Shown here: positions 1-64,000 of the stretch, one piece after another | Layout of the letters: each line of letters starts with the position of its first letter | How positions within the stretch are numbered: position 1 is the first letter of the stretch | Origin: Owenia fusiformis | Lineage: Eukaryota > Annelida > Polychaeta > Sabellida > Oweniidae | Direction: 5' to 3' | Length of the DNA: 64,000 bases | NCBI GenBank assembly: GCA_903813345.2 | Contig: CAIIXF020000001.1 | Coordinates: 16,759,915 to 16,823,914 of the forward strand | The notes under the pieces: generated by a model | The model's database searches: none | What the model was told of the DNA's origin: nothing | Seen by the model: only the letters and a program-made list of their open reading frames with translations | Position numbers and translations under genes: made by a program

Positions 1-1800
1 GTTAGCCTTGTCCACTGACGAAGAAAAATCAAAAATATCGAAGACTATTAAAACACCTCAAATCTGCCCATATCAAGATCTTCTTGACACACGCATGGTA
101 TATAGGAAACAGAATGTTGGATAGAACCTTAGGTGAAAACGGGGCTGGAATCCAATGACAATATGACCGGGAAAATTATTAAAAGGTACGTGAGGATTTT
201 TTCTGTCAATGTCGGGAGCAGATTCCCGGGGATTTAGGATGCCAGTGATTGTGAATATCGGCAGAAATTAGGTACGTTCGGGGGTTTTCTTTGTAGCTAA
301 TGAAAATAGATGTTAGCCTTGATGAAATATCCAAAATTTGATATATTTTGACACCTGGACCATGATCGTTGGATACGTCTCTGCACTATTTATTCAGCCT
401 TCAACATGAGGATATCAGCAGATCCCAATAGAGGCCATTGGTTTCCATTGGTCATAGTGTATTTTTGGTATTTTTGTGATAATAATAATTTCACAATATG
501 ACACAAATTGTTTATCTCATCAAATGTGCAAATATGAAGGTTGCAATCGATTCAGGTCATACTTAAAATTAAAAGATTGTACATTTTTTCATCATTTTTT
601 CCTTACAAAATGGCTATAGAAAAATGCTCCAAAAACAACTTTTACACTTATCAAAAATCACACAACTTTGTAAAACCATCAACAAAACCAAATGCAAAAC
701 CAAAGAATATACCATTATATTTCATTATGTAGTAACATATTTGGATAAGATGTAGGGATGGGTAGGATGCAAATGGATTTTGACAGACACAAAAATACTT
801 GGTTTGGAATCTATGCCTCTACACTTCATGATTGAATTATGACCCTAATAAGTGGCCTTTACATCAAAACAGTGCTGAATATAGGTCAATAAGATACTCA
901 TTTTGAAAAATCAGATGAATTATTTTTCTCATGGGGAGATCCCAATGGAGAGTGCATATGGTCCTTTCGGGATTGCTTTCACTACTTTACACATATATTA
1001 TCAATAGTATGACATATTAACCCATTTTTCTTAAATCTTCTGTTAAATTTCATAAACTGACTCGCTTATTGGGTAAATTTTAAGGAAAACAGATTTTCAA
1101 TTCTAACAGTTTTGAGTGATTTTGTGTCAGAGCACACCTACACGGGAAATTGGAAAATTTCCAAGTTGTTGATGCTATGCAAGCATAAAAAACTTTTTCT
1201 ATTGAACACTCTGTCTACACCTAACATATATGAAAATTCAAGAATTGTTGAAAAAGTTATTCCAAAATTAGTGAGTGACATGTTTTGTGTCACCCTATAT
1301 AAAAAGAACAAAATGGGTCATAAGATAGATCCATGCGGAACTCCTGCAGTTGATAGGTGAATTTCATAATTATTAAACCTACACAAACTCCCAATGTAGT
1401 ATATGGTATGACATGCCGTAACGGTAAGGTACAACACAAAGAATGTGAATTTGCGCTAAACAGTATCTCAGGTAAATGTACCCGTGCGTTATACCCTGTA
1501 CTACATTTGGAATTTATTTAGGTTTAATTATGAAATTCACGGTCAAGTTCACTGTCTGTTCACTGGGTGTTGTTACAGACATTCACATGTAAAATATCTA
1601 GAAACTAGACCAAATCTTTCTGAAACGATGAAAACATCAGTTTGCTCAAATTGCATCATCCTCGTGATGTACCTTACCCTGTGCGTACAACTGTCACGCT
1701 TAATTTTATCTTATTAAAAAGTCTCAAAAGTACATAAGCTAGTGAGATGGCTTCTTGCTTAAGCATTTTATAATCCCATCAAAACGAGGATACAGGAAAA
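1..1800. other. unannotated intron-like or intergenic DNA
   Basis: AT-rich sequence with no convincing exon. The few open frames are short, have no splice context and match nothing I recognise. I looked for AMPK-alpha exons upstream of the one at 7072 (kinase domain end, autoinhibitory region) and found none, so this stretch is probably the inside of a long AMPK-alpha intron; that is inference. Confidence 0.4.
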
Positions 1801-1807
1801 CTATCAG

Positions 1808-2430
1808 AACGTTCATTCATCTTCCTGTCCCACTGTCCATGTGTTTGGGCGATAACTCAAATACTGGTTGACTTTGATTCAAATTTTACAGGCTTATGCC
1901 TTTCGAGCATAGGACAATTTAGCTTAGAAGGAATTTTCAAAATGGCCACTCAGTTGATGGATTTAGTCCAAAGTGTATATGTTGATACCTAGGGACAAAG
2001 GAGCTATGATAAAGAAGAGATTTTCAAGAGGGTCGATAAATTTCAAAATGGCTGCCATTTTTCATAACGAAAACATTTTCAAGATTTTAGCTAAATTGCA
2101 AGATGGCCACCATTCTTTGTAAAATAATGTTATCGTTCATAACCCAAATACCAGTTGGTTTGGTTAAAATTGTATGCGCGATATGCTGATACCTAGAGAC
2201 ACAGAGCACTGCTCGAGAAGACATTTTCAAGAGGCCATTGAATTTCAAAATGGCTGCCATTTTCAGAAAAACATAATCTTCAAATACCAGCGGACTGATT
2301 TGACTCACAGCTGATTCCTAGGGAAAGAGGAGTTCTGTTAAAGCAATTTTTCAAGATGGGGGCTATTTATCAAAACATGTTTTGTTCGGTAGGATTTACT
2401 ACTCCGTGGAGTGGCTGTTTTCTAGTTACT
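1808..2430 (+). mobile_element. tandem-core element, short copy (same family as 13884-15170)
   Basis: The copy opens with a CCATGTGTTTGGGCGATAACTC-type lead, carries repeated AAAATGGCTGCCATTTTTC modules separated by TCAAATACC..GGTT motifs, and ends at TACTCCGTGGAGTGGCTG followed by TTTTCTAGTTA. The same end is found at about 15127-15170. The modules look like degraded copies of one unit of about 150 bp. Short frames inside it are not genes. Confidence 0.7.
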
Positions 2431-2639
2431 TAAATAGAATCAGGACCAGCTTTGTCAGTCTTTAGTGCCAATAAAATGTTAAAATCTTCAGTATTTTCCG
2501 TTGAAAGAAGATCCAAGAAGGTATCAATTCTACGACCCATTTAAATATGGTATAATATTGGTTATTTCCATTCTGGGCATTATTTACTCAAAATTGTATT
2601 TCCATATGGATTTATTAAAAAGGGTTTTCATCAAACATT

Positions 2640-3900
2640 AAATGTCATTACTGTCAGAACTGCGTCAACCCCCAAAGACTTTCTCGGGGGACAGATTTTT
2701 TAGACCTAGTGCCCAAAATTCCCGGGATTTTGCGGGGCATCCACCTGAATTCGTCAAATTTCGCGGGGCATCCACCTGAATTCGTCAAATTTCGCGGGAC
2801 ATTTATGGGATTTGCGTGATTGCGCTAATAGGCCAAATTTTGATCGAAGGTCCATGTGCAGTATGCCAAGTGATTTTAGGCAGTCATATCTTTCACCATG
2901 AGTATTTTCTGGGTTTAAATACAGTGGTTTTTATTAAAATAATATGTTTTCTTTAAAGCGAAGTCCCCATGATAGTAAAATACCAATCCAACTCTCCGAA
3001 AAATTATGGATTAGGACCCCAGTTTGTCACTTTTTAAAAATTGTAAAGCTTATTTTCTAAAAAAGAGGATCTGTTTTTCTCAATTTAAACGTATCTAAAG
3101 TTTCTTCTCCACTATATTAATAACTTCTGAAAAGGGCATGGGTGTTGAAATGCGATAAAGTTAAAAAACACATTTCCCATGTTATTTTCCCTTATGTTAG
3201 GGAAAAATCATGCTATCTATTGTTTTCAGCATGATTTTGGTCATCGAAGATTGATATCTTCAAAACTAGACTTTCAATACCATTCTACTTTTGAAGATGT
3301 TTTAGACCCCTTGTTGAATAATGTTTTCATGCAATAAAAATAAGAAAAAGAAGATCCTCTTTTGAGCAAATAAGTTCAACATTTTGAAAAAATTGTTGAC
3401 GTGGGGTCCCTATTTACAATTTACAAATTGTTCAATTGATATTTTTATCATCATGGGGACTTCACTTGAAAGATAAACAAACACTCTAATTGCGGGACAG
3501 TTAACAGGGTAACCACCAAAGACTTCTTCGAGGGACAGATTTTTTAGACAAAGTACACTAAATTTGCGGGATGTCGGGGGACATTCAAGGGATTTGCGCG
3601 ATTGGGACTTAATGTAAAAGTACTCAAACCAAGTTTCCGTTATATCTTCACATATCGTTTACATTAACATAAACTTCAGGAAAAATGAAAGCACTGAGGA
3701 AGAGTAAGTAACGCATACAGGTTTTAATAATAAATTAGTGTGTACCAAATTCAGTGTAATGCGTACAACTTTTGTAATACTTTATTAGGAGGTCAAAGCC
3801 GACATTGCGGGACTTTGTGGGACATTGCGGGACACGCCTAATTTTGATCAAATTCGCGGAATAATCCCGCCATTTGCGGGACACTCGACAGCTCTAAAAT
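2640..3900. repeat. GC-flavoured dispersed repeat split by a foldback element
   Basis: Two related blocks share CAAAGACTT(T/C)(T/C)TCG.GGGACAGATTTTTTAGAC and multiple GCGGGACATT/GCGGGGCATCC motifs. One lies at about 2665-2870, the other at about 3515-3900. A direct duplication of a roughly 36-bp segment (GCGGGGCATCCACCTGAATT) sits near 2733-2800. The two blocks flank the foldback at 2951-3475, so a palindromic element probably inserted into, or between, two copies of this repeat. Confidence 0.55.
2951..3475. mobile_element. foldback MITE, about 525 bp
   Basis: The left end reads CTTTAAAGCGAAGTCCCCAT and the right end is its near reverse complement (ATGGGGACTTCACTTGAAAG). The arms stay complementary inwards, for example AAAAGAGGATCTG against AAGATCCTCTTTT. 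No transposase frame is present, so it is non-autonomous. Confidence 0.75.
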
Positions 3901-3917
3901 GATGTTGGATTTAGAGG

Positions 3918-4030
3918 TTATGTCACTATCGTGGCATATATGCCCGAGGTCTCAGTGATATATGGCCCGACCTTGGGAGGGACATTGATCTCTGAGAACC
4001 GAGGGCATATGTGCCACGATAGTGACATAA
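3918..4030. repeat. perfect-ended hairpin, about 113 bp
   Basis: TTATGTCACTATCGTGGCAT at the left is mirrored by GTGCCACGATAGTGACATAA at the right, with a short loop containing CCCGACCTTGGGAGGGAC. This is a small palindromic element or a foldback core. Confidence 0.7.
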
Positions 4031-4035
4031 ATGAT

Positions 4036-4287
4036 TTATAACATACCTATGATGATGTAGACTGGTCAGAGAGTACCGTTTTCTTATAGAATTGACAAAC
4101 AAATGGTTTGAAAATGATTGAAATGAGTTTAGAAAAATTGCTCGCGCAGTTTTATCTTCGATTGATTGGTTATAACGTCAGCGCCTTGACCAATCAAAAA
4201 GTTAGCGGGCGTGGGCTTTTCAAAACTTATATTGGCCCGCTGTCTTGTGTACACTTTGCACTATACATCATCATAGGTATGTTATAA
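4036..4287. mobile_element. MITE with TTATAACATACCTATGATGATGTA termini
   Basis: About 252 bp bounded by an inverted repeat of about 22 bp, TTATAACATACCTATGATGA on the left and TCATCATAGGTATGTTATAA on the right. No coding sequence. Confidence 0.7.
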
Positions 4288-4737
4288 TGCTTTGTATTTA
4301 CCATTCTTGCATTATATGGTGCAAAATTAAAATATTGGCTCTCTTTGAAATTGTGCTATTGAATAGTTTCCAATATAAGGTTTACACTTAGAGATTGCTT
4401 TTCTTTCTGGGCTTCTTTAAGGTTTTTAGTAATTTCCCTAATTTGATGTTAATACTTAGATATTTAGCATTACAGGATTATATTCCATTTGAAGGTTGAA
4501 TAATAATCATGCTTGATAAAACGCATTATTTGTTATAAAAATGTTATTTTGTGGGAAATTTGTGCAATGAAAAATGGGGTATGGGAACTTTATTAAGACA
4601 ATTATATTGACCTAACATCCTTCCATTTTGGTCAATAGGGTTTATTGTACAAGTAATTTCATCCTTATTCTCCATATATCATATGTAGCAAATTTAGATA
4701 TAATATGATAATCATTGCTACATCTAAACAATATCAT

Positions 4738-5215
4738 GTTTGCAACTTAAAATCTTGAAAAAGTTGAAAATACTCCAAAAATAGCGAAAAAAATGGGAAA
4801 AGTAAAAAGCATGTAAAATCTTGAATTCTCAAAATCCCAGTTATTTTATTGCAGATAATGAAAGCCCTAATGCTCCTCTTTCCAACAGTAATACTCACTG
4901 TACATGGGACATCTGGCTTTTTTGGCAAATTGGATCCAAAGATGGTTGCCATTTCGTCTCTATATTGACCCTCATGTTTACAACTAAAATCACGAAAACC
5001 TTGAAGAAATGGCCGAAAACATCGAAAAAAAAGTTAAAAGTAAAATGCTTGTAAAATCTTGAAAACCCAAAATCCCAGTTATTTTATTGCAGATTATGAA
5101 AGCTCTAATGCTCCTCTTTCCAACAGTAATACCCACTCTACATGGGGCATCTGGCTTATTAAACAAACTGGGTCCAAAGATGGCTGCCATTTCATCTCTT
5201 AATTGACCCATGTTC
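4738..5215. repeat. direct tandem duplication, unit about 245 bp
   Basis: Two neighbouring copies share CCCAGTTATTTTATTGCAGA, TGCTCCTCTTTCCAACAGTA and CCAAAGATGG(T/C)TGCCATTTC in the same order. The copies differ at scattered bases, so the duplication is not very recent. Frames inside it on both strands are shadows of each other. Confidence 0.7.
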
Positions 5216-7071
5216 CAGAATAGGCTCCGTAACCATGGCAACCATTGTGACGTCATAATAAACAATACATATGAACTCTTCAACATGTCCCATATACAAA
5301 TCAAATAGTTATTAACTGGTTTTGGAACATCTTCTTAGCATACCATAAGCTGGAAATATATCTTTTTTCACTGATTTTGGTGCATTTTCTAGGTTGTAAA
5401 AATACAACAAACATGGGTTGCTTAGCAACGGTGTCATACACTAACCAATCATCTGTGAGAAAAATGAATGACATATTTTGGCTTCCCAATGGTCATACTT
5501 TCATATAATAATGAAATTTTTGAAATATAAAATTTGACCTGTGCCACCTCCTGCCCCCTTTTTACAAATAGTGCCTCTTAAAAAGAAACAATTACATTTT
5601 CTTGTTCCTTAGAATTGTGTTGCTGTCTTAATGTATGCATGTTTAAAACTTTCATTGCATTAATATATCTATCAGTCATGATTTTTAATTATATTTTGCA
5701 TGAAATAAGCCAATCATATTTTATTTATTGTAACATTAGCGATCAATTAATTTTTGGAATGACATATGTATATGTTGGCTCATAATATGGTAATAATAAT
5801 AATGGTTTATGTACAGTACATGTATTAAATTAACTCACTGTTTTGATTATACAAGTCAAGAATCTTTCATTATCCAAAAATATTTCTAGCTATTCATCTT
5901 TCTAAAATTCTTTTACATCTGTCCTGCATTTGCATATCCAAAGGTTAAAGGCAATATGTATGTTCAAATACTGACCAAATATTATGAATTCATTCTTGGT
6001 ATTTTTGAAGTAATTGCTTTAAAGTACAGAGCTGAGGAAACCAACCAGGGTAGTTTTCTTGTAATATGTAAAATGTAAATGAATGGGAGCAATTGTGTTC
6101 GTTATTTATTGAACAGCCCTCACACATATTTTTAAGAAATCTGTCTTATATCTCGAACAACTCAGTTACCAACACTAATGTCGTGAAATATTATTGGACG
6201 TTTCCATATTCTCTATACCTCCCATCTACAAAGCCCCAGAGTGTCCTCTGTAATTCATGAGCAAAACAATTAACAGAAACATAATGAATATTTAATGGAT
6301 ACTTAAAAGAATATTTAAGTGAAGCAATCAAGATCTTCTTACTGAATAGTTCCAATTTTCCAATATTTCCAAACTTCTCTTACCCCGTCATATTTTTGGG
6401 TTTACAAAGGATTGAAGAGCTGAGAGTTCCATCTAAAAATGTCACTATTTTACCATCTTTGGTCTCGATCATGAAGATGTCATGCGGACAGCGTGAATGT
6501 AATATTTAACTGTAAACCAAAATAGCTGGCTGGGATTTTGCTATGATGAAGAAGCATAACGCTTGCACTCGCTCAGTGCTCGATAGTTAACTGGAGTTTG
6601 CATTGGACTGGGAATGAACCATTTCCTTTTTGTGGTCACACCTACCAAATACAGTTGGCAAAAACAGAGTGTGGCAATATAATGTTTAACCCATAGAACC
6701 CTTGTCAGTTTACCTAGTACCTTTGAGTCAGCTTTTAACGTTAACTTGATTCATATGTGTATTGTTGTGTGGTACAACATTGAAATTGAATTAGATATGA
6801 AAGAGATACATTTGAGATTCAGGCAAGTTGGATAAACATTTGATTGGTTTCTTACCTTTGACATCATAAAATAACATTTTATGCTTACGCTGAAAAAAGG
6901 AAATACAGAGTTCATATGTGACGTCATAAGTAGATTTTTCGGCAAATTACATTTACAGTAAAATTCTGTCAATCACTTTATATCCAAGAGGTGGCTTAAT
7001 TTCTTTGATTGGTCAACTGTGTAAAGAATACATGATAAACTTATTCATGTTGTTTATTTACTTTACTTTAG
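5216..7071. other. AT-rich non-coding sequence before the first AMPK-alpha exon
   Basis: No exon, repeat family or hairpin that I can support. A CTTTACTTTAG acceptor closes it at 7071, so at least its right part is intron of the AMPK-alpha gene. Confidence 0.5.
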
Positions 7072-10000
7072 AAACATGCTGCAGCTATGGATAATAGGCA
7101 ATCAACTTCTGGCACAAGTCCAATGAGGCACCCAGAGAGAATGAATGGTGAGTTGAACTCAGCCGTGAGAATAAAATGTGCTAAGTGATCTAAAATAAGT
7201 GGTGACATAAAAACATGTTGTTATAGACACCGACTTTTTTCTGGGTGGCATTCAGAGTTCAGGGTCTGTAACAAATGGCATGTGGTGACATTTTGCATGT
7301 TAATGCCTTCTTTTCTTTTCCAATGCCTAATCTTACACTAACATATCTGGTTACCTGGTTCATAACTTAAAAAAAGTTTAAACTTTCCAATAGAACTTTG
7401 TGGCTCATTTGTCCTCTCTGCTAACACTTTCTTTGGCATTAAAGTATATTTATATAATTACTTGATGAACGTGAGCATTTGAAAGAGGAGATGGAACAAA
7501 GGTTATTTGTTATATTTCCAGAGCCTAAGGATCTTACTGCGACTCTTGACCCTCTTGCTAGTGAAAAGAAACGAGCAGTTCCTATCAAGAAAGCAAAATG
7601 GCATTTAGGTTAGTCAATTCAATGCAGTCAAGTTACTGTACTTCAAATTGCATTCAGTTCAAGTCAGATTAATTTTGGGGGATTTTTTTCAATTTTATTT
7701 AATATTTGAAAGGTACCTCAACATATCAATGTAGTTTTTATCACACCATCGGTGGGATATAGTCGTCCTACTGATCGTGGTCGTGGTCGTGGTCGTGATC
7801 GTGATCGTCCCGCTTTTTGTCATCTCCGTTTAAGGAAAACTGCTCATCAGATTTTCTCCAAATTCGCAGAGATGATAGAGCATATGAAGTACTAGAGCTG
7901 ATTAACTTTTGGGTGGCCATCTTGTTTTCTGGCGGCCATTTTGAAGGTTTTTCGAAAAATCTTGTCATCGCCATTTCAGGAAAACCGCTCATTGGATTTC
8001 CTTCAAATTTACACAAATGATAGAGGATATAAAGAACTAGAGCTGATTAACTTTTGGGTGGCCATCTTGTTTTCTGGCAGCCATTTTGAAGATTTTTCGA
8101 AAAATCTTGTCATCGCCATTTCAGAAAATCCGCTCATCGGATTTCCTTCAAATTTACACACATGATAGAGGATATCAAGTACTAGAGCTGATTAACTTTT
8201 GGGCCGCCATCTTGTTTTCTGGTGGCCATTTTGAAGGTTTTTCGAAAAATCTTGTCATCGCCATTTCAGGAAAACCGCTCATCGGATTTCCTTCAAATTT
8301 ACACAAATGATAGAGGATATCAAGTACTAGAGCTGATTAACTTTTGGGCGGCCATCTTGTTTTCTGGTGGCCATTTTGAAGGTTTTTTGAAAAATCTTGT
8401 CATCGCCATTTTAGGAAAACCGCTCATCGGATTTCCTTCAAATTTACACAAATGATAGAGGATATCAAGTACTAGAGCTGATTAACTTTTGGGCGGCCAT
8501 CTTGTTTTCTGGTGGCCATTTTGAAGGTTTTTTGAAAAATCTTGTCATCGCCGTTTCAGGAAAACCACTCATCGGATTTCCTTCAAATTTACACACATGA
8601 TAGAGGATATCAAGTACTAGAGCTGATTAACTTTGTGGCAGCCATCTTGTTTTCTGGTGGCCATTTGAAGTTTTTTCGAAAAAATCTTGTCATCGCCAAT
8701 TTAGGAAAACCGCTCATCGGATTTCCTTCAAATTCGCACAGATGATAGAGGATATCAAGTACTAGAGCTGATTAACTTTGTGGCAGCCATCTTGTTTTCT
8801 GGTGGCCATTTGAAGTTTTTTCGAAAAAATCTTGTCATCGCCAATTTAGGAAAACCGCTCATCGGATTTCCTTCAAATTCGCACAGATGATAGAGGATAT
8901 CAAGTACTAGAGCTGATTAACTTTTGGGCGGCCATCTTGTTTTCTGGTTGCCATTTTTAAGGTTTTTCGAAAAATCTTGTCATTGCCATTTCAGGAAAAC
9001 TGCTCATCGGATTTCCTGTACATGATAGGGGATATCAAGTTCTAGAACTTATTAAATTTTGGGTGGCCATTTTGTTTTCTGGCAGCCATTTAGAAGGTTT
9101 TTCGATAAATCTTCTCATCGAAAACAATCCACTTTGTCATATTGCCTTAAATTTTAGCTCAAGATGTGAGCTATTGATTAATATGACCACAGCCAACATT
9201 TTTTTTCTTGTTCTTGAAATTTGTAAACATAATAGGAGAACAGTTTTCCTGGTTCATAGTGTCTGCCTATTTGATGGTGTGATCTCGTTCACGTCCTGTG
9301 CCTTGTTAGTCTCAAGACACAAAACAGTTTTTACGCTTGATTTTTCATTGATCTTGCATTATTCCTTCATAGTTAGGCTCATAACTTTTCATACGACCCT
9401 CGTACATCCCATCTTTTACAACTTAATTTGTGGAATGAATTAAAGGAATTGAAAGAATCTCCACGAAGTGACCAAGAAATACTTCTAGAATAACAAACAT
9501 GACTTTTTCACTTTATGAAGTTCACCGTTAGATATTTGAAGTGCATGTACCTGTTAACTTTAAAATCATATTCCCATATATTTCAATCCTTAGTTGTGTT
9601 AACCAGCCAAACTTTTACATTGTATGTATTTGAAAATAAAAATGTTTGCATTCATTCAAGGTCTATTGACAGATCTTGTCTTTTGCAGGTATTAGATCAC
9701 AAAGCAGACCTCAAGACATAATGCATGAAGTATTCAGAGCCATGAAACAACTAGACTATGTAAGTAATCACACTGGTTGGTCTGCTAGTTAGTAGTCATT
9801 TATATCCAATGAATGAAGCTTGTATCCACTGAATAAAAGGTAAAGGATAGGTATCGATATGGAGAACTGAATCCAACAATGTTTTTCTCTTAAACCAATC
9901 ATTGAAAACATTCTGTAAAAAAAACATGGTATTTTATGTAATGTTGACTGATTGACAACAATTTAATGCGAAAATTATTTAGAAATATTTTATATAACTG

Positions 10001-13000
10001 TTTTTGTTAACATTTTTTGTTTTTTAGTGCAATTGTTTTTGTATCCAATGAATGAAGCTTGTATCTAGGGATTGCAAACCTCTATACAATCTTATCTATT
10101 TGTTTTGATTTGCATGTAGTTTTCACTTTAATTAAAACAAGTATTTTCTCTGACATATATTATATTCCCATATTAGGAGTTTATATTCACATGAGATATA
10201 ACTCAAAACAACACTTAAAGCCCCTCTGACAGTATTATATCCAAATAATCAGGATGAATAAAAGGTAAAGGATAGGTATCGATATGGAGAACTGAATCCA
10301 ACAATGTTTTTCTCTTAAACCAATCATTGAAAACATTCTGTAAAAAAAACATGGTATTTTATGTAATGTTGACTGATTGACAACAATTTAATGCAAAAAT
10401 TATTTAGAAATATTTTATATAACTGTTTTTGTTAACATTTTTTGTTTTTTAGTGCAATTGTTTTTGCTCCTTTCTACCAATTCTTGAGAATTAAATAAAA
10501 TGTCTTTCCGAACCTTGTTGGAACAAAATAGCATATACAACATGTTTTTAGACCTCTCAATATTAAAGTTATACAAATGAATTTTTGGTTGATTTTAAAA
10601 AAGTATTCAAAAAATTAAAACAAAATCCCCCAAAATAGATAAAAATCAAGAAAAACCTTTTATTTCATTAACAAGATACTTTTTTAAAATCAACCAAAAT
10701 TTCCTTTGTACAATTACAATATTGAGAGACCTAAACATGTTGTGTTTATGTCGTTTTGTTGCAATGAGGTTCGGAAAGATCTTTCATTTCACTCTGGAAA
10801 CATGATACCAAGAACAAAACAAGTGTTTGATGTGTTTTTTAAAACAATATAAATAAAAGTATGTATATCTATTTCAAATTATATTGTTACCATTCAAAAG
10901 ATGGCCATTAAATTGACAATTTGTAAGATTTTCAGAAATTTCTGATGACTGGTTTAAGAGAAACGTGTGTTCAAAAAGTTCGCCATATCGATACCCATTC
11001 TTTAGAATGAACAATCTTTTTCTTTTTAAAAATACATATAACAATAGGAAATCCTCTATTTAGTGTATTCTCTTTTGGTTATAGGAATGGAAAGTAGTGA
11101 ACCCTTTCCATATCAGAGTGAGGCGAGCGAATCCTGTCACAGGAAAACATGTAAGTTGATTTTCTTTTTTTGAAATATTCCCAGGAGGATTCCTCAGTTC
11201 ACAAAGTCATGATTTTTCTTTTTAATATTTCAATTTATTTATTGCCTTGTGCATGGCTGAATAGAAAATGCTTTAAAAGATGTTTTTAAACATTCACTGT
11301 CCTTTTTGAGACTCGTATGGAAGATTGGTAGGCTGGCCCCTTGTGAAAAACTCTTATGCAAAATGATTTCTGTATTTTGCTCAAATCAATGAATCACTTA
11401 CAGTACATATCTTTACAAATCCATGACAGGTTTCTCCACATATTTAAAGTGAGTGGTAAAGAGTTCATCAACATTTGTGAATGTTCTAATTAAAAGTGAA
11501 GTTTTCTCTCCAGAAATCTTATTTGTCAATCAGTACTTAAAATTTTAGATGGAAAATTTACCATAATCGATAATCGCCGTAATAAGCGCCCACCAGTTTC
11601 AGAGATTTGTTTGCGATTGTCAAGGTCATGTCAGGGTCATGAACTTTCTTGTTTCTTTTTAAGATTTCTCAACTTTTACATGTCTTTTACACGAAAAATT
11701 ATGATCTGTCATCAAATTAAAAAACAAGGTATAACTTTAGATATTTTCGAATACACCAATATGTTTAAGGAAAGATTTTAGAGTAGATTTCAATTATGCT
11801 TTTGTTTTTCTGATTCGTGGCTCAGGAAATTCAAAATGGCTGCCTAGAGCAGGAATTTGCTATTACTTAGAAATCTGTTCAAAGTGTGGTTACATTAAGT
11901 TTGATTAGATCTCTTGAACATGTTTAAATTGGTGGAAATTCTGATATATCTCTAATGTATGTCTTTTAATATCTGCCAATTTAATCAAGGGTAGAGTAGA
12001 TGATAAACAATACTTGTGACATATACATGAATTTAGTGTTCATTGCTACTTCTTGGAGTTGGCGATTTCTTGTTATTTACATTTAGTATGAAAACAATAG
12101 CAAATACAAGCATTTGATGATTGAGAGTGAGATATGCTTGAGTCATACAATAAAATGTGAATCAGTGTATTTATGTCATCTTCACAATCAATATGATATC
12201 AAAATAGGAATAATATCATATTTTTATCATTATTCTGGTTGAGTTGAGTCATACAATTAAATGTGAATCAGTGTCTATATATCATTTTCACAATCAATAT
12301 GATATCAAAATAGGAATAATATCATATTTTTATCATTATTCTGGTTGAACCATACACGGTTTATTTATTTTTTGAACATCAGTTTTTATAGTTCCATAAT
12401 TTACATTATATGAAAAAATATCATTTAGTTCGATCTTTGGCTTGCTGCGCCAATTTCTGATCTGTGGAATTCAGCAATTGTCCCTGTTTCCTTGCCAAAA
12501 ATAATTTCTTGATGACATTGATATGAGAGCATGGTATGTCTAATATTGTTCTAATTTGACGTCATTGCTATTTGCTATTTGTCTGGTCAAAATGTTGTTA
12601 TTTAATTTTCTGTGTGCATTTAAAAGTTTTTGTTATTAGTTTAAGATGAATCACTCAATGCAATTCTTAACAAATAAATGTGATAGTACAAAGCATATTA
12701 TATCTAGTATATCTTTACTACATCTATTAATTAAATGCACCTCAACTCATATAAGTAATTTTAAACAATTACATTTACACCAGTACTCTCTGATTAATGT
12801 TTTAGCCAAACTTAGTCTTTTTTAGTCCTTTGAAGTTCTAGGTTAGTTTGCTTAACATTAATCATCATAAATAATTATTACAATTTAAGAAGAAAGTTTA
12901 TAAGGGATATAGATAAGCCTTCCATTTGTCAGTATGAGATTATGAAAAGTGACCCCCCTTGGCAAAAGCTGGCTACGGGCCTGGATAGTTTATATGTCAA

Positions 13001-16000
13001 AACTTGGAATTACAAGCTAATGTGTTAATTTCCTTAATACATGGCCCATTTTAAAAAATGGATGCATTTTTTGTCTTATCTTCTATTTTTTGTTATAACT
13101 CAAAAATGTAATTCAATTTTGTGTGGTACTTTATTATAATTCATCTGTGGCGGCCATTTTGATAATTTTGCATTTTGAGTGCTGTTCGTTTCTAAATTGT
13201 TGTTTGATCGGATTCACTACACCTTGAATTGGCATTATCTAGTTTTTCTATCAGTTATGGGGTATTGCCATGTTGCAACATTCCTTTACCAAAGTGTTAA
13301 TAGGCATAACAAATTTTGAGCCAAGCTGATAATACTTTGTTTTAGGTAGCCTTGAAATATGAGAGGTTGTTGCAGAATATACCATTTTTTCTTTGGGTTG
13401 GTATTTCTCCATAACTTCCTCATGACTGGCAGAAAGAGATGTGAATTAAAGCATTTTACATGATTGACAGTGTGATATATCAAAATGTTTGGTATGTTAC
13501 ATCCTTCATCATTTAATGGCGCCCAGTACGCCTGGTACACACAGGTATTTTGACATCAAACACTCTGTTAGTTAACCATTAGTTAACCACAGTGTCATTA
13601 GATTATGTATTTAATAGTTGTTCAATAATCTCTCATAAAATACAAAAACTATTGAGTCCTAGGGAGTCTGTATTTCATGAGGCACGCTTTCATGCTTAAT
13701 GGTATATCACTTGTTGCACTGGTATCCACCTTAATAGAATAAAATATTTGTATCATCTAAGTTAGTTTGTAAACCAAGTTGATTGCAGTATTTTCATATA
13801 TCATACTGTTATTATTATACTATTACAGTACTTACAGTCTATATTATTCAATTTATTTAACAAGTAAGAAAGTCTGTTGATTATCCCACCGAACGAAGTT
13901 CGAGGGGGATATAGAAAAGCCGTCCGCCCGTTCGTGTGTCCGGGCAATAACTCAAATACCGGTTGACGGATTTCATTCAAATTTTATAGGCTTATGCCTT
14001 ATGGGTGTAGAACCTCTGCTCGAGAAGAAATTTTCAATATGGCCGCTAAATTCAAAATGGCGGCCATTTTTCGGAAAAAATATAATCTTTAATAACTCAA
14101 ATACTAGTGGATGGATTTGGTTTAAATTTTATATGCTGTTGCCTTGGTACAAAGGAGCCTTGCTCAAGAAGACATTTTCAAGATGGCCACCAAATTTCAA
14201 AATGGCGGCCATTTTTCGTAAAAAAACGTTATCTTTGATAACTCAAAGACCATTGAATGGATTTGGTTCAAATTTTAGAGGCTGATGCCTAGGGATATAG
14301 GAGCTCTGCTCGAGAAAGGATTTTCAAGATGGCAGCTAAATTTCAAAATGGCGGCCATTTTTCGTAAAAAAACCGTTATCTTTGATAATTCAAATACCAT
14401 TGAATGGATTTGGTTTAAATTTTAGATGCTGATGCCTAGGGACATAGGAGCTCTGCTCAAGAAAGGATTTTCAAGATGGCAGCTAAATTTCAAAATGGCG
14501 GCCATTTTTCATAATGAAACATTATCTTTGATAACTCAATTACTATTGAATGGATTTGGTTCAAATTTTACATGATGATGCCTAGGGACATATATGATAG
14601 GAGCTCTGCTCGAGAAGGGATTTTCAAGGTGGTAGCTAAATTTCAAAATAGCACATTTTTCATAAAAGAACGTAACCTTTGATAACTCAAATACCAGTTG
14701 ACGGATTTGGTTCAAATTCTATACGCTGATGCCTAGAGACAAAGAAGTTCTGCTCAAAAATAAATTTTCAAGATGGCCACTGAATTTCAAAATGGCCACC
14801 ATTTTTCGTAAAAAAACGTAATTAATGATAACTCAAATACTAGTGGATGGATTTGGTTCTAATTTTATATGCTGATGTTTAGGGAAAAAGGAGATCTGCT
14901 TCAGAAGAAATAGCTGAATTTCAAAATGGCTGCCATTTTTCATTAAAAAGTAATCTTTGATAACCCAGATACCATTGGATGGACATTCTCTGCTAAAGAA
15001 GCAATCTAAAGATGACAGCTGAATTTCAAAATGGCAACCATGTTTCATAAAGGCATAATCTTTGATAATTCAAATACCAGTGGATGAATTTGGCTCAATT
15101 TTGTTTATCAAAACATGTTTTGTTCGGTGGGATTTGCTACTCCGTGGAGTTGCTGTTTTTCTAGTTATCATAGACATTCAAAACATCTTCACAAGATGAT
15201 TCTGTAATGGCAATATGCTCTTAAGTGTCCAAAGTGATAAGATTCCTTATGATTGGCTCATAAGTCAAAAAGCCAGAGTGTTATGATATAAATTCCTTAC
15301 TTACCACATATACTGTATGTGGAGCACATACTCCTCCCATCTTTTACCAAGTAATACATATAAAGCAATAAGAATAGAGATGAGAGTACTTATCATTGAA
15401 GAAGACTTAGACATACCGATACCGACACTTTGCAAAACTAAAAAAGGATTACTGTATTTATAAAATGATTTTCATCTATTGCAAACATGTACACATGTGA
15501 AATCATTCTTTAGGAACATGTATACTAATATAGGCCTATATGAAATCATTCTACTGTGTATTGTTTTGTATTTCTCTTTTATGATACACAGTTATGTATG
15601 CTTTAATGCCAGCAATTGTTTCTAACAATACATAGACAGGCATTAAGAACATTGACAGATATAATAAACATGTGACGTTACTTGTGAAACAATTCAGACT
15701 TATTAGTATAAGAAAACCATCAGATATAAAGAGAATCCAGAAGTGTGGTGGGGCGACAGGTGGAAGGACATTACCTTTAACAGCATAGAACTACAAGGCG
15801 ACACATTTGTTGGAAGTTATTTTGCTAAATGACAGCTCTCAAACCAGTAAGTATTAAGTTAAATCTATTTTGTTATATAATTTATCTCGATTCTTGGATA
15901 TTTTAAAGATATATTCAGAGATAGAGATGGTGATATTTAAAATAAAAACTAAGTAACATTTTCTTTATCATTTAAAGATATGATAATATTTTAATAAATA

Positions 16001-19000
16001 TCCATTATCAGATTGATTTGGGATGCAGGAATACTGGAAATTCTTTAAAATAGGAAATTTGGGTAAAATATCCACATTTTAAGAAACATATTATGTTAAA
16101 CAATTCTGTAGATGTTTGAATAAGATATGAAGTTTTGGATTTTTTAGAAAATGGATTTGACAAAGAGAAGAAACAGTTTTTGAAAGTTTTTCTCCATATA
16201 AAATTCTACATTAAATTCGAACTGACTTCTTCAAGAATCCTTGATTAAATTGTAATTTATCGCCCTCCAGGGCATGCTTCCAGGAGAAAAAACAAACTTG
16301 GTGCCAACATTATTCAGTTATTTGTATCTTCAGTGGAAAATCTGTCATTCATTACATAGGCAAACATATCACTATTGTTGGTAACACAAAATATATAATG
16401 TATAGTGAAATGAATTTATATACAGGGTGTCAAATAAGTCCCGTCCCCCCCTCTACAGCCAAAACCAAGATATTTGGTACCAAGTGTGATATATCATTGG
16501 AAAGGTCTTCCAAAGTTACGTTGATTGGCATATATCTGACATATGTCAATCAATCTCACAAATTTTTACATTGTATCAATCGAGGTGACCATATGCCTAG
16601 AAACATGGCAATTTGGCAGGATTTTAAGAATCGGGTATAAGAAAGGTCAAGGGACCAAAAGATGACTAAATATGTTTATGGCCATGAATTTAACCAATTT
16701 CTGGATAGGGTTAGATGTGTGGAAAATAGAGGTGCAAGGAAAGTGGTGAAAACCTTTTTGTAACAAGTGGAATGCGAAAAAGATGAACTTTTTGACGTAT
16801 TTCTGAGGTCATATCCTTGTCATTTTGACGCAAAAAAGCTACTTAAAGGAGGGCACGTTAATTGTAAAAGACATCATGAAAATATAGGTAAATTTCATCC
16901 AAAATACTTGAGAGTTGGTGAGTTAACATAACTTTGGATGATCTTTCCAATGGTATATCACACTAGGTACCGTCTGTTAAGGTTTTAGCTGTAGCAGGGG
17001 GGACGGGACTTATTTGACACCCTGTATATATATATAATTTATGAAAATTGCATGTGAAATTGATGACAATCTTAATGTGTGACTCCTTTGAATTTGAACT
17101 GAAACCATATGAGAAATTGATTTCCAGTTTTCTCCAACGCTTTTTATCAAAAGTTTCCTGACTAATATGTCCTTGGATGACATCAAAGAGTCAATAAAAT
17201 ATATACCGGTATATATATGCACCTGATTACCTTTGGGTATGGTGGGTAAATGAACAAGCCACCATTGCAGTAGAGTTATGAGAGGGTATCATGTTCTAAA
17301 ACTGACCATATTTTGTGCCTGATCGATTGTTTCTTTTTCAGAATATGGATCTATTCACCGTGGCCTGTACAGTGACCATGTTTTTGCTGCTTATCTCAAG
17401 CAATGAGACAGCTGCTACCACCAGGAACAGAAGTAGTACAACATGTTGTGGGCGCAGGTTCTATACACGCTTGAGATCTGTTTGTCCACGACTGGTCGTT
17501 GTTGGGAAACGATCCATTTTCGAAGGTAACTTTGCAAGCATTTAGAAAACCTTTTGTACAAAAATCTAAATGAATAATAGGAGCCATAACTATCTCATAT
17601 GAGACCATTTACAAGTGTAGATGAAATGATTATGATGATATCAGTGTTATGTTTTGAAAATAATAAAGGGAATGTCTTATATGTATTTTGAAAGAACAAA
17701 GCCAAGGTTACAAGAATTCAAACATTTCTTGTTGTCTCTAGCTCAACATATTTTGTTTGAAAGATAAATGTATACATAAGTGTTGACAGTGTGACAAATC
17801 AAGCAGAAATAATAATTGCATGAGCTACAATGTTTGTTATAATGTTTTAAATGAGGTATTCACATAATTGTATCATGTGTGTTTTCAGATTCAGAGGTCA
17901 ATCATTTAAAGATTATCAGAAAAAGGACGCTAGCCTCGCCTATGTTAGCTGAGATTTGTTGTCGGAGAGAGTGCAATCGTCAAACTCTCAAGCGTTGCTG
18001 CAGACATTTAACAGTTAAATAATTATGTGACGTGGCAGATACTTGAACAGATTCACTGCTTAGTAACTTGTTTACCAAGTGAAATACGATTACTGACAGG
18101 AATACACTAAGTAGATATGAAGGATTACAAAGAGGGTTTTTCCCAAAGGAGTGCACCATTATTTATTTAAGCATCTAATTTATTTATTTATAGTTTAATT
18201 ATTATTTATTATTGTATTGTACTTTTTACTATTTTTGGCTCTTTTGCAATGACGAATTAGAAACGTGAAAAGGTTAACTAGATGGAGTAACAAACTTCAA
18301 AGACAGAAATGTATACTAAAAAAGAAAGTACAATGTCTTCTTATTTTACTTGAAATAATTAGCCAACAGTTCACTGCTTAGAATAGACATGTACATATAT
18401 GTTTTTAATATGCTCTATATAGATCAAATAAATAAATGACAAAAACAAAGTACTCTGTTATTTAATTCACTGATGTATGCACACTTTTATATTAAATCCA
18501 AGTCAAAAATACATGACTTTGAGCCACTTTGGACAATCATGAGTGCATTCTATAAATAAATTGTTCTGACAGTAAAAATCTTAAAGCAATGTTCTCGGAA
18601 GTTTATGTCAACTATATTTGGCAACCTTTCATTAACATGACTTGCTATGAAAAATACCAGTGGAAGTATTTTGCTAAATTAGATATTTGTGTCATGAATT
18701 GAAGAAAACAAATCATCAGCTATATTAAAGAGTTAATACACAAGTATAGTGTCGCTAGTTTTTTATTAGTTCATATTAATATCCATTTATTTATATGATT
18801 CAAAACAAATCAGAACATGCATCTCAAGGGATATAGCAAATCAGCACCAATGGCTAATATTAAACATGGGACAGATCAAAAGTTTGGTTTCTAAGAAATG
18901 TACATGTAAACCATTGTGATTCACCTAGTTAGCAGTTTAGAATATTTTAAGGCTATTAAGGATGATAATTACAGCTATTGTCCCTTTAAAAGATGGACCA

Positions 19001-20482
19001 TGTGAGTTTCTTAGCTGATTTTATGGCCTTGTTTTACCAAGTTAAGATCAATTATAGTACTTTCTTCCAGAGATCTTTGAAGATGACAGCCCATTAGAAA
19101 GTAGAATTAACTGTTTTGATTGATCAATATTTACTTGGTGGGGATAGTTAATAGTTGCATTCAATTGTTAAGATATTTTCTTTGAGTTTTATGAATGTTG
19201 CCCTTTGCAATATTTGTTTATATGTTTGAATTTTGATATAAGGTGATCAATAGATTTCGTGACTGTTTGAGGGGATATTTAGTCATGTCATCAAACTTGG
19301 TAGAAATATAGTACATATAGGCCTGATTATACCCCTGAAAAATTTTATATCACTAAAGATGGCTTCAGTTAATAAGGTTAAGTTGATTCAAGTCTTTGTT
19401 GTTCTAAGAATCCCACAACATAAATATGTTAATAGCTCCCACAATGGAAAATGTAAGCATAAGCTTTTGTAACCTTATTATGAAATGCATCCTCAAAAAC
19501 TATTATTACTTTTAGTCATAACCATGTGACTCTTTTAATTATTTGTTTGTTGTCCATATACTACTTTTCCATCAAGTTTACTAACTTGTTAACAAGTATT
19601 TTCTGAGTTAGAAGAGGGTCTCATGCAAAATTTATTCATCGCCCCATGTATCAAAACTGATTTCATGTATTTTGCAGGTGAAAATGAGCTTGCAGTTGTA
19701 TCAAGTGAAGAAGGTCTCATGCAAAATTTATTGATCGCCCCATGTATTGAAACTGATTTCATGTATTTTGCAGGTGAAAATGAGCTTGCAGTTGTATCAA
19801 GTTGACCAGAAGAGCTACCTTTTGGATTTCAAGAGTCTCAATCCATCAAGCCCAGAGGACATTGTCAAGACTCCTAGTGGTAGGTTGAGATTTAAAGGGA
19901 ATTGGGTGATTGTAGTGAGAAATACCAGCCTATTGAAGAGCATAACCTGAATGGCTGAAAGAACAAATTTCTCATATGAAAATCAAGAGTTTGTTAAAAT
20001 TAAAACTTTTCTGATTGTTTGATGATAATATGGATATTGACTATTATTTGTAAACTTTGATTTTGTTAATATGATCTAGAATGTTGATGTTATGTTTTGT
20101 TTATTCACATAGTATATTGTTGAAGATCTAGAAAATTGAACTTATGTATAGCTTATGATCTAGAATATTGACATTATATATTGATTATGATCTAGAATAG
20201 TCACATTATTTATTGTTCATGATCTAGAATAGTCACATTATTTATTGTTCATGATCTAGAATATTGACATAATGTATTTTTTCATTATTTAGAATATTGA
20301 AAATGTATATTTGTTTGTTTATTGCAGATGAGCAGCTAATGGACACAGAACCAGATGTTGATTCAAACTCAAACTCTGATACTGCATTAAATGCAGCAGG
20401 CACACCATCTGGCCCTGGGCCACACCAGACACTTGAATTCTTTGAAATGTGTGCCAGTTTAATCACAACATTAGCTCGCTAA
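7072..20482 (+). CDS. PRKAA: AMP-activated protein kinase catalytic subunit alpha, C-terminal part (six exons)
   Basis: This is the energy-sensing Ser/Thr kinase alpha subunit; its C-terminal domain holds the beta and gamma subunits in the cytosolic/nuclear AMPK trimer. Exons are 7072-7147, 7522-7608, 9689-9759, 11085-11150, 19774-19879 and 20328-20482. Phases join without a break into 186 residues ending at TAA. Recognised blocks in order: linker HPERMN; KAKWHLGIRSQSRP; IMHEVFRAMKQLDYEWKVVN; LQLYQVDQKSYLLDFKSLN; a short Ser/Thr-rich loop; and the terminal helix HQTLEFFEMCASLITTLAR. All match the animal AMPK-alpha C-terminal domain closely. The kinase domain and autoinhibitory region must lie left of the window. 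The loop between DIVKTPSG and the last helix is shorter than in vertebrates. The intron 11151-19773 holds a separate hormone gene. A 96-bp duplication repeats the acceptor of the fifth exon. Whether this is the only alpha paralogue cannot be told. Confidence 0.95.
7199..7308 (+). mobile_element. GTCACCAC-hairpin family, copy 1 (short)
   Basis: Starts near GTGGTGACATAA, passes through a TATAGACACCGACTTTTTTC lead and CTGTAACAAATGGCATGTGG, and ends GACATTTTGCATGTTAATGCC. It sits in the AMPK-alpha intron just after the first visible exon. Confidence 0.7.
7740..9135 (+). repeat. 145-bp tandem array, about nine units, inside an AMPK-alpha intron
   Basis: AGCTGATTAAC(TTTTGGG) recurs at 7896, 8041, 8186, 8331, 8476, 8621, 8766 and 8911, an exact 145-bp period, with a decayed last unit near 9044. 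Each unit contains GGCGGCCATCTTGTTTTCTG, a TTTTTCGAAAAATCTTGTCA stretch and CGCTCATCGGATTTCC. The array is preceded by ATCGGTGGGATATAGTCGTC and a GGTCGT/GATCGT microrepeat at about 7775-7808. Because 145 is not a multiple of three, the open frames here restart in each unit; they are not genes. Confidence 0.9.
9837..10046 (+). repeat. direct copy of one arm of the neighbouring foldback
   Basis: About 205 bp beginning GGTAAAGGATAGGTATCGAT is repeated almost base for base at 10261-10470 (424 bp downstream); I see one difference (GCGAAAATT against GCAAAAATT). A smaller shared piece, TATCCAATGAATGAAGCTTG, lies at about 9801 and again at about 10041. This is a recent duplication. Confidence 0.8.
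10275..10995. mobile_element. foldback element, about 720 bp
   Basis: The outer ends are GGTATCGATATGG (left) and CCATATCGATACC (right). Inner arms also pair: CTTTCCGAACCTTGTTGGAA with TTGCAATGAGGTTCGGAAAG, and TTTTTGGTTGATTTTAAAAA with TTTTTTAAAATCAACCAAAA. The centre of symmetry is near 10640. No coding sequence. It lies in the AMPK-alpha intron. Confidence 0.75.
11151..13883. other. AMPK-alpha intron, mostly unremarkable
   Basis: AT-rich intron DNA. A 106-bp tandem duplication lies at 12139-12350 (repeat of AGTCATACAA.TAAATGTGAA and CAATATGATATCAAAATAGG). A short dispersed repeat containing TTGGCAAAAGCTGGCTAC lies at about 12950-12983 and recurs at 41026-41050. A fragment of the tandem-core family (GGGATATAGATAAGCCTTCC) lies at about 12903. 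Nothing coding is supported. Confidence 0.5.
12139..12350 (+). repeat. 106-bp tandem duplication
   Basis: Two adjacent copies, both running from AGTCATACAA through TGTGAATCAGTGT and GGAATAATATCATATTTTTA to TTATTCTGGTTGA. Only a handful of differences, so fairly young. Confidence 0.8.
13884..15170 (+). mobile_element. tandem-core non-autonomous element, about 1.3 kb
   Basis: The 5' end reads ATCCCACCGAACGAAGTTCG followed by GGGGGATATAGAAAAGCCGT. The 3' end reads GTTCGGTGGGATTTGCTACT and then CCGTGGAGTTGC and TTTTCTAG. ATCCCACCGAAC and GTTCGGTGGGAT are a perfect 12-bp subterminal inverted repeat. Between them lie about eight diverged units of about 150 bp, each with ATGGCGGCCATTTTTCGTAA and GATGCCTAGGGACATAGGAG motifs. 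Subterminal inverted repeats around a tandem core, with a small 3' hairpin, resemble the pearl/HINE (Helentron-related) elements of bivalves; that family name is inference. It sits in the AMPK-alpha intron. Confidence 0.75.
15673..15730 (+). promoter_or_regulatory. candidate promoter of the nested insulin-like gene
   Basis: A CRE-like TGACGT at 15673-15678 lies about 50 bp before a TATAAA at 15725-15730. About 115 bp further on is a strong 5' splice site (CCA|GTAAGTATT, donor at 15847) without an intervening coding start in a good frame. This fits a TATA promoter plus a non-coding first exon of roughly 15755-15846 feeding the acceptor at 17341. No transcript evidence; the start site is guessed from the TATA spacing. 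Confidence 0.4.
16423..17024. mobile_element. mariner-like MITE, 602 bp
   Basis: Left end CAGGGTGTCAAATAAGTCCC, right end its reverse complement, each flanked by TA as expected for Tc1/mariner insertion. The inverted repeats pair well for about 44 bp and continue with mismatches to beyond 100 bp (AGTGTGATATA.CATTGGAAA on both arms). There is no transposase frame. It lies in the putative 5' intron of the nested insulin-like gene. Confidence 0.85.
17345..18022 (+). CDS. insulin/relaxin-superfamily prepropeptide, nested in an AMPK-alpha intron
   Basis: A secreted peptide hormone precursor of 104 residues in two coding exons, 17345-17525 and 17889-18022, joined in phase 1 inside the C-peptide, the classical insulin-gene intron position. 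Residues 1-19 form a signal peptide (FLLLISS core). The B chain carries CCGRRFYTRLRSVC, giving the insulin spacing C35-x11-C47. It is followed by GKR (54-56), a cleavage site that would leave an amidated B chain. The C-peptide is only about 14 residues, ending in RKR (71-73). The A chain carries CCRRECNRQTLKRCC: C84 C85-x3-C89-x8-C98, the insulin A-chain signature. Two extra cysteines, C34 and C97, sit beside canonical ones and may form a fourth disulfide, as molluscan insulins have. A 5' acceptor TTTTTCAG ends at 17341. Its receptor class (insulin-like or relaxin-like) is open. Confidence 0.88.
18427..18436 (+). terminator. polyadenylation signal of the nested hormone gene
   Basis: Overlapping AATAAATAAA about 405 bp after the stop codon at 18022, in AT-rich sequence. 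A further AATAAA lies at about 18555. This would give the nested gene its own 3' end inside the AMPK-alpha intron. Confidence 0.45.
18460..19609. other. AMPK-alpha intron, no recognised element
   Basis: AT-rich, low-complexity stretches; no exon, hairpin or repeat family that I can support. Confidence 0.5.
19610..19801 (+). repeat. 96-bp tandem duplication of an AMPK-alpha 3' splice site and exon start
   Basis: Two 96-bp units both carry GGTCTCATGCAAAATTTATT, CATGTATTTTGCAG and the first coding bases GTGAAAATGAGCTTGCAGTT. Acceptors therefore lie at 19677 and 19773. Only the second leads into the full exon (19774-19879). Use of the first reads a few AMPK residues and then meets TGA within the second unit. 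The copies differ at only a few bases. Confidence 0.9.
20075..20290 (+). repeat. degenerate short tandem repeat (about 35 bp)
   Basis: ATGATCTAGAATA(T/G)T(G/C)ACATTAT recurs about six times in the last AMPK-alpha intron. Two middle units are nearly identical. Confidence 0.7.
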
Positions 20483-20487
20483 TTGTC

Positions 20488-20519
20488 AATAAAGCAATAG
20501 CTTGCTAATTGTCAATAAA
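20488..20519 (+). terminator. tandem polyadenylation signals of AMPK-alpha
   Basis: AATAAA at 20488-20493, six bases after the stop, and again at 20514-20519, carried in a 26-bp tandem repeat (GCTAATTGTCAATAAAGCAA). Signals this close to the stop are unusual; a further AATAAA at about 20684 may be the one used. Confidence 0.4.
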
Positions 20520-20951
20520 GCAATAGCTCACTAATTGACAAATTTTACATGTACATTTGTTGTGAACGAATTGCTAAACTCCAACTCTTTATAAGAGTCA
20601 GTAAACTAATTGCCAAATATTTTCAGATATATCAGTTTAGTATACATATGTATTCAGTAGGCTTATATGTAAAAAACCTTGACAATAAAAACTGTGAATG
20701 CTATAGCTGTAAAACCCCAAATTTTTCATTGCCCAAATTTTTCTATTTTTGTTTAATTTCAGTAAAATGATAAAGCTTTGTGTTTGTGTATGCTCTTTGC
20801 TAATTTGGCAATATTTTTATTTTATTTATGATTTCAACATTTATTAATTCATCAAAGATGCCTTCATTTTAGTCTGGCCTATTCAGATAAAATATTGAAT
20901 ATTTGGGCACATTGCAAATGGGTTGTTACATCATGTGGATATAGTGCAACA

Positions 20952-21485
20952 TCACTGGTGATCCACTCGATTACACTGGTTACCGAAACAGTTCGTTTCG
21001 GTTACAAAATGTCAGAACGTCGAAGGTACTATTTATCTTTTTCCTTATTTCATGCATTGTAGGCAGAATCCTCACGACATGTTTTCACACATGTGTATCA
21101 GTATCTTATGTTTTAGAAAAGGTACATGTTTGCGAAAGAATAGCTCAGAATACAACAGAATTGTCGATTTAATTCCTCACTTTACTTACAGAAACGGTAT
21201 GGGTTAAAAGTGCAGATCTTAACTGTTTTTCGAAATACCATTTCTGTAACTTAAGTGAGGAATTAAATCGGCGATTCTGTTGTCTTCTGAACTATATGTT
21301 TGCAATTATGTACATTTTCTTAAACATATGATACTGATATACGTTTGTGATAGAAATGTCATGGGAATTTTGCCTACAACGTGTGAAATAAGGAAAAAAG
21401 AAAAATAGTACCTTCGATGTTCCGGCATTTTGTTACCGAAACAAACCGCTTCGGTAACCAGCGTAATTGAGTGGATCACCAGTGA
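20952..21485. mobile_element. foldback MITE, 534 bp, almost wholly palindromic
   Basis: The left end TCACTGGTGATCCACTCGAT and right end GAGTGGATCACCAGTGA pair, and pairing continues through GGTTACCGAAAC, CGAAGGTACTATTT and CCTTATTTCA to the centre near 21210. ACA flanks both ends, a possible 3-bp target duplication. No coding sequence. Confidence 0.8.
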
Positions 21486-21729
21486 ACATGCTGTCTAAAA
21501 GACAAGCCTAATAACGCAGGTGCTATATTGGATAATAAATCATAATTCTTAAAAAGTTCTGCTTGCAGAATTTAAGGACTGTATATCTGAACATTTGTGG
21601 ATGAACAACCATATAAAATGTCACTTCATGAATAATATTACGATATGATATATATAACCAGGTTGGTCATGCAATATAATCTGCCAGTTACACTACATAT
21701 GTGGTCATACTTATGTGCCAGGATAGAGA

Positions 21730-22000
21730 CTTTATGAAGACGATGAAGAGTATGGCACATACATGTACATGCCTGTATATATGTTGAATATGATGAAAAT
21801 GTCTGTACAGATGTTGAAAAGAAATGTGCTTGTCTTAATTTTGTTGAATATGATACAAACATACCTGTATATTTGATGAAGAGGATATGTACATGCCTTT
21901 ATATTGTTGAATATGATACAGACATGCCTGTATTTATAATGAAGAGGATATGCACTTCCCTGTATTTTGAATAGGAAAATGTTGAAGATGATATGTACAT
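21730..22000. repeat. degenerate tandem repeat
   Basis: TTGAATATGATA(C/A)A and GATGAAGAGGATATG.AC recur several times with CCTGTAT spacers. The antisense frame across it (112 codons) is a product of the repeat, not a gene. Confidence 0.6.
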
Positions 22001-22645
22001 GAAATGCCGTGCATGTATATGTTATTACCCTTTGCATTTGTTTGACTTTCCTTTTTAAAGAGGGTTTCATCTGGAACTTGCTAAACTTTGCGCTCAGGGT
22101 AATATGTTATATATGAGGAAGATATTTTTGTTAAAAATAACAAAGCACAATGTATAGGTTTGCTGAACATGCATTTGGAAAACTGTTTGATTGCATCACG
22201 GATTCGACTTACATGTGTTCCAGTTCTCTATGTTTGTTCCATGACACTGATGGAGTTTTATAATTTGTACCATGTATGTGTACAAAGTATTTAAGTGCAG
22301 TATTTAACATAAATTAGAATGTAGAATCCGATGTGTCTTGTTAGAAGCAATACTTAAGATAAATAGATAGATCAAACACATTTATATTGTGCATAGACTA
22401 AACTACGTACGTAACTGGTCAATGATTTTTTTTAAAAGAAATGCATTTTTCAGTCTTACGTTTTCAACTATCATTAACAAAAATTGTGATTACACAATGA
22501 AGTTATTCTTTGAACAATGATATGATCATACATGTATAGTAAATATATTTGGAAATTTAGAATAAATTAAGGTGATGTTAAATGAAATAATTATATATGC
22601 TTCTTGAATAATTATATATGCTTCTTGAATGAGAACAATGGAGTC
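22001..22645. other. intergenic sequence downstream of AMPK-alpha
   Basis: AT-rich with no supported gene. A short direct repeat AATTATATATGCTTCTTGAA lies at about 22589-22628. Confidence 0.4.
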
Positions 22646-22755
22646 TTATTGTTATGTCACCACCACAAGTACAACTTTTTGTGATGGCAGTCAGTGGTTG
22701 GTGTTCGCATCTGTAACAAATGGCATGTGGTGACATTTTGCATGTTAATGCCTTG
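22646..22755 (+). mobile_element. GTCACCAC-hairpin family, copy 2 (complete short form)
   Basis: Runs from TTATTGTTATGTCACCACCA to GACATTTTGCATGTTAATGC and CTTG, about 110 bp. It shows both family ends without any tandem core. Confidence 0.8.
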
Positions 22756-23386
22756 TATTTTCCACTTGCAGGACATGTAAGTTTTGTTGTCCTGGTCTTT
22801 TTTGTTTGGTAGTTTCTGTTATCACTGTTAAAAATCTTATTTTCTAACTATCACAAAATGATGGGTTCTGCCACGATATTTTCAATGAAAACAACCATTT
22901 TGAGAACATCGTTAATAAGAAATGTGGAGAAACCTCAACTTTTTGAAAACTACCTTCTTAAAAAGGCAACTGCTACCAGTATCTACCAGTTCAGACCATA
23001 TGGAACTACCAGATTTAATTTAAAACAATCTACAATAAATTTTTTTCTTTTGTCGGCAGATGTGGCCTTCTGAACTGTCAAAGACCCCTTCATAAATATT
23101 TTGATTTCAAGCTATGTTGAAATAATTGCTTTGCCAGACGAGACAAAACAAAAAGCAGGTTGTTTATTTTTTTAATTTCGCACATTCTGTTTTTATTATT
23201 ATTATATATATTTGGCATGCAATTGTCCTTCCAAATAAAGCTGAAAGGAATTTGTGTGTGCACTATACATTCGTAGGCTTGATTTTATTATTATATATAT
23301 AGAGTATGTACTGTATATTTATAGCATGAATAGTACTGCATTCTCTTTGTTAAGTAAACATGCAAAGTATAATTCTGTTTTCTTTA

Positions 23387-25902
23387 CTACACTGATGTCT
23401 CAAAACTAGATATAGATAGACTTATAGAACTACATCTGTTCTCTAAACCACCTGATAAATTACTATATTGATCTCCCTTAATCAGGCCATTCTGGTCAGT
23501 GCTTATTCTATAGCCATTAGTATCAGCAATTTTACCTGCCACATGATTAATATTGAGATCTGAGTCGGATATTTGGTCAGTATCCTTATTACCATCTTCC
23601 GGGTTTGATCGTTTCTTGATACATCTCCGTATGAGAAGGCCCACAAAAATAATTTGAAGCGGAATAGGTGTAAAAATTGCCACAATGACAGGCATTACTA
23701 CAGCTAGATCTCCATCAGGTTTGGGCAGGGAAAATTGTAACAGGATTATTGCAATTCCTATATTTTGAATTCCCGTCTCAAACGCAATTGTTTTAGCTGT
23801 TTTAAATGGCTGTCTGAGAATGAAAGCCACTAACAGACCTATGCTAAAGCCACACCATGGCAACAACATACCAGCTGGGAATAACAATGGTCTCTCTGCC
23901 ATCAATGTAAACATATAGGAGTTCACATAGCTTCCAAAACCAGCTATAAAAATGATGAACAACACTGCAAATGGTTTGATTATCTTGCTGATTTTCAAGG
24001 CGATGTTTTCTTTGTACTTTCTGACCACCATCCCTATGGTAACAGGAATGATGATGCTGACTAGAGAGATGACAATGTTTTCAAATGGAATGACAACATT
24101 GTTGGAGACGTAAAATCTGGCTAGTGCAAACAACCACAATGGCATCATACCTGGAAAAATAACATAGCAGTGTGAAGTTTATCACAATGTTGGTGTTCTG
24201 AGTGAAAACGAAATATTGTAGCCGTGAGTCTATTTCTAATCTTCAAGTATGACATTGACCTTTTGTGACCTCAATAATGTTGATGCTTTTCCTCAAAGGT
24301 CAACCCAGGTGTGAATTATTTACGGTTTATAATGCAAAATATGACAAACATAATGTGAAGGTCATTCATTCAGTAATTGTACTGTTGACAGTGACATCTA
24401 TAATGTTGACCATAACTTCTAAAATGTCAACCATGATCTCTTAAATGTTGACCACGACTTTTAATGTTGACAATGACCACATAATGTTGACCATGTGTGT
24501 TTTGATGGTAACCTTTATATGACATCGACTATGATATCATTAGGAATTACATGTAATTGATTATAATTAACATACAAACCTAGAGAGCCTACTGTGCTCA
24601 GAAATGTCATACAAATGCTGAGATTTAGTTCTCCACCAAGAAGTACAGTCCATACATTACTACTCCCTCCTCCTGGGCTACAGGAAATCACTAAAAGGCC
24701 CAGTCCTATGCCACCCATCAGGCCAAATATGTTGGTCAATGCTAACCCAAGCTAAAACGCAATACAGAGTTGCTGGTTTTATTATATCACCGGTGATCAA
24801 GTGGTGATCACCGGTCCAAATGTGTAACAAATGGCATATAGTGCTTTTTTTTATTTTGTCTCAGAAAGCTATATTTATATCATCAATGAGATTATTTCCT
24901 AAAATGTCATTTATTTGTAATTATTGAGGTAGATGTGCATAATTAGAATGTTGGTGTATTTTTTTTCTTTACAGAGTGGTGACATATTGATATAGCCTCC
25001 CAATCTTTTTTGGACAGTGTTCATTGAACAGTGGTTGGTAGTTGGTGTTTGGTGTTTATTGTCTGTAACAAATGGCAGGTGGTGCCATTTTGCAGGTTAT
25101 TTCAATATAGTTAATAATATAGGTTAATTTCAAATTTTATGTTGATATTTACACAGTATGGTAGATGTAGTGCAAAATTAAAATATTTTGATTAATATAT
25201 CGAAATCACATTTCCTCAAAAAATTCAACTTTTATTTGGTTGTGAAACAAGCTGATAAATTATATGAATGAAAAAAAAAATGAAAAAATAAATAATTAAA
25301 TATTCCATACTCACTAGTGGCATAATGATAAACTGGCAGCAGAATCCTACAGTGGGGGCAATTGGCTTCTTTAATATCTTTAGAATAACTGCAATTTCTA
25401 ATGTACAGCCCATGATGAAATTGAACATGACAACAAATAAAGCAGTTAAGACCCTAAATGCAATGTCTAAGGGGCGATCTTGTCTGACAACACTGATGAC
25501 ATACCCAGAATGCACCACTGTACGGGAATTTATCGCTTCCTTTGACTCATGTAAATGGATGGTTAACGATGTGTAGCCTAATCGAACCCCCCGAATTACG
25601 ACATAGACTTGGCGCTGGAATGGTCCGTCATCATCCTCATCTGGACGTCCTAGCAAATGTGTTGCATTCTGAGAAATGACAGCGATGTTAGGATGTTCGG
25701 TAACTACAGTCATAACTTGGCGGATCATGTCTCCCACACAGCATACATAATTCAATGTTATTGTTTGTTCATCATTCTCTAGCAATCCTAGCAATGAGGG
25801 AGGATTTAAAGTTAAATTAGTGATTGCAATTACACCAACATTTTGAGTTTCAACGTTCCCTATATGAACGCTTAAAATTCCCGACAAAATCAAGAACATC
25901 AT
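23387..25902 (-). CDS. SLC10-family sodium/bile acid cotransporter-like protein
   Basis: A multi-pass plasma-membrane sodium-coupled organic anion symporter. Three exons, 25315-25902, 24580-24751 and 23387-24150 (minus strand), join in phases 0 and 1 to give 507 residues. It begins with a signal peptide (MMFLILSGILSV) and an extracellular N-terminal segment of about 140 residues with an NLTL sequon, then the transporter core from about residue 145. Family marks are CTLEIAVILK in the first core helices, PGGGSSNVWT (about 222-231, the conserved PGG..SN motif), GELNLSICMT, and ETGIQNIGIAI (378-388), the sodium-site E..xQN motif. A charged C-terminal tail follows. Signal peptide plus long ectodomain resembles SLC10A3/SLC10A5-type members more than the short ASBT/NTCP. 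The substrate cannot be told. The ATG at 25902 is chosen because it starts the signal peptide. Confidence 0.92.
24220..24510. repeat. short tandem repeat in the second SLC10 intron
   Basis: AATGTTGACCA(T/C)(A/G)A(C/T) recurs about nine times with a spacing of about 25-30 bp between exons 2 and 3. Confidence 0.6.
24784..24814. repeat. short perfect palindrome
   Basis: ACCGGTGATCA, two bases, then TGGTGATCACCGGT, lying just upstream of SLC10 exon 2 on its intron side. Confidence 0.6.
24974..25100 (+). mobile_element. GTCACCAC-hairpin family, copy 3
   Basis: Begins GAGTGGTGACATATTG (second hairpin arm only), continues through GTCTGTAACAAATGGCAGGT and ends with the diverged 3' motif GGTGCCATTTTGCAGGTTAT. 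It lies in the first SLC10 intron. Confidence 0.65.
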
Positions 25903-28900
25903 CTTGTAGAATTTGATATTGCAGGGAGACCAGTTGGTATTAAGTTACACTTAACTTGTGGTAATAGTCCTGCACAAGAACATGTTCATTCAATGCCTAC
26001 ACTTATGCAATAGGGATGCTTCACAAGATCTGTATATCAAAATTAATTGTGTCAGGACTCAGGAGCATGATTCAGCATGTGTTCAAGGACAAAATACTTG
26101 AGAGATAATAAATTGGATAATAGAGTTTCTTTTCAGCTGGTTAGAGCATCAGGCAGTAAATAAATTGGCATCTGATGGAGGCTAACCAATCTGGCTAGAC
26201 ATCCTCATTCTACTGCTCATTCCTCTTAATAAAGGCTTATCTCATTGCATTGTTGATGTACCTATTATTGTTATAGAATAGGCTTGATTTTAGTGTAAAA
26301 ATGCTCTTATGCTTTACATTCCAAAACTCAGTGCTCATCATTCTTTAATAGTCATTTCATTGTGGCTGATATTTCTCCAATAGTCATTTCATTGTGGCTG
26401 ACATTTCTCTAGTCATTTCATTGTGGCTGACATTTCTCTAATAGTCATTTCTTTGAGGCTGATATTTCCCCAATATAGTCATTTCATTGAGGCTGATATT
26501 TCTCATAAATTGTCATTTCATTGTGGCTGATATTTCTCCAATAGTCATTTCATTGAGGCTGATTTTTCTCCAATTAATTTCACTGGGCTGACATGTCTGA
26601 TATTTTATGGCTGATATTTTGTGTATTCAAAAGAATGATGGAAATTAACTTTTCTAATCCTAAGACTCAACTTCTATAAATCCTTCACATCCTGTAGTTC
26701 TGAATATTCAAAGCATAGTTGTTATCTGTAAAAGTCCAATATTATAAGACAGTCTTATAATGAGTCTTCTAGGCCTACTCTTTTAACAAGTATTTGGAGT
26801 CACCCTGTAAAATCTTCAATGATGGTTGTCAGATGTTTTAAGTCACCCTGTTGTATCTTAAATTAAACATATAAGTGACTCATATGTTTTTATTTTCACC
26901 GCTTACTTACAGAAACAATATCTGTCCATTGTATTGTCCTCAAATATAATGAACTGTATGTATATGCCTTACTTCCTATAATGACAATCCATATTTGGCA
27001 CACTGTTGATATTTTCTATTAATTTTGAGTCCGTATACATGTAGCTGTACACAGTGTACAGGCAGATTCTCTATGACTAACAACTTTCAGAAAATCCTAG
27101 TTTTATAACTATACTTAACTCAGGGCTATGAATCCACTTTAGCCATATAGTGTTTATCTCACAATGTCACCCTATGTCGTCAATAATACACTTACCAATA
27201 CTCTGTGAGTTACAAACAAACATTGAGAAAATGTCTCATATTTATTCACATTATGGTGATTTCAGTCTGAAGGCTGGACTCATTTAAAGTGCACTTACTT
27301 AACCATGTTGAGACTTACAATTTGCACTACATGTACTGTACAACAGAGTGGTAAACGATATATTAAATTAATTAACACCTGTGATGTGACAGGTAATAAA
27401 ATGATTTAGCTCATTCTGTAGTACATGTATATTCACAAGGGTTGCATACACTAAATACTAGATTAGTTGTTTGTAGTATTCAAACCTAGCAATGTCATCT
27501 GATAATATATGGCCATTACAGGGCTTTTGAATAATAAAAAGCAGAGACCTTACACAACCTTTGACACTTGAAAAGTCCTTTAAATTATTTCAATGCTTTT
27601 AGTCTATTTCTAGGCCAGTGAGTTTTTTTGTTAAATATACCGTAAAATCTGAAATAAAAATCAAATGATGGCAGTTTCATGCCATTTTACATGAATAAAT
27701 GTAGGGTATGTGTTTTGTCGCATATTTGTTACACTACCTGGTCAAAAATTCTCTCTTAATAACCCTTGGCAGACTTCTTCAAAGGAGCCAGTACTCGTAT
27801 AGATGGCAGTTAAATAATTTTATCTTGTGGGTTGTTTTTCACACATGTCCCATTGGTATGTGTGTAAATGTTGCTGTTTTAAAACTTCAAATTCGCTACA
27901 TAAAAATAATATCAAATAAATATCACATTTTTTCTTTATTCGTATTTACAACATATTTTAATATTCAATATCAAAAGAGTTTGAATATTTCCAATAAAAT
28001 TTATTTTTGCATGTTTTAAGGTAAACCATTAAACCCACTGTATTTTTCGCTATCTATTGAAAGTCCTGCTGCCAAATATGATAGCACACAAAAGATTATT
28101 AATTTCATAGTTTTGAGAGTTTGTCTGATACAGAGTGTAACAAATATTAGTCAAAACGTAAGCACGCTTATTTGAGAATGAAGTGTGTGCAGGTTGAGAT
28201 CAACTAACTTATATGCAATAGCTCTTAAGCTTTAAACTGATACATAGTATGTGTGAATATCAACAAATATTTCACAGTGGCATGATGTATGTTTATTGCA
28301 GTTAAGTTATCATCAACTGCAGTAAACAAACTAAATAAGGGTAGTAATAAAAAGAAATGTATGAGAGGTATCCTTGATAAAACAATAATTTGACATAAGA
28401 TATAGTTAGGATGTGGTCTTAATCCCTAGGCCTAAAGCCTTATGCATGGCAAACAATAAGAGATCATAATGTTTCAAAGTCAAAGTGTCCTGCTATGTTG
28501 TTTATTATTCATTCATTTAAATTGTGGAAACACTGCCTTAAAAATATAAAAGATACAGAAATGCCAACCTGATTGCCATATTCATAAAAGATGTTCCCAT
28601 GAATGTTAGTCATGGTTAAAGGTAAAATTAAATTCTGGAAAAATTGGTTTCCACCTCTGATTCCTTTTACTATAAAGTACATTTTATATATTCTTTATAC
28701 AAGATAAGTTGCTATTTAATCAACACATTCTATGCAAAGATAAGGCTGAGTGGCATAAATTATTTGGAAAATCGACTACAACATTTGACATGATTGTGTC
28801 ACATGATTGTGTCAATAAGGCTGTAAGTGGGACGGTTAAAATGATCCAGTGTAAGTGAAAAACTTTGCTTTGCCTAAGTTGGTATTATATTTTATCTATC

Positions 28901-29864
28901 TTGATTTTGAATTAAATAAAAAAAAACACACTGACTTAGGCAAGGCTAGTGAAACACCTCCCAAGTGGAGCACTATCTGAGGTACCAATGTGCAATGGTG
29001 TTCCACTTACACAGGTTTTTACAACATCAGTACCAAAAGGCATGCCACTTGTCGATGTCCTATTCAAGGTCAAGGTCAAATTTAAGTTCCTTGCACTTGT
29101 TCTTTGATTTATAGCATGTTGTTTGTAGCAATACAATGTATATGTGTGAATGCCAAAAATGAAACTTGAATTGAGGACAATGCTTTGAACTGGAATCGCC
29201 TCTCGAACTTAATATATGTCACCTATTGCCCTTGAATCTTGATTGAACTGTGATAGCTTGCCAAAATAACTGTGAAAATCTTTTACGTAATATATAGTGA
29301 CAGGAAAGAAAAGGGGAAAATGGTAGAATTGTTTCGATAAACAGATCTCTTCGGTATGCTGTGAGAAAAAAGTATTTCAAAAATGTGATAATATTTTAAA
29401 TAGTTAGTTCCTGCCACTTAAAAAAATAAAATCTCGTCTTCAAAACATTTCTTTTATAATGTTTTTTTTAGAATCACATTATTCAATCAGCTTGGAATCA
29501 TGTGAAGGTGATACCTATTGTGATGAAATGAGAGATATACTAAACAAATGTTGTTTTTAAACTTGGTTATGATCATGACATGAGGTGCAATGTATACATA
29601 TATAATTATATGAACAAAAAAAATTCTGTTGAATGATAATTAATTTCTTTATATTGTATGTTATTTATACACCAATTAAAGTCTTAATTGTTGCTCTTCA
29701 CTGTTCACAAAGAATTTGTTTTTCAAAAATGTTCCATCTATAATCAAGCTATCATTTGATTTCTACATCACTATGTTCAACTTGTTACATTTTTACAGGC
29801 TTCCATCTATATCCAAATAATGCAGTTACAAAATATTTGACTCAATGATTTACTCTCCATGGAC
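25903..29864. other. intergenic region between SLC10 and LamG gene A
   Basis: No supported gene. It holds the 32-bp array at 26335-26600 and otherwise AT-rich sequence; the longest open frame (27708-28019) has no family resemblance or splice context. The SLC10 promoter should lie at its left edge, but I see no clear TATA box. Confidence 0.45.
26335..26600 (+). repeat. 32-bp tandem array, about eight units
   Basis: AGTCATTTCATTGTGGCTGA followed by TATTTCTCCAAT is repeated with small changes, just upstream of the SLC10 gene. Confidence 0.85.
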
Positions 29865-31352
29865 TTATTATTATGTCACCACCAAAAGTGGTGACATATT
29901 GTTATGGTCTCCGTTTTTTTGTGACGGCGTCCGGCGGTTGGTGGTTGGCGGTTGGCGTCCGGCGGTTGGCGTCCGGCGTCTGTAACAATTTCTTACAACT
30001 TCCTATAACTTAACAAATACTGTTTAGATTGACTTCAATTTTTTTCTAAATCATCTACATGTTCTCAGAAGTTCAAATCTGACTTAAGATTTGACATTTG
30101 ACCTTCAATGACCTTCTCAAGGTCAAAAAGGTCTTTTTTCAACTTGCTTCACATTGACTCAATTTTTTTTCAAAATCATCTACATGTTCTCAGAAATTCA
30201 AATCTGACTTTAGATTTGACATTTGACCTTCAAATCTGACTTTAGATTTGACATTTGACCTTCAATGACCTTCTCAAGGTCAAAAAAGGTCAAAAAGGTC
30301 TGTTTTCAACTTGCTTCAAATTGACTAAGAAATTTTTTCAAAATCATCTACGTGTTCTCAGAAATTCAAATCTGACTTTAGATTTGACTTAAGATTTGAC
30401 ATTTGACCTTCAATGACCTTCTCAAAGTCAAAAAAGGTCAAAAAGGTCTTTTTTCAACTTGCTTCAAATTGACTAAATTTTTTTTTCAAAATCATCTACA
30501 TGTTCTCAGAAATTCAAATCTGACTTTAGATTTGACATTTGACCTTCAATGACCTTCTCAATGTCAAAAAAGGTCAAAAAGGTATTTTTTCATCTTGCTT
30601 CAAATTGACTAAATCTTTTTTTCAAAATCATCTACATGTTCTCAGAAATTCAAATATGACTTTAGATTTGACTTTAGATTTGACATTTGACCTTCAATGA
30701 CCTTCTCAAGGTCAAAAAAGGTCAAAAAGGTCTTTTTTCAACTTGCTTCAAATTGACTAATTTTTTTTTCAAAATCATCTACATGTTCTCAGAAATTCAA
30801 ATCTGACTTTAGATTTGACATTTGACCTTTAATGACCTTCTCAAGGTCAAAAAAGGTCAAAAAGGTCTGTTTTCAACTTGCTTCAAATTGACCAATTTTT
30901 TTTTTCAAAATCATCTACATCTTTTCAGAAGTTCAAATTTGACTTTACAAGTTCTCAGAAGTTCAAATCTGACTTTAGATTTGACCTTTGACCTTCAATG
31001 ACCTTCTCAAGGTCAAAAAGGTCTTTTTTCAACTTGCTTCAAATTGACTAATTTTTTTTTCAAAATCATCTACATGTTCTCAGAAGTTCAAATCTGACTT
31101 TAGATTTGACATTTGACCTTCAATGACCTTTTCAAGGTCAAAAAGGTCTTTTTTCAACTTGCTTCAAATTTACTTAATTTTTTTTTCAAAATCATCTACA
31201 TGTTCTCAGAAGTTCAAATCTGACTTTACATTTGACATTTGACCTTCAATGACCTTCTCAATGTCAAAAAAAGTCAAAGAGGTATTTTTTCAACTTGCTT
31301 TAAATTGACCAAATTGTTTTAGGTGGTGACATTTTGTCATGTTAATGCCTTG
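29865..31352 (+). mobile_element. GTCACCAC-hairpin family, long copy with tandem core (copy 4)
   Basis: The 5' end is TTATTATTATGTCACCACCA; 29872-29898 is a perfect 11-bp stem hairpin with a CAAAA loop. A GGCGTCCGGCGGTTGG microrepeat follows, then about nine units of 130-165 bp, each containing CTACATGTTCTCAGAA, a run of TGACCT/AGGTCA half-sites and CAACTTGCTTCAAATTGACT. The 3' end is GGTGGTGACATTTTGTCATG and TTAATGCCTTG. No coding frame. It ends 113 bp from the stop codon of LamG gene A. Confidence 0.85.
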
Positions 31353-31464
31353 TTCTATTCTGTTGTAGTCTTTTAGATTTTTTAAGTTTTGTGAAACAAA
31401 TCAGAAATGACTTTGCATATCAATAATATGTTATCACAATGTGTGTTCTATATCTATGCCGAGA

Positions 31465-34400
31465 CTATGGCAGAGTTCCCGCATCTCTAAATGCCTCAAG
31501 TTGCTCTGTAGTGAGTCCAGTTTCTTGACAGATCAGCAATTCATCTATGGCCATCCCAGCATCCAAGGAAAAGCCTCCAAACATCAATGGACAGCTAGTA
31601 GATTTGATTTGTCCTAGAAAATATATTGACAAAGTTTGACAATTTCTCATGACTATAAAATTAATTTGAACTATTTGGCTTGTTTTATTGATTATTTATC
31701 TCTTTATGGATTTCTATTTCTATCATGTAGCAAAATGACACCCTGTAAGATAGCAGAAAGTTGATCATGATTATGAATTATATAAATATAGGCTGGGATT
31801 TTCTGGTTTTGGCAAACTTATTGTCTCTCCTTACAAAGTCCAAATACATTGTCATTGAAGTTGTGCCTGTAAAAAGTGCTTCACTTGTGAATGTGTGTTC
31901 CAGGACTCCATCCATATAAGGGCACTTTTATGAGGTGTTCAATGAAAAATCACACTTTTCCAAGATGACAAGTTATAAAAACTCATAAATAAATCAATTT
32001 CAAAAGGAGCAACTTCCTCATGAAGCGCACACAAACAAATGTTTTTAACATGAATCAAGAGTTACACCACAAAGAGAATTTCAGAAATGAAGTGAATAAA
32101 ATCTTATGAATCAACTACAGTAAATCCTGTTCACATTTCAATTTTTTTTAAATATGTGAGTCTATGGGAGATTGGGACAGAGAAAAAGTGTTCAGATTAT
32201 TGTGTGTTCCCATTTCAATTTTTTAAATATATGTGATTCTATGGGAGATTTGGACCGACCAAAAGTGTTCACATTATTGTGTGTTCACATTTCAATTTTT
32301 TTAGATATGCTAGTCTATGGGAGATTGGAACAGAGAAAAAGTGTTCAGATTGAGAGGTGTTCAGATAAGAGAGGTGTCCAGACATACAGGTTTCACTGTA
32401 TATGTACATACCACTTTGAATCTGTTCAAACACTTCATCTCCAGCAGTAATCCTCAACTTATTGTTGTCATAGACCATTGTTATGAACACCCATTGATTC
32501 TCATCAACTGGCTGAAAACAAACATAGAAATGTACAAGGTGACGCAAAAAATTGGAGCAAAAACAATACGAAATAACATCTACATATGAAAAATATCAGC
32601 TTCATTTTTGTGTCTCATTTGCATAAAGGAATGCCAAGGCTATTTCAATGATTGGTCTACAAGAATATATTTATTTTGCTCAAGTGTGACTAGTGCATGT
32701 GTTAGGCTATGTATTTGCTTTTTTATATGTTTGTAACTCCTGCTTAGTTAACTTTATTTGAGAGAGACAATCACATAATAAGTGGACTTGGATTCTACTC
32801 ACGATATCAAAGAAAGGTTCTATCTCTGTCTGACGGCCAGTTAAGACCCCTCCCCCAAGGTTCACTTTACCCGAGTCACCGCTGTTTGCAATCATGAAAA
32901 TGGTTGGTGGAAATTCGTCATAATTTTGATTGATTTCATCTCCATTGCTACAATGTACATATTAAATATGATTTTATTTATTCTATGTAGTACTATATGT
33001 GACATTTTAATAAGGATATGATTTATACTTCGTTCAATATTTCATTAAAAACATATTTTTCTCTAAAAGGAAGTATTAAGAGTATTTATTGTGTATTTAT
33101 CATAAATGATGTTTAATTTTCTTCACAGTCACCCAAAGGGTATTTAAACCTATGTTCTTTATTCTATATTTATTATGCTACATAAGAATAACTTCTTAAG
33201 AATGCAGCAAGAGTGGACCCATTGTATATTTAAATATAAACTTCACAAAATAAAGTGTAGAACAGCAAGGAATATTAACATGTCTTCTCAATCAGTGAAA
33301 ACAACCCAATTTTATTACCAGTAATAACATCTACTACTTGGATTGTAAAATAATTGCTTTTAAGGGTTGACCTGATGAAATAGTTTATTGTTGATTGTGC
33401 ATAAGTTTGTTTGTTCATATAGTTTGTAGCAATTAGAGATTTTCCAATGAATCACAGATATTAAAATGCGAAATGTCACTATGTACCATTTGCTACATTT
33501 GTTACAAATGCCGAACACTGAACACCAACTGTCAAATGCCAAACACCAAGCACACCCCGGAATAGCTTGACAACGGTAAAGTCAGATACCGTTGTCACAA
33601 TTTCATATGAAACATCATCACAAGAGCTTAATACATGCTTAGAATTAGTGACGATAAAATCCCATGAAGTGAGGACAACGTGATTAAACAGTTGAAGCGA
33701 CGGTTATGTCTGCCATTTGTGACAATGGTATCTGACTTTACCATTGTCAGGCTATTCTGGTGTGAAGCAGTGAAAACCGACAACCATCCACAAAAAGGTT
33801 GGAGACTCTAACAATATGTCACCACTTCTAATGGTGACATAATAAACACTGGCCTAAATATAGTGTGGTGACATAATAAAGACTGACCTTAATATAATGT
33901 GGTGACATAATAAAGACTGACCTAAATATAGTATTTGCACGATTCTCTCCATTAAGAAGGCCATCAAATCTTACAAAGAAAGCAACAGAGAAGCGATGTC
34001 CGAAATAAGCTCCTGACAATCTATCTACAGCAAGACTTCCCTCCTGGTCCAGCTGCATATAGTAACCCCTGTCTGCCAGGCCATCTCGAGAGTCATAACT
34101 GGCAAATCCAGATTTTCTAATAGGAATATTCTGGTTTGAATCAATAACAGTTCTCTCAAAATTCCAGTACATGCATTTACCATCAACAGCCTCTGGAATG
34201 AGATATAGCCATTAACATTGGTTGCAACTGGAATGAAATATAGCAATAACCAATGGTTGCAACTGGAATGAGATATAGCAATTATCATTGGTTGCAACTG
34301 GAATGATATATAGGAATTACCATTGGTTGCAACTGGAATGAGATATAGCAATTACTATTGGTTGCAACTGGAATGAGATATAGCAATTATCATTGGTTGC

Positions 34401-37400
34401 AACTGGAATGATATATAGGAATTACCATTGGTTGCAACTGGAATGAGATATAGCAATTACTATTGGTTGCAAATGGAATGAGATATATCAATTACCACTG
34501 GTTGCAAATGGAATGAATAGCAATTATCATTGGTTGCAACTGGAACGAGATATAGGACTTATCATTAGTTGCAAATGGAATGAGATATAGCAATTCCTAT
34601 TCATTGTTTGCACCCGGAATGAGAAATCTATTATCTTTTCTCTTTAAATACAAACAACTAGACCATTTCTAATACAGTTCAGTCCAGGTGATTACCAAAT
34701 GGCATTGACCCAAGGACTGTTGTGCTAGAGAAATCATCAAACGCATAAATGTCAATCTTGGGTTTACAAATGACAAATGACCAGTGGTAAGATAGTACAA
34801 TCTAATATGAAGGTCTATTCTAACTGACAGGTAACATACCCAGGTAATTCAAATTAAAGCAAGGAATAACAAGCCAATAACTTGTAAAATGTCTCCACCT
34901 GTCATTTGTTACAGATGCTGAATGCTGCCCGATGAACACCACCCACAAAAAAAGTCCGAGACTATAACAATATGTAACCACTTCTAGTACTAAGTTGATG
35001 CTAAATATAATAGGGTTTATTGTATATAGTATGTGAAACATCATGAACATATTTTTGCACAAACATCATATAGACATGTATTTCATATATTTCAATTTTG
35101 TGATCATAAAATTGAGGTGAATACACAACCCCACTTGCACTATGGTTTACTCATATTAATGTACATCTTATAAAATATCATACTTAATACTTTAAACATG
35201 AATGCATTTTAGAATAAAAACTTACTGCAAACTATATCAATTTCAATTATCTTAAGAGTATTATAAAGAGTAAGAATTTATAAGCGAGACAAAATGAAGT
35301 TTAAGTACAATCACACTAAATAAACTCATTAAAAAGAACATTTTAGACTGACAGATGATTTTTATGTTATTTTGTGTTAAAATATTCTGGTGCCAGTCTC
35401 TAATGGCATGCATAAGCTGAATAGTGACCATACTTCCAATCTTAAGTTCAGTATTAATATAATTTATGCAACAGGCTCATATCTTTCATCTATCATTAGC
35501 TGCTTGATTTCCCAATTTAGCCACAGCATACATTTTTTCATTTTGTATTGAACTAAATTAAAATTAAACTAAAACTACTGTTGAAATAAGTAATTTAACT
35601 CATCAAGGTTATAACACAGAATGATGTAATATGACACATAAATGCCACATTTTAAGAATACATACCAAAGGAATCTCCTCCTTCACAACAGCAATCATCA
35701 GGGCTGAATACTTGGTCAGCAGGACAAGATTGTATAGTCCTGCCTTGCTGGTACTCTGTCTCACTTATAATAGTGTATATGACACCATTAATACAGCACT
35801 GATCTGAAAGAATGTGTATATTACACTACAGTATTAATATGGCACTGATCTGGAAGAATATTATATTTACTTATAATAGTGTATATTACACTATTAATAC
35901 TACACTGATCTGGAAGAATATTATATTTACTTATAATAGTGTATATGACACCATTAATACAGCACTGATCCGGAAGAATATTACATTTACTTATAATAGC
36001 ATGTATAAAACTATTAATACAGTACTGGTCTGAAAGAATATTATATTTACTTATAATAGCATGCATAAAACTATCAATACAGTACTGGTCTGAAAGAATA
36101 TCAAGAATATTATATTTACTTATAATAGCATGTATAAAACTATTAATACAGTACTGGTCTGAAAGAATATTATATTTACTTATAATAGCATGTTTAAAAC
36201 TATTAATACAGTACTGGTCTGAAAGAATATTATATTTACTTATAATAGCATGTATAAAACTATTAATACAGTACTGGTCTGGAAGAATATCATATTTACT
36301 TATAATAGCATGTATAAAACTATTAATACAGTACTGGTCTGGAAGAATATTATATTTACTTATAATAGTGTATAAAACACCATTAATACAGCACTGATTT
36401 GAAAGACATATTTGAAGCAGCAAAACACTATGCATAATTGTAATTTATGATTAAACCATCACCCAATAATTAAGAAATATAGACCGAAGAGCAGGGGTTA
36501 TATTGTCGAGGGGTGTATTCGACGATATTACAACTGCTCTGAGGTCTATATTATGATTCGAACATGAAAACTCACCAAAATGTCACAAATATTTATTATG
36601 GTCCGCCATTACAACGGCTCGCCATTATGACGTCACACATTACACGTATTACCAGGGGTTTTGTTCGCGAATATACCCCGGGTGAAATGTTGACTTTGTT
36701 TACAGTTTATAGAAGGCGTGAATACAGTCATGTTCGAATTGGGTATAAATCAGGACAAATGATAACATGTCTATACAATAACATGTTTACACCTGTCTTT
36801 TAATGCTTCAAATATTTTATTTTTTATTTTCTTGTTGAAACTTATGTGAAATTAATAATGGTTAAAAAATAAAGAAGATTTATCTAGGATTTAAAAAAGA
36901 AAGAACTTTGTACATCTATCATGTTAGGTGTTATCTTTTCTAATAAAAATTGAGATGTTCTTACCAGTAGCCAGATCTACAGGACATGTGACCACTGGAG
37001 CTGGTTCAACTGGAAAATAACGGAATAATATATAAATATTTAAAGTGTATATGGATTGTTGCTTGGAATATTAGATAATTTATAGTTTACTGAACATCAT
37101 TTAAGAAGTTTGGATATCTATGCATCTTTGAAAGTAAAGGTCTCAGTGCCTAAATTTTTGTGCATACCCCCCCCCCCCTCTTGTACTAAATTATAAAATT
37201 CAATATAAGTTAAGGCATTGCACATGTATATAGTTGCCCATGCCTTAATAATGGAACTTGTCCATCCATGGAGTAACAAATGCAAACACCTCAATGAAAT
37301 ACATTTAATATTAAGTCATTTGGTCATGGGACTCTGATAAGTGTTTGACTAACAGAGGTGTTCCCTTTCAAGAGCTGTTTCACCTTACAGGTTTCACTGT

Positions 37401-38342
37401 ATGATATTATGTTCACACATAAAAGAAAACCTCATATGTTCATACCTACATTGCAGTCTTCCTGCGGATTGCATGGAACGGCTACCCTGGCAGGCCAGTC
37501 ACAGTTACATATTGCCTGGTTCCACACACTCCCTTTAAAACATGGGGCCTCTCCACCCCGCCCACCTTTAGTCTGGAAATGACAACAATCTGACCCTTGC
37601 TCAAATGCACATTCTGAAAATAAAATATCATACAAATAACATATTGTTATTTTAGAAATATTAAGAACTTATCATTATTGCTGGCCTGTCAACTCCCACA
37701 ATTTGCGTATTTGTCACACATTTGCTGTACAAATTGAAGTCACGCCAATGTCCAGCAAATACACAGTTTTTCTGACCATTGTAAAAAGCAAAAATATTTC
37801 TGGAGAATAAGATAAAAGACACAACGAAACAGAAAAAAATCAACGCCGAAAAAATTTAACGCAGTTCGTTCAGAATTTTCACACAAATTGCGTATGTGTC
37901 ACGCATTTGCTTCGATTCGCTCCCACTCCTTTTTTAAATATTTACATTCACAAAGATGTTTGTACTTCAAAATCTCAAGAAGCAATTGAAAAAAGACCAT
38001 GTGGTTTGCTAAAATAAATGGTATATTCATAACTAAAACATCCAATATACGAACATCAGCTTGAAATATAAAACCTTATATAAAACAAAAAAATCTTGAG
38101 CTCTGTATTATATCAGAATAATAATTCAAATGTGAAAAAAATACATTTGAAAAACAATGCTGTTAAATGAATATGTAATTATTTGTTTTTTAATCTACAA
38201 TACAAAAAAATTCAGAAACATAAAACTACAACTCAAGACTTAATTCTTGGTCACTCTTGTATTTTAACTTACCATTTGCAACACTTTCCACAGTGTCAAC
38301 AGCAATACACAGGAACAGCACTAGAACTGCAATTCCACCCAT
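31465..38342 (-). CDS. secreted Cys-rich/LamG protein, gene A (Pif-like domain set)
   Basis: A probable extracellular-matrix protein of 361 residues in eight exons: 38273-38342, 37446-37613, 36965-37009, 35666-35803, 33922-34192, 32803-32947, 32412-32511 and 31465-31613. Exon 1 is a signal peptide (GGIAVLVLFLCIAVDTV). Exon 2 is a cysteine-rich module with GSDCCHF and GSVWNQAICNCDWP, resembling a CBM14 chitin-binding domain. Exon 3 is a short Pro/Val linker. Exon 4 is a second module (DQCCINGV; CPADQVFSPDDCCC). Exons 5-8 encode a LamG/concanavalin-like jelly roll: FSVAFFVRFDG, WVFITMVYDNNKLRITAGDE and AIDELLICQETGLTTEQ. Chitin-binding-like modules plus LamG recall molluscan Pif shell-matrix proteins, but no von Willebrand A domain is present; the shell role is inference. 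An acceptor at 38354 implies a non-coding exon upstream. Long inverted repeats bracket the gene. Confidence 0.85.
32116..32400. mobile_element. TACAGT-end MITE with three internal 78-bp units
   Basis: Ends are TACAGTAAATCCTGT and ACAGGTTTCACTGTA, flanked by TA. Inside, CACATTTCAATTTTTTTAAATATG, TCTATGGGAGATT and AAAGTGTTCA occur three times. It abuts exon 7 of LamG gene A. Related pieces lie at about 37340-37405, 42338-42500, 58234-58328, 61795-61950 and 63255-63420. Confidence 0.75.
33460..33845 (-). mobile_element. GTCACCAC-hairpin family, copy 5, interrupted by a smaller hairpin element
   Basis: The antisense 3' part (TACCATTTGCTACATTTGTT) is at 33480-33550. The 5' hairpin (TGTCACCACTTCTAATGGTG) is at about 33819-33840. 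The two halves are separated by the palindrome at 33553-33765. Short extra fragments TGGTGACATAATAAAGACTG follow up to 33920. Confidence 0.75.
33553..33765. mobile_element. nested foldback MITE
   Basis: Left arm AATAGCTTGACAACGGTAAA, right arm TTTACCATTGTCAGGCTATT, with pairing that continues through GTCAGATACC.TTGTCACAA. It was inserted into copy 5 of the hairpin family. Possible AAG target duplication. Confidence 0.75.
34195..34620 (-). repeat. 36-bp tandem array at the LamG gene A exon 5 acceptor, about eleven units
   Basis: On the minus strand each unit reads about ATTGCTATATCTCATTCCAG then TTGCAACCAATG. The unit boundary TCATTCCAG is the real 3' splice site of exon 5 (34193), so the intron end has been multiplied just upstream of the exon. 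Confidence 0.85.
34885..34990 (-). mobile_element. GTCACCAC-hairpin family, copy 6 (short)
   Basis: Antisense: AAAATGTCTCCACCTGTCAT, TTGTTACAGATGCTGAATGC, AAAAAAGTCCGAGACTATAA and CAATATGTAACCACTTCTAG. It lies in intron 4 of LamG gene A. Confidence 0.65.
35810..36415 (-). repeat. 60-bp tandem array derived from the LamG gene A exon 4 acceptor and exon start
   Basis: On the minus strand each unit reads TATTCTT(T/C)CAG, then ATCAGTACTGTATTAATAGT, then TTTATACATGCTATTATAAG, then TAAATATAA: the acceptor plus the first 39 or so bases of exon 4. Starts fall at 35849, 35909, 35969, 36029, 36089, 36158, 36218, 36278 and 36338, with a decayed one at 36398 and the true exon at 35803. The 204-codon open frame across the array comes from its 60-bp period and ends before exon 4, so it is not a separate gene. 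Confidence 0.9.
36477..36551. repeat. hairpin, about 75 bp, inside a larger inverted-repeat region to 36740
   Basis: ATATAGACC(G)AAGAGCAG pairs with CTGCTCTGAGGTCTATAT, with inner TATTGTCGA/TCGACGATA. A second pair, ATTCGAACATGA at 36556 and TCATGTTCGAAT at 36728, frames the following about 180 bp. MITE-like. Confidence 0.65.
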
Positions 38343-38906
38343 ATTATATGTACCTAAATGATACACACCTACTTGTAATTGATGGTATAGAATATGCCTA
38401 AAGCTAGAAACAAGACTTGTGAAGTATATGTATGTATAGTGTGTGGGGATATAAGGTCTTAATATTAAAGGAACACTGACCTATTTCTTTTTAAATATGT
38501 ACTTTAAGATGGAATATAAATGGTAGCTTAAATTACATTGTTTATAATGATTCAAGAGATTTTAACAAACTGAAGCATTAATATTAAAATTATACTTGCT
38601 TTTATGTGTTAATTGTTAAGATAAGCTTTTTGAAATCTTCAATTCAATGTGGGAGCTCTCAGAAGTTTTTGCATCATTTAAATATTGCTTAAATCGAGAT
38701 CTTCAGTCAAGAGAATATGTAACAAACAGACTCAGTACAAACATATATTTACATCAATATGGTTGAGTATGCTACTCTTTTACTAAACCACATCTGTTTT
38801 AAAAAGTGTATGAATGAACATTCAAGATATTCACTGTCATTAACATGAACTGTTTTATAATATGCTAACATTCAGAAAATTACCAGAATGCAACAACAGA
38901 TTGGAA
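38343..38906. other. 5' flank of LamG gene A
   Basis: The first 60 bases (to about 38402) are almost identical to the flank upstream of LamG gene B (54804-54863), including the acceptor ATCATTTAG and ACCTACTTGTAATTGATGGT. No TATA box that I would trust; an upstream non-coding exon is expected. Confidence 0.5.
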
Positions 38907-40904
38907 CAAGGCATTAACATGACAAAATGTCACCACCTAGTTGCTCACAATATTATGAGTTCAAACTTAAGTCAGATTTGAATTTCTGAGAACTTGTAAA
39001 GTCAAATTTGAACTTCTGAAAAGATGTAGATGATTTTGAATAAAAAATTTGGTCAATTTGAAGCAAGTTGAAAACAGACCTTTTTGACCTTTTTTGACCT
39101 TGAGAAGGTCATTAAAGGTCAAATGTCAAATCTAAAGTCAGATTTGAATTTCTGAGAACATGTAGATGATTTTGAAAAAAAAATTAGTCAATTTGAAGCA
39201 AGTTGAAAAAAGACCTTTTTGACCTTTTTTGACCTTGAGAAGGTCATTGAAGGTCAAATGTCAAATCTAAAGTCATATTTGAATTTCTGAGAACATGTAG
39301 ATGATTTTGAAAAAAAATTTAGTCAATTTGAAGCAAGATGAAAAAATACCTTTTTGACCTTTTTTGACATTGAGAAGGTCATTGAAGGTCAAATGTCAAA
39401 TCTAAAGTCAGATTTGAATTTCTGAGAACATGTAGATGATTTTGAAAAAAATTTAGTCAATTTGAAGCAAGTTGAAAAAAGACCTTTTTGACCTTTTTTG
39501 ACTTTGAGAAGGTCATTGAAGGTCAAATGTCAAATCTTAAGTCAAATCTAAAGTCAGATTTAAATTTCTGAGAACACGTAGATGATTTTTTTGTCAATTT
39601 GAAGCAAGTTGAAAACAGACCTTTTCGACCTTTTTTGACCTTGAGAAGGTCATTGAAGGTCAAATGTCAAATCTTAAGTCAAATCTAAAGTCAGATTTGA
39701 ATTTCTGAGAACACGTAGATGATTTTGAAAATTTTTTTTAGTCAATTTGAAGCAAGTTGAAAACAGACCTTTTTGACCTTTTTTTGACCTTGAGAAGGTC
39801 ATTGAAGGTCAAATGTCAAATCTTAAGTCAGATTTGAATTTCTGAGAACACGTAGATGATTTTGAAAAAATTTTTTAGTCAATTTGAAGCAAGTTGAAAA
39901 CAGACCTTTTTGACCTTTTTTTTACCTTGAGAAGGTCATTGAAGGTCAAATGTCAAATCTTAAGTCAAATCTTAAGTCAGATTTGAATTTCTGAGAACAC
40001 GCAGATGATTTTGAAAAAAAAATTTAGTCAATTTGAAGCAAGTTGAAAACAGACCTTTTTTGACCTTGAGAAGGTCATTGAAGGTCAAATGTCAAATCTA
40101 AAGTCAGATTTGAATTTCTGAGAACATGTAGATGATTTTGAAAAAAAAATTTAGTCAATTTGAAGCAAGTTGAAAAAAGACCTTTTTGACCTTTTTTGAC
40201 TTTGAGAAGGTCATTGAAGGTCAAATGTCAAATCTTAAGTCAAATCTAAAGTCAGATTTGAATTTCTGAGAACACGTAGATGATTTTGAAAAAAATTTTA
40301 GTCAATTTGAAGCAAGTTGAAAACAGACCTTTTTGACCTTTTTTGACCTTGAGAAGGTCATTGAAGGTCAAATGTCAAATCTTAAGTCAGATTTGAATTT
40401 CTGAGAACACGTAGATGATTTCGAAAAAAAAATTAGTCAATTTGAAGCAAGTTGAAAACAGACCTTTTTGACCTTTTTTTTACCTTGAGAAGGTCATTGA
40501 AGGTCAAATGTCAAATCTAAAGTCAGATTTGAAGGTCAAATGTCAAATCTAAAGTCAGATTTGAAATTCTGAGAACATGTAGATGATTTTGAAAAAAAAT
40601 TTAGTCAATGTGAAGCAAGTTGAAAAAAGACCTTTTTGACCTTGAGAAGGTCATTGAAGGTCAAATGTCAAATCTAAAGTCTGATTTGAACTTCTGAGAA
40701 CATGTAGATGATTTAGAAAAAAATTGAAGTCAGTCTAAACAGAATTTGTTAAGTTATAGGAAGTTGAAAGAAATTGTTACAGACGCCGGACGCCAACCGC
40801 CGGACGCCAACCACCAACCGCCGGACGCCAACCACCAACCGCCGTCGCAAAAAAATGGAGACCATAACAATATGTCACATGTCACCACTTTTGGTGGTGA
40901 CATA
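38907..40904 (-). mobile_element. GTCACCAC-hairpin family, long copy with tandem core (copy 7), inverted to copy 4
   Basis: Begins CAAGGCATTAACATGACAAA and ends GGTGGTGACATA, the antisense orientation. The core holds about twelve units of 130-160 bp with GACCTTTTTGACCTTTTTTG, ACCTTGAGAAGGTCATTGAA and AATTTGAAGCAAGTTGAAAA. The unique 5' part (GGAAGTTGAAAGAAATTGTT, then CCGGACGCCAACC repeats) matches copy 4. No coding frame. Confidence 0.85.
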
Positions 40905-43361
40905 AAAACATCTATTATACACAAATATTTTCCCTGGCCAAAAATTCTTTCACCATTTTGAGTATTCTGGGCCAAAATTGTCAAATGTGAACCCTCCCTG
41001 GAATCTTTTGAAAAGTGACCCCCCCCCTGGCAAAAGCTGGCTACAGGCCTGACTTAGTAATATAACCTTTTTTTGATTTTTAAATGTTTCACCTTCCAAT
41101 TTTCCAATCACATTATTTATAAATGAACCAGCTATGAACCAGCTATGAACCAACTATGAACCAGTCTCAGGTTTTACATGTCATCCAGTGCATTAGAGGA
41201 CAAATGGAACTTGTATGTAAAGAGCCATTTATAATGATCCTCGGGGTTTGAAACACCCAATGATGGTATTTACTACTTAACATTGCTTCAGTAAATTACT
41301 CAGAACCCATTAATATATAGAAAATATACATGTACAAAAGTAAAGTCAGAACAGATTTTTATCAAAATAAATAAGATGATCCAACAAAACAGAAGCATCA
41401 TACAGATATGATACTTGATATACCAGTGATCTCCCAAGCATTAAAGCAAGTGGGTGCAGCACCCACCTGAGATTTTAAAAACAGCCTTGCACTCACCTGA
41501 AAATGAGAAAAATCATGAAAAATGGGCATATTTTGACCAAATTCAGTATGAATTGTGAAAATGAGAAGTTTGCACCCACTTGAGAAAAAATATGTTCAAA
41601 AACCGAGATGAAAATTATATAAATGAATAAACGAATATAAATTTTATAAGGCAAGAAATAATTGGAGTAGACTAAGAGTAATTTTTGTATATAATATCAC
41701 TATTATACATTTTTTGTGAAAACAGTCAATCATGTCATGCATTTTTAACTGACCAAACAAAAATTTTGACATTAATTGATGATAATCCTTTGATTTTAAA
41801 GACTATTCAAAATTTCCATACAATCAATTTATACAATTTTGCAATCCTGAAATACAAAATAGCAACACAATTCCAAAAAAGTAAAATATATTTGCTCAAA
41901 TAATTATGGACTTTCCCCCTCTAAATGCATACATGTTAACTTTGTCCACAGCCTATTTTTAGTGATAAAAGTGGTATCATGGTGTCTGGCTTCCTTATAA
42001 GCCACTGTATGAATTCTGGCAATATATCTCTGTGCATAACTGTCACAGACATGTGGACTGAACTCTGCCATGATGACAACTGCAAGAAATGTGCAATACG
42101 GAAGCTAATTTTGACCTTTTAATTGCCCTCAAAATGACCAGAAATTGCTATCTGAATAACATGTACCCACATACTCTGATATATTGCAACTTTTTTCAGG
42201 TAACCCCTTGATTCCGAAACTTTGCAATCTTATGTAACTTTCCACAATGAAGAGAATGGTATTTAACATGATAGGATGGCAATGCTACATGTATGAGTTT
42301 AGAGGGGGGTGCATACATATGAAACACCCTGTTACGTATACAGTGAAACCTGTCTTAGTGGACACCTCTCTCTTGCAAACACCTGTATCTATTGAACATT
42401 CCTTCTAAGGACATACTCAACTGACCTCTGTATTAAATCACCTCTCTGTAGTGCACCTACCTACAGTGAACACATGTTTTGTGTTCACTGTACATGTAGT
42501 TCATTAATGTTCTACTGTACACACTATTTTGTTAAATGTGATACATGACATCATGTCTTCATGTCCATGAATAAGAAATAGGAAGTAGAAAAATTGAATC
42601 TATAATTTGGATGACAATTTGAAATTTCATGCAAAATGTATAGTACTGACACCTTTGTTGCAGGCATACATTTGAAAGATGGAAATACTATAATGCACAT
42701 CTACTCAATTCTGATTTATCTAACCTTCGGGGTCATGAAAAGAATGAATAGATGGGTGGATCAAGACTTCACTTCCCTGTAAATTGTTTTAATTTGGTAC
42801 TATTTAATTTGGCAGATTGGGCTTTAAAAATTTTGGCTGACTGACCCATCAGTAAAATGTGGATATTGGAGGGCTAGATGCAAATGCCATACCAAACATT
42901 ATCAATAGTATTACTCACTTCAAAGCACATCACTGATAATGCAATTTTATCTCTCCTGGTATCAGATTACTTTGTATGAACCAGCACTGACTCCATAAAT
43001 CTTTGAAAATAGTTAAAACAGACATTTTATCCATGTTATTCCAGATTTTCACCAAAGTTTAATTGTGCAAGGTAGCACATAGAAAAGTCGCTGGACAAAA
43101 ATACCCTGGGGATTTTTTTTAAAAATTGGTGGAGACTTAATTTGGAATTTTATCAATCAGCCAAATTAAAGCCGTAGGGTTATCAAAATTCCTCAGTTCC
43201 TTCTTTTATAACTGTTATAATTTGGATCTACTGTATATTATTAACAATAACATAATATTGTATATTGCTCAATACTTTGATGTCTATAATCAATATTTTG
43301 GATATTATGCATATGATATACAATACAACAAACTATAGGCCTAGCACTGTAGCCAAATTAT
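40905..43361. other. intergenic region between the two LamG genes
   Basis: No gene supported. It contains the short repeat TTGGCAAAAGCTGGCTAC-like at 41026-41050 (also at about 12958), a TACAGTGAAACCTGTCTTAG repeat at 42338-42500, and AT-rich filler. The 3' end of gene B lies at its right edge. Confidence 0.45.
42338..42500 (+). repeat. TACAGTGAAACC dispersed repeat
   Basis: TACAGTGAAACCTGTCTTAG, TGGACACCTCTC and CACCTCTCTGTAGTGCACCT. This is the same family as the MITE at 32116-32400. Confidence 0.6.
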
Positions 43362-46300
43362 CTATGGCAGAGTTCCCGCATCTCTAAATGCTTCAAGTTG
43401 CTCTGTAGTGAGTCCAGTTTCTTGACAGATCAGCAATTCATCTATAGCCATACCAACATCCAATGTTACACCTCCGAATATAAACGGACACTTACTGGAC
43501 AGGATTGCACCTAGAATAAATATTAACAATATGTAAATAAATATATTAATAAATTATTAATGAAATAATAAATAAGAATAATGGTATAAAATATAATTAT
43601 CAATGAAAATCATCAACTGAATTAAGTCATCATATTTTGGCCGATTTCTCCAAATCGAGGGAACATTGGGACAAATGAATTGCAGTTCACTTATTCAAAA
43701 ATTGACAAGAAGATGGAGAAATGCACCAGACTGAAGGACAAACATACAGATGGACAAGTAATAATTCTACAGGTTCACCATCTAAGCCCAAAAAACAATT
43801 TTACAATCAATGATTTTCAAAATTATCAAAAATACCCCTATCTCGCTGAATTGGCCTTAGTCGTATAACCCCAGGGGAACTCCTACCATCAAAGGTCTGT
43901 TCAATTTCTTCATCCCCAGCTGTAAACTTCAACTTATTGTTGTCATAGACCATTGTTATGAACACCCATTCATTCTCATCAACCAACTAGAAACAATCAA
44001 ACAATTTAAACAAGGTATTAACATGCAAAATGTCACCACCTGATTATAGACACCGATTTGTTACATACGCCAAACTCTGAACGCCGACTGCTGGATGCCA
44101 AACACCATCCACAAAAAAGTCAGAGACTATAACAATAGTTGAGGTGGTGACATAATTAGCGGGATCAGATGTCCAGATATAACCCCTTTTTTGTTCGGCT
44201 TTTTCAGGAAAGCAACAAACTTGGCACATTTGTAGAAACATATGATTTGAGTGGAAAATGATTTCAGGGCAAGTGGTTGGGGGTGGTCTTCATGGATTTT
44301 TTTACCTCTGACCCCCACCCCTATCAGGTGGGGAGGGGTAAATTATAAAAAATAAATAAAAATGGTTTTAAAGTATTTTTGTTTAAATGACTTCATTTGG
44401 TGATTGCTTTGAGCCCTGAAATGATGTAAAACTCATTTTAGAAGTGGTATTTAGTGAGGAAAATACATTTTAACCCAATTATCCAGGAAAAATTCATTAT
44501 TTAAAGGGCCAAATATGGGACGTCCATTACTGTATTTCAAGAATGTGATGACTAATAGTCTTAAAAAAATTCACAGTAATAGAAGTATAAGTGTTTATTG
44601 CAGATAGAAAATATTGCTTTGGTAGCTGATGTATTCTCAGAGAAAAAAATTATCGAAATTTCAATTTTTTGGTGCATTTGGCTCAGGGGTAACCTTATCT
44701 TACCTCAATAATTTTTAAGATAGTCAATGTATGCATCTCATATGAGCTCAGAATGGTGCTTCTAGTCTTGTTTTGTCATATTATTGCTAATTAGATGTAC
44801 AAAAAAGATTGGAATTAAAATAAAATTCAAATTTTCATTTTCGATTCTGAATGGCCAGGGGTAACCATATTGTACCTTAATAATTTTCAAAATATGTAAT
44901 ATATCCATCTCAAATGAGCTCAAAATGGTGCATCTAGTCTTGTTTTGTCATAAAATTGCTAATTAGAAGTAAAAAAAAGATTGGAATTTTTTTTTAATTT
45001 CATTTTCATTTTCGCTTCTGAATGGCCAGGGGTAACCATATTGTACCTTAATAATTTTTAAAATATGTAATATATCCATCTCAAATGAGCTCAATATGGT
45101 GCATCTAGTCTTTCTTTATCACATTAACCCTAATAAGATGTAGAAAAATGATTGATAATTCTTAAAACTCTAAATTTTCATTTAAGCTTCAGACGGTCTA
45201 GGGGTAACCATGTTTTAGCATAATAATTTTCAAGATATGTAATATATGCATCTCAAATGAGCTCAAAATGGTGCATATAGTCTTGTTTTATCATACCCCA
45301 AATAAGATGTAGAAAATTACTGGACATTTCTTAAAAATCTGAATTTTCTATTTGACCATATTTTTAACATAATAATTTGCAATGTATTACATATGCATCT
45401 AAAATGAGCTCAAAGTGGTTCATATACCAGAAGTCTTATTATCATATTTCCCCTAATAATATATAAAAACATAATTTGACATTTCTAAATATCTAATATC
45501 TAAATTTTATATTTGATGTTTTGACAGCCCAGGGGTAACCATACTTAAGATAATAATTTTCAATGTATGTTACATATATGCATCTCAAATGAGCTTGAAA
45601 TGGTGTATATAATCTTGTTTTGTCATATCATTTCTAAGGAGGTGGAAAAAATGATCAGATTTTGATTTAGCTTTTGACTGGTTATAGGTGGCCTCATTTT
45701 ACCATAATAATTTTCAAGATATGTCACATTTGCAACTCAAATAAGCTCAAAATGGCATTTTGTCATATTCATATGTTCATATATTCATACTGAGATATAA
45801 AATGATAAATCAATGAAGTATTATATAAAGATATAAGGTTTAAGAACACTTGCATCACCTCTGGGTACACCTTCCATTCCTCCAAATCAGATGATTTAGA
45901 GTAGTAGTTAAATGCAGATGTGACATCCCATAGAATGATTGAATGAAAAATAGGGAGGACTAAACTTTTGTCATGGCCAATTGATCTTGCAATGTCATGC
46001 ACAGATAGTTATTGAATGGATTTTCTTTTACCAAATGCAATCCAAGATGTAGTGGGAACAAGAGGGAGCTGTCCTCCTTCCAGGCATCAACACTGAACAC
46101 TGGCGGATTAGGGGGGGGGGCCCAGGGGCCCGGGCCCCCCCCCCTTGGGTGGGCCCAGAAAAAAAAAATTGGGCCCAAAAAAGTTTTTGGGCCAAACAAG
46201 GCCTTCAGGCCCCAAAAAGTGGGCCTTTTTGGGCCCACTTTTGGATTTTAGGGGCCCAAAATTTTTTTCCGCGCAATCGCGGACGTTTTTTCTCTGACCT

Positions 46301-49300
46301 GAAATTTGGGCCCCCCCCCTTGTTGGTTCCTGGATCCGCCCCTGCTGAAACCCTCAAGAACATGGCAAGATGATAGTGACCAAGTAATGCAATGTCTTAT
46401 GCTCCATCAAGGATATTTCTCCATACGAGAGACTGCTTCAATCATTGCCTAATAGTTGATTTTGATGTGGTTTATCCTGGTGGCAACTTGTGCTGAAAAA
46501 CTGAAAATGTCAATTTGGATTGCATATGGTAAGGGGAAATCCTTCCAATACCTACCTGCCCACAATATTACAAGACCACTTGGCCATGACCAAAGTTTAG
46601 CCCTCCCAATTTTTCATGCAATCACTGGATTTGATATGTCACCTTTGCATTCTACTACTTCTCTAAATCATCTGATTTGAAGGAATGGAAGGTGTATACC
46701 CAGAGCTATTGCAGTTGTTTTTAAACTTTGAATCTTTTTTTAGAAACATTGCAGTTGTAGAGTAATTTGTTATTCTGATGCATTCTAACCCACAGTTTCT
46801 ATCACCACATGAATGTGGTTGGACTACTCCCACTGCTGATACTGAGGCCACAACATATGAAAATGTAGGTCCTATGAGGCGGATATCTGTATAATAGCAA
46901 AAGATGTTGCATCCGAGGCATGCAAAAAACTTGTTTGATGTTTAAGGAGTGTTGAGGGAACATATGCAAATGTTTGAAATCATATCTCATTTGCTCTGGG
47001 CTATTTAGCCGTAGGGGAGACTGTCAGAATCTATAAATCCTGACCTGTTTTGATTATGTTTTATGGATTTGGATTATATTTTCAAATGATTATACACAGA
47101 ATCTTAACAATGCTACTACTCAGTATAAACTGGACTGTAAAACATTTTCAAATCTTAGAAAAGTGCTCGATAAAACTATAGTACAGTATTGAGCTACTGG
47201 TACTAAAAAGGAATAAATGGATGTTGTGATTCTTTATATAAATAAATAAATGGATGTTGAGATTTTTTATAATTTTTTTAATCATCATTTCTAATTTCAG
47301 AAGGAATAAATGGCAAAACTTGACTATAATCAACATTTTGAGCTCGTTTGAGTAACAAGTGTGATATATCTTTATTTAAATTATTACGGTAAAATGGCAT
47401 CAAAAGCTAAGGCCGTAAGAATTAGTTTCTTTGTTTTGCGTCCCCTTGCTTGCATGATTTTGAGTAAATCAGAAAAAAACAAACACATCCAAATAGCAAC
47501 CACAAGGGTCTGAAAGTAACATCGCATTTTATTCAATCAGAATCAGACGAAATGGCGGATAAATTGATGTGCGTCAAAATTGACAGTGTTATTGATTACT
47601 TGGGCATACATTGTGTATTTTTCTTTATTTTTACCCTTGAATAATACCTATATTTAAATATATTGTATAAATGTATAGATCTGTGTTTGTATCACTGCAA
47701 ATTGGTATGTCATTCCTTTTAATGCCCATAAAATGTATACATTTCTCAGCAAGCAAGTTTGTGTTTTTTGAGTTTGTGTTTGTTTTCCTTGTACCCTTGC
47801 ATGATTTGGATTTTGCAGAACAGAGAATCTAATTCTTATGGCCTAATATGAATATATCATTTTTCAAGTTTCCAAACATTTTTTACATTCCCTAGAAATA
47901 ATATATGACAAAGGAAGATTAAAAAACCCTTTAAAGCTCATTTGAGATGCATACGTCTTGTACTTTGAAAATAATTAAGGTAAAATATGGCTACCCATAG
48001 GCCACAATAAGCTAAAATGAAAATTTAGATTTTTAAGAAATGTAAAATCATTTTTCTACATCTAATCAAGGGTAATCTGATAAAACAAAGCTATATGCAC
48101 CATTTTGTGCTAATTTGAGATGTATATATTACATATCTTGAAAATTATTAAGGTAAAATATGGTTACCCCTGGCCTTTTAGAAGCGAAAATGAAAATTTG
48201 GATTTTTGAAAAATTTCCAATAATTTTTTCACATCTTATTAGGAATAATATGACAAAACAATACTCTATGCATCATTTTGACCTCATATGAGATGCATAC
48301 ATTGCATATTTTAAAAATTATTAAGGTAAAATAAGGTTACCCCTGAGCTGCATGCACTTAAAAATTGAAATTTCGAGAATTTTTTTCTCAAAAAATACAT
48401 GAGCCATCTGTGGTATATTTTCTATCTGTGATAAACACTTAAACCTCTACTACTATGAATTTTTTCAGGACTATCAGACATCACATTCTTGAAATACAGT
48501 ACTGGATGTTCCGTATTTGGCTCATTAAACAACGAATTATTCTTAGATAATTGGGTTAAAATGAGTTTTTCTTGCTACAGACAACTTCTTAATTGGGTTT
48601 TACACAATTTCAAGCCTCAAAGCAATCACCAAATGAAGTCATTTAAAGAAAAATACTTTAAAACCATTTTTATTTAATTTTAACAATATACCCCTCCCAG
48701 TCTGGTAGGGGCGGGGGGTCAAAGGCTAAAAAATCCATGAAGACCACCCCAAATCACTTGCCCTGAAATCATTTTTTACTCAGATCATATGATTCTACAA
48801 CTGTGCCAAGTTTGTTGCTTTCCTGAAAAAGCCGAACAAAAAAAGGACATCTGACCCCGCTAAATAGAAAAATATTTGATCAAACGAGCCATACATACGA
48901 GTTTGATATGACGTTTCTTACTAATACGGTAGGTTATGTCCCAGAGTAATGCCTGTAATGCCTTCCCTTTGAAAAGAATTCAGCAATGATATTACAATAT
49001 TAATTTTGCTGTAACTTGCTTTGCACATTTAGATTTACACATTTTTGTTTCTTTTCACATAATCATGTTTTTTTTCAAGTCCCTCAATTAGTGACATGAA
49101 TACAATTTTAAATTTGCATCATTCTGAATCTTTAAGCTTAAACTCACACGAATATACACAAATTCAAAATTTACGTGGATTTAATATGTTTTACAGTGTA
49201 CATGTACTCACAACATCTGAAAACGGTTTGATCTCCTCACTGCGACCAGTTGAGATACCACCCCCAAGGTTCACCTTACCCACGTCTCCATTATTGGCAG

Positions 49301-52300
49301 TCAGGAAGATTGTTGGCGGAAAGTTGTTATAATCCTGAGTGATTTCATCCCCATTGCTACAAATAATCCACAATGATGAAATCTATGCAACATCTGATTT
49401 TTTTAGTATGGAAGGTCTAACTTATATAAATGTTAAAATTGAAAGAATCATCTTTTATAATAATGACCCACTTTTACATCTGGTAAGTTTCTTATATCAC
49501 CGCCACAATTGGTGACATATTGTTATTTATTCCATAGTTAGCATGATATTCATAGGATAACATGTGAAAATAAAAACGGTATTTTTGTAATCAGTGGTAA
49601 AATATGATATTTTTGACAAATTTTCACTTAACCATAACATACGGTTTTTTAGCCATGACATACGACGTCGTATGCGATGGTTTATGGATTTTTGCTACTT
49701 CAGACTCAAAACGAGGCTAAGGGTCAACATCGCCGGATCGTTTGGAAATTCGAATTAAATAACTTAATTTCCGACGATTCTGATGATGACTTTAACTATG
49801 GAATAAAAAGAACATTCTATGATTTACTCGTGATATGATTTTTACCCACTCATGGATATTGATATCTGCACTCTCTCGCTACGCTCGCTCGTGCAGATAT
49901 CATATCCATTCGTGGATAAAAATCATATCACTCATAAATCATAGGATATCCTCTATATATATTTCTTTTATTGACAATTGTATCAAAACATGACACATTA
50001 GTCTGTACAAACTAAACTGTCTTGACTCAAGACAATACTACACTATTAACTAAATGCTAGACTACATTTATAATTTCACTATGTACATGTAATGTAAAAT
50101 CATTTGCATGAGTTTACAGGCTCTTTATAAAAACTTGATGCATAAAAGATGATAAAAAATGTATTGGCAGTGTAGTACAATTATTGCAGTTTATTCTAAA
50201 TTTTGAAAAGACTTGTAAATATATTTGCCAATATGCCTTTGAACAGTAATATTTTGCGAAGACAATAGCATTTTAAAATTTGTTTCATTGATTAGAAAAT
50301 TGGGTCCAAATATTTCTTTCATTTTTTCAAAGAGGACTCTCCTTTGTGCATCATGTTTTTTACAATCAATAAAAAAATGTTTTTCATCTTCAACAGATGT
50401 ACAAGTTAAGCAAAGTCTATCATTTGTTGGAATTGGTTTAGGTTTAGAATACCGGCCTGTTTCAATTCGAAGTTTGTGTGAGCTTAGTCGAAACCTGGCT
50501 ATTGATTGTCTATATTTTCTATTATCAAGTTTTGTATAAGTTTCTATGCAAAAGTCATTCTTAAAAGTGTTATATGTACGAAGTATAGGAAAGTTATAAT
50601 TCATATCTGTTCTCCATATATCAACAAAGTTACTTTTCAAGGTTTTTTCAACAATAAGTGGTACTATTTCTATATTATCTAAATTTTCTTGATCCTCCCA
50701 GTATTTTGACATATTAACTTTGTGTAAAATATCATTAACTCTTGAAGCCCAAGTTTGAAAACCAAGTTCATGCATTTCTTTTTCATAGGAGTATGCTTTA
50801 TGTAGTATGTTTGTTGGGGGGAGTTTGAGAATTCTTGTCCCCAAGTCTCCATAAATTGCAGGGCTGGCAGTTTGTCTTTTCACACCAAGAATTGATTTCA
50901 TGAATCTTAAATGCACCAGTTCAAGATTATCTATATGTTTTTTTGTTTGCCATATCTCACACCCATATGTTAGAATAGGTGTTACTAAAGTGTCAAAGAG
51001 ATGTAAAGCAATATTGACTGGGACATCACCAAATTTCTTATACTGGCTTTTCAGTTTATCTTTTTTAGGGCATTCATGACTTCTATAATTTCTATGTTTT
51101 TATTTAAGATAGAATCTGATATGTTAAAATCCTTGTTTTCAGTTTTCAGTTTGTTATAGTCTCCGTCTTTCTTCTGGACAGTATTCAACATTCAGCATTG
51201 AGTGGTCTGCGTTCAATGTCTTTAACAAATGGCAGGTGGTGACATTTTGCATGTTAATGCCTTGTATATATCAGTTCTGAATTAGCTTTTGTATCTCAAC
51301 CTGTCACACAGATTTTCTCATGTACCATAGACTTAAACTCATTCAATACTGGGCCAAAAAGCACTAAAATACTGACGAAGTTTTGAAAATTGCCATATAT
51401 GGTACCTCTGAAATAATATATGTAGTGTATACATAGGGATATATAGTGTTGTATCTCATACTTAAGTGGGTTTGGGATAGATATCACCCGGGAATATATA
51501 TCATATCTGAGGAGCGGGCAGGATATATTGTATATGTCCCGCTCCAGGCCAAATGCGGGCAGATATAATATATCCATCCCGCTCCCGGGAATTTTTGAAA
51601 AGTTTAAAAATGTTTAAAAAAGTATGAGATACACCAGTTATGCACGATCGGTTTGGATACATGGAATATCCCTTGGGATATACAATACATCTTAGATATA
51701 TTGTATATCCCTCGGGATATTCCCTGTATCCAAAACCTCCCAGTGCATAACCCCTATATATATCATTTTAAAGCATATGATATACTCTTTCAGAATGAAC
51801 AGGTTTTTAAGTCCCATTTTATAAGTTGTCATGGTTACAAGATCCCAAAAAATACATTGAGTTTGTGCTTGGACGTGATATCACGTCCTTAGTAGTGAAC
51901 GTATGTGCTTTATGACATCATATCATGTCCTTCGTAGCGAATGAGTTAAATACAATTACCTAAACACTGATGAGGCACGCGACTCTCCATTCAGAAGTCC
52001 ATCAAACCTCGCAAAGAAGGCAATTGAGAAGCTGTTTCCAAGGTAGGCATCAGCCAGCCTCTCTATGGTCAGACTTCCCGTCTCATCCAGCTGTATGTAG
52101 TTGCCCTTGTCTGCCAGTCCATTCCGCGAGTCAAAATTGGCAAATCCAGATCTTTTAATGGGAATCCTTTGGTATGCATCAGTCAGATTTCCCTCAAAAT
52201 TCCAGAACATGCATTTACCATTAATGGCATCTGGAATGAAAAAATAGTCATATATACCATTGTTAAGATATGGAACAAGAAAATTAGTCACATTTACCAT

Positions 52301-54803
52301 TCATATGGTCTGGAATGTGATAGTGTGGTACCAGTAATCACATGTATTGGGGACATAAATGAGATGAAACATTTACAAGTGGGAATAACATCCACTTAAA
52401 TGTTAAACCTTTTACTATTATTGGTTTCATCTTGATCATAAATTAGCTTTTTGTCTCCAACTATTTATAAATTCTTAATCCTTAGATACTGAAGTAATTT
52501 TGAGTAGGCCTGTACGCGATTGATCAGTTATACAGTGTACTAACATATCTACTCAGTATTGTACATGTATATTGTTTTTTAAGTGAGTTTATTGGGTTGA
52601 GAGTATTTGGTTTCTGAGAAATGGATTTTGGAGTATTGGGTTTTGGAGTATTGAATTTTAAAGTATTCAATTTTGAGTATTGGGTTTTAGAGTATTAGAT
52701 TCTAAAGCTTAAGAATATAAGATTTTATAGTATTGAGTTTCGAAGCATTCGATTTTGGAGTACTGAGTTTCAGAGTATTCGATTCTAGAGTAATAAGATT
52801 CAGAGTATTACACTTTGGAGAATTGAGTTTCAGAGACTGAGTATTAGATTTTGGAGTGTTGGATTCTTGAGTATTGGACTGGGTGTACTACATGCCAGTA
52901 TACCTTTTAAAACTCCTTCACAGCAACAGTCATCAGAGTTGAACACCTGGCCAATGGGACATGTCAATAAAGATCCACCTTGCTGATATTGAGTCTCATT
53001 TTCTGTAGCTGTATAGACAATAGCATTAATACAGCATTCGTCTGAAATAACATTAACATTCCATTAGCCCCATAAAAGTGAAGCTGATTTGGTTTTCTTT
53101 CTTATTTTTGACATTTTTATCTTTAACTAATTCCTGCGCATACATACATTCCATGTACTGTTTGAAACATCACCTTTTTTTCATGTTTTCAATTTATTTC
53201 TAATAATGTCATAGATAAATATAAATACAATCAGATGATTTGTCAAAGTTTTGTAACATTGGCGGCATTTAGAATTTGATACATCACTGGTACTTTAATT
53301 CACCACTCTATAATGCAGTTACATACCACTTGAAAGTTCTTGACATATTTGTAGGTAAAGCAATTTAGTATTTGCATGCAGGGGCTGTGCATTTGTACGA
53401 TCCTAGGATTTTTTGGGGAATCCTCAAGATTTAACAAAATTAGAATTCAGATTTTTATCTGAAAATTAATTCGCCTATGTAGGTAAGATTAGGATAAGAT
53501 TTATTGTTTGAATTCACCAATGTTAGAATAAATTCCAAAATTACTCCCACAATGCATCATTATCATGATGAAAATCCTTGAATTGTACCGATTCATGGCC
53601 CAAGAGTATTCTGCATGACACAGAACTGGAGTAGAAAATCGTATTTCTGTCATGATCAATGGAGATTTTAATGAGCTCTTTAAGAAAGAGAATTTAATTG
53701 TAATGATATTGAGCGGTATGAAGTTAGTTTTACCATCTGCCAGTTCATCAGGACATGTGACTGCTGGAGCTGCTTCAACTGAAAAATATTGGGAGAAATC
53801 TTACACCTTTAAATGTTTTTGTGTTTCGAAATACAACCATATACATATTTACATTTCTATTACTGGGATTTCAACTTTAGTAGATCGCTCATATTAGAGC
53901 CATTTATTTAAGTAGATCACAACTTGCTCTTTTTGGTTGACTCATTATTTTATCTTGGTTATTGAAGTCACATTGAATGGATCATAGTGATTTGGACCTC
54001 TCTAAATGACCATATATTTGCTCCTAATTATCTACTACTAAGTATTCAATATTATATCACCAAAATATGATATTCCTGTGAAATATATCTGTACATCTGG
54101 AACAGTTTACATACCTATATTACAGTCTACATCTGGGTTACAGGGAGTTTCTGATGGGTCTAATTTGTTAGGCCAGTCACAATTGCATACACCCTGGTTC
54201 CACACACTACCTCTAGAACACTGGGTCTCACTGTCGCCTTGACTACCCTTATATCTAAAGTGACAACAGTCTGACCCTTTTTCAAACTGACAATCTGAAA
54301 AAAATAATTTACGTGTATGTGTTTTTTACTTATGCATGTCATGATACCCCTTTTTGATAAATTATAGTATTATATAATGCCATCCTATTGTATGAATGAA
54401 CATCAGATTTCACTAAAGTATGTCTATCTACAGTAGTATGTTGGCTAATAAACCATATTGTGTTAAGAGACAATTCTACCGCAACCTTAAGACATGTTAG
54501 ACACATACCAGTATTAAAGTATTTTGTTTAAAGGTAGACTAAAACATTTTTTAATTCAGATATAACAGTATTTTTAAACTCTTTTATCACTTCAACATAC
54601 AGAGGTGTCCAACTAAATATGTTTTTCTGTATTTGAAAACCAAATCATTTTTAAAAGTTTACCAATCAAATTAAATTATGTGATGATTTAAAAAAATTGA
54701 AACTCGTCAAATGTCCTTTATTTTCCAACTTACCTGTAGCAACACTCTCCACAGTGTCAACAGTAATACACAGGAACAGCACTAGAACTGCTATTCCTCC
54801 CAT
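43362..54803 (-). CDS. secreted Cys-rich/LamG protein, gene B (paralogue of gene A)
   Basis: The tandem paralogue, 365 residues, exons 54734-54803, 54115-54294, 53734-53778, 52904-53041, 51960-52230, 49212-49356, 43887-43986 and 43362-43510. Exon lengths match gene A exactly except exon 2 (180 against 168 bases), and all phases agree. Signal peptide GGIAVLVLFLCITVDTV; first Cys module GSDCCHF and GSVWNQGVCNCDWP; second DECCINAI and CPIGQVFNSDDCCC; LamG pieces FSIAFFARFDG, WVFITMVYDNNKLKFTAGDE and AIDELLICQETGLTTEQ. Probably secreted into chitin-rich matrix; function inferred from domains only. Introns are heavily invaded: a 4.7-kb foldback in intron 6-7, a LINE in intron 5-6. The exon 1 flank and parts of exons 7 and 8 are nearly identical in DNA to gene A while other parts have diverged, suggesting gene conversion. 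Confidence 0.85.
44011..44158 (-). mobile_element. GTCACCAC-hairpin family, copy 8 (short, abutting the large foldback)
   Basis: CAAGGTATTAACATGCAAAA, TGTCACCACCTG, AACACCATCCACAAAAAAGT and GTTGAGGTGGTGACATAATT, antisense. Its end touches the left terminus of the 4.7-kb foldback. Confidence 0.75.
46098..46344. mobile_element. GGCGGAT-end hairpin MITE inside the foldback
   Basis: The left ACTGGCGGATTAGGGGGG and right CCCTTGTTGGTTCCTGGATCCGCCC face each other around GGGCCC-rich arms (GGGCCCAGGGGCCCGGG; AAAAAGTGGGCCTTTTTGGG). No gene; frames on both strands are mirror images. Confidence 0.75.
46440..47030 (+). pseudogene. decayed transposon protein fragment
   Basis: The plus frame contains IWIAYGKGKSFQYLPAHNI and ALPIFHAITGFD, a motif pair (WIAYG.G..F.Y; LP.FHA.TG.D) that I recognise from a repeat-borne protein abundant in invertebrate genomes whose function I cannot name. 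A mirrored copy of the LPIFH..I part (SLVLPIFHSIILWD) is read on the minus strand in the left arm at about 45900-46000. Stops interrupt the plus frame soon after; a further degenerate part, FVILMHSNPQFLSPHECGW, follows at about 46769-46825. Confidence 0.55.
49530..49806. mobile_element. foldback fragment with TTATTCCATAGTTA ends
   Basis: TTATTCCATAGTTAG at the left is mirrored by TAACTATGGAATAA at the right. The centre contains CATACGACGTCGTATG, a perfect palindrome. Confidence 0.6.
49818..49956. repeat. long hairpin with CTCGCTACGCTCGCTCGTGC loop region
   Basis: CTATGATTTACTCGTGATAT at the left pairs with ATATCACTCATAAATCATAG at the right, with inner CATGGATATTGATATCTGCA/TGCAGATATCATATCCAT. 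The loop reads CTCTCTCGCTACGCTCGC. Confidence 0.75.
49960..51100 (-). mobile_element. 5'-truncated non-LTR retrotransposon (LINE) 3' end
   Basis: On the minus strand one open frame of about 300 codons ends at 50191 and reads the reverse transcriptase tail LFDTLVTPILTYGCEIW, then VHLRFMKSILGVKRQT, and a C-terminal zinc-knuckle-like LCLTCTSVEDEKHFFIDC. These are typical of LINE ORF2 C-termini. The frame is open upstream past the first ATG (50916) to about 51100, where it is cut by a stop at the truncation. The catalytic RT core and endonuclease are absent. About 200 bp of 3' tail follows to about 49960. The plus-strand frame at 50288-50539 is its shadow. Confidence 0.85.
51450..51760. repeat. 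cluster of palindromic hairpins
   Basis: GTATCTCATAC at about 51450 and GTATGAGATAC at 51622 enclose CCCGGGA/GAGCGGG.CCCGCTC hairpins. A second hairpin, 51638-51750, has TTATGCAC..GGTTTGGATAC and GTATCCAAAACCTCCCAGTG with an inner GATATTGTATATCCC pair. MITE-like; no gene. Confidence 0.65.
52600..52880 (-). repeat. degenerate 20-22 bp tandem repeat beside LamG gene B exon 4
   Basis: GAGTATT(G/A)(G/A)(G/A)TTTT(G/A)GAGTATT-type units repeat about a dozen times, immediately downstream (in gene orientation) of the exon 4 donor at 52904. Confidence 0.7.
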
Positions 54804-55169
54804 ATTATATGTACCTAAATGATACACACCTACTTGTAATTGATGGTATAGAATATGCCTAAGGGTAGAAGACTTGAAAAGTTTAACATGTAGGTGGAAA
54901 AGGCAATGTATTTATAAATATATCCAGGAATTGAAAATCTATGAAATACCTGTGGCAATTCAAAATAAACTTTCTCTATATTTAGATAACGAAGATTATG
55001 TTTAATACAACTTCATATCAGGAACTATTCTTCACTCAGATGGATAATCACATTCAAAACTTTTGATAAATAATACCATATCATATACTTATAACATATC
55101 TAGAGTGAGATACATTACTATTTTATTACTATTTAGAATTTGTACCAAAGTCACTCCTCATTAAGAAAT
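54804..55169. other. 5' flank of LamG gene B
   Basis: The first 60 bases are almost identical to the flank of gene A (acceptor ATCATTTAG and ACCTACTTGTAATTGATGGT). The rest is unremarkable AT-rich DNA up to the foldback at 55170. Confidence 0.5.
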
Positions 55170-56188
55170 CACGCCCGGTGATCGTACAAAATGGATGGAG
55201 GGGGGGATTAGGCGATTTCTGCAAGAAAACTCAACAAACTTGGAAGATTTATTTTTTCAAGAGAAAATTAACAACTGAATTGCCAAATGAATAGGCGCAG
55301 TGCATGGCAAAATGTGTTAGGTCATCTAGTATTATTTTTGAACTGATACCCTTCTAAGATATGAGATCTATTAAAAAAGGCGCATCATCACCAACGTGCA
55401 AAAGTCAATGTTTTTGCTATACATCGGGCAACAATGGTCTGCACGACCTGTAATAAATATGTATAAGGGACGTTATTATCACAATACTAATGACCTTGCT
55501 CACTTTTTAAAGTTAGTTTCCATTCGTTATACAAAAAATAGTCGAAATAAATTAATATTGGATGGAGGGGGGGATTGGATGGAGGGGGGGATCACGTGTA
55601 TGTAAGACATGATAAGACATGCTACTTGAATTTATTCTTATGACTCCATATTTTCCCATTTTTCATTCTCCAGAGATATAATATCCAGTTTCTTACTGGA
55701 GTATTGAGTTTAATGTTTCAAATACGCGAGTTCTTGTGAATTTGTTCCATCGTAAAGACATATAAATCCCCCCCTCCATCCACTCCCCCCCTCCATCCAA
55801 TATTAATTCATTTCGATTATTTTTTTTATAACGCATGGAAACTAACATTAAAAAGTGAGCAATGTCATTAGTATTGTGATAATAACGTCCCTTATACCTA
55901 TTCATTACAGGTTGTGTGGACCATTGTTGCCCGATTTATAGCTAAAACATTGACTTTTGCACGTTGGTGATGATGCGCCTTTTTTAATAGATCTCATATC
56001 TTTGAAGGGTATCAGTTCAAAATAAATACTAGATGACCTAACATATTTTGCCATGCACTGTGCCTATTCATTTGGCAATTCAGTGGTAAATTTTCTCTGG
56101 AAAAAATAAATCTTCCGAATTTGTTGAGTTTTCTTGCAGAAATCGGCTAATCCCCCCCTCCATCCATTTTGTACGATCACCGGGCGTG
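55170..56188. mobile_element. foldback element, 1019 bp, with GAAAT target duplication
   Basis: Termini CACGCCCGGTGATCGTAC and GTACGATCACCGGGCGTG are perfectly inverted and flanked on both sides by GAAAT (55165-55169 and 56189-56193), a 5-bp target duplication. The arms, about 440 bp each, contain ATGGATGGAGGGGGGGATTA at both outer and inner ends. Each arm holds a matching short open frame with KGRYYHNTND and LILDGGG, mirrored on opposite strands. No transposase motif is visible. Ends in CAC with a 5-bp duplication are compatible with several superfamilies; I do not assign one. Confidence 0.85.
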
Positions 56189-56193
56189 GAAAT

Positions 56194-57258
56194 GGCTAAA
56201 ATAAAGTCAGGTGAAAAGACCCATTACATTAGGCTAGATTATGAATACACGCATGGTAAAGGGTCCCAGTGCAGTAAATCCTATGTTTAAACATGGAACA
56301 CTGATAAATCACTTGTCAGTCAAATGTCAAAGAACACCAACATAAATATCAGAGAGGTTTGCAGTTTATTGATCATGTATGCAGATCCTAAACCTTACAT
56401 CATTTGCAAATCTTTCAAACAGTTTCGAGAAAATAATAGATTTATGTTTTAGGTAGAATAGAATTGAAGAGGAAAATTCAAATCAAAGGCTATTTTCTTT
56501 TTGCATTTTTGGGGACTTATCATTGTCTGATATGATATTTATCTTGATGTCATAATATCAATGGTTTAAAAAGATTTTTTATGAAGTTTCTCTTAAGTGC
56601 CCAACAGTGTCACGATATAGGGACAGAAAATATCGGCATTTTAAAAGTAACGCTTTTTTCCTCTCTTACAAGTAACAATTCAAAGACAATTTATGGGAGA
56701 AAGATTTGTTGATCAGATAATCTTTTTGAAAAAGCGCAACTTTGGACTTAGTATATACGTGCCCTAAGCTATTTAAGAGACCTTTTTTAAGAAACCTTGC
56801 CAATTCTGGCCCACTATGAAATTTACCTTTCTCAATTCTCAAGTAACTACTACATGTAATGCAAACAAACATTTTGCCTTCTTTCATTGAGCTTATCTCC
56901 CTGGATAAGTACAAATACTGGAAAAAAGATTGTATAACTTCATTCAATATTCTTTATTTGTTTTGAATTGATAATACAAATAATTTAAATGTATTGTAAT
57001 AAATACCAAAATGTGTCAGAGAACATTAATAATAGTGACATTTTAGGCATTGCAGTGCAAAAATTAGAAATTAATGATTGAGAAATCGTCTCAAACTATA
57101 AACAGTGGATGACGTAGTAATTTGGCACAATCCAGTTGTCCACGGAAATTGCATATAACAACAAAAAATAAATACAAAATAATTATTTAGTTTTACTATA
57201 CACCAAGTTATGTGTAATGCAGAATCTTAGCATTATTCTTTTGAAATTACTTGAAATA
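56194..57258. other. intergenic region, nothing recognised
   Basis: Between LamG gene B and EFCAB7. AT-rich; an antisense frame of 93 codons (56666-56947) has no family resemblance or flanking splice signals that I can support. Confidence 0.4.
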
Positions 57259-57408
57259 CAAGGCATTAACATGCAGAATGTCACCACATGCCATTTGTTA
57301 CAGATGCTGAATGCCAACTGCCACCCACCATCACTGACCACCAAACACCGACTGCCAAACACCATCCACAGAAACGTTATATAACACTTGTGGTGGTGAC
57401 ATAATAAA
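57259..57408 (-). mobile_element. GTCACCAC-hairpin family, copy 10 (short)
   Basis: CAAGGCATTAACATGCAGAA, TGTCACCACATGCCATTTGT, ACCGACTGCCAAACACCATC and CTTGTGGTGGTGACATAATA, antisense and complete at both ends. Confidence 0.8.
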
Positions 57409-58106
57409 CAAGATGATACATCAACTGTACTTTTTACAATTGATCAGATACATGATTTTGCATCTCACTAAAATCTTCATTTCTTCATTAATCCCACCTA
57501 AATGTAAGATTGCCCTCTCTCACAATGAAGGGGAATTTAGATGTAAGGTATATTAGGGCTTGTGAATCTTTTACATGGCAGAAGACTTCTTACTTCTGAA
57601 GTGTTATAGTCTATGAGCCTGTCAACCAAGCATATTCCTCCCATCTTCCTCCCATATTCCTCCCATAATCATTTCAGCAATAAATCCACTAGATATTCCT
57701 CAGATACTCCGAGTGATATAGATTGATCTGTCACTTCACTCACTTTGGCCTTATTTTGGGGATTTTTGGCTTTATTAATTGCTCTTAATTTTCATGTTTA
57801 TTGATTTTTGTAAATTTGGTAAGTCAATGGAAAGCACAATATCAACCCACTGTTCATTTTCATAAAATCTGAAATTTATTTTGTCCTATTTTGTCACTTT
57901 ATGAGGGTTGTTCAAAAACTATAAAGCATTCCCATGAAACACATAGATCCTGAGAGTTCTGCTCCAATATGAGATCACTTGACACATTTTCTGCATTCCC
58001 ATGGCAACAGTATAATTTCACCACCAATAATGTGATGACCACCATTGTTCGGGATAAGACCACAATTGTTGAGGATGAGACCACCAATAATAGGCATATA
58101 ACAAGT

Positions 58107-61100
58107 TTATTTCACAATGATTTCTGAACATCGAAAATGCCATTCTTGCGTATCATTCTGTGGGAAGATGTGGTGCGCCACCTGAAATAAAGAATATATT
58201 TTCATACCTTTCACACTCTTGTAGTCAAACATGTACAGTAAAACCTGTCTTAGTGGAACAACTTGAAGGTGCTCAACTTGCTGAGGTGTCCAACTTGCAG
58301 AGTTGTTCACTTTACAGGTTTTACTGTAGTTATTAGTACAAGTTATCTCCCATGCCAATATGGTTGTATATTCTAAGTAGAAACAGAATATAAGATCGTA
58401 TCTTACTTATAGACAAAAACAAATTAAAAAAAAAACAAAGAACAATTTAACTTATTCAAAAAAATTAGGCGAAAGTGGGTTAATTATCTGGTTTGATTCT
58501 TGTCTTGATATTCGATGAGATCAAATTGATGAGACAATGCAGGTTTTTATTTTTTTATCTTTTTTTCTTAAGTTCAAAAACAAATCAATGTTGCAATGAG
58601 GCACTTGGGAATCAGTGCTACTTTTTGGGTAAAAAAGTGGCCAAAAACTGAAAGGGCATGAGTAGAAATCATAATCAGCTAAATAACTTACATATAGTCT
58701 TATAAATATAAAACAACTTTTTATAATTAACTATCATATCAGGCTTACCACTCTACACACAAATCACTGATCTAGATTTTCAAACTGAAATTACGATAGG
58801 AATTAACGAAAACTAGATCGTGTTTAGCAATAATTTTTCAAATTCTCAAACCGGAAGTCAGCGATCAACTTTCATGGTATTTAGTTTTTGGGGGGAGGGG
58901 GGGGGGGTCAGAGTCAAAACTAGATTTATTTAGTTTCCAATCCGACATTGAACTACCTTAAAAGGAACACACTTATGAGGGGTGGGGAAGTTTTCTTGCG
59001 AATTAGCTGATATGTTGAATCATCAGATAAACTTATTTAGGTGTACTTACCACAGATTCTCTGGAGGGAATATCACATCTGCAATCTAAGGAGTCTCTAC
59101 AACTGACACAGTTCTTGCTCTTGCTACAGTCTACTCTCACTGTCACCTTACTTCTTGACTGAAACACAATCATAGATTAACATGTTAACCTCCAAGAGTT
59201 GAAGTTAGCAGGTGTAATATAGTGACATATATGAATGCAATCTAAGGAGTCTCTACAACTGACACAGTTCTTGCTCTTGCTACAGTCCACTCTCACTGTC
59301 ACCTTACTTCTTGACTGAAACACAATCATAGATTAACATGTTAGCCTCCAAGAGTTGAAGTTAGCAGGTGTAATATAGTGACATATATGAATGCAATCTA
59401 AGGAGTCTCTACAACTGACACAGTTCTTGCTCTTGCTACAGTCCACTCTCACTGTCACCTTATTTCTTGACTGAAACACAATCATAGATTAACATGTTAG
59501 CCTCCAAGAGTTGAAGTTAGCAGGTGTAATATAGTGACATATATGAATGCAATCTAAGGAGTCTCTACAACTGACACAGTTCTTGCTCTTGCTACAGTCC
59601 ACTCTCACTGTCACCTTACTTCTTGACTGAAACACAATCATAGATTAACATGTTAGCCTCCAAGAGTTGAAGTTAGCAGGTGTAATATAGTGACATATAT
59701 GAATGCAATCTAAGGAGTCTCTACAACTGACACAGTTCTTGCTCTTGCTACAGTCCACTCTCACTGTCACCTTACTTCTTGACTGAAACACAATTACAGA
59801 TTAACATGTTAACCTCCAAGAGTTGAAGTTAGCAGGTGTAATACAGTGACATATATGGATTGCATTTACAAGCAGTATGAAATTTCAAAGTAATATTTTT
59901 CGCATAAAAATAAAAACACAAATAGCTGAATGTTTAAAAGTGGATCCATTGTGCATTTATAAAAATATAAAGTACTATACTTGATTGTGCCTACCTTATT
60001 TTCTAGTGCCACGCTGGTACAGAAATCTGTTGTATATGTGTACATGGTGAGATCTTTCATATTTTTCACCTTACTGGCGTCACCCTGTAGAAAGAGATTC
60101 ATACATGGAAACACAGTCACATACACATGGAAATACATATTATTGGTTTAAATATTCTGGGTTTTCGTCCTGTCTTCTTTTTCCTTTTTTCCTTTTGGTG
60201 TTTCTTTAGTTATCTTACATATTACACTTTTGAATTGCACCTGTCAATCCTTAACTAAACTTACATAAAACTGCATCTGTTATAAGTTTGCCTTCAATAG
60301 AATTGCACAAGAAGAAAAAACATAGGCCTTTAAAGGATGACAAAGTACTGCTATCTTTCTGTCTGCCAAATATCTACAGAAGGCACCTTAGATATGAGAT
60401 ATATATCACAGTATGTAGTAGAGTTACTTCTATGTATTACCTTTGATAGTATTGCATGACAGAGGTCAGATGAATATTGCTGGTCAGGATCTGTGAAACC
60501 TGTTGCTTTCACATCAGCCTTTTTGGTGTCTTCGGTATAAACTTCAAGACTGAAGGGACAAGCCTAAATTTAAGAAAAACTATCATTATTGAACATTATA
60601 ATATATGTTTTCTCATTCATCACTTTCAAGTTTTAAATACATCTATTACATATAAAGATGCTATAGGTTATAAGGGAATCAGCCTTAAGAGCTATTTTTG
60701 TTTTCTGTGTGCAAAGAAATAATATATATTTTGAAATGGAACTACATGTACTAGAATAACAGCTTTTATTGTGTATGCGTGGGAAACAACCACTATAGAT
60801 TACCTGGCACTGTTAATTATTTTATATTTTAAAATTTTCAATACTTTTTTAAATTATACACTATTCTTGGATATCTAATGGTATGATGATTCTAAATTGA
60901 AAAATTGAATTTATTAAAGACTTATAACTTGGTTGATTACCTCATCCATTTCAAGGTTTTTATTGTAGCCCATACTACTCAGGGTTACCCACAAGTCTTC
61001 AGTATCACCCTCATTGTCATCAGCCTCCATCTGGTTTAAGTCTATGAATCCTTTCCGAGTAATTTGACCCTTTTTCAGCTCAAATTGTTCTAAATAGGAA

Positions 61101-63226
61101 AGGTAACAGTCACACATTAGTTAATTTCATTAATGAGAAAAATAGAAAATGGTAAGGTTAGATAAAATAGAGTGGTAATATAATGTATGTATCATTATAA
61201 AATTGATCACAGTTCCTTCACATCTAGAGAAAAATTTAAGATAAATTTGCTTCTTCAACATGGGCTCATCTTCTGTTATTTAAAAAATCACATTATAACT
61301 AGCCTCCTTTAGAAAGACATTTAACAGATAATGTTTTGTGAACTGGAGCCAGGTAGCAATTATTAGAGAAAGGGCCACTATACTATACATGCACATGTCT
61401 TCCACGGAACTTCCAGGGGGTTCATATTTGATAACTTTGGCCAAAAATGGAGCTTGAACACCTGAAAACCCTCTGGCTACTGGTCCGGTTAATATTTCAA
61501 CTTTGTACCTTCGACCACCTCCCACACATCATCAGTGACCTCCTCCCCACTTGTGCGTATGTTGTACATGTTAAACTCATCACGGCTTAGCAGACCATTG
61601 GCATCAAGGTCATTCATCTCAAATATATCAGACAAGGCCTCTCTGTAATGTACAGGGTGAGCCGTAAGAGTTGAAAATATATATATCTGCCAAGTTTTTT
61701 ATTTAAGTCATTTTGTAACTACAGAACAATAAGTTCGTAATTTTCCAAAAAATTAAATCATGCATATATTTAGAATGGAGCAAAATGCATCACAGGCTTC
61801 TGTGTCTAAGTGGAACACCTTTGATACCTCTAAATAAAAAAAGTGTTCCACTGATAGAGGTTCATTTAACATTAAGGAAGTTGGTCTTGGGATTGTGTAA
61901 AGTGTTCCACTAACACAGGTGTTCCACTTTATAAATTTCCCTGTCTTACTATACTGTATGAAGACAAATCATGGCTCAAAGGGAGTCATAGTTGAATTAA
62001 TTCTATGCTTCACTGAACGCATTTATCAATGATCACACATGCTGATTGTGAACTCCTATAGCACATTTTAGTCCACTGTACTTACTTAAAACTTTTAGTC
62101 AGCATAAAACTGCCGTCATCTTGTTTCCTTACAAGCTTTGTTTCAACTTTTGGTTCACTCCTTCGTCTCTTTAGGCGACACCCTGTTGTAAATGGCATCA
62201 ATGTGTATTTACCAGCATCTAGGTCACATCTCAGACCAAATTTCTAGAAAATAAATAATAAAAATCATGCACTACATTGAACTAGCATGCATCTTTATAG
62301 TAACAGACCAATTTCAAAACACACTGTATATTTCTTAAGTTCAAATTACTAATCTGTTCATCGCAACATTTTGTTTAGCGACAAAAAATGGGGGTTTCAG
62401 TTTTATACTTTCCTGACAATGGGTCATAAGTTCAAATCCCCGGGAGTAGTTTTATACATTCCGTCCATAGCACAAGCTCTATTTCCATTTTTTCAATCAG
62501 GAAAATCAGATTATTAGTATCAAGAGGGTGAAGTCAACAATCAATTCGGGACTGATCAGTTAGTTCATTTTAAGTTCACCATGCTTTGTCATCACTTGGA
62601 CAAATATTCTGGGATGGTCAACTTGAAGTTAATCCTGTTATGTCACTTACCCCTTTGTTGTCTTTTTGTTCAGTAAAAGTAACAAGTCTGTTACCGTCTC
62701 TGTCTGGTCTATCACGTAGCAACATTAACATTGTATCTATGGGGGCATCACTATACCGTGATTCATCTAGAAAAATACATTAACTAACTTTCTAAAATTA
62801 AACAAAAACACTCTAAGAACAGCAAATATTAAGTTCTAGTATTTACAGTTACTAGACTAAAGGGTCCAGGTACTGCACTTTTAAATGTTTCATTAGATAG
62901 TACTGCATCCTAAAGTTTTAAGCCTCATTTTTATTTAAATTAGTATTGCCCAATTCAATGTAATACATATATAGAATGCATGTATTTGGCAAAGGATAAA
63001 AAATGGCTACATCTTTATGGGGCAAATATGGTTGAATCTGAGCTAGTCATATAAAAAGAGCATCCCTCAATGCCCACCAGTACTTACCACTAGGCCTTAA
63101 ATAAAAGGGTTCTATAGTGATCCAGACACCACTGTCCTCGGGGAGCACCAACTGGAATTGTTGACTGACTATATTGCTATCATCATCAAAGAAAAAGCTA
63201 CCTCTTCTAAGCACCAATGACCAGTT
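58107..63226 (-). CDS. EFCAB7: EF-hand calcium-binding domain-containing protein 7 (C-terminal nine exons)
   Basis: A ciliary-base protein known in vertebrates to tether the EVC-EVC2 complex and tune Hedgehog signalling. Exons 63088-63226, 62651-62766, 62086-62243, 61509-61642, 60941-61089, 60441-60563, 59995-60084, 59051-59158 and 58107-58181 join in frame to 363 residues ending TAA; the N-terminal part lies right of the window. Recalled family landmarks, in order: GSFFFDDDSNIVSQQF; ITIEPFYLRP; GKYTLMPFTTGCRLKRR; FMLTKSFKEALSDIFE; a canonical EF-hand loop DLDANGLLSRDE; NIRTSGEEVTDDVWEV; ITRKGFIDLNQMEA; DLWVTLSSMGYNKNLE; ACPFSLEVY; MYTYTTDFCTSVALENK; SKNCVS; and the C-terminal HHIFPQNDTQEW. 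All occur in the same order in human EFCAB7. The eighth exon's acceptor and body are repeated five times (59051-59860); only the copy at 59158 leads to a proper donor. Confidence 0.93.
58234..58328. mobile_element. short TACAGTAAAACC MITE
   Basis: Ends TACAGTAAAACCTGTCTTAG and CACTTTACAGGTTTTACTGTA, about 95 bp, flanked by TA. It lies in the last EFCAB7 intron, 53 bp from the final exon. Confidence 0.7.
58885..58912 (+). repeat. G-run (possible quadruplex)
   Basis: TTTTTGGGGGGAGGGGGGGG in an EFCAB7 intron; long G runs can form a quadruplex. No function claimed. Confidence 0.5.
59051..59860 (-). repeat. 156-bp tandem array of an EFCAB7 exon start with its 3' splice site, five copies
   Basis: The block containing GTTTCAG, TCAAGAAGTAAGGTGACAGT, GCAAGAGCAAGAACTGTGTC and CTCCTTAGATTGCA recurs with exon starts at 59158 (true exon), 59314, 59470, 59626 and 59782. 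The four upstream copies lack the last 33 or so coding bases and the GTGGTAAGT donor and run instead into intron sequence (TTCATATATGTCACTATATT). Reading from any of them meets TAA before the next acceptor. The copies are almost identical, so the amplification is recent or kept uniform. Confidence 0.92.
61795..61950 (+). repeat. GTGTTCCACT dispersed repeat
   Basis: AAGTGGAACACCTTTGATAC, AAGTGTTCCACTGATAGAGG and TTCCACTAACACAGGTGTTC. It is closely related to 63255-63420 (shared GAGGTTCATTTAACAT and TGTTCCACTAACA). Both lie in EFCAB7 introns. Confidence 0.65.
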
Positions 63227-63254
63227 CTGAAAAACAAGTGTATTCAGTGCATAC

Positions 63255-63420
63255 AATAAAACATGTGGAACTCCTTTGGCACCTCTAAAAAGTGGTCCAC
63301 TAGGGAGGTGTTCCACTTAAAGAGGTTCATTTAACATCAAGTCAGTTTTATTTTGGGACTCTGAAAAGTGTTCCACTAACAGAAGTGTTCCACCTAACAG
63401 GTTTCAATGGTTGTACTGTA
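63255..63420 (+). repeat. GTGTTCCACT dispersed repeat, second copy
   Basis: Shares GAGGTTCATTTAACAT and AGTGTTCCACTAACAG with 61795-61950 and ends near CAGGTTTCAATGG, like the TACAGTGAAACC family. Confidence 0.65.
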
Positions 63421-63465
63421 TTCATTACTTTTAAAGGACAAGTCTCTGTTTGGAGAACAGTCTCT

Positions 63466-63720
63466 GGGCTAAAATTTCTTTTCATGAAAAATATAGAAAT
63501 ATCACCCAAATTAAATTATGAATATTCAAAAGAGAACATTTGGAAAACAGTCTCCTGGGCTAAAATTTCTTTTCATGAAAAATATAGAAATATCACCCAA
63601 ATTAAATTATGAATATTCAAAAGAGAACGTTTGGAAAACAGTCTCCTGGGCTAAAATTTCTTTTTATGAAAAATATAGAAATATTACCCAAATTAAATTA
63701 TGAATATTCAAAAGAGAACA
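63466..63720 (+). repeat. 91-bp tandem repeat, about three units
   Basis: GGGCTAAAATTTCTTTTCAT, then AGAAATATCACCCAAATTAA, then AAAAGAGAACATTTGGAAAA recurs at 63466, 63557 and 63648. Frames inside it are repeat-derived, not genes. Confidence 0.85.
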
Positions 63721-64000
63721 TTTAAATCTGCAAGATGTAAAAATAACAAAATTGTCCAAAGCAGGCATAATGTGCAGTAGACTGATCAACCTCGTTCTCC
63801 AAGCCGAGACTAGTCTTTTCCACTGGGATCTATCATAGACCTGTAAAGGTGCCTTGACCTCAACATTTGTACAAATGTCAGAATGCTAATAAAGACATAG
63901 AATAAAAAGATGTGAAAAAGTCATTATATTATTATTTCAATGATGAAATAAACATCACAATAACTGACCAAAATGTTCCATATTTTTTCTTCAGAATGCT

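Follow-up and report, generated by a model that had tools for sequence, protein, structure and literature searches.

The annelid Owenia fusiformis has an insulin-superfamily gene that is nested, on the same strand, wholly inside intron 15 of its AMPK-alpha gene. We consider it highly probable that the nested gene is genuine, comprises three exons or more and encodes a secreted insulin-superfamily peptide, most likely a divergent insulin paralogue with its own promoter and poly(A) site. An earlier note on the stretch of DNA analysed here (64,000 nucleotides, C1:16759915-16823914, hereafter the window) had proposed a nested same-strand gene of the insulin/relaxin superfamily, and its coordinates proved exact: two deposited Owenia proteins map onto that reading, and mapping of the deposited AMPK-alpha reproduces the borders it gave for the host intron (11151-19773). 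The note had assigned the animal to the molluscs, which was mistaken. The features of the locus are collected in Table 1.

The deposited 545-residue Owenia AMPK-alpha, when mapped on the genome, identifies the only AMPK-alpha locus found, on the plus strand from about C1:16740562 to C1:16780393. Its identity with the partial assembly is 100% across the best-aligned 65%. When the C-terminus of AMPK served as query against the genome, three matches were obtained, all at this locus, with all four candidates scored. Seventeen coding exons were counted (exons 1, 8 and 12, absent from the filtered tblastn rows, were placed separately), and the hormone gene falls within the penultimate intron, between exons 15 and 16, where residues 459 and 460 of AMPK-alpha join across 11150/19774. 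The deposited AMPK-alpha scores above the cut-offs for PF00069, PF21147 and PF16579 (kinase, autoinhibitory and adenylate-sensor domains), and its C-terminal part matches solved AMPK-alpha chains. Two exon-like copies occur around the motif FYLASS, at C1:16756074 and C1:16756641; the first is the one used in the deposited protein, and the second is possibly an alternative AMPK-alpha exon. Near the downstream end of the host intron, a tandem duplication of ~90 bp at 19618-19802 (offset 96, identity at 88 of 95 positions) copies the exon 16 acceptor along with the first 29 bases of the exon, leaving at 19677 a decoy acceptor whose use would frameshift AMPK-alpha to an early stop.

A deposited, unnamed Owenia protein of 111 residues maps to 15829-15846, 17342-17525 and 17889-18022, and is identical to the spliced frame over the whole query. 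The gene had been described as a two-exon frame, and both of those coding exons stand, but it has at least three exons, and its eight cysteines had gone unmentioned. The extra MTALKPN of the deposited protein has its first six residues at 15829-15846 and its seventh at 17342, which independently supports a 5' exon predicted near 15755-15846. The phase of the C-peptide intron follows from the 181 coding bases ahead of its donor. We rejected an assignment of these exons to AMPK-alpha, as none of them is used by the deposited AMPK-alpha and as the hormone protein begins in a separate 5' exon within the intron; a retrocopy origin was likewise rejected, the introns having been kept. The TATAAA at 15725 and the poly(A) signals at 18427/18431, motifs that recur elsewhere in the AT-rich stretch around the gene, suggest the two ends of an independent transcription unit.

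Table 1. Features of the nested hormone gene and of its host intron, in window coordinates.
Feature	Position	Strand	Remarks
AMPK-alpha exon 15 (EWKVVNPFHIRVRRANPVTGKH)	11085..11150	+	residues 438-459; upstream border of host intron
AMPK-alpha intron 15	11151..19773	+	holds the hormone gene; from mapping of the deposited AMPK-alpha
TATA-box-like TATAAA	15725..15730	+	30 bp upstream of the proposed 5' exon start at 15755; putative promoter element
Hormone 5' exon	15755..15846	+	start 15755 putative (earlier reader's proposal; TATA distance); deposited CDS from 15829 (MTALKP); donor GTAAGT at 15847
Intron, 5' exon to coding exon A	15847..17341	+	phase 0 in deposited CDS; 5'-UTR intron if ATG 17345 is used
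MITE-like element, 620 bp	16414..17033	.	109-nt terminal inverted repeats (85%); in hormone first intron, not part of the hormone gene proper
Coding exon A	17342..17525	+	(N)MDLF..., hydrophobic signal-like sequence, B chain CC-x11-C, GKR, C-peptide start; ATG 17345; donor GTAACT
B-chain core CCGRRFYTRLRSVCPRLVVVGKR	17444..17512	+	extra Cys 17444, canonical Cys 17447/17483, GKR 17504-17512; processing predicted from motif
C-peptide intron	17526..17888	+	phase 1, GT...AG; acceptor TTTTCAG
Coding exon B	17889..18022	+	C-peptide end, RKR, A chain TLASPMLAEICCRRECNRQTLKRCCRHLTVK, stop TAA 18020-18022
Overlapping AATAAA poly(A) signals, at 18427/18431	18427..18436	+	putative use
AMPK-alpha exon 16 (VKMSLQLYQVD...)	19774..19878	+	residues 460-494; downstream border

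It is highly improbable, in our estimate, that the gene is a dying or untranscribed copy. Its single protein record, the lack of relatives in our searches (below) and the transposon-like element in its first intron would all fit such a copy, but the frame is open, the splice sites are consensus, and promoter-like and poly(A)-like elements are present. Moreover, the deposited model probably comes from the filtered set of the Owenia genome paper, to which we assume the hormone protein belongs and for which that paper gives RNA-seq support for 31,678 of 31,903 transcripts (99.29%) (PMC9977687).

The MITE-like element itself has 825 candidate places genome-wide, and the 40 that were scored, its own included, are all near-full-length with at least 95% identity. 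The molluscan-type insulin gene at C6:6.6 Mb has one copy (C6:6650014-6650640) ~2.5 kb ahead of its ATG, which could be chance; no copy occurs in the 10-kb stretches surrounding the C11 insulin gene, the C5 gene and those at C6:28.7 Mb and C11:28.3 Mb. Elsewhere in the window, the downstream neighbour on the minus strand (23387-25944) resembles a sodium/bile acid symporter (SLC10-like), one piece matching Pfam SBF below its cut-off (E 0.0005) and the other piece giving no match. The region at 35821-36444 is tandemly repetitive, and each strand carries long open frames; that of the minus strand has no Pfam match. A minus-strand open frame of 302 residues (50191-51099), also without a Pfam match, resembles by eye the tail of a retroelement reverse transcriptase.

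The Pfam Insulin score of the peptide is below cut-off, and its membership in the superfamily therefore rests on architecture and not on a profile score. Among the elements on which the earlier note had based its reading, a C-x11-C B chain, dibasic sites, a CC-x3-C-x8-C A chain and a phase-1 C-peptide intron are present in the sequence. The B-chain motif (17447-17485) is one of 66 occurrences of C-x11-C in the window; the A-chain motif (17957-18001) occurs once in its six frames. Signal-like, B, C and A segments follow one another in order, with basic sites at KR (17507-17512) and RKR (17918-17926) where cleavage is predicted from the motif; a hydrophobic run follows the Met, and a low-confidence model has a predicted helix at residues 10-25. 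A full B-intron-A model (ATG, C-x11-C, dibasic site, phase-1 GT-AG intron, A motif) fits the window at a single place, where four acceptors are possible, and fits none of 60 third-order Markov windows, a null that represents random sequence and not a real genome.

Profile and similarity searches recognise the peptide poorly. It scores 9.3 bits (E 3.1) against Pfam Insulin (PF00049), below a cut-off of 23 that is a recognition threshold and not a structural definition; Galaxin_repeat outscores it at 15.3 bits (E 0.019), below its own cut-off of 28, and Ins_beta gives a weak 8.5 bits, below a cut-off of 21. The window gene is not among the seven matches of a PF00049 profile search of the Owenia genome up to E 10, and the hormone protein found no match in NCBIfam or among PDB sequences. 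Used as query against the Owenia genome, with both candidates scored exon by exon, the 111-residue protein found the gene itself only. A word-limited search of 5.8 billion proteins returned no relative besides the hormone protein itself, which is weak evidence of absence, because the same word-based search with the Owenia insulin found no insulin either (one candidate). An AlphaFold model made without an alignment (pLDDT 46.5, no Foldseek match) is too poor to judge the fold or the use of a fourth disulfide. The low insulin score, together with adjacent extra cysteines at unusual places, would suit a small cysteine-rich secreted peptide from outside the family whose cysteine spacing has converged on the insulin pattern. 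We regard this as very unlikely, given that the B and A motifs stand in the right order with cleavage sites flanking a short connecting peptide, that a phase-1 intron occupies the family position, that KRSI at the B/C junction is common to the window gene, the C11 insulin and the C6:6.6 Mb gene, and that residues are similar to those of other Owenia precursors with the cysteines held fixed.

The PF00049 matches in the Owenia genome include the C11 insulin (two matches), three A-chain exons with the molluscan-type C-x-CC (C6:28.7 Mb, C11:28.3 Mb and C6:6.6 Mb) and a C5 relaxin-like gene; a match on C2 was dropped, the A-chain motif being absent at its place in the motif scan. The C11 insulin scores 60.6 bits and the C5 relaxin-like precursor, in shortened form, 20.5 bits, below the cut-off of 23. 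This list of insulin-like genes is incomplete, as a Dilp7-type gene described for Owenia (PMC11863921) was not recognised among the seven matches. Owenia relaxin is characterised in the same source by a GI motif in the A chain and a B-chain alanine (PMC11863921); the C5 gene has both and is therefore probably OfusRLP. The C11:28.3 Mb gene was left out of the core comparison because its B exon was not found.

With the shared cysteines fixed, the core of the window gene is most similar to that of the C11 insulin (z 3.4, p 0.0011, best of four and uncorrected; 6 of 33 non-cysteine positions identical), followed by the C5 relaxin-like gene (p 0.006, uncorrected, with the same count of 6 of 33) and the two C6 genes (p 0.0098 and 0.034, uncorrected for four comparisons). 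The C11 insulin gene (C11:8975728-8976271) shares with the window gene a phase-1 C-peptide intron and an acceptor-like site ahead of the ATG, at a distance of 3 nt in the window gene and 2 nt in the C11 insulin, for which inspection by eye of the other three precursors showed no counterpart. In the C11 insulin this site comes with a pyrimidine-rich stretch directly 5' of the ATG, unique by eye among the four precursors compared. From the first canonical B-chain cysteine to the A-chain CC there are 490 bp in the C11 insulin gene and 510 bp in the window gene. Unlike the window gene, the C11 insulin has six B/A cysteines, a strong Pfam match, no extra CC and no GKR, and lies on another chromosome. 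The intron resemblance, together with core similarity beyond the cysteines, makes the window gene probably a divergent insulin paralogue.

It is possible, if doubtful, that the peptide is instead of relaxin/Dilp8 type or Dilp7 type and acts on an LGR receptor. A CGR at the start of the B chain and a CCR in the A chain are common to the window gene and the C5 gene, whose core similarity was given above. The relaxin/Dilp8 B-chain motif, R-x3-R-x2-I/V, is absent on inspection from the window B core CGRRFYTRLRSVC, and the GI motif that is present in the C5 gene is absent from the window A chain. The C11 insulin is the better fit both by similarity score and by the acceptor-like site ahead of its ATG. 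The window gene also lacks the phase-2 intron that separates signal peptide from B chain in the Dilp7 type (PMC11863921); its upstream intron precedes the signal sequence and is in phase 0.

The cysteine layout sets the peptide apart. There are eight cysteines after the signal sequence, arranged as CC-x11-C in the B chain and CC-x3-C-x7-CC in the A chain, so that if the canonical ones are B7, B19, A6, A7, A11 and A20, the extra ones sit at B6 and A19. This layout is absent from the four other Owenia precursors and from the C11:28.3 Mb A chain, and we know of none like it elsewhere. Molluscan-type insulins likewise carry extra cysteines, with eight in both C6 precursors (C6:28.7 Mb and C6:6.6 Mb), but their additional A-chain cysteine belongs to a C-x-CC before the core that the window A chain (AEICC) lacks, whereas that of the window gene stands beside the last A-chain cysteine, and its extra B-chain cysteine beside the first canonical one. 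In nematode beta-type insulin-related peptides (Ins_beta) the A chain also ends in CC, but the extra cysteine is one position off and its B-chain partner is elsewhere. The B chain is followed by an amidation-type site (...VVV-GKR); in peptide hormones GKR usually signals C-terminal amidation, and the motif suggests that the B chain may be amidated.

We thus favour a divergent insulin paralogue. A copy of the Owenia insulin gene, presumably made by duplication, would have moved into, or been captured by, the penultimate AMPK-alpha intron, and the two genes would have their 5' intron in common. The hormone gene would be transcribed from its own promoter near 15725-15755, with the transcript ending at its own poly(A) site past 18427. 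The precursor would then be cut at GKR and RKR to give a B chain, perhaps amidated, and an A chain, the two would be joined by disulfides, and the mature peptide would act as a hormone at its receptor. The gene is likely to operate in the ordinary mode, as a secreted hormone under its own promoter.

The earlier note knew of no described insulin-in-AMPK arrangement, and none of the open-licence PMC papers listed in our searches describes one in its listing; a superfamily member in a kinase intron is, however, known. Mouse Insl3 is reported to lie inside the last intron of Jak3 (PMC9738330), and within the terminal intron in some species such as mouse (PMC9019166), a close precedent, so that the class of arrangement is already known. 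What the pairs share is a two-exon gene of the insulin/relaxin superfamily that lies wholly within a 3' kinase intron with its own short promoter region, a likeness that excludes strand, as the relative strand of the mouse pair is not given in the available text of these sources (PMC9738330, PMC9019166). Jak3 is a cytokine-signalling tyrosine kinase, whereas the Owenia host is AMPK-alpha, with the hormone gene in its penultimate intron, and the nested hormone looks insulin-like and not INSL3-like. AMPK-alpha occupies ~40 kb of 498 Mb, which gives each insulin-like gene a chance of about 1 in 12,500 of lying in this exact host, a post hoc figure to which we give little weight because many other hosts would have seemed striking.

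It is important to separate the nesting, which is a positional fact, from regulatory coupling to AMPK-alpha, which is speculation, also in the forms that the earlier note had proposed (shared chromatin state, read-through or interference); a coupled locus is improbable by default. In one form of coupling, transcription of the hormone gene would truncate AMPK-alpha in intron 15 (residues 1-459 followed by V-S), or AMPK-alpha transcription running across the hormone promoter would repress the hormone, giving reciprocal expression. Both genes are on the same strand, promoter-like and poly(A)-like signals lie inside the intron, and reading on past exon 15 adds two codons before a stop, V-S-stop (GTAAGTTGA), so that the product would be AMPK-alpha without residues 460-545. 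Interference of this sort has been shown for mouse H13/Mcts2, where the nested gene causes its host to be polyadenylated within an intron (PMC13309782). The Owenia locus is alike in having a gene nested in a host intron and possible intronic polyadenylation of the host, but Mcts2, a retrogene, has an imprinted CpG-island promoter (PMC13309782), whereas the Owenia hormone gene keeps its introns. We nevertheless judge functional nesting unlikely: among the 120 AMPK protein matches listed of 875, the only Owenia-named one is full-length, and OMP and its host CAPN5 are described as expressed in different cells (PMC6549253).

A further elaboration, which we hold to be decidedly unlikely, is a cis-acting endocrine switch, in which transcription of the hormone gene in intron 15 would force an early end on the AMPK-alpha mRNA in hormone-secreting cells and lower their own energy sensing, the hormone having a new eight-cysteine layout and possibly an amidated B chain. 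The C-terminal domain of AMPK-alpha has a role in binding the beta subunit; under such a switch AMPK-alpha would be without its last 86 residues, part of that domain, so that a hormone-producing cell would lower its own energy sensing.

The locus is new on two counts, the cysteine layout of the peptide and the identity of the host gene, and otherwise of known kinds. It adds to the annelids an insulin-like gene with an odd cysteine layout, inside a kinase gene from the same area of physiology. Should the nesting prove old, or have an effect on AMPK-alpha isoforms, one locus would link energy signalling and hormone production; otherwise, it is a neat chance nesting, comparable to that of Insl3 in Jak3.
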